A stretch of DNA of 47,064 nt from an uncultured Bacteroidales bacterium (lineage in GTDB: Bacteria; Bacteroidota; Bacteroidia; Bacteroidales; UBA932): assembly GCA_900321715.1 (NCBI GenBank), contig ONXC01000018.1, positions 1-47,064 on the forward strand, read 5' to 3'. Numbering within the stretch: the first letter of the stretch is position 1; each line of letters begins with the position of its first letter. Shown one piece after another: positions 1 to 47,064 of the stretch. Made by a program: the position numbers and the translations under genes. The notes below the pieces were generated by a model, which saw only the letters and a list, made by a program, of their open reading frames with translations, made no database searches and was not told where the DNA came from.

Positions 1-109
1 TACAATATTGTCAATGATCTTGATGGTTCAAGTGAACCAAGTTTGTTTTAAATGTTAAACTTTATAATAATCGTCCACAACTTTTAGTGGACACTCATGT
101 GCTGAAATA
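1..109. other. Upstream intergenic segment with small hairpins
   Basis: No gene is visible here. Two short inverted repeats are present: GGTTC/GAACC around 25-38 and GTCCAC/GTGGAC at 73-92 with an 8-nt loop. The second lies just before the GT2 start and could be the end of an upstream terminator or a leader hairpin, but it lacks a following T-run. The A/T-rich stretch around 50-70 could hold the GT2 promoter; no clear TAnnTTTG box is seen. Confidence 0.3.
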
Positions 110-931
110 ATGGACAAGAAACTAGTCATAATCCCCACATACAACGAAAAGGAGAATATTGCCGATATAATCCAGGCGGTGTTTTCCCTCCCTGGAGACT
201 TTCATGTACTTGTAATTGACGACGGCTCCCCTGACGGAACCGCCAATATAGTGAAGGGCCTGATGCCGGAGGGTGACACTCCGGAATCCCTGGCCACCCT
301 CGGCCGGGTAAGAGGGAGGGGCCCGCTGCCGGAGGCAGTGGGAGGGGTCGGCGAAGCCGACGATTCCGGAGTGTCACCCTCCGACATCAGGCTGCACCTT
401 ATTGAGCGAAGCGGAAAGTTGGGGCTGGGAACGGCGTACCTGCTGGGGTTCAAATGGGCCCTGGAGCATGGTTATGACTATGTCTTTGAGATGGACGCAG
501 ACTTCTCGCATGACCCTAAGGACCTTCTGAGGCTGTATGAGGCTTGTTCCGAGGGCGGTGCAGACCTTGCCGTGGGCTCACGCTACTGCAACGGCGTAAG
601 CGTTGTGGACTGGCCCATGAGCCGTATTGTGATGAGCTATTTCGCATCAACATATGTCCGTGGGGTCCTCCAGATGAAAGTTTATGACACCACGGCCGGA
701 TTTGTGTGCTATAGCCGTAAGGTGCTTGAAACCATGAATCTGGACGGAGTGAGGATGAAAGGCTACGGTTTCCAGATTGAGATGAAATACACCGCCTGGA
801 AGCTTGGTTTCAAGCTCAAGGAAGTCCCCATCATCTTCACAAACCGCCAGAAAGGCACCTCCAAAATGAGCGGTGGTATCTTCGGTGAGGCCTTCTGGGG
901 CGTCATTGCCCTCCGCTTCAGGCGTTTTTAA
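110..931 (+). CDS. Polyprenol monophosphomannose synthase-like GT2 with in-frame palindromic insert
   Basis: GT-A fold glycosyltransferase of the DPM1 type, expected to move mannose (or another sugar) from a nucleotide donor to a polyprenyl phosphate at the inner membrane. Visible motifs are the N-terminal PTYNEKENI, VIDDGSPDG with D37/D38, and the EMDADFSHD stretch with the DAD metal-binding residues at 129-131. The GKLGLGTAY block after the insert is typical of the family. There is no C-terminal membrane domain, so it is the short soluble form. Residues about 52-93 are not family sequence: they are encoded by the palindromic element at 262-388, and without it the protein would be about 231-235 aa, close to family length. 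The gene converges on tex, with the two ends overlapping by 14 bp. The donor and acceptor are inferred from the family. Confidence 0.85.
   Translation: MDKKLVIIPTYNEKENIADIIQAVFSLPGDFHVLVIDDGSPDGTANIVKGLMPEGDTPESLATLGRVRGRGPLPEAVGGVGEADDSGVSPSDIRLHLIERSGKLGLGTAYLLGFKWALEHGYDYVFEMDADFSHDPKDLLRLYEACSEGGADLAVGSRYCNGVSVVDWPMSRIVMSYFASTYVRGVLQMKVYDTTAGFVCYSRKVLETMNLDGVRMKGYGFQIEMKYTAWKLGFKLKEVPIIFTNRQKGTSKMSGGIFGEAFWGVIALRFRRF
262..388 (+). repeat. In-frame palindromic element, copy A (inside GT2)
   Basis: Seen directly: 26-nt outer arms at 262-287 and 363-388 are reverse complements with one mismatch. Between them is a core (290-347) matching copy B at 54 of 58 positions in the same orientation relative to the host gene. 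Inside the core a 9-bp hairpin at 322-342 (loop GGA) includes a pair that is C:G here and G:C in copy B, a compensatory change. A further hairpin GTCGGC/GCCGAC lies at 348-362. The element is read through in the GT2 frame without a stop, adding about 42 residues. Exact borders need an uninserted orthologue. Confidence 0.85.
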
Positions 932-3062
932 GGAGTTTCAGCCCTATTCTCTTACGCTCCAGGTCCACGGAAAGGACCTGGACTTTTATTTGCTGATGGA
1001 GTTTAAGGACCTTGGAGGGAATGGCCATTCCGCGCTCTCCCATATTGGAGGCGTGTATGAGGCCGTTTTCGTGAAGGCCGATATCCACAAATGCGCCAAA
1101 GGCCGTGAGATTGGTCACAATGCCGGGAAGTTCCATCCCAACCTTCAGGTCCTCTATGTCACGGATGTCATCGGCAAAAGAGAACTCCTGGGCGCTTTCA
1201 CGTGGGTCACGGCCGGGCTTTTTCAGTTCCTGGATAATGTCACTCACCGTAGGAAGGCCGAAGTCTTTCTCCACAAAGTCTGCGGCATTCAGTTTTGAGC
1301 AAAGTTCCTCATTGCCCACAAGCTCCCGTGTGCTTACCCCAAGGCTCTTTGCCATCTTGTCTACAATGTGATAAGATTCAGGATGCACGGCGGAATTGTC
1401 AAGAGGGTTTTCTGCTCCGTGAATGCGGAGGAATCCTGCGCACTGCTGATATGCCTTGGCGCCAAGACGTGGCACTTTGAGGAGTTCCTCGCGGGAACGG
1501 AAATCCCCGTGGGAGGCCCTGTAGTCCACAATTGCCTTGGAAAGGGCGGGGCCAATTCCGCTCACGTATCTGAGCAGCCAGGGGCTAGCCGTGTTAAGGT
1601 TCACGCCAACGGAGTTCACGCAGCTTTCAACGGTGGCGTCCAGCTTTTCATGAAGGAGATTCTGGTCTACGTCGTGCTGGTACTGACCAACTCCAAGGGA
1701 CTTGGGGTCTATCTTCACAAGTTCAGATAGCGGATCCATAAGCCTGCGGCCGATGGAAACAGCCCCGCGCACCGTTACATCGTACTGCGGAAATTCCTCA
1801 CGGCCAACATCCGATGCGGAATACACGGAGGCGCCGTCCTCACTCACGGAGAACACGCGGATGCTCTCCGGGAGGCCCACCTTGCGGATGAAATCCTCTG
1901 TTTCACGGCCTGCAGTGCCGTTTCCAATGGCTATGACCTCAATCTCATATTTATCCACCAGATCTGCCACCTTGGTGATTGCCTCAATCTTTTTGGGAAC
2001 AGGAGGATGGGGATAGATAACGTCGTGGCAGAGGAGGTTTCCCTGGGCATCCAGGCATACTACCTTGCAGCCGGTACGGAAGCCGGGGTCAATTGCCATG
2101 ACGCGCTTCTGGCCCACAGGCGGTGCCAGAAGAAGTTGCCTCAGATTCTCCCCAAACACCTGCACGGACTCTTTATCGGCCTTTTCCTTTGCCTCATTGA
2201 GGATTTCCGTGGTTATTGAAGGGTCCAGGAGGCGCTTGAAGCCGTCGTCTACGGCCATACGGATTTGCTCACCGCTTTCGCGGGAGGGGTAGCCGTGCTC
2301 CTGGCAGAAATCGTAATAAATCTTGTTGCCGCATTTCTCGGAATCTGCGTCTATGCTCACACGAAGGAAGCCTTCTCCCTCTGCCCTAAGCATAGCCAGA
2401 AGGTTGTGGGAGGGGATCTTTGCAATGGGCTGGGAGAACTTGAAATAGCTACGGTATTTTGCGGCCTCAGGGTCTTCCTGGCCTTTTTTTGTTACGGTCG
2501 ATTCCACCCTTCTGGTGCGGTAAATGCCGCGGAGGGTTTCCCTGAAGGATGCGGTTTCGCTGATTCGCTCCGCCATAATGTCACGGGCCCCGCCAAGGGC
2601 GGCTTCCGTGTCCTTGATATCTCCCTTCACGAACTTTCGGGCATCGGCCTCAGGGTTACGGGACTTTCCGCTCCAGAGGAGATTGGCCAGCGGTTCCAGA
2701 CCGGCGGCAATTGCCATTGTGGCGCGGGTTTTTCTCTTGGGACGGAACGGGAGGTAGATGTCGTCAAGGCGGGGAGAACTCACGCACTCCTCAATTTCCC
2801 TCTCAAGTTCGGGGGTAAGTTTCCCGGCCTCCTTTATGGTCTTCAGGATCAGTTCCTTGCGCTTTTCCATTTCGGAAAATACATCGGCCCAGTGCTTTAC
2901 CTCAGCAACTTCAATGTCAGTGAGGCCGCCGGTGCGCTCCTTGCGGTAGCGGCTGATAAAAGGGACGGTGCATCCGTCTTCAAACAGTTCAGCGCAGTTG
3001 AGGACCTGCCAGGGCTGAACGCCCAGAAGCCCCGCGATATAATTGACGTAAATCTCTTTCAT
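918..3062 (-). CDS. tex: Tex-family RNA-binding transcription accessory protein
   Basis: Tex/YhgF protein of 714 aa, a conserved nucleic-acid-binding factor linked to transcription. The order of domains fits: N-terminal helical region starting MKEIYVNYIAGLLGV, a YqgF/RNase H-like domain with VMAIDPGFRTG near residue 320, a helix-hairpin-helix region (NTASPWLLRYVSGIGPAL) near 490-520, and a C-terminal S1 domain (GIVTNLTAFGAFVDIG). The reading frame stays open 32 codons further upstream, but those residues do not look like Tex. A TATCTTCG promoter box lies 8 nt before the ATG at 3062, so this start is preferred. It is convergent with the GT2 gene, and the ClC gene ends upstream of it on the same strand. 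Confidence 0.95.
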   Translation of the reverse strand: MKEIYVNYIAGLLGVQPWQVLNCAELFEDGCTVPFISRYRKERTGGLTDIEVAEVKHWADVFSEMEKRKELILKTIKEAGKLTPELEREIEECVSSPRLDDIYLPFRPKRKTRATMAIAAGLEPLANLLWSGKSRNPEADARKFVKGDIKDTEAALGGARDIMAERISETASFRETLRGIYRTRRVESTVTKKGQEDPEAAKYRSYFKFSQPIAKIPSHNLLAMLRAEGEGFLRVSIDADSEKCGNKIYYDFCQEHGYPSRESGEQIRMAVDDGFKRLLDPSITTEILNEAKEKADKESVQVFGENLRQLLLAPPVGQKRVMAIDPGFRTGCKVVCLDAQGNLLCHDVIYPHPPVPKKIEAITKVADLVDKYEIEVIAIGNGTAGRETEDFIRKVGLPESIRVFSVSEDGASVYSASDVGREEFPQYDVTVRGAVSIGRRLMDPLSELVKIDPKSLGVGQYQHDVDQNLLHEKLDATVESCVNSVGVNLNTASPWLLRYVSGIGPALSKAIVDYRASHGDFRSREELLKVPRLGAKAYQQCAGFLRIHGAENPLDNSAVHPESYHIVDKMAKSLGVSTRELVGNEELCSKLNAADFVEKDFGLPTVSDIIQELKKPGRDPRESAQEFSFADDIRDIEDLKVGMELPGIVTNLTAFGAFVDIGLHENGLIHASNMGERGMAIPSKVLKLHQQIKVQVLSVDLERKRIGLKLLKNA

Positions 3063-3070
3063 AGGTGATA

Positions 3071-3078
3071 CGAAGATA
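3071..3078 (-). promoter_or_regulatory. Putative -7 box of tex
   Basis: Minus-strand TATCTTCG, one base off the Bacteroidota consensus TAnnTTTG, ending 8 nt before the chosen tex ATG. It implies a very short 5' leader and rules against the longer upstream start. Confidence 0.5.
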
Positions 3079-3157
3079 GTGATTTTCCTCTGCTCGGGCA
3101 ATGAAAAACACGTTTTTGGCGTTTTCTGCGCGGTTGGTTGCCCGAACCGCCGGGACA

Positions 3158-4927
3158 TTAGTCCTGCGAAAAGTCCTTAAGGGATTCCCTGTAGGCGTTG
3201 AAAATCTTGGACTTTGACAGGAAACCAAGGTATTTCCTCTCATCATCCACAACGGGAAGGTTCCAGGCGCCGGTTTTTTCAAACTTACGCATTACGGCTT
3301 CCATGGAATCCTGCGGATAAACGTATTCAGGGGCGGTTTTGAGGTAATTGAAGACGTGGCGCTGTTCATATAGCTCCGGGCGGAACATGTCCTTACGGAT
3401 ATCTCCAAGCGTAACGTAGCCCTGGAAACGCCCGCGGGCATCCACAACCGGGAACAGAGAGCGCTCAGAGGAAGAAACGGCCTCAACCAGTTTCCCAAGG
3501 GTGTAGTCCATCCTTACGGGAAGGAAGTCCTTCTCCAGAAGGTCGTCCATCCTCAGGAGCGTAAGGACGGCTTTATCTGCCTCATGGGTAAGAAGTTCCC
3601 CAGAAGCGGCAATACGCTTTGTGTAGATGGAATATTTCTCAAAGATACGCGTTGTGCCATACGCCACTGCCGATGTAATTATAAGCGGCACCAACAGCTC
3701 ATACCCACCGGAAATCTCTGCGATGAGGAAGATGGCGGTTAGCGGCGCCTGCATTACGCCCGCCATGAGGCCGGCCATACCCACAAGCACAAAATTGGCA
3801 ACGGGAACGGCACCGGGGGCAATCAGGTTAAGGACATCGGCCACAACAAACCCCACAAGCGCGCCCACAAAAAGCGTAGGGCCGAATGTTCCTCCCACTC
3901 CCCCGCCGGCGTTTGTGAAAGTCATAGAGAACACCTTGAGGAACGCTACCAGAAGGAAAAACAGCGGCACTCCCCAGCCAAATTTCATAAGAACGCCCAT
4001 TGGCGTACCATTTCCAATTGCAGGATCCAGCCCGTTGAGAAGCGGCCCCAGGAAGTTGTAGCCTTCCCCGTGAAGCGGCGGGAAAAGGAAGATGAGAAGC
4101 CCCAGCGCCACGGAACTCACTAGCCACTTGAGGTAAGGGTTCTTAAAGCGCGACAGGCGGTCTTCCATCCCAAGGGTTGTATGTATGAAATACAGAGAGA
4201 AAAGGCCGCAGAGCATACCCAGAAGAAGGTAGAACGGCACATTTCCCATGCGGAAGTCCACAATTGTTGCAGCAAACGGGCTCACCCTTCCAAGGCAGAG
4301 ATAACTGACCAGCGTGGCCGATATAGAGCTCAGAAGAAGCGGCAGTATCCCAGACATGGAGAGGTTGAAAAGGAGGATCTCCAGAGTGAACAGCACGCCG
4401 GCAAGCGGGGCGTTGAAGATGCCCGCAACGGCTCCGGCGGCGCCACATCCAAGGAGAAGGGTCATGCCGCGGTAGGACATTCCGGTGTATCGGCCCAGAT
4501 TTGAGCCTATTGCAGCGCCGGTATATACAATTGGGGCCTCGGCACCCACAGAGCCACCAAACCCTATGGTAAGGGCACTGGTCACAAGCGAAGACCAGAT
4601 ATTATGGCGCTTGATCTTGGATTCATTCTTTGAGACGGCCTGCAGCACCTTTGTAACTCCATGGCCGATATTATCCCTTACAAGATACTTCACTATTAGA
4701 AGGCTCAGGAGCATTCCAACGCCAGGAAGCACCAGGTAAGGCAGGCGGCTGCCGGGCATTATCCCGGAGGAAAGCCAGCCCTGGATTGCGTGGATGGAGA
4801 CCTTTAGCGCCACTGCGGCCAAACCGCAAAGAAGGCCTGTCAGAATAGACAAGCCAAGGAGCGCCGTACTCTCAGGCACCTTACGCAAAAGGGCCCTCAG
4901 AGGGGCCCATATAAACTTATTCATCAT
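3158..4927 (-). CDS. ClC-type chloride channel/transporter with CBS domains
   Basis: Integral membrane ClC protein of about 589 aa that moves chloride or another anion, possibly coupled to protons. The selectivity-filter region GSVGAEAPIVYTG contains the gating glutamate (family form GxxGxE.P), followed by GIFNAPLAGVLFTLE and, in the second half, GGGVGGTFGPTLFVG. About ten hydrophobic segments fill the first 430 residues. The C-terminal 130 residues carry two CBS motifs that usually sense adenine nucleotides. The frame is open further upstream, but MMNKFIWAPLRALL at 4927/4924 gives the normal family N-terminus. That start overlaps the end of the preceding small gene, so the two are probably translationally coupled. 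Substrate specificity is not decided by the sequence. Confidence 0.93.
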   Translation of the reverse strand: MMNKFIWAPLRALLRKVPESTALLGLSILTGLLCGLAAVALKVSIHAIQGWLSSGIMPGSRLPYLVLPGVGMLLSLLIVKYLVRDNIGHGVTKVLQAVSKNESKIKRHNIWSSLVTSALTIGFGGSVGAEAPIVYTGAAIGSNLGRYTGMSYRGMTLLLGCGAAGAVAGIFNAPLAGVLFTLEILLFNLSMSGILPLLLSSISATLVSYLCLGRVSPFAATIVDFRMGNVPFYLLLGMLCGLFSLYFIHTTLGMEDRLSRFKNPYLKWLVSSVALGLLIFLFPPLHGEGYNFLGPLLNGLDPAIGNGTPMGVLMKFGWGVPLFFLLVAFLKVFSMTFTNAGGGVGGTFGPTLFVGALVGFVVADVLNLIAPGAVPVANFVLVGMAGLMAGVMQAPLTAIFLIAEISGGYELLVPLIITSAVAYGTTRIFEKYSIYTKRIAASGELLTHEADKAVLTLLRMDDLLEKDFLPVRMDYTLGKLVEAVSSSERSLFPVVDARGRFQGYVTLGDIRKDMFRPELYEQRHVFNYLKTAPEYVYPQDSMEAVMRKFEKTGAWNLPVVDDERKYLGFLSKSKIFNAYRESLKDFSQD

Positions 4928-5288
4928 CTGCACCGGAAGAATACTGGGCGATGTTGTCATCTGGAAGGGTTTCTCCGGAATCTTCAGGAGAATCCGGGGC
5001 GCCGCCGGCCACTGCCTCAGTCTCTGCATCTTCCTCTCCTTCAAGCCAGCGGGCTACATCCTCAAGGTCATCCGTCTTGACGTTGATCTTTACAAGGTAT
5101 ATAGCATCTGCGGTTTCTACCGTGACGGCATAGAAACTGGTACCGTCCGGCTTGGGGTATTTTACAAGGTCGTTCAGATAATCGCTGAAGCCCTTGGGAT
5201 ATTTCTCTTGAAAAGCGGCAGCCAGATCCGGATGCAATGCATTCATCTTCTCAAAGCTTACTACGTGTCTCTTCTTAATGTCTGCCAT
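4917..5288 (-). CDS. Small acidic protein of unknown function between ygiQ and ClC
   Basis: 123-residue protein that I do not recognise as a named family. It begins MADIKKRHVVSFEKM. The first 80 residues look folded, with alternating hydrophobic positions and SFYAVTVETADAIYLVKINV, a likely beta-hairpin. The last 40 are rich in Asp, Glu, Gly and Pro and probably disordered. No signal peptide or membrane segment is present, so it is likely cytoplasmic. It starts 2 nt after the ygiQ stop and its end overlaps the ClC start by 11 nt, so it belongs to one operon with both. The context gives no functional assignment. Confidence 0.8.
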   Translation of the reverse strand: MADIKKRHVVSFEKMNALHPDLAAAFQEKYPKGFSDYLNDLVKYPKPDGTSFYAVTVETADAIYLVKINVKTDDLEDVARWLEGEEDAETEAVAGGAPDSPEDSGETLPDDNIAQYSSGADDE

Positions 5289-5290
5289 AA

Positions 5291-7180
5291 TTACTTCTTG
5301 ATAGGTTTAGTCTTTCCGCCTGCAATATTAGGCTTTTGTTTTGAACCTTGCAAGGGCTTTCCGCTTTTTTTTGAAGAATTTTTAAAGAAATATGATTTTT
5401 GCCTCATTTTGCGCTCCGGGTCACGCTCCACAAATACCGGTTTCATGTCCCTGGGGTCTATTCCGCTGTAGAACATTACGGACGATGTGGTCATGGGTGT
5501 AGGGGTGAAATCCTGGACCTGGTCCATCCAGATACCCTTCAGGGCGGGATGATTGGCAAGGCACTCCATATCCTTGAGCGTGCACCCCGGGTGTGATGAT
5601 ATAAAATAAGGTACAAGGCCCACATGAGTCCCGGCGTCTCGGTTTATCTTGTCAAATTCCTTCCTCAGGCGCTCGAAGAGCCTGAATGTGGGCTTTGCCA
5701 TCTTCTGGAGCACGTGGTCCTCAGTGTGCTCCGGGGCCACTTTTAATCGGCCAGAAGTATGGTCAAGGACAAGTGTCTTGAGATAAGGCTTGGAACTCTG
5801 GTCCACAAAGCCGTCTTCCGTAAGGAATAGGTCATAGCGGATACCGCTGCCGATATAGCTGTGCCTGATGCCCTTGGTGGAGTCTATCTTCTTATAGAGC
5901 TCCATAAGGCGGGTGTGGTCACAGTCAAGGTTGGGACACCGAGCCGGGAAAAGGCAGCTGCGGCGCTTGCATTTGTCGCAGATCTCAAGGTTCTTGCCGT
6001 GCATCCCGTACATATTGGCCGTAGGGGCCCCTACGTCTGATATATTACCTGCAAAATCCGGAAGATTGTTCAGTTCCTTTACTTCCTTTAGGATTGATTT
6101 CTCAGAGCGGCTCTGGATGAACTTCCCCTGATGCGCGGCAATTGTGCAGAAGTTACAGCCCCCGAAACAGCCCCTGTGGGTGTTTACGGAGAATTTTATC
6201 ATATCGTATGCCGGAATCCGTTTGCCCTTGTATCTGGGATGCGGCAGTTTTGTGAACGGCAGGTCCCAGAAACTGTCCATCTCCTCCTGCGATGCCGGCG
6301 GATACGGCGGATTGATCTGGACGTACCCGTCCCCTACCGGCTCCAGGATGGTATCCGGATGCATCATATTGGCGTGCGTCTCTATCCAGTGGAAATTCTC
6401 TGCAAAGGCTCTCTTGTCTTTCTGGCACTCTTCAAAACTATGTAGCACCAGAGTACCGGCAGGCACACCCTCTTCAACCGCCTTCGCTTCGCTCAGGCCC
6501 CTCCCACTGGCTTCGCCAGCGGGCCCCTCCCTCTTATCCGGCCGAGGGTGGCCAGAGGTTGCCGAGGGTGTGCCTGCCGGTACTTTGCCTTTGACATAGA
6601 AAGCGATCTGCGGAATCTGCTGCATCTTATGGCGGGGCCAGCCCTTTTCTATGCCCTTTGTGAGTTCCAGCATGGGGCGTTCTCCCATACCGTAGCAGAG
6701 GTAATCGGCCCCGGAAGTAACAAGGACAGTGAGACGCCTCAGGGATGCTTCTATGCCGCCGATAACTACAGGGATATCCGGATACAGTTCCTTGAGGATT
6801 TTGGTATACACCGTAACGGCGTAATCCGGGCGGGCGCCGGCCTTGCCGTCAGGGGTATAGGCGTCGTCGTGACGGAGGCGCTTTGAGGCAGTGTAATGGT
6901 TTACCATTGAGTCCATAGCGCCGGAATTAAGGCCGAAATACAGCCTGGGGCGGCCCAGCTTACGAAAATCACGGAGATCGTCACGCCAATTGGGCTGAGG
7001 CACCACTGCAACGCGGTAGCCCCACTTCTGGAGCCATCTGGCAATCACGGCCGTCCCAAAGGAGGGGTGGTCTATGAATGCGTCTCCGGAGAAAAGGATG
7101 ATATCAATGTAATCCCATCCAAGGGCCTCCACCTCCTTTACGGACGTGGGAAACATGTATGATTGTGATACCTCTGCCAT
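5291..7180 (-). CDS. ygiQ: YgiQ family radical SAM protein with in-frame palindromic insert
   Basis: Radical SAM enzyme of the YgiQ (UPF0313) family, 629 aa, reaction unknown. The 4Fe-4S motif CxxxCxxC is at Cys338, Cys342 and Cys345 (THRGCFGGCNFCTIA). The N-terminal cobalamin-binding-like domain (FSGDAFIDHPSFGTAVIARW) and the PEHTEDHVLQKMAKP stretch near the C-terminal part are typical. A basic tail ends the protein. Residues about 200-243 (starting VPAGTPSATSG and ending VPAGT) are not family sequence; they come from the palindromic element at 6452-6584, placed before the conserved LHSFEEC segment. The ATG at 7180 is chosen because the -7 box at 7189-7196 lies directly upstream, which would exclude the earlier ATG at 7201. 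Confidence 0.95.
   Translation of the reverse strand: MAEVSQSYMFPTSVKEVEALGWDYIDIILFSGDAFIDHPSFGTAVIARWLQKWGYRVAVVPQPNWRDDLRDFRKLGRPRLYFGLNSGAMDSMVNHYTASKRLRHDDAYTPDGKAGARPDYAVTVYTKILKELYPDIPVVIGGIEASLRRLTVLVTSGADYLCYGMGERPMLELTKGIEKGWPRHKMQQIPQIAFYVKGKVPAGTPSATSGHPRPDKREGPAGEASGRGLSEAKAVEEGVPAGTLVLHSFEECQKDKRAFAENFHWIETHANMMHPDTILEPVGDGYVQINPPYPPASQEEMDSFWDLPFTKLPHPRYKGKRIPAYDMIKFSVNTHRGCFGGCNFCTIAAHQGKFIQSRSEKSILKEVKELNNLPDFAGNISDVGAPTANMYGMHGKNLEICDKCKRRSCLFPARCPNLDCDHTRLMELYKKIDSTKGIRHSYIGSGIRYDLFLTEDGFVDQSSKPYLKTLVLDHTSGRLKVAPEHTEDHVLQKMAKPTFRLFERLRKEFDKINRDAGTHVGLVPYFISSHPGCTLKDMECLANHPALKGIWMDQVQDFTPTPMTTSSVMFYSGIDPRDMKPVFVERDPERKMRQKSYFFKNSSKKSGKPLQGSKQKPNIAGGKTKPIKK
6452..6584 (-). 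repeat. In-frame palindromic element, copy B (inside ygiQ)
   Basis: Seen directly: 28-nt outer arms at 6452-6479 and 6557-6584 are reverse complements with two mismatches and begin and end AGTAC/GTACT. The core at 6498-6555 matches the copy in the GT2 gene at 54 of 58 bases, in the same orientation relative to the coding strand. Its central hairpin has stem CCCGCTGGC/GCCAGTGGG and loop GAA. The arm sequences differ from those of copy A. Relative to copy A the core is translated in another frame here, yet no stop occurs. The 10-mer GCCGAGGGTG occurs twice (6541 and 6561). Confidence 0.85.
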
Positions 7181-7188
7181 AAGTGATG

Positions 7189-7217
7189 CAAATATAATCA
7201 AGAAATCACTATCTTTG
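7189..7217. promoter_or_regulatory. Divergent -7 boxes for ygiQ and the 7222 lipoprotein
   Basis: Minus-strand TATATTTG (7189-7196) lies 8 nt before the ygiQ ATG, and plus-strand TATCTTTG (7210-7217) lies 4 nt before the ATG at 7222. Both match TAnnTTTG exactly. Such spacing predicts leaderless or nearly leaderless transcripts in both directions. Confidence 0.7.
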
Positions 7218-7221
7218 CAAT

Positions 7222-7716
7222 ATGAAAAGAATATTTTACCTTCTTGCAGCCGTTATCGGCCTTAGTCTCACGTCATCCTGCGGGAAAGCTTTCTTTGACC
7301 AGGTGCTCCTTGAAGGCAACTGGGGTCTGATACGCAGTGAGATGACAACCTCTGTCAACGGAACGGTAACAGAGTCTCTGATTACGGATTGTGACCCTCT
7401 CAACCCCAAATCCCCCATGGACACTCAGCTGGCAATCAGAACCGCTTCCGGTAACTACTATGAATTCTCAACTTACAACTGGGACATGGTGCGCGGCGCA
7501 TGGTCTCTACTGATGAAAGATAATCTCATCGTAAGGGACAACGTATTATATATTATAGAAGGCGGCCGTGAGATGGAGTTCGGCCATTTCACCGCAACTG
7601 CAAGCACCCTAACAATTGAGACCATAGACATCTTCGATGAAGTAGTGGGCGGTGTGGTCACTCAACACTCAACCGTATCACGCTCAACTTACAGAAGGCT
7701 GTCAGACCTTCTCTAA
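7222..7716 (+). CDS. Small lipocalin-like lipoprotein
   Basis: 164-residue predicted lipoprotein. The signal peptide MKRIFYLLAAVIGLSLTSSC ends in a lipobox with Cys20. The mature part starts with a helix and then a WGLIRSEM strand, followed by alternating polar and hydrophobic strands (YYEFSTYNW, MEFGHFTAT, TLTIETIDIF), resembling the lipocalin-like small lipoproteins common in Bacteroidota. No catalytic motif is visible. It is a single gene, transcribed divergently from ygiQ and followed by a strong hairpin terminator. Function is unknown; surface or periplasmic anchoring is inferred from the lipobox only. Confidence 0.8.
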   Translation: MKRIFYLLAAVIGLSLTSSCGKAFFDQVLLEGNWGLIRSEMTTSVNGTVTESLITDCDPLNPKSPMDTQLAIRTASGNYYEFSTYNWDMVRGAWSLLMKDNLIVRDNVLYIIEGGREMEFGHFTATASTLTIETIDIFDEVVGGVVTQHSTVSRSTYRRLSDLL

Positions 7717-7738
7717 GGCCCATTTTTTATCCCATATA

Positions 7739-7770
7739 AAAATGCCTCTGGAATCTTCCAGGGGCATTTT
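7739..7770. terminator. Strong hairpin terminator after the 7222 lipoprotein
   Basis: Inverted repeat with 15 paired bases (AAAATGCCTCTGGAA against TTCCAGGGGCATTTT, one G-T pair) and a 2-nt loop. A-run and T-run flanks allow it to work in both directions. Confidence 0.8.
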
Positions 7771-7970
7771 CAGTTTATCACCTATTAAGAACGGACCATT
7801 AAAATCCTGATAATAAAGCTGTTGTCATAGGACAATCCATTCACGTCTTTTCTTGGCCATCATGTATATCGGCCATACATTTGAGCCGCAATATCTGCAT
7901 GATGGGACTTTGATCGGCCACCGTGACAGTTGCGTTTTTTGCTGGGGCCGGGGGTTTTCTCCGGTCCCTT
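7771..7970. other. Gap without a supported gene
   Basis: About 200 bp between the terminator and the end of rlmI. A minus-strand reading frame just beyond the rlmI stop contains a CxxC pair (CRYCGS) and basic residues, but it has no usable start. I see no RNA gene. It may be the decayed end of a former gene or chance. Confidence 0.3.
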
Positions 7971-9164
7971 CTATTCTACATAGAGGAGAAGGCCTTTCAG
8001 ATACTCCCCTTCCGGATGATAGATGTTCACGGAGTGGTCTCCGGGCTGGTTCAGACGGTCAAGGATTCTTACACTGCGGCCGGTTTCAGCGGCAGCGGAG
8101 AAAACGGCAAGGGCAAATGCCTCCTTGTCCACAACCTGCGAGCAGCTGAATGTAAAGACGAAGCCGCCGGGAGCCACCTTTGCGATGGCGGCAGCATTGA
8201 GCCTCTGGTATGCCCTCAGGGCGTTTTTGAGCGCTCCCCTATGCTTTGCAAATGCCGGGGGATCCACTATCATGAGGTCATATGCGCCGTCAGGGACGTT
8301 CTTCACAAAGTCTATAGCGTCGGCACAATATGAAGTGTGCTGATCCTTGGTAAAGCCGTTCAGTTCAACGTTACGGTCCACCATTGCCATGGCGCGTGCG
8401 CTGCTGTCCACTGAATCTACGTGCTTAGCACCGCCTGCAAGGGCATAGATGGAGAAGCCGCCGGTGTAGCAGAAAAGGTTGAGGACATTGCGGCCGCGGG
8501 CAAGTTTCCCAACCCTGGCGCGGTTCTCTCTCTGATCCAGGAAGAAACCTGTCTTCTGGCCCTCGTTCCAGTTTACAAGGAACTTGTTGCCATTTTCAAG
8601 GACTACGGATTCATCGGCATCAAATCCGGGAGCCTTCCAGAGATAGCCGTCAACTAGCTCCAGGCCGGCCTTGAAGGGCGCTGTGCCGGAACTTTTGTCA
8701 TAGACGGCCTTGAGGGTACCGCCGTAAACCTCACGGAGGGCATCGGCAATGGCGTTCTTGGCGCGGAACATGCCCACGGAATGGGCCTGGAGCACGCATA
8801 CGCCGTCATAATAGTCTACTATGAGCCCGGGAAGGCCGTCCCCTTCCCCGTGCACCAGCCTGTAGCAGTTGGTTTCTTCCGACCCCGCAAGACCCATTGC
8901 CTCACGGAGTTTCAGGGCCCTTGTGAGCATCAGGGTCCAGAAATCCGGCTTGGTGGGGTCCTCGTCAAAACTGAGGATCCTTACTGCTATGGAGCCTATC
9001 TGGTAATGGCCGCAGGCCAGGAGCTTTCCATCGGCCCCTACTACGCTCACAAGGTCTCCCTCTGCGGGATGGCCCACAATCTGGGCAATGGCCCCTGAGA
9101 ACACCCAGGGATGGTAACGCAGGATGGATTCCTCCCTGCGGGGTTTCAGAATGATTCTATCCAT
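7971..9164 (-). CDS. rlmI: Class I SAM-dependent rRNA methyltransferase, RlmI-like
   Basis: 397-residue methyltransferase of the RlmI/RlmK group, which methylates a cytosine of 23S rRNA at C5 in E. coli. The N-terminal PUA domain contains RYHPWVFSGAI. The Rossmann domain shows the SAM-binding motif NLFCYTGGFSIYALAGGA and the DPP motif MIVDPPAFAKH. Near the C-terminus SCSQ (FTFSCSQVV) provides the expected catalytic cysteine region. The ATG at 9164 (MDRIILKPRREES) is chosen over an upstream in-frame ATG because it gives the usual N-terminus; it overlaps the end of the exonuclease gene by 8 nt. The target base is inferred from homology. Confidence 0.93.
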   Translation of the reverse strand: MDRIILKPRREESILRYHPWVFSGAIAQIVGHPAEGDLVSVVGADGKLLACGHYQIGSIAVRILSFDEDPTKPDFWTLMLTRALKLREAMGLAGSEETNCYRLVHGEGDGLPGLIVDYYDGVCVLQAHSVGMFRAKNAIADALREVYGGTLKAVYDKSSGTAPFKAGLELVDGYLWKAPGFDADESVVLENGNKFLVNWNEGQKTGFFLDQRENRARVGKLARGRNVLNLFCYTGGFSIYALAGGAKHVDSVDSSARAMAMVDRNVELNGFTKDQHTSYCADAIDFVKNVPDGAYDLMIVDPPAFAKHRGALKNALRAYQRLNAAAIAKVAPGGFVFTFSCSQVVDKEAFALAVFSAAAETGRSVRILDRLNQPGDHSVNIYHPEGEYLKGLLLYVE

Positions 9165-9810
9165 TGTCTTGACGGTATCTTTCGGGATGGAGTTCCTCAT
9201 CAGTGAGGGGATGCTTCTGGGCCTTGAGAAGTTTCATATACATTTCCCTGCACACCCAGGCATCCGTAGCGGCATAACGGAGCTGACTCTCTGAGAGGTT
9301 CTCCGCCTCCCAGTTTGAAAGCTGCTGTGCCTTGGATATCTTTACGCCCAGGATAATGGCTGTCATTTTCTTGACCGACTTGTCGCGGATTCCATACTCC
9401 CAGACCTTGGACTGGAGGTCCACAAAGCCGCCCGCCTTGAAAGAGGCGTACTTCTGGAGACCGCGGACATCGTCTACGGTTGCGGCGCCAACCTTGAGGA
9501 TGGCGGGATTTGCAAGGATGGCGGCAAGGCGCCGTGGAATGCCGGTTTTCTGGACTCGGAAAAGATAAGCCCTGGTGGCCCCGGAAAGCTGCAGGAGAGC
9601 CGTCCCGTTGGAATGCTGGTCCTGGGTGAAAGTGGGACGTGTTTCAGTGTCAAAACCCAGCACTTTCTGCCGCCTCAGATAACGCAGAGCAGCATAGAAA
9701 GTATCGTTCAGAGAGTCTACCAGCACAATTTCCCCGGGGAAGGAAACAAGCTCAAGTTTTGCTATTTCTTCCGGGCTAATTGATATGGGGAACATACTCT
9801 GACTGGACAT
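9157..9810 (-). CDS. RNase D-like 3'-5' exonuclease (DEDDy)
   Basis: 217-residue single-domain 3'-5' exonuclease of the DEDDy class, acting on RNA or DNA ends. Motif I is GFDTETRP (D and E), motif II includes VGAATVDDVRGL, and motif III is YAATDAWVCREMY with Tyr and Asp spaced as in DEDDy enzymes. HRDC domains of full-length RNase D are absent, as in many Bacteroidota homologues. The start could be 9810 or the second Met at 9795 (MFPISIS); both overlap the upstream lipoprotein gene, so the three genes form an overlapping operon. Confidence 0.9.
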   Translation of the reverse strand: MSSQSMFPISISPEEIAKLELVSFPGEIVLVDSLNDTFYAALRYLRRQKVLGFDTETRPTFTQDQHSNGTALLQLSGATRAYLFRVQKTGIPRRLAAILANPAILKVGAATVDDVRGLQKYASFKAGGFVDLQSKVWEYGIRDKSVKKMTAIILGVKISKAQQLSNWEAENLSESQLRYAATDAWVCREMYMKLLKAQKHPLTDEELHPERYRQDNG

Positions 9811-10843
9811 ATTGGGCGCTTAGGGGCACTTTCTGGAGCCCTCCTTCAAGGGATTCCTCCGTTACGAAGAATCTCACGGAAGGCCGATGGATCCTGTGGG
9901 TAAAAAGATTCTCTTCACGTAAAAGAGAATAGAGCGCATCTACTATGCAGGCTCCGGGATCCAGGATTTGGAAATTCTGAGGAAGCATTGCGGAGAAAGC
10001 GTCTTCCTCCTCCGTGACGGCGCGGCGTATAATTGGAATCTCAGACCACAGCGGGGCGGGATCCTTACCGTATCCGTCAAGGATAAGGGCATCCATCTTA
10101 TGGCCTGTGAGCCTGTACTGCCTTAGGACGCTGCGGAATTCCGTGCATATATCAAGGGCGGGATCCGGAGTTATGGAAACCACGCTTCCTTCAAGGCCCA
10201 TCTCCTCAAAGACGCCCTCATAGACCTTAGAGTCCCTGACGGGTTCTGTAGTCCAGACGGCAATATTTCTGGCGCCCCCGCGGACGGCAGCCTTCAGGCT
10301 CTCATGAACGGGAGACATCAGACGGCATGTGCCGCCCTTGAGCTGCTGGAGAGTATCTACGTCAAACATTCCGTAGCGGGCATGAAGGGCCGATGTAAAC
10401 ACTATGATCTTTGCCTGCGACAGGCTGTCCCAGGCAAACAGGGCGCCGCGTACGGCAGCCTCACGCAGGCTGTCAATGCCCACGGAGTCTGTGAGGAAAG
10501 CAGCATAAGGCTCATTGTAGGCATCCATTATCACATCAAAGGTTTCACCTGCAAAATCCGGCAGGGAATCCCTGTGAGCACGGCCGTCTATGTTATCCCT
10601 TCTGTCAACGCTCTGGAAGCGGCGTGCAAGATAGATCCCTTCTGCGCGCTCTCCAAGCAGTGCTATGCGGCCGTTTTCACCCATGTGGCCGGCACTTGCC
10701 GCAATGCGGCCAAGACCAGAAGAATCGCGGGCTACGGTGTATACAAGAGGCACTGCCGGTCGGGGTTCAGGACCCTTTTCACGGCAGGAAATGACGAAGG
10801 CAGCCATGATAGCCGCCGCAAGTATTGCTTTTCTTTCCATCAT
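9776..10843 (-). CDS. Predicted lipoprotein of unknown function
   Basis: About 355 residues. The start MMERKAILAAAIMAAF followed by VISC gives a clear lipobox at Cys20, which is why the start is placed at 10843 or 10840 rather than at the open upstream ATG. The mature protein alternates predicted strands and helices (GRIALLGERAEGIYLARRF, FDVIMDAYNEPYAAF, AKIIVFTSALHARYG, KMDALILDGYG), giving the impression of a periplasmic-binding-type or Rossmann-like fold. I do not recognise the family. It overlaps the exonuclease gene and should be its operon partner, but no functional link is evident. Confidence 0.75.
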   Translation of the reverse strand: MMERKAILAAAIMAAFVISCREKGPEPRPAVPLVYTVARDSSGLGRIAASAGHMGENGRIALLGERAEGIYLARRFQSVDRRDNIDGRAHRDSLPDFAGETFDVIMDAYNEPYAAFLTDSVGIDSLREAAVRGALFAWDSLSQAKIIVFTSALHARYGMFDVDTLQQLKGGTCRLMSPVHESLKAAVRGGARNIAVWTTEPVRDSKVYEGVFEEMGLEGSVVSITPDPALDICTEFRSVLRQYRLTGHKMDALILDGYGKDPAPLWSEIPIIRRAVTEEEDAFSAMLPQNFQILDPGACIVDALYSLLREENLFTHRIHRPSVRFFVTEESLEGGLQKVPLSAQYVQSEYVPHIN

Positions 10844-10869
10844 CAGGTGCAAATTTACTAAAAAATCCT

Positions 10870-10877
10870 TATTTTTG
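10870..10877 (+). promoter_or_regulatory. Putative -7 box of the C1B peptidase operon
   Basis: TATTTTTG matches TAnnTTTG and lies 22 nt upstream of the ATG at 10900, within the spacer to the divergent lipoprotein gene. Confidence 0.5.
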
Positions 10878-10899
10878 TAAAAATACAATCAAGATTAAG

Positions 10900-12066
10900 A
10901 TGAAGAAGATTCTCAGCCTCGCGCTTCTGGCATTATGCCTGAACACCTTCGCACAGAGGGCTCCCAGCCCCGTCAAGGCAAAGGATTACCAGTTCACCAC
11001 AGTAAAGGAACTGCCCATCACCTCCATCAAGAACCAATACCGCAGCGGCACATGCTGGTGCTTCAGCACCATCTCCTTCCTTGAAAGTGAGATAATAAAG
11101 GCAAAGAACCTGAAGGACGCCTCCCTGTACCCTGACTTCTCAGAGATGTTCGTAGTGAGGAAGGCATACTATGACCGCGCCATCAAGTATGTCCGTATGG
11201 ACGGCAAGCTCAACTTCGCCGCCGGATCGGATTTCGGAGATGTCCTGGAGGTTGCCAAAACCTACGGTCTTATCTATCAGGGGGATTATTCCGGCTTCCA
11301 GTACGGCTACGACAAACCCGTCCAGGCAGAGCTTGATGCCGTTCTCAAAGGATACGTAGACGCCGTTGTTAAGAACCCCAACAAGAAACTCACCAAGGTA
11401 TGGCCCAAGGGTATCGAAGGAATCCTGGATGCCTATATGGGAGAGATCCCTGAAGACAAGATCATCAAGGGAGACGCCCTTGGAATCAATCTTGAAGATT
11501 ATATCGGCTTCACTTCCTACACCCATCATCCCTTCTATACCGCCTTCGCAATGGAGGTTGAAGACAACTGGCGCTGCACCCCTTCATGGAACGTTCCGCT
11601 TGATGAATTCATGGCAATCATTGACAACGCCGTGGATAAAGGCTACACCGTAGCATGGGGCGGAGACGTATCAGAGCCCGGTTTCACCCGTGACGGCCTT
11701 GCAATCCTCATTGACATGGAGGCTCTTGCAACTTCCGGCTCAGATCAGGAGCGCTGGGTTGGAAAGGCAGAGGAAAAGCCCGCAGAGAAGGCTTCAGTGA
11801 AGGAAATCGAGGTAACCCAGGAACTCCGTCAGGATTACTACGACGAAAAAACATCCACCGACGACCACGGCATGCATCTCTACGGCATTGCCAAGGACCA
11901 GAACGGCACCAAGTATTACCTCATCAAGAACTCCTGGGGAGAAACCGGTGAATACAAGGGCATCTGGTACATGTCAGAGAACTATGTAAAGGGCAAGACC
12001 CTCAACATCCTCGTCAATAAGAACGCCGTTCCCAAGGATATCCTCAAAAAGATCGGCCTCAAATAA
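10900..12066 (+). CDS. Secreted C1B aminopeptidase (bleomycin hydrolase/PepC family)
   Basis: 388-residue papain-fold peptidase of family C1B. A signal peptide (MKKILSLALLALCLNTFAQ) suggests export to the periplasm. The nucleophile is Cys52 in YRSGTCWCFST; the His is in DDHGMHLYG and the Asn in IKNSWGETG near residue 345, so the triad is complete. At about 370 mature residues it is shorter than PepC (about 440-450 aa). The ATG at 10900 is chosen because it begins the signal peptide, and an earlier in-frame ATG would lie before the promoter box. It is the first gene of an operon with pssA, the ManA-like gene and the S4 gene; pssA begins right after its stop. Confidence 0.92.
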   Translation: MKKILSLALLALCLNTFAQRAPSPVKAKDYQFTTVKELPITSIKNQYRSGTCWCFSTISFLESEIIKAKNLKDASLYPDFSEMFVVRKAYYDRAIKYVRMDGKLNFAAGSDFGDVLEVAKTYGLIYQGDYSGFQYGYDKPVQAELDAVLKGYVDAVVKNPNKKLTKVWPKGIEGILDAYMGEIPEDKIIKGDALGINLEDYIGFTSYTHHPFYTAFAMEVEDNWRCTPSWNVPLDEFMAIIDNAVDKGYTVAWGGDVSEPGFTRDGLAILIDMEALATSGSDQERWVGKAEEKPAEKASVKEIEVTQELRQDYYDEKTSTDDHGMHLYGIAKDQNGTKYYLIKNSWGETGEYKGIWYMSENYVKGKTLNILVNKNAVPKDILKKIGLK

Positions 12067-12759
12067 ATGAGCATCAAAAAGCACATTCCCAACACCATCA
12101 CCCTGATGAATCTCCTCTGCGGAGTTATCGGGGTGATGGCCGCTGTAGTGGGAAGGACAGACCTCGCCTTTCTCCTTATGCTTGCCGCCGCTTTATTTGA
12201 TTTCTGCGACGGTCTGGCCGCAAGGCTGCTGGGGGCATATTCAGTTATCGGAAAGGAACTGGACTCACTGTGTGATATGGTGAGCTTCGGGGTACTTCCC
12301 TCAGTAATGCTGGTGTATGCATCGGTGAACTCCGGCCTTTCGCCCCAATGGCTGTGCTACATACCTGTTTTCCTTGCCCTCATGAGCGCCCTCAGGCTTG
12401 CAAAATTCAACGTGGATGAGCGCCAGAGCACGGATTTCATAGGCGTGGCCACCCCAACATCGGCCATAATGAGCGGTGCGCTGTGCTGCAGCGGCATTGC
12501 CTTCCCAGTATGGTTCATCCCGGCTTTTGCCGTGGTGATGGGCCTTCTTCTTGTGAGCGAGATCCCCATGTTCTCCATCAAGATAGCAAAAGGCCATAAG
12601 CTCCTGGATGCCAAGCACATAGTGCTCATTGTCCTGGTAGTTGCCTCAATAGCCGTAACCGCCGCGCTCCGCCTCAACTGGAGCATAGCAGTGCTGCTTG
12701 TGTTCAGCTCATACATAGTGGAAAACCTGATAATATGGATAGCGAAACCAAAAAGCTGA
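12067..12759 (+). CDS. pssA: CDP-diacylglycerol-serine O-phosphatidyltransferase
   Basis: 230-residue membrane enzyme making phosphatidylserine from CDP-diacylglycerol and serine, the first step to phosphatidylethanolamine. The CDP-alcohol phosphotransferase motif DGxxARx8Gx3Dx3D is perfect: D48, G49, A52, R53, G62, D66 and D70. Several hydrophobic helices follow. The ATG abuts the stop of the C1B gene (TAAATG), so translation is probably coupled, and its end overlaps the next gene by 25 nt. Serine as acceptor is inferred from closest family type; a phosphatidylglycerol-type role is less likely. Confidence 0.88.
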   Translation: MSIKKHIPNTITLMNLLCGVIGVMAAVVGRTDLAFLLMLAAALFDFCDGLAARLLGAYSVIGKELDSLCDMVSFGVLPSVMLVYASVNSGLSPQWLCYIPVFLALMSALRLAKFNVDERQSTDFIGVATPTSAIMSGALCCSGIAFPVWFIPAFAVVMGLLLVSEIPMFSIKIAKGHKLLDAKHIVLIVLVVASIAVTAALRLNWSIAVLLVFSSYIVENLIIWIAKPKS

Positions 12760-13673
12760 CTCCCCTGAAATTCCTTCCGGACAGGCAGGACACTCCCTGG
12801 GGCAGCATAGAATATAAACTGGCCGATCTAGGATTCATTGACTCTATGGCCAGCGAAGGCTGGCTGGGAGGGAATACTCTTTCCGACATAATGCAAACAT
12901 ATCTGGAAAGGGTATCCGGAGAAACTTCCTTTGACTGGTATGGAACGCAGTTCCCCGTGCTCATCAAGAGAATGCATGTAAAGGGCCGCACTCCCATTCA
13001 CCTCAACCCAGATGATGAATCGGCCGAGCAGCGCTACGATGCCTTTGGAAAAACGGTCCTGTGGTATGTTGAGGATGCCGGAAAAGATGCCGCACTCTAC
13101 CTTGGATTCAAGAAAGCCGTTGGTGCAGAGCAGTTATATCAGGCAAGCCTTGACGGCAGTGTGGACAGCCTTCTTCATAAGGTAAAGCCCGGCAAGGGAG
13201 AATTCTACCTCATCACCCCCGGAACCGTTTACGCTGCAAAGGACGTTACTATTCTGGAAATATCCGAGGCATCGGAACTGAGTTTCAACCTGGAGACAGA
13301 TCTGGAAGAAGCTTTTGACCTTATCGACCTTGGAGCCTGGAGCAATCCCCTTCCAAGGCCTGAAGGAAGCCTAATAGTGTCTCTCCCCCAGTTCACCGCA
13401 AACCGCATTCCCCTTTCCCAGGCTCTCAAAAGCCACCGGGACCTTGACGACACCTTCCTCCTTTACATCACCCTTGAAGGAGAGGCAATAATTGAGGCCG
13501 ATAACAATAACTATAAGGCCAAGAAGGGTGAACTTGTTATGGTTCCGGCAGAAGTTACGGACTTTGCCCTCCTTCCCGCCGCACCAGGAACAGTTATCCT
13601 TGAAGTGAGGATGGACCCCAGACCGGATGATGATATTGTATCTGAACCTGTAGATGATGGAAGTCAGGATTGA
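12735..13673 (+). CDS. ManA-like cupin protein lacking the zinc ligands
   Basis: 312-residue protein with the layout of class I mannose-6-phosphate isomerase: N-terminal PLKFLP....PWG, FPVLIKRM, NPDDESAEQRYDAFGKT, PGTVYA and a C-terminal cupin (LLYITLEGEAIIEADNNNY). In active enzymes the zinc is held by Gln and His of the QVHPDD motif, a Glu in GKTEMWY and a His in PxGxVHA. Here these positions are His89, Asn91, Val108 and Tyr166, so all four ligands are replaced. The reading frame is intact and lies inside an overlapping operon, arguing for a retained protein rather than a decaying gene. Isomerase activity is doubtful; a binding or regulatory role is inference. Confidence 0.82.
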   Translation: MDSETKKLTPLKFLPDRQDTPWGSIEYKLADLGFIDSMASEGWLGGNTLSDIMQTYLERVSGETSFDWYGTQFPVLIKRMHVKGRTPIHLNPDDESAEQRYDAFGKTVLWYVEDAGKDAALYLGFKKAVGAEQLYQASLDGSVDSLLHKVKPGKGEFYLITPGTVYAAKDVTILEISEASELSFNLETDLEEAFDLIDLGAWSNPLPRPEGSLIVSLPQFTANRIPLSQALKSHRDLDDTFLLYITLEGEAIIEADNNNYKAKKGELVMVPAEVTDFALLPAAPGTVILEVRMDPRPDDDIVSEPVDDGSQD

Positions 13674-14037
13674 CAAATACCTTTGGGCAATAAGGGTGTT
13701 CAAAACCCGCACTGAAGCAACAGAGGCCTGTAGCGGCGGCAAGGTGAAGATTGGCGGCGTAAACGCCAAGCCTTCAAAGGATGTCCGTCCGGGAGATATC
13801 ATTAATGTAAGGAAAGGGGCGGTAAACTACACCTTCAGGGTAATTGACGGACTGGATAAACGCGTTGGAGCCAAACTGGTTCCGGATTATGCAGAAAACC
13901 TTACCCCCGAAGAAGAACTCCAGAAGCTTCGTGCTCCCGTAGAGACTTTCTTTGTTACCAGGGACCGCGGTGCCGGCCGTCCCACCAAGAAGGACCGCAG
14001 GGATATTGAACAGCTTTGGGACACTCTTGATTTCTAG
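13654..14037 (+). CDS. S4-domain RNA-binding protein, Hsp15-like
   Basis: 127-residue protein (or 126 if the second Met at 13657 is used). The S4 domain covers residues 3-60, with RIDKYLWAIRVFKTRTEAT, KVKIGGVNAKPS and VRPGDIINVRK. A basic C-terminal tail (RGAGRPTKKDRR) resembles Hsp15/HslR, which binds stalled 50S subunits carrying peptidyl-tRNA. It overlaps the ManA-like gene by 20 nt and is the last gene of the operon. Its stop overlaps that of the convergent AddB-like gene by 2 nt, leaving no terminator between them. Confidence 0.87.
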   Translation: MMEVRIDKYLWAIRVFKTRTEATEACSGGKVKIGGVNAKPSKDVRPGDIINVRKGAVNYTFRVIDGLDKRVGAKLVPDYAENLTPEEELQKLRAPVETFFVTRDRGAGRPTKKDRRDIEQLWDTLDF

Positions 14038-16796
14038 CGTCCGCATATATCCTTGAAATCGCAATGGGAGCAGGTATCCCTGTCCTCTGTGCGGCTCCAC
14101 GGGATATCAAGGTTGGAGATATCTGACAGCATGGCCTCAAGCTTTGCTGTCATTTCTTTAGTATCTTCCGGATTCTCAGGCATTTCCGGAAGGTTTCCGG
14201 TATACAGGTGGCGTATGGAGTATATGGAATTCACCAGCCTCTTTCCGGAAAGTGAAGGCTCCTGATGGCAGAGAAGGTCATAGATGAACAGCTGGAAGGC
14301 AATCTTGGGCCCGCCGTTGCCATCCTCAACCTTTCCCGTCTTATAATCCACAACCCTCACTTCCCCGTCACGGTAACTGTCCAGCCTGTCTATGTATCCG
14401 TGAATCCTGAAACCGCCAAATTGGCCGTACAGATGCTTTTCAAGGCCGATAATCCTGAAGCCCTCTGTTCCGTCCGCAGCCGCCAGCACTGAGGAGTCGT
14501 GCTTAAGTGCAGACAACACATAATCCAGGATGACCTCCTCCAGGACAAGGTTGCGGCCGGTCACTTCAATTGAGTGCATCTCTTCCAGAACCTTCTCCCG
14601 GATAAGTGCCTTAAGCCCCTTAGTATCCTTCCTGAAGGCATCCAGCATTTCCCTCGAGATAATATCGGCCCTGCTGTAGAGACTCTCCATGACATGATGG
14701 AAAACGTTTCCAAGCATACGGGAATCCAGGGATTCGGAAACCTCGTCGTCGGTTTTGAGCCCCTCCACGGACTGATAATAGAACTTTGCCGGGCAATCGG
14801 CATAATTATTAAGGGCCGATGCCGACAGCAGCCTCTGACGCACCGCGTCTACGTGAGCCTGGGTCTTACAAATAACGTCCTCCGGTTTTGGCGCCTGCAT
14901 GGAAGGGGCGGCGGTGAGTCTTTCCGGCTTTATCCCAAAATGATACTCTAACTGCTTGATGTACCTTGTTTCCTCACCGGATTTAAGGCCCTCCGTGCGG
15001 CTGTCATAGATAAGCCACACATGCTCCGGCCTCTGAATCATCCTATAGAAATAATAGGCCCACACCGCATCCTGGAACTCATAGGTGGGAAGGCCGAATC
15101 CTTTCCTGAGCTCCGGCGGAATGAAGGAGGAGCTTACGCTGCGCCTTGGGAACATTCCCTCGTTGGCGCTGAGGATCACAAGATACCTGAAATCCAGAGC
15201 ACGCGTTTCCAGAGGGCCCATTATCTGGAGTCCCTTCAGAGGCTCTCCCCTGAACGGCACGGAAATGCCTTGAAGGAGCCTCTGCATAAGCCTCATATGT
15301 GTTGCCGGAAGCAGTTCAAGGTCCGTTCCCTTAAGGATATTGAGCTCTGTGTGACAGCGTTTTGCAAAATCCAGTTCCAGAAGCATCTCTGATTTCCCGG
15401 TGAGAGTGCGCCCCACAAGGCCAACTATCTGAGAGAAATAGTCCTCCGTCCTGTGATTCTGTGATGCCGATGCAAGCGTGACATCCTCTATCACCGGACG
15501 GAAGATCTGGTCCAGAACCGGACCTCCCTGAAGGTCCTTCACTGGGATATAATACCTTGCGGCAGCCTTGACGGCTTCAACTTTTTTCATCTCATCCTCA
15601 CCCAGCAGTTCACGGAAAAGGCCTGATGAGAAGACTTCCCTCACGGCGGCGTGGTAGAAATACCAGCCGTCCGGACGCTTTCTCAGTCTCATCTGCATGG
15701 AGCCGATGGCATCCAGAAGCGTATATATAGCACTCCCCGACATGGGGTAACCCATGGTCACGTTGATGGAGTCATATGATGGCGGGATGGAATTAAGAAG
15801 CGGCAGAAGAAGGTTCTCATCCGGAAGCACGAAGGCAGTCTCAACACTGTCTCCGTCTGTCTGCCCCAGTATCCATGGAGCCAGTTTTGCCTGGCCCACG
15901 GATGAAGGGACGTCAACTACCGTAATACGCGGCACACGAAGCCCTGAAGGATCAATCTCGAATGCCTGGGGAAACTCCTCCACGTTCTTTCTCATGAAGA
16001 AGGAGGATTTATTCTCCCCGTCCCTTATCATTGTGCTCACATAGTCCCAGCAGAATTCTGCAAGATGAGCATCACGCATCCGCCTCAGCAGTAGTTTCTC
16101 GCACTCATTGAGAGCATTCAGGCCCACAAAGACAAACTTCTGAGTTTCAGGGAAAACAGGCTCCAGGAGATCCTTCACGGATGCCCCGGCCTTCAGTCCT
16201 GAGGCTACGGAACGGTAAACCATTCCCTCGTAGGCCATATCCTTTTCCCTGAGACTTACGTTGAAATTCTCATATAGCGGGAACAGGATATTCCACAGCT
16301 TGACGAATTTCCCCTTCACGCCTCCATCCAGATGCCTTGGATCCCTGAAATGAGACAGGAAATGATCTATGGCAGCTTCCTGATTCTCTGTCAGATACTC
16401 ATACGTATCCTGGATCTGCTTGAAATCGGAGACATTCCGGAAGAGCCCGCGGGCATCTACAAGGTACTTGTCTATATCGTCAAAATCACTGAGCATCACA
16501 TCTCCCCAGAACACGAACTCATCCAGGGGTTCGGCCTCGGGATTAAGGTCCCTGTAGCATCTGTACAGTTCCAGAAGCAGGTGCAGCTTATCCGTTGCGT
16601 GGACATTGTATACCTTATAGAAGAAATCGTTGATGGTATACATTTCCGGCGCCATCAAAGGCCTTTCCCGAACCAGGCCCCCAAGGTATTTTCTGAAAAA
16701 CACCAGGGAACGGCGGTTCGGGAAGACAAAGCAGCAGTGCTCTATTTGACGGCCCTCATAGTAGTGCCGGGCCACCTGCCTGAGGAATGGATCCAC
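14034..16796 (-). CDS. AddB-like PD-(D/E)XK nuclease / inactivated helicase
   Basis: 920-residue protein with the architecture of AddB/ RexB-type subunits: an SF1-like helicase body and a C-terminal RecB-family nuclease (RVVDYKTGK near residue 838). An Fe-S cluster is indicated by Cys in YADCPAKFYYQ and three Cys in the last dozen residues (CSHCDFKDICGR). The N-terminus CCFVFPNRRSLVFFRKYLG is the degenerate Walker A region seen in AddB. It should process double-strand breaks together with the AddA-like protein encoded 17 kb away at 33962-36934. The start is GTG at 16796, 2 nt after the sppA stop, so translation is likely coupled. Confidence 0.87.
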   Translation of the reverse strand: MDPFLRQVARHYYEGRQIEHCCFVFPNRRSLVFFRKYLGGLVRERPLMAPEMYTINDFFYKVYNVHATDKLHLLLELYRCYRDLNPEAEPLDEFVFWGDVMLSDFDDIDKYLVDARGLFRNVSDFKQIQDTYEYLTENQEAAIDHFLSHFRDPRHLDGGVKGKFVKLWNILFPLYENFNVSLREKDMAYEGMVYRSVASGLKAGASVKDLLEPVFPETQKFVFVGLNALNECEKLLLRRMRDAHLAEFCWDYVSTMIRDGENKSSFFMRKNVEEFPQAFEIDPSGLRVPRITVVDVPSSVGQAKLAPWILGQTDGDSVETAFVLPDENLLLPLLNSIPPSYDSINVTMGYPMSGSAIYTLLDAIGSMQMRLRKRPDGWYFYHAAVREVFSSGLFRELLGEDEMKKVEAVKAAARYYIPVKDLQGGPVLDQIFRPVIEDVTLASASQNHRTEDYFSQIVGLVGRTLTGKSEMLLELDFAKRCHTELNILKGTDLELLPATHMRLMQRLLQGISVPFRGEPLKGLQIMGPLETRALDFRYLVILSANEGMFPRRSVSSSFIPPELRKGFGLPTYEFQDAVWAYYFYRMIQRPEHVWLIYDSRTEGLKSGEETRYIKQLEYHFGIKPERLTAAPSMQAPKPEDVICKTQAHVDAVRQRLLSASALNNYADCPAKFYYQSVEGLKTDDEVSESLDSRMLGNVFHHVMESLYSRADIISREMLDAFRKDTKGLKALIREKVLEEMHSIEVTGRNLVLEEVILDYVLSALKHDSSVLAAADGTEGFRIIGLEKHLYGQFGGFRIHGYIDRLDSYRDGEVRVVDYKTGKVEDGNGGPKIAFQLFIYDLLCHQEPSLSGKRLVNSIYSIRHLYTGNLPEMPENPEDTKEMTAKLEAMLSDISNLDIPWSRTEDRDTCSHCDFKDICGR

Positions 16797-16798
16797 TA

Positions 16799-18568
16799 TT
16801 ATCTGATTTCGTAGGCGTAGGGCATACGTGCCATGGGCTTACCAGGCTGTGCGTCCAGGACGGACTGAACCTCCTTACCCATAGCCTCAAACGGAGTGCC
16901 GGCAAGGATTGAAGGCTCCTTATTACCCTGACCCAGGCTTTCCATGAGCTGCTGGGCAAAGGTAAGGGGTGCGGGGAATGCCATTACACTGGCTTCATCG
17001 GGAGCAATTCCGGCAAGGGTTGCGGCATAGGCAATAGCATCCTGAAGCGTGCCGATCTCATCCACAAGGCCAATTTCAAGGGCATCAGAACCCATCCATA
17101 CACGGCCCTGCGCAATGGCGTCAACGGCAGAGGGTGCCATCTTACGGCCATCGGCCACAAGATTCACGAAACTCTCGTAGATATCCTCCACGCTGGCCTG
17201 CTGATAATCAAGCTCCGCTTTGTCGAAGGGACGCATGAGGCTGTACATGTCTGAGTGCTTGTTTGAGCCCACGGACTCAAAGTTGACGCCAACCTTCTTT
17301 GTGACCTTGGAGAATTCCGGAATCATGGAGAACACGCCGATTGAACCGGTTACAGTGTTTGCATCGGCATAGATTTTCTCACAGCCGTTGGAGATCCAGT
17401 AACCGCCGGAAGCGGCATAGTTGCCGAATGAGGCTACAAGGGGCTTATGTGCCTGGAGGCTGTCAAGAGCAGCCCTGATCTTAACGGAAGCTGCAACGCT
17501 GCCGCCGGGAGAGTTAACGCGAAGGACCACGGCCTTGATGGCGTCGTTCTTTGCCACTTTGTTTATCTCACGTACAAAACGGTCTCCGGCAATTTCCATA
17601 AGATCATCACCGTCAACTATTTCACCATCGGCATAGATGATGGCTACGTTGGGCCTGAGGACCGGCTTCACCTTTGAAGAAGCATAGTCTGCGAAAGGAA
17701 TGAGGGCAAGCTTTTCCTCAGACTCCACGCCTGCAAGGGTGCAGAGCTTCTCCACAAGCTCTGAACGGGTCATAAGACCGTCCACAAGGCCGTTAGAAAG
17801 GAAATCCTCGGGCTCTGCAAGGGTAAGGTTGTCCACAAGGGCGTTGAATTTATAGGCAGGGATATCCCTCGCCTCAGAAATGGCGTTTGTCATAACCTTC
17901 CATGCGGAATTGATCATTACCTGATTCTGCTCACGGTTTTCAGGGGAAGCGCTGCTGCGGATGAACATTTCACCGGCACTCTTGTATTTCCCGTGACGGA
18001 TGAGCTGGACATTTACGCCAAGCTTGTCAAGGATGTCCTTCACGAACATCATCTGAGAGGAAAGGCCGATAAGCTGGTAGCTGAAGCCGTGATATGAGGA
18101 AAGATAGATTTTGTCGGCCACTGTTGAGAGGTAGTAGGAGCCATTTGCGGGAGACTCCAGCCACGCGATGACGGGCTTTCCGCTGCGGCGGAATTCTGAA
18201 AGTGCACGGCGGAATTCCTCTGCATCCGACATACCCATGGAAGCGCCCTCTGCACGGAGAAGGATATACTTCACGCCGGGGTCTGCGGCAGCGGCCTCAA
18301 TGCCCTTGATGGCATCCAGAAGCCCAATCTGGGCATCAGGCATCTGCATACCTGCTACAGAGAATGAGGGAACGGGATTTTCCTGAGTCTGCTCCGTAAT
18401 TGCAAACTTGGACATATCCAGGTCCAGGACACCCTCCTTGGGAAGAGGAGCACTTGAACCTCCGGCAATTGCGCCGGCGAACATGATGAGCATAAGGAAA
18501 AAGGCCAGGATCCTGAGCACGATAATGCCGCAGATCACTGCCAGCATGGTTTTGACAAAATCTTTCAT
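16799..18568 (-). CDS. sppA: Signal peptide peptidase SppA, 67K type
   Basis: 589-residue inner-membrane serine protease that degrades cleaved signal peptides. One N-terminal membrane helix (residues about 8-35, MLAVICGIIVLRILAFFLML) is followed by two S49 domains, as in the long E. coli form. The catalytic lysine is in RHGKYKSAGEMF in the first half, and the nucleophile serine is in NYAASGGYWIS in the second half. It starts 8 nt after the C11 peptidase gene and is coupled to the AddB-like gene downstream, forming one operon. Confidence 0.95.
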   Translation of the reverse strand: MKDFVKTMLAVICGIIVLRILAFFLMLIMFAGAIAGGSSAPLPKEGVLDLDMSKFAITEQTQENPVPSFSVAGMQMPDAQIGLLDAIKGIEAAAADPGVKYILLRAEGASMGMSDAEEFRRALSEFRRSGKPVIAWLESPANGSYYLSTVADKIYLSSYHGFSYQLIGLSSQMMFVKDILDKLGVNVQLIRHGKYKSAGEMFIRSSASPENREQNQVMINSAWKVMTNAISEARDIPAYKFNALVDNLTLAEPEDFLSNGLVDGLMTRSELVEKLCTLAGVESEEKLALIPFADYASSKVKPVLRPNVAIIYADGEIVDGDDLMEIAGDRFVREINKVAKNDAIKAVVLRVNSPGGSVAASVKIRAALDSLQAHKPLVASFGNYAASGGYWISNGCEKIYADANTVTGSIGVFSMIPEFSKVTKKVGVNFESVGSNKHSDMYSLMRPFDKAELDYQQASVEDIYESFVNLVADGRKMAPSAVDAIAQGRVWMGSDALEIGLVDEIGTLQDAIAYAATLAGIAPDEASVMAFPAPLTFAQQLMESLGQGNKEPSILAGTPFEAMGKEVQSVLDAQPGKPMARMPYAYEIR

Positions 18569-18576
18569 ATGTGCTG

Positions 18577-19932
18577 TTACTTAACTAATTGCGTTGCTCT
18601 GTTCCAGTCAATATTCTCCCTGTAGAACTTATCAAGGACGTCAGAACCCTGTGCAGGGAGATACATGGAAAGACCGGAATATGTGTCGTCCTTTATCTGA
18701 ATACCAAAGAAATAGTCTGTATGGTCTTTGTATACGACAACTTTGTCTAGAGCCTGATCCAGAGCCGCAAGGTCCTTCGCGCTGGCCCCGGACTTTGCAA
18801 CAATGTCTCTCAGATCATAGAAGAAATGCCTCTCCATACGGTAATAACGCTGGACGCTGCCGGCATTTATGGAATTCATCCCGCTGCGGTATTTTTCAAA
18901 GAGAGTCCTGCACACTGCGGCGAGGCCGTCCATATGTTCCGTATCAATTACCGATATGGTAGCATAGGCCGACGAGCTGGTTGTGGTACCGTCAGGCTTC
19001 TTATACTGGTAAAAATAGTCCTTACACACCTGGACGGGGTCTGGGTCATCCTTCAGGAGACGTGACGTAAGGAGCTTGTAGTCAAAGCCGTCGGCCAGAA
19101 TCTCCGTTGGAGAGAAGCCAATTATAGCGGCCTTATCCCTAAGCTCATAGGCTATCTCCACTCCGCCCATCAGACAGGCGTCGAAAAGGATATAGTCCAT
19201 ATGGCACGGGATTATGTCATGGAAGGTTCTGAGCTCCATCTCAACTGGACTTGAGATGTCGTCGTCCTGGCCGATGGATTTCACTGCAGGATAATCGGGT
19301 ATGGGAGGGAAAAACTCGGACTGGATGCTCCTGCGTCCCTTGAAGGCCGATGATTTTGGAGCCTTAACCTTATGGGCATCCTCATAGGCAGCGGGATCCT
19401 TATAATATCCGTCCGGAAGATATCCTGTCGCATGAGAGGAGAGGACTATCCCGTAATGACTCTGGGGGAATTCATCCACAATTGTACTGAGGGCATCCTC
19501 AAGAGTGTTTTCACCAAACAGCGGGGTAAAGCCTCCCCACTTTGAAAGGGTATCCCTTACCACTTCACCGTTTCTGCCGCGGTATACCATGTACATTGAC
19601 GCCGGAGTTGAGACTGCGTTGTTGTTCCCGTTGCGGGAAATGATCACAAGGACATCCTCCATGGCATATTTACTGCCCGGGATGATGCTGTTCTCAAGCT
19701 CCTCAAGGTCTGTTGCAAGATAACCGGAAAGGGAGTTGCGGCCGCCCGAGATCATTATCATCACGTTGCGGTTGACAACGGGAGATATCCTCCCCTTTTC
19801 TCCGGGTGTATACGGCGAGGCTTCCTTGCCGGAAGAGTCTATGTCAAAATAAGAATCCTTGGCACAGGACAGTGTCAGGGCCATAAGGAGAAGGAGCATG
19901 AAGGCTCCCGGTATTTTGAGCAAATACTTCAT
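18577..19932 (-). CDS. Clostripain-family (C11) cysteine peptidase lipoprotein
   Basis: 451-residue protein. The signal MKYLLKIPGAFMLLLLMALT ends in a lipobox with Cys23, so it is probably anchored in the outer membrane. The C11 catalytic pair is present: His167 in YGIVLSSHATGY and Cys253 in DYILFDACLMGG. C11 proteases usually cleave after Arg or Lys; substrate preference here is inferred. The start is placed at 19932 because it gives the signal peptide and lies 9 nt from a TAACTTTG box at 19942-19949; the frame is open further upstream but would cross that promoter. First gene of an operon with sppA and the AddB-like gene. Confidence 0.88.
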   Translation of the reverse strand: MKYLLKIPGAFMLLLLMALTLSCAKDSYFDIDSSGKEASPYTPGEKGRISPVVNRNVMIMISGGRNSLSGYLATDLEELENSIIPGSKYAMEDVLVIISRNGNNNAVSTPASMYMVYRGRNGEVVRDTLSKWGGFTPLFGENTLEDALSTIVDEFPQSHYGIVLSSHATGYLPDGYYKDPAAYEDAHKVKAPKSSAFKGRRSIQSEFFPPIPDYPAVKSIGQDDDISSPVEMELRTFHDIIPCHMDYILFDACLMGGVEIAYELRDKAAIIGFSPTEILADGFDYKLLTSRLLKDDPDPVQVCKDYFYQYKKPDGTTTSSSAYATISVIDTEHMDGLAAVCRTLFEKYRSGMNSINAGSVQRYYRMERHFFYDLRDIVAKSGASAKDLAALDQALDKVVVYKDHTDYFFGIQIKDDTYSGLSMYLPAQGSDVLDKFYRENIDWNRATQLVK

Positions 19933-19941
19933 TATATCATA

Positions 19942-19969
19942 CAAAGTTAATGTTTTTTTTATATATTTG
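19942..19969. promoter_or_regulatory. Divergent -7 boxes for the C11 and M49 genes
   Basis: Minus-strand TAACTTTG (19942-19949) faces the C11 gene and plus-strand TATATTTG (19962-19969) faces the M49 gene. Both match TAnnTTTG. Two peptidase genes are thus driven from one compact 54-bp spacer. Confidence 0.65.
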
Positions 19970-19986
19970 TACAAAACGTACAACCT

Positions 19987-21993
19987 ATGCGTATGAAACA
20001 CATTTTCAAGATGATGATTGTTATCGGATCTGCCGCCGCCATTGCCGGGGCATGTTCAAACCCCGGACAGAAAGAACAGGATAGTTTCAAGTACACCATA
20101 GACTCTTTCGCAGACCTAAAGGTAATGCGATATCAGATTCCCGGATGGGAGAATCTGACACTCCGCCAGAAGGAATATGCCTTCCACCTGTCAGAGGCCG
20201 CAAAATACGGCCGTGACATACTCTGGGACCAGAATTGCAAAGACAACCTCAGGGTACGCCACGCCCTTGAGGCCATCCTTGAAAGCAATGTCCAGGACAG
20301 CCCTCAGTGGCAGGATTTCCTGGTGTATGCAAAGAGGGTATTCTTCTCCAACGGCATCCATCACCATTACGCAGAGGACAAGATTTTCCCTGCCTGCCCA
20401 AGGGAGTATTTCGCCTCCCTTCTTAAAGAAGCCGGAATTGATGATCCTGAGCTCCTTGACATCATCTATGACCCCGCAATCTATCCCCAGAGGCGTTCTA
20501 CGGAAACTTCCGGAGACATTGTGAAGTTATCGGCCGTAAACTTCTATGAGAACGTCACCCGCGCGGAAGTTGAAAAATACTACGCCGGTATAGTGGACCC
20601 CTCAGACCCTCACCCCATTTCCTACGGCCTCAACACCAAGGTCGTGAAGGGCAAGGACGGAGTCATCCGTGAACTTCCCTGGAAGATAGGCGGTATCTAC
20701 TCCCCTGCAATTGAAAAGATATGTGAGGAACTGGCAAAGGCACGTGAAGTAGCCGAAAACGACATCCAGAAGCGCGCACTAGGTCTCCTTATAGAATACT
20801 ACAACACCGGAGACCTCCGCAAATGGGATGAATTCAACATTGAATGGGTGAAGGACACAATAGGCACAGTGGATTTCATCAACGGTTTCATAGAGGACTA
20901 CAATGATCCCCTGGGACGCAAGGCATCATGGGAAGGCTATGTGAACATCAAGGACTTTGAGGCATCCCGCCGCACTGAAACCCTCAGCGCAAATGCCCAG
21001 TGGTTCGAGGACCACTCCCCCGTGGATCCCCGTTTCCGCAAGGAAAAGGTTAAGGGTGTATCGGCCAAGGTCATTAACGCCGTCTGCCTTGCCGGAGACA
21101 GCTATCCTTCCACTCCCATCGGCATCAATCTTCCCAATGCCGACTGGATCCGCAAGGAGCACGGCTCCAAGAGCGTAACAATCGCAAACATCACCCACAC
21201 CTATGATTATGCTGCCCAGGAGCTTCCTGCAAGCACCCTCAAGGAGTTCGCATACAATGATAAGGAGATTGAGTTTGAGAAAAAGTGGGGCACCATTGCA
21301 AGCGAGATTCATACAGACCTCCATGAGTGCCTTGGCCACGGCTCAGGTCAGCTCCTCCCCGGTGTGAGCACCACCGCAATGGGAGAATATGCATCGGCCC
21401 TTGAGGAAGCCAGAGCAGACCTTTTCGGCCTTTATTATACCGCAGACCCCAAGATGGTGGAACTTGGCATCATGCCTGATCCTGAGGCATATAAGGCAGA
21501 ATATGCAAATTATATCCGCAACGGCCTCATGGTCCAGTTCACCCGCGTGGAACTTGGACGCCCCAACACTGAGGCACATATGCAAAACCGCAAACTTGTG
21601 GCGGAATGGTGCCTTGAGAAGGGTGCCAAGGACAAGGTCATCGAAAAGAAGGTACGTAACGGCAAAACCTACTTTGTAGTGAACGATTACGTGAAACTCC
21701 GCGCCCTGTTTGCAGAGCTCCTTGGAGAAATCCAGAGAATCAAGAGCGAAGGAGACTATGAGGCCGGAAAGGCTCTCATAGAGACTTACGCCGTGCACAT
21801 TGACCCCGAACTCCACAAGGAGGTCCTGGAGCGTTACAAAGCCCTTAATCTCAAGCCTTACGGCGGCTTTGTGAACCCTGAGATCCAGGTTGTCTACGGG
21901 GAGGACGGTTCCGTCAAGGATTACGTTCCCGTATATACGGACGACTACCTTGGCCAGATGCTCCTCTACGGCAAGAAATACGGAACGTTGTGA
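19987..21993 (+). CDS. Dipeptidyl peptidase III (M49) lipoprotein
   Basis: 668-residue zinc peptidase of family M49, which removes dipeptides from the N-terminus of short peptides. The zinc motif HEXXGH is HECLGH at about residues 446-451, followed by GSGQLLPG. The third ligand Glu is in LEEARADLFGLYY near residue 474. The N-terminus MRMKHIFKMMIVIGSAAAIAG followed by ACS is a lipobox (Cys23), suggesting envelope anchoring, whereas classic eukaryotic DPP III is cytosolic. The start may be the first or the third codon (both Met). The gene ends overlapping the xerD GTG by 4 nt. Confidence 0.93.
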   Translation: MRMKHIFKMMIVIGSAAAIAGACSNPGQKEQDSFKYTIDSFADLKVMRYQIPGWENLTLRQKEYAFHLSEAAKYGRDILWDQNCKDNLRVRHALEAILESNVQDSPQWQDFLVYAKRVFFSNGIHHHYAEDKIFPACPREYFASLLKEAGIDDPELLDIIYDPAIYPQRRSTETSGDIVKLSAVNFYENVTRAEVEKYYAGIVDPSDPHPISYGLNTKVVKGKDGVIRELPWKIGGIYSPAIEKICEELAKAREVAENDIQKRALGLLIEYYNTGDLRKWDEFNIEWVKDTIGTVDFINGFIEDYNDPLGRKASWEGYVNIKDFEASRRTETLSANAQWFEDHSPVDPRFRKEKVKGVSAKVINAVCLAGDSYPSTPIGINLPNADWIRKEHGSKSVTIANITHTYDYAAQELPASTLKEFAYNDKEIEFEKKWGTIASEIHTDLHECLGHGSGQLLPGVSTTAMGEYASALEEARADLFGLYYTADPKMVELGIMPDPEAYKAEYANYIRNGLMVQFTRVELGRPNTEAHMQNRKLVAEWCLEKGAKDKVIEKKVRNGKTYFVVNDYVKLRALFAELLGEIQRIKSEGDYEAGKALIETYAVHIDPELHKEVLERYKALNLKPYGGFVNPEIQVVYGEDGSVKDYVPVYTDDYLGQMLLYGKKYGTL

Positions 21994-22847
21994 TTCTTCA
22001 GGATTACCGGAATTACCTTATGATTGAACGTAGGATGTCACCAAATACGGTGGCATCCTATTGTCACGACGTAGAGGCCTTCCTGAATAGTAACGGGGCG
22101 GCCACCTCTTCAGTAACAGCTTCAGACATTGAGAGTTACCTTGGGTCAATAAAAGTATCAAAACGCAGTTCTGCAAGGATCCTGAGCGCCCTCAGGAGCT
22201 TTTTCGACTGGTGTGTCCAGGAAGGGCAGACAAAGGATAATCCCGCCGCTCTGGTAGATTCTCCTAAACTTGGGAAATACCTTCCGGCAGTTCTCAGCGT
22301 AGATGAGGTATCGGCCATAATGGATTCCGTAGACCTCAAGGCTCCTGCCGGAAAACGTGACCGTGCCATCCTTGAAGTGCTTTACGGCTGCGGGCTCCGC
22401 GTCAGTGAAGCCGCATCACTGCGCATCTCCAAAATCAACTTCGAGGACGGATTCGTGGATGTTATCGGCAAGGGAGACAAGCAGCGCCTGGTTCCGCTTG
22501 GGGAAATGGCTGCCGATGCAATCAGGGCATACCTTGAGGACAGGCCCCTTCCCTATTCCAGGGCCCAGGAGGATATCCTTTTTCTCAATAAGTTTGGAAA
22601 GCCACTCAGCCGCGTGTCAATATTCAACATGGTGAAAAAACAGGCCATGATTGCAGGAATCCATAAGGAGATCTCACCTCACACCTTCCGTCACTCCTTC
22701 GCGACACATTTGATTGAGAATGGGGCCGATTTACGAATTGTCCAGGAAATGCTGGGGCACGAATCCATCCTCACGACGGAAATCTACACCCACATAGACT
22801 CTTCAACCTGGCACCGCTCCGTCCTGGAGCACCATCCCAGAAGGTAA
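21990..22847 (+). CDS. xerD: Tyrosine recombinase XerD
   Basis: 285-residue site-specific recombinase that resolves chromosome dimers at dif together with XerC and FtsK (ftsK is also in this window). All catalytic residues are seen: Arg137 (GCGLRVSEA), His231 and Arg234 (HTFRHSFATHL), His257 (LGHES) and the nucleophile Tyr266 (TTEIYTH); Lys161 is the likely active-site lysine. The N-terminal SAM-like domain begins YRNYLMIERRMSPNT. Length and lack of phage neighbours favour the housekeeping enzyme over an integrase. The start is GTG, overlapping the DPP III stop (GTGA), so translation is coupled. Confidence 0.92.
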   Translation: MILQDYRNYLMIERRMSPNTVASYCHDVEAFLNSNGAATSSVTASDIESYLGSIKVSKRSSARILSALRSFFDWCVQEGQTKDNPAALVDSPKLGKYLPAVLSVDEVSAIMDSVDLKAPAGKRDRAILEVLYGCGLRVSEAASLRISKINFEDGFVDVIGKGDKQRLVPLGEMAADAIRAYLEDRPLPYSRAQEDILFLNKFGKPLSRVSIFNMVKKQAMIAGIHKEISPHTFRHSFATHLIENGADLRIVQEMLGHESILTTEIYTHIDSSTWHRSVLEHHPRR

Positions 22848-22852
22848 TAAAA

Positions 22853-22898
22853 CAAGAAAACCGGCCTTCAAGACGATGCTTGGAGCGCCGGTTTCTTG
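22853..22898 (+). terminator. Hairpin terminator after xerD
   Basis: Inverted repeat CAAGAAAACCGGC...GCCGGTTTCTTG with an inner stem CTTCAAG/CTTGGAG and a 6-nt loop, starting 6 nt after the xerD stop. There is no long T-run, so efficiency is uncertain. Confidence 0.6.
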
Positions 22899-22943
22899 AC
22901 GTGTACTAAAACCTAAACCTACTATATAGATGCGGGAAAAAAG

Positions 22944-22983
22944 AAAACGTTGCAAAAAAATGAAAATTTTTGCAACGTTTTTT
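22944..22983. terminator. Bidirectional terminator between xerD and pth
   Basis: Perfect inverted repeat AAAACGTTGCAAAAA...TTTTTGCAACGTTTT with a short A/T-rich loop, flanked by A and T runs on both sides. It lies 7 nt beyond the pth stop on the minus strand and can also stop plus-strand transcripts. Confidence 0.75.
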
Positions 22984-22989
22984 GAAAAA

Positions 22990-23595
22990 TTATTTCTCCA
23001 CCGGTTTTTCGGGCTCCGGAGATTGGGGTTTAGGCTTTGAATTAAGGGCACTCATTGCCCTCTGCACGCCAATGGTGGAGAAATCCTTGCATCCCTGAAT
23101 GATTCTGGAGGCAAGGTCCGGAACCGCTTTCTTTTCTTCCTCCGACAGCTCTCCAAGGACATAGTCTATCTGGCCGCCGTGAGAAAACTCATTGCCGATC
23201 CCGACACGGATCCTTGTCCATTTGTCTGTTTCAAGACATTCCGTGATGTTTTCAAGGCCGTTATGACCGCCTGATGAGCCATTGGCCCTCATGCGGATGG
23301 CTCCGAACGGAAGATTTATGTCGTCCGATATCACTATCAGATTCTCAAGGGGCAGGTTAAGCTGCTGCATCCAGTAGCGTACCGCCTTTCCGCTCAGATT
23401 CATGTAGGTGGACGGCTTCAGGAGCACAAACCACCTGCCTTTGAAAGACACTTCCGCCACGGAACCGTAGCGGTCGGTCCGGAAAAGGACATTGGATGCC
23501 TGAGCCCAGGCATCCAATACCATAAATCCCATGTTGTGACGGGTATTGGCGTATTCTGCGCCAATATTCCCGAGACCGACAACGAGATACTCCAT
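22990..23595 (-). CDS. pth: Peptidyl-tRNA hydrolase
   Basis: 201-residue enzyme that frees tRNA from prematurely released peptidyl-tRNA. Active-site residues match E. coli numbering closely: Asn10 (GLGNIG), His20 (TRHNMGF) and Asp91/92 (VISDDINLPFG). The glycine-rich SSGGHNGL motif follows. The C-terminal 15 residues are Pro/Lys rich (PKPQSPEPEKPVEK) and probably disordered. It begins 12 nt after the rplY stop. The rplY-pth pairing is a common bacterial arrangement. Confidence 0.97.
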   Translation of the reverse strand: MEYLVVGLGNIGAEYANTRHNMGFMVLDAWAQASNVLFRTDRYGSVAEVSFKGRWFVLLKPSTYMNLSGKAVRYWMQQLNLPLENLIVISDDINLPFGAIRMRANGSSGGHNGLENITECLETDKWTRIRVGIGNEFSHGGQIDYVLGELSEEEKKAVPDLASRIIQGCKDFSTIGVQRAMSALNSKPKPQSPEPEKPVEK

Positions 23596-23607
23596 TTACC
23601 TAGAGAA

Positions 23608-24201
23608 CTACTCCTGAGCTGCCTTGGCTGCTTCCTGAGCGGCCTGCTGCATAGCACGGGTGGTCTTGACGGAGCAGATAATGGTGTTCTTGTCGGAGAC
23701 AATCTGGAGACCCTCAAACTTGAGGTCACCGGCTACCATCCTCTTGTCAAGCTCCAGGGGAGTTACATCAATGTCAAGCTGGTCAGGGAGGTTCTTCATG
23801 AGACCGCAAACCTTAAGGCTGCGAGCGCTCTGAACGAACTTACCACCGGCCTGAACACCCTTAGGGTGACCGGAAATTGAGAGGGGAACGCTGATCACGA
23901 TGGGCTTCTTCTCATCAACTGCGAGGAAGTCTACGTGGAGGCAGTTGTCCTCTACCGGGTGCCACTGATACTCATGAGCCACTGCGGTGTAGGTTTTACC
24001 GCCCAGGTTGAGGTCTACGATGTAAGAGGCGGGAGTGTGGGTAAGACCCTTAAGCTCTTTCTCGTTTACAGTGAAAAGGATGTTGTCCTTGATACCCTCA
24101 CCATAGAGGTTGCAGGGAACCAGACCCTGACGGCGGAAGGCCTTCATGACGGCCTTGTTGCCCTTCTGGCGAACTTCGCCATTAAGAGTGAAATGTTTCA
24201 T
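23608..24201 (-). CDS. rplY: Ribosomal protein L25 (long, TL5/Ctc type)
   Basis: 197-residue 50S protein binding 5S rRNA. The N-terminal L25 domain is seen in KAFRRQGLVPCNLYGEG and VAHEYQWHPVEDNCLHVDFLAV, followed by the beta-rich C-terminal TL5 domain (VPLSISGHPKGVQAGGKF and PLELDKRMVAGDL). The tail is Ala/Gln rich. It heads an operon with pth. A canonical promoter lies about 85 nt upstream, placed inside the tpiA terminator. Confidence 0.96.
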   Translation of the reverse strand: MKHFTLNGEVRQKGNKAVMKAFRRQGLVPCNLYGEGIKDNILFTVNEKELKGLTHTPASYIVDLNLGGKTYTAVAHEYQWHPVEDNCLHVDFLAVDEKKPIVISVPLSISGHPKGVQAGGKFVQSARSLKVCGLMKNLPDQLDIDVTPLELDKRMVAGDLKFEGLQIVSDKNTIICSVKTTRAMQQAAQEAAKAAQE

Positions 24202-24257
24202 CTTTTTAATTTAAAAATGTGTTACTCAGTGCTCTTTTTCAAGCACCCCATTGCACC

Positions 24258-24292
24258 AAAAAACCTTTGCGGCTTTTTTAAGCGCGCAAAGG
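24258..24292 (-). terminator. Rho-independent terminator after tpiA
   Basis: Read on the minus strand, CCTTTGCG and CGCAAAGG form an 8-bp stem around an A-rich loop, directly followed by six T. It lies 30 nt after the tpiA stop. Its 5' arm overlaps the rplY -7 box. Confidence 0.7.
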
Positions 24293-24317
24293 TAATAATA
24301 ATTTTTGTATTTACAAA
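24287..24317 (-). promoter_or_regulatory. Canonical promoter of rplY-pth
   Basis: Minus-strand TTTG (24314-24317), 19-nt spacer, TACCTTTG (24287-24294). This matches the Bacteroidota TTTG-N19-21-TAnnTTTG layout. The -7 box shares six bases with the tpiA terminator stem. Confidence 0.65.
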
Positions 24318-24321
24318 AAAA

Positions 24322-25077
24322 TCAGAAGCTTGTGGCAATGCCAAGGAAGTCTTCTGCCTTGAGGGCTGCGCCTCCGATGAGACCGCCGTCAATGTCCTTC
24401 TCAGCGAAGAGTTCCTTTGCATTTGAAGGCTTGCAGGAGCCGCCGTAGAGGATGGTCATGTCATCGGCAACCTTGGGACCGAATTTTTCCTCGATGACGC
24501 TGCGGATGCAGGCGTGGATTTCCTCGGCCTGGGCTGCAGTGGCGGTTTTGCCGGTGCCGATTGCCCATACGGGCTCATAGGCAATGACAACATTTGCCAT
24601 ATCTTCTGCGGTGAAGTTGTAGAGGACGTTCTTTGTCTGGGCAGTGACTACCTGGAAGTGCTTGCCGGCCTCACGCTCATCAAGGTTCTCACCTACGCAG
24701 AGGATAACCTTGAGACCTGCCTCAAGGGCGAGTTTAGTCTTTACGACAAGCTTTTCATCGGTCTCTCCGTAATACTGACGGCGCTCGCTGTGGCCAAGGA
24801 TGGTGTACTCACAGCCTATTGAAGTGAGCATATTGACTGCAACCTCACCAGTGTATGCACCTTTCTCATGGTCTGCGCAGTTCTGGGCGCTGAGCTTTAC
24901 CTTGGAGCCCTTAAGGGCATCTGCGACAAGTGCAAGATGGGTGAACGGAGGAGCAACCACAAGCTCTACGTTTGCGGGAAGATCCTTTGCGGCTGCAACA
25001 ACTGCCTTTGCCAGGGCGACACCTTCGGGAACGGTGGTATTCATTTTCCAGTTCCCTGCTACGATATACTTTCTCAT
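24322..25077 (-). CDS. tpiA: Triosephosphate isomerase
   Basis: 251-residue TIM-barrel enzyme interconverting dihydroxyacetone phosphate and glyceraldehyde-3-phosphate. Catalytic residues: Lys11 (GNWKMN), His96 (ILGHSERR) and Glu168 (AYEPVWAIGTG). The phosphate-gripping ILYGGSCKP loop is near the C-terminus. It lies 9 nt after ptb and ends in its own terminator, so it is the last gene of an ackA-ptb-tpiA unit. Confidence 0.98.
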   Translation of the reverse strand: MRKYIVAGNWKMNTTVPEGVALAKAVVAAAKDLPANVELVVAPPFTHLALVADALKGSKVKLSAQNCADHEKGAYTGEVAVNMLTSIGCEYTILGHSERRQYYGETDEKLVVKTKLALEAGLKVILCVGENLDEREAGKHFQVVTAQTKNVLYNFTAEDMANVVIAYEPVWAIGTGKTATAAQAEEIHACIRSVIEEKFGPKVADDMTILYGGSCKPSNAKELFAEKDIDGGLIGGAALKAEDFLGIATSF

Positions 25078-25086
25078 TATCTGAAA

Positions 25087-25992
25087 TTATTTAACTGACA
25101 TTACTGCGGAAGCGATTGAATTGAGCTTCACGTCTACTGAATCTGCGCGGGAAGCGAGGATGCAAGGAACCTTGGTGCCTACAAGGAAACCGGCCTGGCG
25201 TACGCCAACGGCAAGTTTGGAGTTGGTTTTCCAGAACACGTTTGCACTCTCGATGTTGGGGAAGAGCAGGCAGTCTGCATCTCCTGCAACGGGAGAAGTG
25301 AGTTTCTTGATCTGGACTGATTCCTCATCAATTGCCACGTCAAGGGCAAGAGGGCCGTCGCCGATAGCCTTGATCTGGCCGCGGTCGCACATCTTTGCAA
25401 GCATGGCGCCCTCTATGCAGGCGGGCATTGAATCAAGCATCTGCTCAGAAGCAGCGATGAAGGCAATCTTAGGCATTGCAATGCCGAATGAACGGGCAAC
25501 TCCGGTAACGAAGCCTGCCATCTTTACCTTCTGGCGGAAATCCGGTGCGGGGATAACGGCCATATCGGTGATGAAGATGAGCTTGTGGTAGTTGGGGTTC
25601 TCGATTACGCCGACGTGGGAAAGAAGGCCCTTGGGAGGAAGCAGGCCGACTTCCTTGTTGAGGATGGCGCGGAGGAATTTATCCGTGGAGCAAAGGCCCT
25701 TCATAAGGACATCTCCCTCACCGTCATGGACCATGCGGACGGCCTCAGCGACAGCCTTGAGCTCATCCTTGATGTCCACTATCTCAAACTTTGCAATGTC
25801 AATCTTGCATTCATCGCACACCTTTGCGATGAGGTCCCTGTCACCAACCAGCGTTACCTTTACAAAACCCTGGTCTGAAGCAAGGGAAGCGGCTTCGATG
25901 GTGTGTGAATCTACGCCCCAGGCGGCAATCATTTTCTTGCAGATACCCTTAGCTTTGAGCTCTGCGAATAGTTCGTTGAAATTCTTTATCAT
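25087..25992 (-). CDS. Phosphate acyltransferase of the Ptb type
   Basis: 301-residue protein of the phosphate acetyl/butyryltransferase family (PF01515), single-domain Ptb form. It exchanges CoA for phosphate on an acyl group to feed the kinase encoded upstream. Recognisable segments include VLMKGLCSTDKFLRAIL, LSHVGVIENPNYHKLIFITD and KLTSPVAGDADCLLFPNIE. It starts 3 nt after ackA. A Ptb beside an acetate kinase rather than a butyrate kinase leaves open whether acetyl-, propionyl- or butyryl-CoA is the substrate. Confidence 0.88.
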   Translation of the reverse strand: MIKNFNELFAELKAKGICKKMIAAWGVDSHTIEAASLASDQGFVKVTLVGDRDLIAKVCDECKIDIAKFEIVDIKDELKAVAEAVRMVHDGEGDVLMKGLCSTDKFLRAILNKEVGLLPPKGLLSHVGVIENPNYHKLIFITDMAVIPAPDFRQKVKMAGFVTGVARSFGIAMPKIAFIAASEQMLDSMPACIEGAMLAKMCDRGQIKAIGDGPLALDVAIDEESVQIKKLTSPVAGDADCLLFPNIESANVFWKTNSKLAVGVRQAGFLVGTKVPCILASRADSVDVKLNSIASAVMSVK

Positions 25993-25995
25993 TGT

Positions 25996-27210
25996 TTATT
26001 CCTGATTATCAAGTACAAGATGCATGGTATCACGGGCAATCACAAGCTCCTCGTTGGTGCAGATGAGGGCGGCCTTCACCTTAGAATCTTCAGTGGAGAT
26101 GATGGCATCCTCTCCCCAAGCCACGTTGGCTTCATAGTCTACCTTGAGGCCAAGGTGGGAGAAGTTTTCAAGCACGCGGCGGCGCAGGCGGCTGTTGTGT
26201 TCTCCGATACCACCGGTGAAGACAATGAGGTCTACGCCGTTCATAGCGGCAACATATGAGCCGATATTCTTGATGATATCATATGTGTACTTCTTGAGTA
26301 CGAGCTTTGCCTTGGGATCTCCGCCATTTGCAAGCTCATCAAGCTCACGGGCGTCTGAAGTGACGGTAGAAATGCCCAGGAAGCCGGATTTACGGTTGAG
26401 GATGGTGGTCATTTCATCCGGATCCACGCCAAGTTTCTTCTCAAGATAGAGGACTGCATTTGCGTCTATATTACCCACGCGGGTGCCCATAATCATGCCC
26501 TCGAGCGGGGTGAAGCCCATGGAGGTATCTACGCACTTGCCGTTCTGGATGGCGCAGATTGAACTGCCGGCGCCAAGGTGGCATGTGATGATCTTGGAAT
26601 TATTGATGTCCAGACCGCAAAGTTTTGCACCTACGCCAGCAACAAACTGATGGGAAGTGCCGTGGGCGCCGTAACGGCGTACGCGGTATTTCTCATAATA
26701 CTCATAGGGCAGGCCATACATATAGGCGTATGACGGCATGGTCTGGTGGAATGCTGTATCGAAGGTTACAACCTGAGGGACCGTAGGAAGTGCATCCTGC
26801 ATGGCCCTGATACCCAGAAGGTGGGCGGGGTTGTGAAGCGGGGCGAAATCTGCGCAGAATTCAATCTTTGAAAGGACGTCGTCGTTGACAAGGACTGAAC
26901 CTGAGAAGAAATCACCGCCCTGCACTATACGGTGACCTACGGCCTCAATGTCCTCAAGGGACTTCAGAACGCCGTTTTTGGGGTCTGTGAGGGCAGCAAG
27001 TATAAGCTGCATGCCCACTTTGTGATCCGGGATGGGAATGTCCGTGACAATTTTGTCCTTACCGGCGGGAGCGTACTGCAGGATACCGGCGGGAAGGCCG
27101 ATTTTCTCTGCGATACCTTTGGCAATGACATCAAAGACGTCGTCGCTCTTCATGTCCAGAAGCTGATACTTGATGGAAGAGCTGCCGCAGTTGATAACTA
27201 GGATGATCAT
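25996..27210 (-). CDS. ackA: Acetate kinase
   Basis: 404-residue ASKHA kinase making ATP and acetate from acetyl phosphate. Motifs: VINCGSSSIKYQ at the N-terminus (Asn7), FDTAFHQTMP with the catalytic Asp, RYGAHGTSH, CHLGAGSS and VFTGGIGEH. Length and motifs match AckA rather than butyrate kinase. The ATG at 27210 is chosen because MIILVINCGSSS is the normal N-terminus; the frame is open 13 codons upstream. A TATATTTG box at 27251-27258 gives a leader of about 35 nt. First gene of the ackA-ptb-tpiA operon, divergent from comEC. Confidence 0.95.
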   Translation of the reverse strand: MIILVINCGSSSIKYQLLDMKSDDVFDVIAKGIAEKIGLPAGILQYAPAGKDKIVTDIPIPDHKVGMQLILAALTDPKNGVLKSLEDIEAVGHRIVQGGDFFSGSVLVNDDVLSKIEFCADFAPLHNPAHLLGIRAMQDALPTVPQVVTFDTAFHQTMPSYAYMYGLPYEYYEKYRVRRYGAHGTSHQFVAGVGAKLCGLDINNSKIITCHLGAGSSICAIQNGKCVDTSMGFTPLEGMIMGTRVGNIDANAVLYLEKKLGVDPDEMTTILNRKSGFLGISTVTSDARELDELANGGDPKAKLVLKKYTYDIIKNIGSYVAAMNGVDLIVFTGGIGEHNSRLRRRVLENFSHLGLKVDYEANVAWGEDAIISTEDSKVKAALICTNEELVIARDTMHLVLDNQE

Positions 27211-27250
27211 ATGTTTATTGTGGTTTAGTTTTATTTTCACTATATCCATG

Positions 27251-27278
27251 CAAATATACGAAATAATTGCTAATTTCG
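27251..27278. promoter_or_regulatory. Divergent -7 boxes for ackA and comEC
   Basis: Minus-strand TATATTTG (27251-27258) serves ackA. Plus-strand TAATTTCG (27271-27278), one base off consensus, lies 3 nt before the comEC ATG, implying a leaderless message. Confidence 0.5.
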
Positions 27279-27281
27279 CAT

Positions 27282-28355
27282 ATGGCAGAGGCGAAAAGCA
27301 TAGAGGCGCTGTCAGTAATGTTCACAGCGGGAGTGGCAGTGGGGGCGGCAGTTTCCCAGCACTCGCCGTGGATCCTTCCCGCTATCCTCCTTCCAATAGT
27401 CTCACTGCCTGTTTTCTGCGGCCCGGCGCTTCGCCGCTCCAAGGCCGGCCCTCCTGTCCTCCTTCTTGCCTTCCTCACCCTTGGATTATTCGTCTCGGCA
27501 TCGGCCGTACCATTTCAGGGAGAGGAGACCTTCCTTGAGAGCCTTGCCCTGGAATCGGCCCTTAAACTCAAATCCCTCATTTCCGGCATGCCATTCAGGG
27601 CCGATGTAACCTCTCCCCTTCTCACGGCCCTTCTCACCGGAGACAAAAGCGGCCTTGGCCGGGAAACCGTCCAGGCCTTCAGGGACAGCGGCGCATCCCA
27701 TATCCTGGCCCTTTCCGGGCTTCACATGGGCATCCTCTACCTTATATTTGATAAGCTCACCATGCCACTTGGCAAATCCACGGCGGCTAAATGGGGAAGG
27801 GCCTTCATCGTTGTCACGGCCGCCGGCTGGTTCACCCTCATGACCGGCGCCGGGCCCTCGATCGTGAGAGCCTTCCTATTTATACTTATAGGAGAGACAT
27901 GCACCCTGGCAGGACGGTGCCGGAAGCCTTCCAGAGTGCTTTGCCTGGCCCTGCTGGTACAGCTTGTCATTACCCCCGGCGTTATCCGGAGCCTTGGATT
28001 CCAGCTCTCATATCTTGCCATGGCCGGCATTGTGCTCCTGTATCCGGTGCTGGAAAAATGGTATCCGGAAGGAGGATCCGCCTTCAACCCCATACGGAAA
28101 ATCTGGCAGATGGCGGCAGTTGCCATATCCTGCCAGCTCTTCACCGGTCCCCTGGCCTGGATAAAGTTCGGCACTTTCCCCCGTCATTTCCTCCTCACCA
28201 ACCTCCTTGCCATACCCGTTGTCACCGCCCTTATGTGGGTTTCCGTCATAACCATAGCCCTCTACGGCCTTGGCTGGTGCCCAGGACTGCTTATAACAAT
28301 AACAGACGGCCTGAGCCGCCTGCTGGTATGGATTCTAACGGTAATCAGTTCCTGA
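27282..28355 (+). CDS. Short ComEC/Rec2-family membrane protein
   Basis: 357-residue polytopic membrane protein containing the ComEC competence domain: LLTALLTGDKSGLGRETVQAF and SGASHILALSGLHMGILYLIF, then FQLSYLAMAGIVLLYPVL and about eight hydrophobic helices. Full ComEC (about 700 aa) moves single-stranded DNA across the inner membrane and carries an N-terminal OB domain and a C-terminal metallo-beta-lactamase domain; neither is present here. The stop at 28355 overlaps the convergent apbE by 11 bp, so no remnant of a longer gene follows. Activity in DNA uptake is uncertain. Confidence 0.85.
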   Translation: MAEAKSIEALSVMFTAGVAVGAAVSQHSPWILPAILLPIVSLPVFCGPALRRSKAGPPVLLLAFLTLGLFVSASAVPFQGEETFLESLALESALKLKSLISGMPFRADVTSPLLTALLTGDKSGLGRETVQAFRDSGASHILALSGLHMGILYLIFDKLTMPLGKSTAAKWGRAFIVVTAAGWFTLMTGAGPSIVRAFLFILIGETCTLAGRCRKPSRVLCLALLVQLVITPGVIRSLGFQLSYLAMAGIVLLYPVLEKWYPEGGSAFNPIRKIWQMAAVAISCQLFTGPLAWIKFGTFPRHFLLTNLLAIPVVTALMWVSVITIALYGLGWCPGLLITITDGLSRLLVWILTVISS

Positions 28356-29355
28356 GAGAGAATCCAGGTGACATCCACTCTTTGATGTCCCCGTTTTCAT
28401 CGGCATAAGTAAGATATCCTTCAAGTTGGGGATCCCCAAGAATAATCCCCTGAGCCTTCTCAAGCCCAACCACCATGCACCAGGTGGCTATGGCATCGGA
28501 CTCTGCGGCGCTTACCTTTGACGCCACCGTTGCACTGAGGAGACTATGCTCTACAGGGTATCCTGTGACGGGGTTGATGGTGTGGGAATACTTCTTTCCG
28601 TCACGGACAAAAAACTTGCGGTAATTGCCTGACGTGGTGATTCCCACAGGTTTTCCCTCCGACGTCCAGACATCCTTGAACTCTTCCCCTGAAGGACGGT
28701 CTACTCCAACCGCCCAAGGCTCTCCGGAAGGATTGAGGCCGTCACACCATATCTCCCCTATATCCACCAGCATATCCTTTACTCCTATACCGTAAAGGAA
28801 TCTGGCGATAACATCTGAGGTGTAGCCCTGCGCAATTGCATTATAATTGAGCTTGGGACTGCCCATGGAAGCTGGATCCAGGGTACCGTCAGGAGCAATT
28901 GGAAGTTCCTTTGGAAGATTTTTCTGGCCGATTTTCCCAAGGAGCGCGGATATCTGGTCATCCGTTGGGAAAGAACTGTTTTTGAAACCGAATCCCCAGG
29001 CGTCGAAAAGAGGACCTGCCGCACAGTCTACTGCACCGCCGGAGCGCTCCCACATCTGGTATCCTATGCCGTACATCTCTATGAACAGGTCATTGGGGCG
29101 TATGACTTCCCCGGCATTGAAACGGGACAGGAGTGACTGACGGTTATATCCTGATAGGGAGAAATCTATCCTTGAAAGGATGGCATCCACGCTGTCCCTG
29201 ATGGCTTCGACGGGCATTTTTACTCCAGCCGCATTGAACTTTACGGCATAACCCACAGACTGGGCGGTGCCGGTTATCTGGACATAGCGCCCGCGTCCGG
29301 GGCCGCAGGAGACCAGGACTAGCAGAAAAGCCAGTGTGAACAGGATTTTTCTCAT
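28345..29355 (-). CDS. apbE: FAD:protein FMN transferase (ApbE), lipoprotein
   Basis: 336-residue flavin transferase that attaches FMN to Ser/Thr of periplasmic subunits such as those of Na+-NQR and RNF complexes, using FAD and Mg2+. The signal MRKILFTLAFLLVLVSC has a lipobox at Cys17. Family motifs are GGAVDCAAGPLFDAWGFG, NYNAIAQGYTSDVIA, MLVDIGEIWCDG (family form GGE, here IGE) and TSGNYRKFF..SHTINPVTGYP. The ATG at 29355 is preferred over the Met four codons earlier because it begins a normal signal peptide. Confidence 0.93.
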   Translation of the reverse strand: MRKILFTLAFLLVLVSCGPGRGRYVQITGTAQSVGYAVKFNAAGVKMPVEAIRDSVDAILSRIDFSLSGYNRQSLLSRFNAGEVIRPNDLFIEMYGIGYQMWERSGGAVDCAAGPLFDAWGFGFKNSSFPTDDQISALLGKIGQKNLPKELPIAPDGTLDPASMGSPKLNYNAIAQGYTSDVIARFLYGIGVKDMLVDIGEIWCDGLNPSGEPWAVGVDRPSGEEFKDVWTSEGKPVGITTSGNYRKFFVRDGKKYSHTINPVTGYPVEHSLLSATVASKVSAAESDAIATWCMVVGLEKAQGIILGDPQLEGYLTYADENGDIKEWMSPGFSLRN

Positions 29356-29424
29356 ACTATATAGCACGATAATTGCGCAATATTACAAAAAAATGACGAT
29401 ATTTGCGAGAATTAACACGTAACA

Positions 29425-30351
29425 ATGAGAAAAACCATCATATTTACAGTTATCCTTTCAGGCATCCTTTCCCTCCCCGCCTGCAAGAAGACAGAATCAA
29501 CTGACACCACTCCCTCCCTCCAGGGCCTCGATATCACCGAAGCAGTTCCCTACGTTGCAAAGGGCGCAGACATAGTATTGAAGGCCGATGCCAGCCATCT
29601 CTCCTCATCCAACGGAAAACCGTTTGGCAACGTTGGCATCTTCTGGCAGGTAAACAGTGCAAAGAAAGACACTCTCACAAGGAACGTAAACCAGGGAAAT
29701 CCGGAATTCAAATATCACGTGGACACCCTTGGCACATACCAGATTGCCTGCTACGCCTTCCCCGGTGAGGGATATCATTTTTACAACGCCAGCGCCATTA
29801 CAAGCTTCAAGGCCATAGAGCCCTCCACAGCCCTTACCGGAATCGGCACAGCTGCGTCCGTTACAATAGACGGAAATGAATGGAGCACCAGGAACCTGGA
29901 CAACCCCTCATCCGGTGTAGCATACAAGAAGGCCGATGTAACCACATCCAGCTTCGGCCGCCTGTATACCTTTGAGGAAGCATCCACCGCCTGCCCCGCC
30001 GGCTGGCACCTGCCCACCGCAGAAGAATGGGATGCCCTTGGAACTGAAGCCGGAAACCTCATGGCTCCTGCAAAATTCCTGGATCTGGACATGTGGGTGC
30101 CCGCCCTTGGTCAGAAGATTACAAATTCCACCGGCTTCAACGCAATTCCCGTGGGCTATCTTGACAATACGGCCAGCTTAGACAAATTCCGCCGCTACGG
30201 AGAGATGGCCGCATTCTGGACATCTTCAGACTCTGCCTCAGATTCCTCTCTGGCACAGTTCCGTTATATCCTCTATGACAACCCTGCAATAATGAAGGGC
30301 AACGGAAGCAAAACCTCCCTTGCCCTTAGTGTAAGATGTGTGAAGGATTAA
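29425..30351 (+). CDS. Lipoprotein with C-terminal FISUMP domain
   Basis: 308-residue predicted lipoprotein: MRKTIIFTVILSGILSLPAC gives the lipobox Cys20. Residues 30-135 look like an immunoglobulin- or PKD-like beta domain (IVLKADASHLSS, GTYQIACYAFPGEGYHF). The C-terminal half is a Fibrobacter-succinogenes-major-paralogue type domain: EWSTRNL, CPAGWHLPTAEEWDAL, GFNAIPVGYLD, AAFWTSSDS and LALSVRCVKD. Such proteins are surface-exposed with unknown ligand. A GATATTTG box lies 20 nt before the ATG. Its end overlaps the convergent lolA by 4 nt. Confidence 0.87.
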   Translation: MRKTIIFTVILSGILSLPACKKTESTDTTPSLQGLDITEAVPYVAKGADIVLKADASHLSSSNGKPFGNVGIFWQVNSAKKDTLTRNVNQGNPEFKYHVDTLGTYQIACYAFPGEGYHFYNASAITSFKAIEPSTALTGIGTAASVTIDGNEWSTRNLDNPSSGVAYKKADVTTSSFGRLYTFEEASTACPAGWHLPTAEEWDALGTEAGNLMAPAKFLDLDMWVPALGQKITNSTGFNAIPVGYLDNTASLDKFRRYGEMAAFWTSSDSASDSSLAQFRYILYDNPAIMKGNGSKTSLALSVRCVKD

Positions 30352-30878
30352 CGTAAATCCGTTATCACAGAATTCTCAGGAAGCGATTTCACGTCAAAAG
30401 TGAAGTCGCTTTTTCCTTGCGGCTCCATATAGATGATTCCCTTCAGGACAAAGCGGGCGTTGACATCGTCGTCAACTTTATATATTACGTCCAGACTGTC
30501 TTTTGAGCCCCCCTTTACCTGAAGTGCACTGCCGTAGGAGCGGTAGGAACTGATCAGGAGAGCGGGATTTGTGAGGATGTTGTCCTGCTCTGCGCTTTCA
30601 ATCACAACCTCCCCTGCCGAAGGATCATAGGTCCAGCGTGTGGTCCCGTCACACACAATTGTGAGGCCAAGGCCGTCCAGCCTGTAAGCGTTATCTTCCA
30701 CAAGCACATCCCCTTCCGTGACCTTGGAGAAGGCTCCTCCGTCCTTGGAATGGTTATACTCATAGTGGAAACTGACCCTCTTTCCGGCTGCACGGTCAAG
30801 CTGGGGGATGCTTACCCCCTGTGCGTTTGCAAGCGCACAGGCTATAAGGGAAATGGCTGTAAGAACAAGGCGTCTCAT
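30348..30878 (-). CDS. lolA: Outer-membrane lipoprotein carrier LolA
   Basis: 176-residue periplasmic chaperone that carries lipoproteins from LolCDE to the outer membrane, relevant for the many lipoproteins in this window. Signal peptide MRRLVLTAISLIACALANAQ, then a LolA-like half-barrel (RVSFHYEYNHSKDGG, GDVLVEDNAYRLDGLG, TRWTYDPSAGEVVIE, NPALLISSY). The ATG overlaps the ftsK stop by 4 nt (ATGA), so it is coupled to ftsK. The ftsK-lolA order is familiar in Bacteroidota. Confidence 0.88.
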   Translation of the reverse strand: MRRLVLTAISLIACALANAQGVSIPQLDRAAGKRVSFHYEYNHSKDGGAFSKVTEGDVLVEDNAYRLDGLGLTIVCDGTTRWTYDPSAGEVVIESAEQDNILTNPALLISSYRSYGSALQVKGGSKDSLDVIYKVDDDVNARFVLKGIIYMEPQGKSDFTFDVKSLPENSVITDLR

Positions 30879-33289
30879 TGCTGCTGCATGAAATGTGCAA
30901 GTTTTTCTTCAAGTTCTGCGATGTCCTTCACCAGAACCTCACGCGGCTTGGCTCCGTTCTGCGGGCCCACGATGCCGGCGGCTTCCAGCTGGTCCATCAC
31001 TCTACCTGCTTTTGCATATCCCATGCCAAGACGGCGCTGAAGGTCTGAAGTAGAGCCTCTTTGGTTGATTACTATCATGCGGGCGGCTTCCTCAAAGCGC
31101 TCATCAAGCTGCTTCATGTCCACCATTCCGCCGTCTGAGCCGTCACTGCCGTCTGCGGCGGGAGGTTCCGGCAGATAGTAAGGCGTATTGTAGCTCTTCT
31201 GGAAGCCTATCTGCTCCCCTACGGCATTGGTAAGGTCCACAATTTCATCGTTGGAAATAAACGCGCACTGGACACGTTCCATCTCTACGCCACTGTAAAG
31301 GAGCATATCTCCGCGGCCGATGAGTTTGTCGGCGCCGGGCTGATCCAGGATGGTGGCGGAATCTATGCGGGAAGTAACCCTAAAGGCTATTCTCATGGGG
31401 AAGTTGGCCTTGATTAGGCCGGTAATCACATCTACCGTAGGACGCTGTGTAGCCAGGATCACATGAAGACCTGCGGCACGTCCCTTCTGGGCAAGACGGA
31501 TGACGGAAGTGGTGATGGAACGGGCAAGGGCCTTTGATTCAGGACCGGCACCAACAGACATGGTAAGGTCTGCGTACTCATCAATCACCGTAACTATGTA
31601 AGGTAGGAAGTGATGGCCTTCATCGGCCCTGAGGTGATGCTCCTTCCACTTGTTGTTGTAGAGCTTGATGTTGTTCACAAGGCCCTTGGAGAGCAGCTCA
31701 TAGCGGGAATCCATCTCCACGCACAGAGACTGGAGCACTGCTGCCGCGTCCTTGGCGTTTTTCACAATGGCGTGATCCTTCTCATCTTGCTCGCTGCCGG
31801 CATTGGGAAGCACGGCCAGATAGTGGTGCAGCAGGCTTGCATAGGAGGAGAATTCCACCATCTTGGGATCCACGAACACAAACTTGAGCTCCGAGGGATG
31901 CTTGGAGTACAGAAGCGATGCCACAATGACATTAAGGCCCACTGACTTACCCTGCTTGGTTGCACCTGCAACAAGGAGGTGGGGGGCGTCGGCCAGGTCA
32001 AAGACCTTCACCTGCTGGGAGATGGTGTAGCCTATGGCAACGGGGAGTTCTGCCTTTGATTCGCGGAAGGCGGCATCGTTGAGAAGGGACTTCAGAGGCA
32101 CAATGGAGGCCTTGTCGTTGGCAACCTCGATGCCCACTGAATCAGATAGCGTGGTGATACGGACGCCCTTTGCATTGAGGGATATGCCGATATCTTCCTG
32201 GAGCTGCTTGATGGCCGCAATCTTTACACCCGGAGCCGGATAAACCTTATACAGGGTAACGGTAGGGCCTACGATGGCAGTGACGTCACGCACCTGGATG
32301 CGGTAACTTGCAAGGGTTGCGCGGATCTTGTTGTTGTTGCGGCTGAGTTCGTCCTGAGATACCTCGTGGCGGCCGTAAAGGTGGTCACCAAGTATGTTGA
32401 TGGAGGGAACCTTGTACTTTGGAAGACCATCCGGAGGGTCCAGGCGGTTGTCTATGGGTTTCAGCGGCTCCTTGACCTCCTGCTCAAGGGTGTCGTCGGT
32501 AACGACGTTGATGCCGTTCTCATCCTCTGACTCTGATGAGGGGGCTTCATTGGCAGTATCTTCAGGATTCTTCTTCTTGAAAAGGGGCTTACGGGGCTTT
32601 TTCTCCTTCTGAGGCTCCGCGGCGGGGGCCGATGTATCAGAGGTGACAAAACCGGCCGCCACGGGAGCAACCTCAACCTCAGGAGCCTCTGATGACGGTT
32701 CATCATCCGTATCTTCGGGTTTCTTACCCATCATGAAGGAAGCGAAACGGCTGCTCATGCAATATAGCCAGATGGCCAGAAGCACAATGAGTATGAGAAT
32801 GGAGATAATCTCTCCAAGTTTTGCGACTGAAAAGCCAACAACTGCCTGAGCCGCCCTGCCGCCCAGGCCTCCTCCGAAGAGGGTATCCCAGCCGCCCAGC
32901 ATACCTGCCATGGCAAGTATCCAGGAAAGCAGAAAACTCAGCGTGAGCATGCCGTAGAACCATTTACGGAGACTCATACCGAGGCTGGGCTTCACCAGTT
33001 TTATGCTCCAGGCAAAGAAAAAGGCAACTATGCAGAACGCCGCAAGGCCGAAACTGTCCGTCACAAGGAACTTCCCAAGTGAGAAGCCTGTTTCTGCCGC
33101 GGCGTTGGCAACCTGCGCGCCTGCGGGGGCCGATGCCACGCTCTGGTCCTGCTTCCAGGTAAAGACGTAAGAAGTTACTGAGACTGTTAGGATAACGGTA
33201 AAAAGCAGCACGAGGGCTATCCCCGCAAGGCGGATGCCCTCCCGCTTCCTTTCGCTCATGCGGTCCAGGTATTTAGAGAAAAGTCCCAT
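30875..33289 (-). CDS. ftsK: DNA translocase FtsK/SpoIIIE
   Basis: 804-residue DNA pump that clears chromosomes at the division septum and activates XerCD at dif. About four to five membrane helices occupy the first 200 residues, followed by an acidic, Glu/Pro-rich linker (about 210-300). The motor has Walker A GATKQGKSVGLNV near residue 450 and Walker B VTVIDEYADL. The C-terminal winged-helix gamma domain (ARMIVINQRGSTSDLQRRLGMGY) reads KOPS sites. Its stop overlaps lolA and its ATG shares one base with the stop of the DUF4290 gene. Confidence 0.96.
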   Translation of the reverse strand: MGLFSKYLDRMSERKREGIRLAGIALVLLFTVILTVSVTSYVFTWKQDQSVASAPAGAQVANAAAETGFSLGKFLVTDSFGLAAFCIVAFFFAWSIKLVKPSLGMSLRKWFYGMLTLSFLLSWILAMAGMLGGWDTLFGGGLGGRAAQAVVGFSVAKLGEIISILILIVLLAIWLYCMSSRFASFMMGKKPEDTDDEPSSEAPEVEVAPVAAGFVTSDTSAPAAEPQKEKKPRKPLFKKKNPEDTANEAPSSESEDENGINVVTDDTLEQEVKEPLKPIDNRLDPPDGLPKYKVPSINILGDHLYGRHEVSQDELSRNNNKIRATLASYRIQVRDVTAIVGPTVTLYKVYPAPGVKIAAIKQLQEDIGISLNAKGVRITTLSDSVGIEVANDKASIVPLKSLLNDAAFRESKAELPVAIGYTISQQVKVFDLADAPHLLVAGATKQGKSVGLNVIVASLLYSKHPSELKFVFVDPKMVEFSSYASLLHHYLAVLPNAGSEQDEKDHAIVKNAKDAAAVLQSLCVEMDSRYELLSKGLVNNIKLYNNKWKEHHLRADEGHHFLPYIVTVIDEYADLTMSVGAGPESKALARSITTSVIRLAQKGRAAGLHVILATQRPTVDVITGLIKANFPMRIAFRVTSRIDSATILDQPGADKLIGRGDMLLYSGVEMERVQCAFISNDEIVDLTNAVGEQIGFQKSYNTPYYLPEPPAADGSDGSDGGMVDMKQLDERFEEAARMIVINQRGSTSDLQRRLGMGYAKAGRVMDQLEAAGIVGPQNGAKPREVLVKDIAELEEKLAHFMQQQ

Positions 33290-33948
33290 TATTTCTTTCC
33301 CTTTTTGCGGAAGCCGCGGTTGAATTTAGCGCTCTTGCCAAAGCCAAGGTTCATGCCGGGACGTGAGAATGAGACGCCCTCCGAGATCTTACTCAGTTCA
33401 AGGCCTTCAGGAACCTTCACACGGCCTCCGGACAGGCGCTCAATATCCTGGAAGATAGTTGCGTCGGTTACGGTGTCCTTGTTCCAGATAAGATACTGCT
33501 GCCTCATATAGATGGCAAGGCAGCGAAGCATCTCCGTCTTCTCCTCTCCCTCCGGCTCTGATGCTATGAGGTCCAGGATACTCTCTATGTTGCGGCCGTA
33601 ATGACGTGCCCTGATGGGCTTTGTGTTGAGGGGGATAGGGTCCGGACGGCTGCTGATTACATCTGGCTCCGGCATGGGGAACGGAGAATCAATGTCAAGG
33701 TCATAGCCGGCGATGATATAAAGATGGTCCCAAAGCTTCTGGAGCCAGTTTTCCTGCTGGTGGACCTGGGGATTAAGGCTTTCCATGACCTTTACCACGG
33801 CCGCTGCCTGTTCGCTGCGCTTTGCGCGGTCCGGGATGTCCTTCAGCTGCTCTACCATCTTGAGGACAAGCCTTCCGTATTCAGGCATTGCAAGTTTCTC
33901 TACTTCAGTATTGTAATATAGTTTGACGCTGTTCTCGCTGGCTTCCAT
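33289..33948 (-). CDS. DUF4290 family protein
   Basis: 219-residue cytoplasmic protein of the Bacteroidota-specific DUF4290 family, function unknown. Recognised by MPEYGRLVLKMVEQL near the N-terminus, VMESLNPQVHQQENWLQKLWDHL, DLDIDSPFPMPEP and ARHYGRNIESILD, where YGRN recurs. The basic tail (NLGFGKSAKFNRGFRKKGKK) could bind nucleic acid. It heads the operon with ftsK and lolA, with a TAACTTTG box at 33973-33980 upstream. The conserved linkage to ftsK hints at a role in division or DNA handling, but this is inference. Confidence 0.85.
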   Translation of the reverse strand: MEASENSVKLYYNTEVEKLAMPEYGRLVLKMVEQLKDIPDRAKRSEQAAAVVKVMESLNPQVHQQENWLQKLWDHLYIIAGYDLDIDSPFPMPEPDVISSRPDPIPLNTKPIRARHYGRNIESILDLIASEPEGEEKTEMLRCLAIYMRQQYLIWNKDTVTDATIFQDIERLSGGRVKVPEGLELSKISEGVSFSRPGMNLGFGKSAKFNRGFRKKGKK

Positions 33949-33961
33949 ATAGAATCTCTTT

Positions 33962-36934
33962 TTAATCAGCTACAAAGTTAATTAAATTATCGTCCAAATA
34001 CCAAAGGTATCCGTCAACTTTTTCAAATCCCATACGGCGGTAGAGGTTCACGTACCGGCGCACCTGGGAATAGTATTTCTTCTCCTCCTTGCCAAATTTG
34101 AAATCCACGATATCCACATTTCCGTCTGGGTGGATCACCACTCTGTCGGGCCGATACTCCCCCTCTCCGGGCGCAAGGACAGTCTCCTCCTGGCGTATCC
34201 TGGCCTTCGGAGAGAACCATCCCCTCTCCTCTACGGAAGAAATCCTTGACCGGAGAAACTCCAGGGCCTCATCCCTGCCGCCTTCCGGCAGTTCTCCGGA
34301 GAGTACGGCGGCATCTACCGCGGCCGGGAGGTCATGGGCCACAATAACCCTTGAAAGGATGCCGTGAAGGACGTTCCCCCTTATCCTGCGGCTGGCCTGA
34401 GGACCGTACGTGCCGTCTTCTCCAAAATAATCGGCCGCCTCCTGGGAGAACTTGAGACGGTCCCCGGTTCCGGAGGGGAATGACGCGTAACCGGCTTCCA
34501 TCAGGGAAGACGCCTTATCCTCCCTTGGGATGGAAGAGAAGCTGTGAAGCTGCCCCCGGCTGTACTGAGACCCTCCTGTGAAGAGATAGAGCACCTGTGA
34601 CATATTCCTGAACGAGGAGATGCTGGCAGGCGGATTTGCCGCTATCACCTTAAGCCCGTATATGGGCCTTGTAAGGGCCACATAGAATATGTTGATATTG
34701 TCTATGGTCTGCAGAAGGTGTTCACGGTCATACTGTGCCTTGAAAAGGGTATCGGCCGCAGAGTCCGTAAGGTCTATGAAATAGCTGCCTTCGGCCTTGC
34801 CTTCAAGGGGCGTTCCTTTTGTGTCCGGGCGGCACCAGTAGGATGAGTGCTTATACAGGTTCACCTTCTCTGCAAAGGGGAAAATCACATATGGGAATTC
34901 AAGGCCCTTTGACTTGTGGACGGTCATTATACGCACTGAATCACCGGACTGCGGGGATGCAATCTTGGGGTCTGCGCCGGCCCATGCCTTAAGGAAGGCC
35001 TGGAGATTGTTGCCGTTCTGGCTCACCCAGTCCTGAAGGTAGTCCATGAATGACTGGATGTAAGGAATTTCAGCATTGAAGACCTCCGGTTTTGAGGCCG
35101 ATATATCCCTCAGGAGGGACTCGGCAAGGTCTGTGAGGGAATGGTAGCGGGAGGGTATGCTGATACCAAGGGAGGATGCGAGGTATCCGGCAACGGACGG
35201 TTTTTCCTCATTTTGCGGCGTATCCACAAGGGATAACTGCGACACAAGACGCCTTACGGTGGCCGATGCCTTCACATACAGGGAATCATCGGAGACTACG
35301 GGAATATTCCTCCCTACAAGTTCTGCGGCTATTGCCGCGCCGTCATCGTTACCGCGGACCAGGATGGCTATATCGGCCCACATTGCACCGGCATTCCGGA
35401 GATTCTCAAGGGTGGAGAAGATCTCCCCCATCTGATCATCCGTAAACACCACGTCAACGCTGCCGGGAGAAGGGTCATTGAACTTTGGGACCTGCTCCAC
35501 ATCGGCATAGAGGTCCTGAACGTCAAGCTCCTTTGCGGCAAAGCTGAAGAACTCGTTGTTGAAATGGACTATTTCCCGGCAGGTGCGCCAGTTTTCCTTC
35601 AGGGGGTCTATGCTGGGATTTGAGAATTCCTGCTCAAGGCGGCTTCCCAGAAGGTTCCAGTCGCTTCCCCTCCAGCGGTAGATGCTCTGTTTCACATCTC
35701 CCACCACCAGGGAATCGGCACCTGAATCAATGCTGCCGTGAAGGAGCGGGCGGAAGTTGTCCCACTGGATGTCAGACGTATCCTGGAATTCGTCCAGAAG
35801 AAAATCCTCGAACCGCACGCCCAGCTTCTCATAGATGAAAGGAGTATCCGTACCGTCGATGATGCTTTTCAGTATGGTGTTGGAGTCATCTATAGAGATG
35901 ACGTTTTTCTCCTTCTGGATCTGCTGGAAGGCATCGGCAAGTTCAGAAGCCATTCCAAGTGCATAAATCTGCCGGAGTATCAGTTCTGCCGTCTGATATG
36001 CCTTGAACGGATCATCAAAAAGGCCGATGAAATCCTCCAGCGGGGCTTCCAGCATACCCCGGACCATGGGCATGAACTTACCGGCATTTGCCTTGCTGAA
36101 CCATTCGTCGGGATTGAGCGCCTTGCGGATAAAAGCATCCGTGGGCTTCTTCATTCCCTTCCCGGCGTCATTGTAAATAAGGATTGCGCTGAGGAATTTG
36201 CGGTTGAAATCGTCCGTTGAAAGGCCGGAGGCGGAAACTGCCTCAATTACTTTCCGGGCCGATTCCCTCACGCTCTCTTCAAAAGCCTTCCTGAGGTCCC
36301 TGCAATACTTGCCAATCTCCTGAAGCTTTTCACGTGAAAGGAGGCCCCGCTCCCCTTCCGGGAGCTTCCCAAGGCTTGTTGCCATATCTCTCAGCCTTCC
36401 CTCTATAGAGAACCAGCCCTTCTGCTCAAGGTCCCATCTGGCGCTGTCAGTGAGCCAGTTCAGCACGGCCTTGTCATCCTCTGAGATACTGTCAAGCACC
36501 CTGTCCACGCTCTCCTGGACAAGTTCGTCACGGTCCAGCTGGACCTGATAGGTGGAGAACTGTCCTATCTCCCTTGAAAAGGCGCGGAGAGTCTGCTGGA
36601 AAAAGCGGTCTATGGTAGAGACGGCGAAGGCGGAATAATCATGCAGGATGCCCGAGAGCTGTGTCCGGGCACGTTTCTGAATGGATGTCTTATCAAGGCC
36701 GGTTTCCTTAGTCAGATAGTCAAGGTACTTTGACTCATCCGGTTCCATGGCAAGGGTATGCAGTTCCTTCAGGATGCGCCGCTTCATCTCATCCGTGGCC
36801 TTGTTGGTAAAAGTCACGGCCAGGACATGCCGGTACGCATCCGGCTGATTGCTCCTGACAATCAGTCTTATGTACTCCCTTGCAAGATTGTATGTTTTGC
36901 CGGAACCAGCCGACGCCTTGAGAATCTTCAGCAC
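33962..36934 (-). CDS. AddA-like UvrD/RecB helicase-nuclease
   Basis: 990-residue SF1 helicase fused to a RecB-type nuclease, expected to unwind and trim double-strand breaks. Walker A is LKASAGSGKTYNLAREY at residues 5-21; further motifs are VTFTNKATDEMK, VDEFQDTS-like LLDEFQDTSDIQW, KQSIYRWRGSD and MTVHKSKGLEFP. The nuclease motif at the C-terminus is PDRVVIHPDGNVDIVDFKFGK. The start is GTG at 36934, only 4 nt after a TATATTTG box (36939-36946), so the message is probably leaderless. Its likely partner is the AddB-like protein at 14034-16796; in many genomes the two are adjacent. Confidence 0.9.
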   Translation of the reverse strand: MLKILKASAGSGKTYNLAREYIRLIVRSNQPDAYRHVLAVTFTNKATDEMKRRILKELHTLAMEPDESKYLDYLTKETGLDKTSIQKRARTQLSGILHDYSAFAVSTIDRFFQQTLRAFSREIGQFSTYQVQLDRDELVQESVDRVLDSISEDDKAVLNWLTDSARWDLEQKGWFSIEGRLRDMATSLGKLPEGERGLLSREKLQEIGKYCRDLRKAFEESVRESARKVIEAVSASGLSTDDFNRKFLSAILIYNDAGKGMKKPTDAFIRKALNPDEWFSKANAGKFMPMVRGMLEAPLEDFIGLFDDPFKAYQTAELILRQIYALGMASELADAFQQIQKEKNVISIDDSNTILKSIIDGTDTPFIYEKLGVRFEDFLLDEFQDTSDIQWDNFRPLLHGSIDSGADSLVVGDVKQSIYRWRGSDWNLLGSRLEQEFSNPSIDPLKENWRTCREIVHFNNEFFSFAAKELDVQDLYADVEQVPKFNDPSPGSVDVVFTDDQMGEIFSTLENLRNAGAMWADIAILVRGNDDGAAIAAELVGRNIPVVSDDSLYVKASATVRRLVSQLSLVDTPQNEEKPSVAGYLASSLGISIPSRYHSLTDLAESLLRDISASKPEVFNAEIPYIQSFMDYLQDWVSQNGNNLQAFLKAWAGADPKIASPQSGDSVRIMTVHKSKGLEFPYVIFPFAEKVNLYKHSSYWCRPDTKGTPLEGKAEGSYFIDLTDSAADTLFKAQYDREHLLQTIDNINIFYVALTRPIYGLKVIAANPPASISSFRNMSQVLYLFTGGSQYSRGQLHSFSSIPREDKASSLMEAGYASFPSGTGDRLKFSQEAADYFGEDGTYGPQASRRIRGNVLHGILSRVIVAHDLPAAVDAAVLSGELPEGGRDEALEFLRSRISSVEERGWFSPKARIRQEETVLAPGEGEYRPDRVVIHPDGNVDIVDFKFGKEEKKYYSQVRRYVNLYRRMGFEKVDGYLWYLDDNLINFVAD

Positions 36935-36938
36935 ACCA

Positions 36939-36946
36939 CAAATATA
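36939..36946 (-). promoter_or_regulatory. -7 box of the AddA-like gene
   Basis: Exact TAnnTTTG match (TATATTTG) on the minus strand, 4 nt before the GTG start codon and only 13 nt after the stop of the DnaJ-domain gene. Confidence 0.6.
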
Positions 36947-36959
36947 CTAAAAATCTCCG

Positions 36960-37706
36960 TCAGTTCATTCCCCTTTCCTTCTTTATAGCCTCGTATGCTT
37001 CCTGCACCTGACGGAACTTTTCCGCGGCGGCTTTCTGGACGTCTGGGCCAAGGGTTGCAACCTTGTCCGGGTGATTCTTCATGGCCATCTTGCGGTAGGC
37101 GGTACGCACCTCGTCGTCAGTTGCGCTTGGAGAAATCCCAAGCACGGTATAGGCGGAGTTTGTGTCCTTGTAGAACATGGCAATGACGGAACCAATATCC
37201 GCGCCATTAAGGCCGATAGTAGCCCCTATTGCCTCCAGGACGCCCTTTTCGCTCTTTGCAAAGTCTCCGTCGGCTATAGCGATCTGGACAAGGTAGTGGA
37301 AGAGCTGCAGCCTCTGGGAGTAGTTCATGTATGTGGCTATCTGGGGACCCACCTCATAGATATTCACCTGACGGGCGTTAAGGCCTTCAAGGATTCTCAT
37401 GGCTTCCGGAACGGCCTGAGGTCCGAAGTTCCTCTGGATGAAGTCCCTGACTGTATCCAGTTCCCTCTGATGGACCTTTCCGTCGGCCCTTATCACGGCC
37501 GATGAAAGCACAAGAAGGCTCACAAGGAAACTGTTCCGCTGCTCAGACGCGGAGTAAGTCCTCCTTGACGAGGTTGTATCCCCCTGCTGGAACGGGATTT
37601 CCGCCCTGCCTTCAAACAGTGACCCGAAAAGATATCCTATAAGTCCTCCTATGGGTCCCAGAGTAACCCATCCCAGAATTCCAGTAATCCACTTGAAAAT
37701 ACCCAT
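36960..37706 (-). CDS. TerB- and DnaJ-domain protein (DjlA-like)
   Basis: 248-residue co-chaperone-like protein. The N-terminus is hydrophobic and glycine-rich (WVTLGPIGGLIGYLFGSLF) and probably membrane-associated. A TerB-like helical domain spans about 55-165 (SAVIRADGKVHQREL and IAIADGDFAKSEKGVL, with acidic metal-binding-type positions). The C-terminal J domain (183-245) holds the HPD motif in MKNHPDKVATLG, which stimulates DnaK ATPase. This order matches DjlA. Single gene ending just upstream of the AddA-like promoter. Confidence 0.9.
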   Translation of the reverse strand: MGIFKWITGILGWVTLGPIGGLIGYLFGSLFEGRAEIPFQQGDTTSSRRTYSASEQRNSFLVSLLVLSSAVIRADGKVHQRELDTVRDFIQRNFGPQAVPEAMRILEGLNARQVNIYEVGPQIATYMNYSQRLQLFHYLVQIAIADGDFAKSEKGVLEAIGATIGLNGADIGSVIAMFYKDTNSAYTVLGISPSATDDEVRTAYRKMAMKNHPDKVATLGPDVQKAAAEKFRQVQEAYEAIKKERGMN

Positions 37707-37779
37707 ATAATAGATGTTTCCTCCCTCTCTTCAAATATCGGTCCTATCATAAGCGACTGACATAATGGCATAAAGGTAT

Positions 37780-37904
37780 ACAGGAGTGCACTAAAAAGGG
37801 AGACGATTTCTCGCGACGGTCGGAGGCCGAAGGCCGACAAGGGGGTGTTTGAGGGGGCGGGGCCCCTTCAATTAATGTTGAAAACAGGAGTGCATTAAAA
37901 AAGG
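37780..37904. repeat. Direct repeats flanking a GC-rich hairpin segment near tRNA-Lys
   Basis: ACAGGAGTGCACTAAAAAGGG (without its last base) at 37780-37799 recurs at 37884-37903 with C to T and one G to A difference. The same GAGTGCACTAAAAA string, inverted, forms the 3' end of tRNA-Lys(CTT) and the bases after it. Between the repeats lie GTCGG/CCGAC and GGCC-GAA-GGCC stems (37819-37838) and a G-rich stretch ending GGGGCGGGGCCCC. It could be a mobile or REP-like intergenic unit, or duplications of the tRNA end. Confidence 0.55.
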
Positions 37905-37927
37905 ACGCAAAATTTGCGTCCTTTTTT
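37897..37927 (-). terminator. Terminator of the tRNA-Lys pair
   Basis: GGACGCAA/TTGCGTCC stem with flanking A6 and T6 runs, functional in both directions and 3 nt beyond the tRNA-Lys(CTT) 3' end. The inverted repeat extends outward into the tRNA acceptor end through the GAGTGCAYT string. Confidence 0.8.
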
Positions 37928-37929
37928 AG

Positions 37930-38002
<73 letters not shown>

Positions 38003-38016
38003 TGGTGTATGTCTTG

Positions 38017-38089
38017 TGACCCGTTCGGGGCTCGAACCCGAGACCCCAACATTAAAAGTGTTGTGCTCTACCAACTGAGCTAACGAGTC
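38017..38089 (-). tRNA. tRNA-Lys (anticodon TTT)
   Basis: 73 nt without encoded CCA. Acceptor stem GACTCGT/ACGGGTC (one T-G pair), discriminator A, anticodon loop CTTTTAA giving TTT, T-loop GGTTCGAGCCC. It lies 14 nt upstream of tRNA-Lys(CTT) on the same strand, so the two are likely one transcript covering both lysine codons. Confidence 0.93.
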
Positions 38090-38129
38090 CTCCGTCCCAA
38101 ATCGGGATTGCAAAAATTTTTAAAAATTT

Positions 38130-39170
38130 TTACGCGGAATATTCCTTGATGTGCTGCTCCTGCGAGAGACGGCATACAAGAAGCTTATCCTTTGATTCTG
38201 CAACTATGTAACCGTCAAGGCCTTCCACAACTACGGTCTTCTCTGAGGCAACGTGTACAAGGCAGTTAGAGCAGTCGAAAAGACGTACATCCTGACCCAC
38301 GGCGGTATTGCCGTCTTCATCGGCCTTAAGGTGTGTCATGACAGAGCCCCAGCTGCCAAGATCGCTCCAGGCAAGGTCCTCTGCGATCACGAAGATGCGC
38401 GGACTTTTCTCCATTACAGCATAGTCTATGGAGATTTTCTCACAGGTAGGGAAAAGGCGGTGGAGGTTCTCCTTCTCCTTATCCGTGAAGAAGGAAGGTG
38501 CAAGCTCATCCATCACTCCGGCAATCTGGGGAGCATAGTTACGGAGTTCCGTTACGATTGTGTTCACGTTCCACACGAAGATGCCGGCGTTCCAGAAATA
38601 GTGGCCGTCTTCAAGATAGCTGATGGCGGTATCAAGATCCGGTTTTTCCTTGAATTCACTCACCTTCACCAGCTGGCCGCGGAGAGCTTCTGCGGCGTGA
38701 ATGTAGCCGTAGCCGGTTTCCGGACGGGTGGGTGCAATGCCAACGGTGACAATGGCGTCACGCTCCTGCGTGAATTCCAGAGCCTTGGCAATGGTGTCTG
38801 CGAACTCTTCAGTGCGCAGAACCAGGGCGTCTGCGGGAGTTACCACAATATTGGCCTCGGGGTCCTTGCGCTGGATTTTCCAGGAAGCATATGCGATGCA
38901 GGGGGCTGTGTTACGGCCCTCGGGTTCTGCAAGGATCTGGTCCTGAGGGATGGCAGGAAGCTGCTTTTTCACAAGATCCACATACTTCTCCCCGGTTACC
39001 ACCCAGAAGTTCTCCGGGCGGCAAAGAGGTGCAAAACGGTCTACGGTAAGTTGGATCAGGGAGCGTCCAACGCCAAGAATGTCAATAAACTGTTTAGGTA
39101 CATCCGGTGTGGAGAGCGGCCAGAGCCTGCTGCCAATTCCACCGGCCATAATAACTACGTGTGTATTCAT
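38130..39170 (-). CDS. manC: Mannose-1-phosphate guanylyltransferase
   Basis: 346-residue nucleotidyltransferase making GDP-mannose from mannose-1-phosphate and GTP. The signature AGGIGSRLWPLSTPDVPKQF is at residues 9-28; further family blocks are ILAEPEGRNTAPCIAYA, VTPADALV, KPDLDTAISYLEDGHYFWNAGIFVW and DYAVMEKS. No ManA domain is fused. The ATG at 39170 lies 6 nt from a TATATTTG box (39177-39184). GDP-mannose would feed polyprenol mannosylation and other glycans. The two tRNA-Lys genes lie 40 nt downstream on the same strand. Confidence 0.95.
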   Translation of the reverse strand: MNTHVVIMAGGIGSRLWPLSTPDVPKQFIDILGVGRSLIQLTVDRFAPLCRPENFWVVTGEKYVDLVKKQLPAIPQDQILAEPEGRNTAPCIAYASWKIQRKDPEANIVVTPADALVLRTEEFADTIAKALEFTQERDAIVTVGIAPTRPETGYGYIHAAEALRGQLVKVSEFKEKPDLDTAISYLEDGHYFWNAGIFVWNVNTIVTELRNYAPQIAGVMDELAPSFFTDKEKENLHRLFPTCEKISIDYAVMEKSPRIFVIAEDLAWSDLGSWGSVMTHLKADEDGNTAVGQDVRLFDCSNCLVHVASEKTVVVEGLDGYIVAESKDKLLVCRLSQEQHIKEYSA

Positions 39171-39176
39171 AACACG

Positions 39177-39204
39177 CAAATATAGTAAAAAAAGCGTATC
39201 TTTG
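39177..39204. promoter_or_regulatory. Divergent -7 boxes for manC and the UmuD-like gene
   Basis: Minus-strand TATATTTG (39177-39184) is 6 nt before the manC ATG; plus-strand TATCTTTG (39197-39204) is 4 nt before the UmuD-like ATG. Both predict leaderless or nearly leaderless transcripts from a 38-bp spacer. Confidence 0.65.
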
Positions 39205-39208
39205 GATT

Positions 39209-39625
39209 ATGATTCCTCAACCGATTGAAAATATAGAGAGTTTTGAGAGCCCTCTGGGTGAAGTGAAAGCGGGTTTTCCCTCCCCCGCCGACGATTTCCG
39301 TGAGAAACTGGACCTTGTCAAACTCCTTGTGAGGCACAACGCCTCCACGTTCTTCTTCCGCATAGACGGCGTCTCCATGGTGGATGCCGATATGGACGAG
39401 GGTGACATAATAATCGTGGACCGTGCCGTAGAGCCTTACAACGACTGCAAGGCTGTATGCTTCATAGACGGAGAATACACCGTGAAGCGCGTTGAGATAG
39501 GCCCTGGGGGCGCCGTCCTTGTGCCCTGCAATGAACACAACCGCAAATTCAAGCCCATCCCGGTGGGCCCGGACAACGATTTCCTCATCTGGGGCGTAGT
39601 GACCTGGGTAATCAAGAAAGCATAG
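39209..39625 (+). CDS. umuD: UmuD-like S24 self-cleaving peptidase
   Basis: 138-residue protein of the LexA/UmuD peptidase family. The cleavage site is Ala21-Gly22 (EVKAGFPSP), the nucleophile Ser56 (RIDGVSMVDADM) and the general base Lys93 (EYTVKRVEI). No DNA-binding domain is present, which separates it from LexA. After RecA-stimulated cleavage the product is expected to activate the adjacent Y-family polymerase. The downstream umuC ATG follows its TAG directly. I see no recognisable SOS operator. Confidence 0.9.
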   Translation: MIPQPIENIESFESPLGEVKAGFPSPADDFREKLDLVKLLVRHNASTFFFRIDGVSMVDADMDEGDIIIVDRAVEPYNDCKAVCFIDGEYTVKRVEIGPGGAVLVPCNEHNRKFKPIPVGPDNDFLIWGVVTWVIKKA

Positions 39626-40888
39626 ATGTACGCCCTAGCCGACTGCAACAATTTTTTCGCTTCCTGCGAAAGGGTTTTCCGTCCTGAGCTGAACGGAAAA
39701 CCCGTAATTGTGCTGTCAAACAATGACGGCTGCGCCATAGCCCGCAGCAACGAGGCCAAGGCCCTTGGGATCAAGATGGGAGACCCGTTCTTCAAGATAA
39801 AGCCCATCATAGAACGCAACAACGTTGCGGTATTCTCATCCAACTTTGCGCTGTACGGGGATATGTCGGCCCGCGTTCAGGAGGTCCTGAGGGGCTTTGC
39901 GCCATCCGTTGAGGTGTACTCCATAGATGAGGCCTTCCTTGACCTGACGGGTATGGAGGCCGATTTCAACGCCCTTGCAAAGACCATCTCAAGGGAGTGC
40001 CGCCGCCTCACCGCCATACCCGTTTCAGTTGGCATCTCCCCTACCAAGACCCTTGCAAAGATTGCCTCAAAACTGTGCAAGAAATACCCTAAACTCCAGG
40101 GCGGATGCTATATGTGGAGGCCCCAGGACATAGAGAAAGTGCTCCGGACCTTCCCCGTGGAAGATGTCTGGGGAATCGGCCGCCGCAGCTTTAAAAAACT
40201 GGCCGATATGGGCGTCAAAACCGCCTGGGATTATTGTCAGCTCCAGGAAACCACCGTCCGGAAACTCTTCAACCTCCCCGGATTCCGCACCTGGAAGGAG
40301 CTGAGGGGCATCCCCTGCATCGAGTTCGAGGATATGATAGAGCCCAAGCAGAGTATCTGCATCTCCCGCAGTTTTGCCCATGAGGTTACAACCCTTCAGG
40401 AATTCACGGAGCAGATTGCAACCTTTGCATCCCGCGCCACGGCAAAACTCCGCGCCCAGAACACCCTGGCAACGGAAATGGCCGTCTTTGCCATGACCAA
40501 CCGCTTCAAGGAGGACCTCCCCCAGACAAGCGGCGGCCTTTACACGGTTTTCCCTGACGGAGCGGCCGACTACCGTACCATCGTTACATCGGCCATAAAG
40601 ACGGCAAGGAGCCTCTTCCGGCCGGGTTTTGGCTACAAGAAGGCCGGCGTTGTGTTCACAAAGATCATCCCCGCAGAGGGTGCATCGGCCTCCATCTGGG
40701 CCGATACAGATGCGCAGGAGCGTGACGAGAACCTCTCAAAGGTGCTGGACTCCATCCACAAGAGTTTTGGCAACGGAGCCCTCCTCTGGGGCGCCCAGGG
40801 AGACGGGCAGTTCCACATGGCCCAGGAGCACCGCTCCCCCCACTACACCACCCTCTGGAGCGACATTCCCAAGGTCACGGTAAAATAG
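39626..40888 (+). CDS. umuC: Y-family DNA polymerase UmuC
   Basis: 420-residue translesion polymerase V catalytic subunit. Family motifs: MYALADCNNFFASCERVF with the first metal-binding Asp, VIVLSNNDGCAIARS, VYSIDEAFLDLTG with the catalytic Asp-Glu, and the helix-hairpin-helix region VEDVWGIGRRSFKKLADMG. The little-finger domain and a UmuC-type C-terminal extension (ALLWGAQGDGQFHMAQEHRSP) are complete. It starts directly after the UmuD-like stop and is followed by a strong hairpin. Confidence 0.95.
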   Translation: MYALADCNNFFASCERVFRPELNGKPVIVLSNNDGCAIARSNEAKALGIKMGDPFFKIKPIIERNNVAVFSSNFALYGDMSARVQEVLRGFAPSVEVYSIDEAFLDLTGMEADFNALAKTISRECRRLTAIPVSVGISPTKTLAKIASKLCKKYPKLQGGCYMWRPQDIEKVLRTFPVEDVWGIGRRSFKKLADMGVKTAWDYCQLQETTVRKLFNLPGFRTWKELRGIPCIEFEDMIEPKQSICISRSFAHEVTTLQEFTEQIATFASRATAKLRAQNTLATEMAVFAMTNRFKEDLPQTSGGLYTVFPDGAADYRTIVTSAIKTARSLFRPGFGYKKAGVVFTKIIPAEGASASIWADTDAQERDENLSKVLDSIHKSFGNGALLWGAQGDGQFHMAQEHRSPHYTTLWSDIPKVTVK

Positions 40889-40918
40889 AGAGAGGCCCCC
40901 GATCGGGAGCCTCTCTCT
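40889..40918. terminator. Hairpin terminator between umuC and the XRE gene
   Basis: AGAGAGGC/GCCTCTCT stem enclosing the palindrome CCCGATCGGG, starting at the base after the umuC stop. It can serve both convergent units; no T-run follows on the plus strand. Confidence 0.65.
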
Positions 40919-40934
40919 CAAATGTCTTAACCGG

Positions 40935-41141
40935 CTAATCCGGTTTATACTCCAGCAGATCCCCTGGCTGGCAGTCCAGGGCCTTGCAGAGGGCATCCAT
41001 GGTGGACAGCCTCACGGCCTTGGCCTTGCCGGTCTTGAGGATGGAGAGATTGGCGGGGGTAATGCCAATCTTCTCTGCCAGCTCACCGGAAGACATCTTC
41101 CGGCGGGCCAGCATGACATCTATATTAGTGATGATGGGCAT
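40935..41141 (-). CDS. Small XRE-family helix-turn-helix regulator
   Basis: 68-residue DNA-binding protein made only of a Cro/C1-type HTH of the YozG-like kind: DVMLARRKMSSGELAEKIGITPANLS forms the scaffold and recognition helices, and STMDALCKALDCQPGDLLEY closes the domain. Its ATG shares one base with the stop of the flotillin gene, so it is translated from the nfeD-flotillin message. It may autoregulate that operon; target sites are not evident. Confidence 0.9.
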   Translation of the reverse strand: MPIITNIDVMLARRKMSSGELAEKIGITPANLSILKTGKAKAVRLSTMDALCKALDCQPGDLLEYKPD

Positions 41142-42508
41142 TACTCCTCCTTCTCTGGCTGAGCCTGCTCTTCCGGCTTACCCTTCAGGTATGAGGGAAG
41201 TTCCATACCGGCCATCTTGAAGAGGTCCTGGAGCGGAGGTACGGACTGCATCATACCGGAGATGAAGTTGGAAGTGGCGGTTTTTCCGTTGGCATTTGAG
41301 CCGGTATCCCATACGGTTACCTTGTCAATGTTGATGCCCTTGACGGCCTCTACCTGGGTCTTGACAAGTTCAGGGAGTTTATCGGCAATCATCATGAGGA
41401 CGGCCTTCTGGGCGTCACCTTCGGCGGCGCCAACCAGGTTGCGGAAACCGTCGGCCTGCTTGTTCAGGACTTCCTGGATACCGCGTGCCTGGGCGTCCAT
41501 CCTTGCGAAGATAGCGTCTGCTTCACCTTTTGCCTTGCGGCGGATCTGCTCTGCTTCGGCCTCTGCTTCGATGATCTTCTTCTGCTTGTCAATCTCTGCG
41601 GCAACAACGATGTTGGCCTTCTGGGTAGCCTCTTCACGTTCTGCACGTGCAAGTTCAGCGTCACGCTCACTCTGGTAGGCTTCCTCCAGAGCCTTTGCGG
41701 CCTGAACCTTTTCTGCAGCCACTGCAAGGCGGTCTGCCTCAGCGGTCTTCTGACGGCGGAGGGCGTCGGAGTTTGCTATCTCGATGCGGGCGTTGTTCTC
41801 ACCCTTCACGGCATCTGCGTCTGCGGCGGCAACGTTCACACGGGTGTCTTTATCGGCCTGGGCCTTACCGGTTTCACCGTAACGGTTCTGCTCTGCGACG
41901 CTCTTCTTTGCGTCGTTGATGGCCTTTGCGGCGGCTTCCTTACCGAGGGCCTCGATGTAGCCGGATTCGTCACGGATATCGGTGACGTTCACGTTGATGA
42001 GCTTGAGGCCGATCTTACGGAGCTCTGCCTCCACGTTTGCGGAGACGCTTGCAAGGAATTTGTCTCTGTCGGCGTTGATTTCCTCGATGTCCATGGTTGC
42101 GATCACAAGACGCAGCTGGCCGAAGAGGATATCCGTGGCGATTGACTGGATGCTGTCAGTGGAGAGGCCAAGGAGACGCTCTGCGGCGTTTGTCATGACG
42201 TCCTGCTCAGTGGAGATACCCACGGTGAAGCGGCAGGGAACGTCTACGCGGATGTTCTGCTTGGAGAGGGCGTTGGTGAGGTTGCACTCGATGGAGATGG
42301 GCTTGAGGTCCAGATATGCGTAATCCTGGAACACGGGCCAGATGAATGCTGCGCCGCCGTGTACGCAACGGGCCGATGATGAGCGGCCGGTTTTACCGTA
42401 AATTACCAGAATCTTGTCTGAGGGGCAGCGCCTGTAGCGCCTGAGGATAGCGGCCAGCGTCACGAAGAGCACGGCCACAAGGATGAGGATAAGGGTAAGT
42501 GTAGGCAT
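41141..42508 (-). CDS. Flotillin-family SPFH membrane protein
   Basis: 455-residue scaffold of membrane microdomains. One N-terminal helix (LTLILILVAVLFVTLAAILR) anchors it. The SPFH/PHB domain follows (YLDLKPISIECNLTNALSKQN, RVDVPCRFTVGIS). A long Ala/Glu/Lys-rich coiled coil spans about residues 195-350, and a flotillin C-terminal region contains DKLPELVKTQVEAVKGINIDKVTVWD. The gene lies 3 nt after the NfeD-like gene, the usual partner of flotillins of the YqiK/FloT type. Confidence 0.93.
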   Translation of the reverse strand: MPTLTLILILVAVLFVTLAAILRRYRRCPSDKILVIYGKTGRSSSARCVHGGAAFIWPVFQDYAYLDLKPISIECNLTNALSKQNIRVDVPCRFTVGISTEQDVMTNAAERLLGLSTDSIQSIATDILFGQLRLVIATMDIEEINADRDKFLASVSANVEAELRKIGLKLINVNVTDIRDESGYIEALGKEAAAKAINDAKKSVAEQNRYGETGKAQADKDTRVNVAAADADAVKGENNARIEIANSDALRRQKTAEADRLAVAAEKVQAAKALEEAYQSERDAELARAEREEATQKANIVVAAEIDKQKKIIEAEAEAEQIRRKAKGEADAIFARMDAQARGIQEVLNKQADGFRNLVGAAEGDAQKAVLMMIADKLPELVKTQVEAVKGINIDKVTVWDTGSNANGKTATSNFISGMMQSVPPLQDLFKMAGMELPSYLKGKPEEQAQPEKEE

Positions 42509-42511
42509 AAT

Positions 42512-43105
42512 TTATACGGTATAAGTGTTAATGTCTTCTACAAGGAGGGTGTTGGAATCAATTACGTCCACGACGCGGATGGGCGTTCCGGTCTTGAGGG
42601 CCGATTCTCCCTCATACACGGCGTCATACTCGCGGACGGCTCCGGAGATGGTGATCTGGACCTTTCCCTTTCCCGCGCGTGCGCCCGGAATAGTAAGGTA
42701 CACGGTGCCTTCAGAGCCAGCAGCGGCCTTCTCAAGGTTGATGTTGCCGCTTTGCTGCATGCTTGCAAGCCATTTGAAAAGGTACATCACGCCGGCCACA
42801 AGGGCAACGCCGATAATCACCGATACCAGGATAAGCACCGGCCAGGACGGGATGGAGGGCTGCAGGAGGATTGCACTCCAGCCGAAGCCCAGGATAAAGT
42901 TCACGAAGTTGCGGAAGCTGTACAGGCTGGCGCCGTCCATGGACATATCGGCATCACCGTCAATGTCAAAGTCTGCGCTGGCGTCTGCGTCTGCGCCCAC
43001 GAAAGTGAGGATACTTTGAATGATGAAAATCAGGGTAGCGGCAAGTGTTGCCACCCAGAGGATCTTCATAACCGGGGTAAGACCGGCCCACCATAATGTG
43101 ATCAT
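42512..43105 (-). CDS. NfeD-like membrane protein with OB-fold domain
   Basis: 197-residue short-form NfeD protein without a protease domain. Hydrophobic helices occur at about 13-37 and 70-115; between them is an acidic stretch (GADADASADFDIDGDADMSMD) just cited here in part as DADASADFDIDGDA. The C-terminal OB-fold covers about 130-195 (GSEGTVYLTIPGARAGKGKV, GTPIRVVDVIDSNTLLVE). NfeD proteins partner with flotillins in membrane microdomains. It heads the operon with the flotillin and XRE genes, with a canonical promoter upstream. Confidence 0.88.
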   Translation of the reverse strand: MITLWWAGLTPVMKILWVATLAATLIFIIQSILTFVGADADASADFDIDGDADMSMDGASLYSFRNFVNFILGFGWSAILLQPSIPSWPVLILVSVIIGVALVAGVMYLFKWLASMQQSGNINLEKAAAGSEGTVYLTIPGARAGKGKVQITISGAVREYDAVYEGESALKTGTPIRVVDVIDSNTLLVEDINTYTV

Positions 43106-43131
43106 TGTGCAAAAGATTTTGGTTTCTTTTG

Positions 43132-43161
43132 CAAAGATAATAATTATTTATTGAATTGCAA
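43132..43161 (-). promoter_or_regulatory. Canonical promoter of the nfeD-flotillin operon
   Basis: Minus-strand TTG (43159-43161), 19-nt spacer, TATCTTTG (43132-43139), about 26 nt before the ATG at 43105. It matches the Bacteroidota -33/-7 layout. Confidence 0.7.
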
Positions 43162-43226
43162 TAAAAATTTGTAAAAATTTAATAACTGGCACAGATTTCA
43201 TTGATACTCAACAACTTATAAACAAT

Positions 43227-43250
43227 CGGGTGCACCTACAGGTGCACCCG
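43227..43250. terminator. Hairpin downstream of the M16 gene
   Basis: Perfect inverted repeat CGGGTGCACCT/AGGTGCACCCG with a 2-nt loop, 32 nt beyond the M16 stop. A weak T-rich stretch follows on the minus strand. It probably ends the M16 transcript but could also be an operator-like palindrome. Confidence 0.55.
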
Positions 43251-43281
43251 ACTATAAATAAAAGCGCTGATTATCAGAAGG

Positions 43282-46170
43282 TTAGTAGCCAAAAATCTCC
43301 GTCAGAGGCACAATCTGGACGGGGCCCAGGGTCTTGAGATAGGCCATGTCAATGTCCCTGGTGTCTCCCAGGATGGCGTAGTTGTATGTGCGTCCGGCAA
43401 TCCATTTGGCGTGGGTAGCCTTCAGGTCTTCCATTGTAAGGGCTCCAACTTTCTCAAAGATGAGTTTCTCGCGGGGCTGGGTCAGGCCAAGCTCCTGGGC
43501 CTGGAGATAGCTGTAGAGTACCTGCTCCCCTATCACGCGCTGGGTGCGGAGCTTTCCAAGGATGGCAGCCTTTGCGATTTCCAGGTTCTCGGGGGCTTCC
43601 GGCAGGGTTTCGATGATTTCCTCGAAGCCCTCCACAGCCTTGCGGAGTTTGTCGTTCTGGGAGGCTATGTAGGCGCGGAAGGAGTAGGTATCGGCCTTGA
43701 AGGCGGGCTCTGAGAGCCAGGCGCCGGCGCCGTATGCAAGGGCACGGGACTCCCTCATCTCCTGAAACACGATGGCGTTCATTCCGCCGCCGTAGTACTC
43801 GTTGAAAAGATCAATGTAAGGAGCCTCATCCAGGGAGAAGCCTTCCCCGCGGTCCGAGTACTGGACGTAATTGAACTGGCGGGAATCGTAATGGCTCACA
43901 TAAACCTTTGAAGAAGGTGTGAGGCGCTTTACGGGATGAGTCTTCTCCAACGGCTCAAGTTCATCCGAGGGATGATACTTCCGGAGCATCTCCTTCACCT
44001 CCTCCAGCGAAGCCGGACCATAATATAATATGGTATGCTGCTTTTCAAGGAGCTCTTCAAGGGATTCAAGGACGTCTTCCGGTTCCAGGGCCGATACAGC
44101 GGCGTTGGTGAGAGTTCCGGCCTTGATATACTCCGGACCGTAGGTTAGATAATTCTGGAGAGCGCTGCTGCAGGCCCTCTGGTTCTTCTTTGAGTCTTCA
44201 CGGGAGCGGAGGATATCGGCCTTGAGCTCAGATAGGATGTCATGGTCCGGCTTCACGTTACGAAGCTGATACTCAAGTGCTTCAAGGGCAGCGGGCAGAT
44301 TCTCTGAAAGGCCTGTGAGGGATATTGCGGTGGTGTTCCCTCCTACGCGGGGAGAAGCGCTGCAGGCAAGGCCATAGAGCTTCATGGCAAAGTCCTCTGC
44401 GGTGTATTTGTCAGAGCCAAGATATGAGAAATAATCGGCGGCTATGGAGAGTACCGGGTCATTGTCCGATCCGCGGTCGTAACGGAAAGCAAGGGAGGCT
44501 ATGTCATTCCTCTGGTTTTTCTTGTACAGGAGCCTGAGGCCGTCAAAATCGGCCACGGTCATGTCCTTTTCATAATCTACGAAAACGGGGTCAATTGGTG
44601 CGGGCTCACTGGCTGCAATCTCTGCCAGGAAGGCGCTCTGCTTGTCCCTGTTGGTGAAGATGGGAGTAATCTTGGGAGCGTCTATCTTCTTTATGCTCCT
44701 ATCCTCTCCAATGTGTTTGAACACAACGGCATAGCCATCAGCAGGCAGATATTTATTGGCCCAGGCCACAACGTCCTCCTTTGAAACCTTACTCATCCTG
44801 TCCAGTTTTCCGGCCTCCCATTTCCAGGAAGTTCCGTTTATGAAGGAATTCATAAAGAGGGTGGTGCGGTAACGGTTGGACGTAAGGCCCTCCATGGCCG
44901 ATAATTTATAGTTTGCCTTCACGGCCTCAAGGAGTTCCTCGGAGAAGTCTCCTTCACGCAGCTTGCGGGCCTCCCCAAGCAGGAGGTCAAGCACTTCCTG
45001 GAGGCTCTGGCCCTCCTTGGGCATGCCTTCTGCCAGCATCAGGCCCCAGTCTGAGCGGTTGTAACCAAAGAATCCGCCGCCAAGGATGGCCTGGGACTGA
45101 ATGAGGTTGCGGTCTACGAGGCCGGCGTTGCCATTGAAGAGAATCTCTCCGGCAATCTCCGATATCTCGCTTTCCGGGAAAGACTCTCCGGGAGTACGCC
45201 AGCCAAGCATGACAAACTCTGCGTCATAGCCATACACGTCCTTAACCTTGGGCTCAGTGATGGGGTCTTCCGGGGCAATGCTGCGCTCCGGGAGGGCGGG
45301 ATTGGGTTTCCACTGCCCGAAGTACTTCTTTATGGTCCTTACCATCTCATCCGGGTCAAAGTCTCCGGATAGGCAGATGGCAACGTTATTGGGAACGTAA
45401 TAGGTATCTTTCTGATGACGGATTGCACGGAGGGAAGGATTCTTAAGATGATCCTGCGTGCCGATAACCGTCTGGGTGCCATAGGGATGGTGTACAAACA
45501 GCATGCTGTCTAGGGCGTCGATGGCCTTTTCACCGTCGTCCGTAAGGCCCATGTTCTTTTCCTCATACACAGCCTCCAGTTCAGTATGGAACCCGCGGAA
45601 AACGCAGTTCATGAAGCGGTCGGCCTGAATGCGCGCCCAGTTCTCCACCTGGTTTGAAGGGATTTCCTCAACGTAGCAGGTTACATCGTTGGACGTAAAG
45701 GCGTTGGAACCTTCTGAGCCGATGATGGACATAAGCTTGTCATACTCATTGGGGATGGCAATCTTTGATGCCTCCAGGCTCACGGAGTCTATCTGGTGAT
45801 ACAGGGCGTCCCTCTGTGCAGGATCCGTGAGGGTACGGTATACGTCGTACAGGGAATCAATCTGGGCCAGAAGCGGTTTTTCCGCCTCATAGTCCTGGGT
45901 GCCGAACTTCTCCGTACCCTTGAACATCATGTGCTCAAGGTAATGTGCCAGACCTGTATTGTCGGCGGGGTCATCCTTTCCGCCGGCATGGACGGCAATG
46001 TAAGCCTGGATACGGGGTTCGTCCTTATTCACGGACATATATATCTTCAGTCCGTTGTCCAGTGTGCAGATCTTTGCACCAAGGGGGTCTCCTTTCACGG
46101 TCTCATAGCGGGGGCCGCAGGCCATGGCCAGAATGGCAAAAGCAGAGAGAACAATCAGTTTTTTCATCAT
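43282..46170 (-). CDS. M16-family zinc metallopeptidase lipoprotein (pitrilysin-like)
   Basis: 962-residue peptidase with two M16 halves. The signal MMKKLIVLSAFAILAMAC ends in a lipobox (Cys18 counted from the first Met), so it is probably envelope-anchored. The inverted zinc motif HxxEH is H76-Y-L-E79-H80, and the third ligand is within ELEAVYEEKNMG. The C-terminal half (from about 520) lacks the motif but has the R/Y-type substrate-binding segment (ALAYGAGAWL), as in pitrilysins. Met1 or Met2 can be the start. A TATATTTG box lies at 46190-46197. Expected role is degradation of exported peptides. Confidence 0.93.
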   Translation of the reverse strand: MMKKLIVLSAFAILAMACGPRYETVKGDPLGAKICTLDNGLKIYMSVNKDEPRIQAYIAVHAGGKDDPADNTGLAHYLEHMMFKGTEKFGTQDYEAEKPLLAQIDSLYDVYRTLTDPAQRDALYHQIDSVSLEASKIAIPNEYDKLMSIIGSEGSNAFTSNDVTCYVEEIPSNQVENWARIQADRFMNCVFRGFHTELEAVYEEKNMGLTDDGEKAIDALDSMLFVHHPYGTQTVIGTQDHLKNPSLRAIRHQKDTYYVPNNVAICLSGDFDPDEMVRTIKKYFGQWKPNPALPERSIAPEDPITEPKVKDVYGYDAEFVMLGWRTPGESFPESEISEIAGEILFNGNAGLVDRNLIQSQAILGGGFFGYNRSDWGLMLAEGMPKEGQSLQEVLDLLLGEARKLREGDFSEELLEAVKANYKLSAMEGLTSNRYRTTLFMNSFINGTSWKWEAGKLDRMSKVSKEDVVAWANKYLPADGYAVVFKHIGEDRSIKKIDAPKITPIFTNRDKQSAFLAEIAASEPAPIDPVFVDYEKDMTVADFDGLRLLYKKNQRNDIASLAFRYDRGSDNDPVLSIAADYFSYLGSDKYTAEDFAMKLYGLACSASPRVGGNTTAISLTGLSENLPAALEALEYQLRNVKPDHDILSELKADILRSREDSKKNQRACSSALQNYLTYGPEYIKAGTLTNAAVSALEPEDVLESLEELLEKQHTILYYGPASLEEVKEMLRKYHPSDELEPLEKTHPVKRLTPSSKVYVSHYDSRQFNYVQYSDRGEGFSLDEAPYIDLFNEYYGGGMNAIVFQEMRESRALAYGAGAWLSEPAFKADTYSFRAYIASQNDKLRKAVEGFEEIIETLPEAPENLEIAKAAILGKLRTQRVIGEQVLYSYLQAQELGLTQPREKLIFEKVGALTMEDLKATHAKWIAGRTYNYAILGDTRDIDMAYLKTLGPVQIVPLTEIFGY

Positions 46171-46189
46171 TAATCCGATTTTTAACTAA

Positions 46190-46217
46190 CAAATATACAA
46201 AATATTACTTATCTTGC
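46190..46217. promoter_or_regulatory. Divergent promoter boxes for M16 and GH31 genes
   Basis: Minus-strand TATATTTG (46190-46197) faces the M16 gene. Plus-strand TATCTTGC (46210-46217) is a degenerate TAnnTTTG box 4 nt before the GH31 ATG. Confidence 0.45.
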
Positions 46218-46221
46218 GGTC

Positions 46222-47064
46222 ATGAAAACACGTATTCTCCTCGTTATCATCGCATCTCTGGCACTTGCCTCATGCAGCAGCACTGTCACCATTCCCCTTC
46301 CTGAAGGAGTTTCAGTATGGGGCGGACGCATAAAGGATGGCAGCAAAATGCCTTATGCGGCCGGTTTTGAAGCATCCCTTGATGACAACCGTTCAAATCA
46401 GGTGGCCCCGCTTCTTCTTACCTCTGATGGCCGATTTATCTGGAGTGACACCCCTTTCAGCTTCCGCATCACGGACAAAGCAATTGTCATCACTGAAGGG
46501 GACGTCACGGTGGAAAAAGCCGGAGACTGCCTCTCTGATGCATTCAAAGCCGCTTCAGCGGCTCATTTCCCGGCAAACGGGGAACTTCCGCCAGCTCAGT
46601 TCTACAAGGTGCCCCAGTACAACACCTGGATAGAGCTCATGTACAATCAGAACCAGGAAGGCGTCCTGAACTATGCCCGCGGAATCCTTCAGAACGGCCT
46701 CCCCGCCGGTATCATCATGATTGACGACACCTGGCAGGAAGACTACGGCAAATGGTATTTCCATCCCGGCAGGTTCCCGGATCCAAAGGCAATGTGCGAT
46801 GAACTTCACCGCATGGGCTTCAAGGTAATGCTGTGGATATGCCCCTTCGTGAGCATGGACCAGTACCAGATCTGTCACAAGATCGAGTCATTCGGCGGTT
46901 TCCTCAGTGAGGCCGATGGCCATACTCCCTACCCCGTACGCTGGTGGAACGGGACATCGGCCGTTCTTGACCTCACCAACCCCAAAACCGTGGAATGGTT
47001 CAACTCTGAACTTCACCGCCTCATGGAAGACTACGGCGTGGACGGCTTCAAGTTTGACGCCGCG
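46222..47064 (+). CDS. GH31 family glycosidase lipoprotein (partial, cut by window end)
   Basis: The first 281 codons are present and open to the window edge. MKTRILLVIIASLALASC gives a lipobox at Cys18. A short beta-rich N-terminal domain (about 20-130) precedes the barrel. GH31 features are YNTWIELMYNQNQEGVLNYA, PAGIIMIDDTWQEDYGKW, FPDPKAMCDELHRMGFKVMLWICPFVS and, at the last residues, GVDGFKFDAA, where the Asp near 279 lies at the expected nucleophile region. Alpha-glycosidase activity is likely; the sugar cannot be told. It is divergent from the M16 gene and could be the start of a polysaccharide-use locus. Confidence 0.87.
   Translation, partial: MKTRILLVIIASLALASCSSTVTIPLPEGVSVWGGRIKDGSKMPYAAGFEASLDDNRSNQVAPLLLTSDGRFIWSDTPFSFRITDKAIVITEGDVTVEKAGDCLSDAFKAASAAHFPANGELPPAQFYKVPQYNTWIELMYNQNQEGVLNYARGILQNGLPAGIIMIDDTWQEDYGKWYFHPGRFPDPKAMCDELHRMGFKVMLWICPFVSMDQYQICHKIESFGGFLSEADGHTPYPVRWWNGTSAVLDLTNPKTVEWFNSELHRLMEDYGVDGFKFDAA

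Follow-up and report, generated by a model that had tools for sequence, protein, structure and literature searches.

What is the segment inside the ygiQ gene of this uncultured Bacteroidales bacterium, which recurs, read in another frame, in a glycosyltransferase gene of the same contig, and how does it persist within protein-coding sequence? The window, that is the whole stretch of 47,064 nt that was analysed, had been described from its letters alone as holding two copies of one element. BLAST reproduced the 54/58 core identity given in that preliminary description (ygiQ 6498-6555 on the minus strand against GT2 290-347 on the plus strand, 93% over 58 nt). The two cores have the same sense relative to their coding strands and are, as had been claimed, read in different frames, phase 2 in ygiQ (SGHPRPDKREGPAG) and phase 1 in GT2 (LATLGRVRGRGPL). 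A wider inverted pair, 276-347 and 6498-6569, shows 88% identity over 72 nt. The segments are indeed copies of one element, but the ygiQ copy is one of many (~28 in the genome) rather than the second of two. Similarly, the segment placed at 6452-6584 is real but longer, and we extended it to 6449-6587 because a 31-nt inverted repeat with 90% complementary arms closes the element (Table 1). The predicted folding energies are −95.1 kcal/mol for the ygiQ copy (z = −8.3) and −107.2 kcal/mol for the GT2 copy (z = −9.9), with 0/200 shuffles as low. These z-scores, together with 28 covariance-model places in the genome, argue that the pair is not due to chance.

Table 1. Positions in the window of the two element copies, their parts and their host genes.
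Feature	Position	Strand	Evidence and remarks
ygiQ, radical SAM protein, 636 aa including the insert (host gene)	5291..7201	-	ORF; Radical_SAM_N, Radical_SAM, DUF3362
Whole element in ygiQ	6449..6587	-	Inverted repeat; fold z -8.3; covariance-model match 6470-6566
Outer stem P1, 5' arm (core sense), ygiQ copy	6557..6587	-	Inverted repeat, fold
Outer stem P1, 3' arm, ygiQ copy	6449..6479	-	Inverted repeat, fold
Core between the arms, 77 nt, ygiQ copy	6480..6556	-	BLAST, copy comparison
H-type pseudoknot, ygiQ copy	6529..6556	-	Stem 6550-6556 with 6537-6543; loop 6544-6548 (CCCTC) with 6529-6533 (GAGGG); covariation
Hairpin P3, ygiQ copy	6503..6523	-	Fold, covariation; length and sequence differ among copies
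Hairpin P4, ygiQ copy	6480..6497	-	Fold, covariation; absent from outgroup copies L246, L251 and L253
GT2 glycosyltransferase (host gene of the other window copy)	110..931	+	ORF; Glycos_transf_2
Element copy in GT2	258..392	+	Arms 258-288 and 362-392, core 289-361; orientation opposite in species G280

BLAST searches of the 2.04-Mb source genome, which is 81% complete, placed the core at 31 positions at E ≤ 10 and at 22 at E ≤ 0.02. The covariance model, built from 36 copies of which some come from this same genome, gave its 28 places at E ≤ 0.001, and 25 in an order-wide run. In a typical copy, about 105-185 nt long in all (typically ~130 nt), outer stem P1 encloses a conserved 36-nt segment, hairpin P3, whose length varies, and in most cases hairpin P4 as well. 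The arms are well paired in 53 of the 55 elements of one set; four copies of the source genome, L011, L012, L020 and L021, are without well-paired arms. In L012, L020, L021, L022 and L024 P3 contains an additional CAAGCTTGCTTG-type sub-hairpin; this long form has a core of 124-127 nt in L012, L022 and L024, and L020 (in miaB) and L021 are partly decayed copies.

The conserved segment folds as an H-type pseudoknot, with a 7-bp stem and a loop, CCCTC, that pairs with a downstream GAGGG. This second helix also occurs as CCCGC/GCGGG, CCCGT/ACGGG, CCCAT/ATGGG and CCCCC/GGGGG, variants changed on both sides, whose counts are depressed by the four of 30 distinct 36-mers judged to be out of register. 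In an alignment of 36 sequences every cell of the pseudoknot helix (100%) is paired; two of its five pairs have changed on both sides and three are invariant. Over the whole structure 92.2% of cells are paired against a shuffled mean of 80.9, and cells with two-sided changes number 102 against 32, neither value being reached in 500 shuffles. Kinship among the sequences can beat shuffles, and for this reason the slid controls matter; they gave 30-54% paired cells. Further pair types in the same alignment were not above the shuffles (28 versus 25.6; 83/500).

Complementarity in P1 extends over ~22 bp in most copies, is partial as far as 28 bp and falls from there towards background; the sequence of the stem is hypervariable among copies save for G-rich and AAACC-like stretches. 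Counts of G.T against A.C in the outer stem were 47:11 in the first set and 47:33 (p = 0.15) in the second, drawn from GTDB; since the wobble excess is clear in the first set alone, strand-specific folding of this stem is suggested rather than demonstrated. We had first taken the outer arms for inverted copies of the target, a view given up because inner arms seem by eye to move with the core (L007 of the source genome resembles L017 of G280). Comparison of the copies shows one predicted folded unit, with a long outer stem, a pseudoknot and one or two hairpins, present many times and in either orientation. Searches of window positions 1-8000 and six loci with the Rfam 15 covariance models gave no relevant match, only weak unrelated ones. 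One was to group II intron domain 5 at 7936-7971 on the plus strand (27.4 bits against a cut-off of 65.5, E 0.019), probably by chance.

We then considered where the copies lie. Among 25 oriented copies of the source genome, 17 are spanned by an ORF that continues for 40 aa or more beyond both ends, and L003 by one with 36 aa; the seven without a spanning ORF may be intergenic. ORFs with a Pfam family host 16 of the 25. From the Pfam matches, which for some genes lie on one side of the insert only, and partly from general knowledge of gene names, we take the hosts to be ygiQ, GT2, rsmA, a THUMP-like gene, an M20 peptidase gene, a trmB-like gene, murB, folP, a YggS-like gene (Ala_racemase_N), metG, truA, dapF, miaB, an aminotransferase gene, tilS and ribF. 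Several of the host genes are usually vital. The ORF at L014 matched no Pfam family, and nadD was rejected as the host at L009, where the Pfam match is riboflavin kinase/FAD synthetase (ribF).

The reading frame could be assigned for 15 of these copies, with ribF left out. The conserved segment is read in sense in phases 1 (four copies) and 2 (two), and in antisense in phases 0 (four), 1 (three) and 2 (two). Of 30 distinct segments, 27 have TAA or TGA in the sixth frame, and neither the 15 copies nor the 20 framed ygiQ and GT2 copies make use of that frame. With five frames in use there is no conserved peptide; the proposal that conservation is at the nucleic-acid level is thus borne out, by the five frames and both orientations of the 15 copies and by the covariation of stems and pseudoknot. 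A GTDB set of 77 elements from the 80 loci listed, less 10 with weak arms, left 67 with paired arms; in 28 of them an ORF, judged by its length, runs through the element and continues for at least 40 aa to either side (10 sense and 18 antisense). On this comparative evidence loss of frame is rare among intragenic copies, and the conserved segment is as a rule free of stops in five of its six frames. One copy of the source genome, L002 (C16:81509-81602), divides a SpoU-like methylase gene into two parts, out of frame and with a net gain of 79 nt relative to G280. At apparently the same place of the same gene another locus (L328:4722-5684) has an in-frame copy.

The ygiQ loop allowed this constraint to be followed across species. 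In the YgiQ protein Radical_SAM_N spans the insert and the Radical_SAM domain starts at residue 339, ~90 residues past it, in agreement with the variable-loop position first proposed. We collected 60 loci, the best 30 for a query with the insert and the best 30 for one without it; four lacked the N-terminal half and three were repeats, leaving 53 distinct loci. A short loop of 21-33 nt was found in 20 of these and an insert of 66-282 nt in 33, of which 32 are in frame and stop-free, the exception being G141 (L104), where the insert is out of frame. Insertion here is therefore tolerated, as had been expected. The motif GGGAGGG occurs in 26 of the 33 inserts, G141 among them, and the contents of the loop vary: the core can run forward or be reversed, can take the form of a GCC-CCCCGGC variant, or can give way to a different core. 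A normal family peptide is not what these loci, all of one genus, have in common; what recurs at the loop is a DNA element, read in several frames and in both orientations. In three species (L115, L118 and L129) a second, unrelated core (GCGCTCATCAGAGCGCCCGGCGG...AGGCGAGGGTGGCC) lies between similar complementary arms at the same ygiQ site, and in L112 and L127 a further in-frame insertion of ~28-30 residues directly precedes the element. The in-frame state of 32 of the 33 inserts fits purifying selection on a translated insert, and makes it most likely that the element is translated rather than removed from the RNA.

Removal would mean that the element is spliced out of the RNA, or its hairpin bypassed by the ribosome, so that a normal protein results. 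The extreme outer stem, the conserved pseudoknot, the residence of copies in usually vital genes and the out-of-frame position of L002 would all suit such a process. However, it has no need of ygiQ inserts that are in frame and stop-free over lengths of 66 to 282 nt; the stop-prone frame is avoided by the framed copies, and in nine of the 15 framed copies of the source genome, which are antisense to the gene, the conserved strand is not in the mRNA. Given the frame constraint and the antisense copies, we regard removal as highly improbable. If the element were a regulatory RNA of its host gene, such as a riboswitch, attenuator or terminator, this would account for a conserved structured core and for copies that may be intergenic, yet the hosts are unrelated, the positions mid-gene, both orientations occur with flips at one site, and Rfam offers no relevant match, so that this reading is scarcely credible. 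Translation of a tolerated insert is the reading we carry forward.

Evidence for movement came from G280, which is 92% identical to the source genome in the 3' part of ygiQ; the comparison covers part of the G280 genome, with strong matches for 10 of 27 loci. Two sites, L022 (aminotransferase) and L002, are empty in G280 at flank identities of about 88-95%, and no target-site duplication was seen by eye at either; the comparisons yielded no exact element end. At L007 (M20 peptidase) the outer arm is the same in G280 and the inner arm and core are of another type, and at L017 (dapF) the inner arm and the orientation differ. At L010 G280 has the same arms around an inverted core, with 127/128 aligned positions identical when reversed (6 gap columns) as against 70/126 directly (10 gap columns), between flanks of 286/300 (95%) and 268/300 (89%) identity. 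The GT2 copy is likewise inverted, at 105/117 as against 77/117 directly with 42 gap columns each. The G280 GT2 locus (L157) also has a 42-nt insertion within the element itself, which keeps the frame. Among 30 GT2 loci, 16 were unreadable by the pattern used and the insert is missing from all 13 other readable ones; the matches of other genomes start past it, at residues 91-94.

Comparison between species thus shows sites that are empty or filled, that hold different cores and that are inverted in place. These palindromes might instead be vertically inherited, changing by drift and inversion with no present transposition, and the copies at L005, L006 and L009, common to both genomes in the same orientation, as well as the presence of the ygiQ element in many species, are consistent with this. 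The empty sites between closely similar flanks, the GT2 insert not seen in the 13 other loci, the different core types at one site and a copy number of 0 to 48 within the genus all speak against it, and we consider it very unlikely.

With the covariance model the element was found in 52 of 61 genomes sampled from the genus, at 1 to 48 copies each. BLAST was positive in 19 of 41 genomes, all within the genus, and in 0 of 16 others, and the order-wide model run in 3 of 149, namely the source genome, G524 (another genus of the same family; five copies) and G426 (another family; two). A pattern scan of GTDB gave at least 80 loci; among the matches listed all were titled Bacteroidales, Bacteroidia or Bacteroidaceae, with many rumen or gut samples and one Candidatus Cryptobacteroides caccocaballi. 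Transport on plasmids or phages was rejected, as one pattern in viral contigs and one query each in phages and plasmids gave no match.

As to the enzyme that might mobilise the element, four Y1 ORFs (303-372 aa) are present in the source genome, and three of them match NCBIfam REP_Tyr_transpos below its cut-off; two of the proteins read by eye YIANNP and YIGNNP, like the subclass 2.4 motif YIxNNP. Y1 genes occur in 45 of the 52 element-bearing genomes of the genus as against one of nine element-free ones (p = 1.7e-5 before correction for the tree), and among genomes at least 80% complete in 27 of 27 with five or more copies as against 6 of 17 with fewer. Corrected on a weakly resolved tree of 59 genomes, ~3 independent pairs agree and on average 0 disagree, a number too small to reach significance (median p of 0.25). 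The outgroups G524 and G426 have elements without Y1, and G245 has Y1 without an element match. By eye the 450-nt flanks of the four Y1 genes contain no element, the nearest lying 2.1 kb from one of the ORFs and 2.9 kb from another. One Y1 gene (L227, C13 around 87900-88100) has a different REP-like repeat at its flanks, in the form of many TGGACCAGGTCCA-like palindromes. A reverse transcriptase was rejected, with no RVT_1 match in the source genome and no association with the element (p = 0.25, 61 genomes); the control DDE_Tnp_1 showed no link either, occurring in 21 of the 61 genomes, four of the nine element-free and 17 of the 52 element-bearing. A RAYT-like Y1 transposase acting on single-stranded DNA is our best, though tentative, candidate.

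The element works much as do the Rickettsia palindromic elements (RPEs), described in PMC10969869 as ~150-nt palindromes of several families, many of them in frame in unrelated genes. The element here is also palindromic, multi-copy and of their size class (about 100-150 nt), and apart from L002 in the source genome it too lies in frame in unrelated protein genes. RPEs, however, encode a conserved peptide, which is lacking here, the 15 framed copies using five frames, and for this reason we do not file the element as a member. The covarying pseudoknot core, the in-place inversion and the core exchange may also set it apart from RPEs, and its Bacteroidales host does.

REP repeats, given as 20-40 bp with a GTAG or CGTC tag in PMC3733652, share with the element their palindromic form and high copy number, and Y1 enzymes (RAYT, TnpA-REP) are believed to mobilise them in trans. 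In contrast, the element measures ~130 nt, no GTAG or CGTC foot stood out by eye in the aligned copies, and RAYT genes are flanked by REPs whereas the Y1 genes of the source genome have no element in their flanks. For RAYT subclass 2.4, PMC6006769 describes REPs in frame within the transposase gene and mentions insertions in unrelated genes, which makes the present element less novel. MITEs are likewise short, non-autonomous and multi-copy with inverted arms, but here the arms are hypervariable and complementary with no shared TIR sequence, no parent IS was found and no target duplication was seen by eye at the two empty sites. A literature search, judged by titles and abstract openings, found no paper describing the element.

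Collectively, the comparisons make it probable, in our judgement, that we are dealing with a non-autonomous mobile element from Bacteroidales, small (about 105-185 nt) and belonging to the intragenic palindromes. In the model we propose, the element would be translated as a surface loop of its host protein, and its stop-free frames would let it survive even in vital genes and so persist. What is conserved would be the fold of one strand, read by a mobilising enzyme, whereas the outer stem and hairpins would need pairing only, so that their sequence could drift with compensation. Inversion in place may arise from recombination, or from template switching during replication, between the two arms. 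A bolder version is that an invertible, pseudoknot-cored transposable palindrome serves as a shuffler of protein loops, a flip or core swap giving a vital enzyme an unrelated loop of ~40 residues with frame and function kept, perhaps within populations, and driven by a Bacteroidales RAYT that reads the folded single strand; this we offer as speculation, and rather doubtful.

With this finding, gene-dwelling selfish DNA of the Rickettsia type would reach into a lineage common in the rumen and gut, for which much more material is available for comparison. The pseudoknot within a palindromic repeat provides a concrete target in the search for the mobilising enzyme. Across species the ygiQ site alone is seen empty, filled, flipped, swapped or decaying, so that gain, inversion, maintenance of the stem and tolerance of mobile DNA in vital enzymes can be traced directly. 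For these bacteria the element would be a natural case of mobile DNA living inside proteins, where translation in any of five frames apparently yields a harmless loop.
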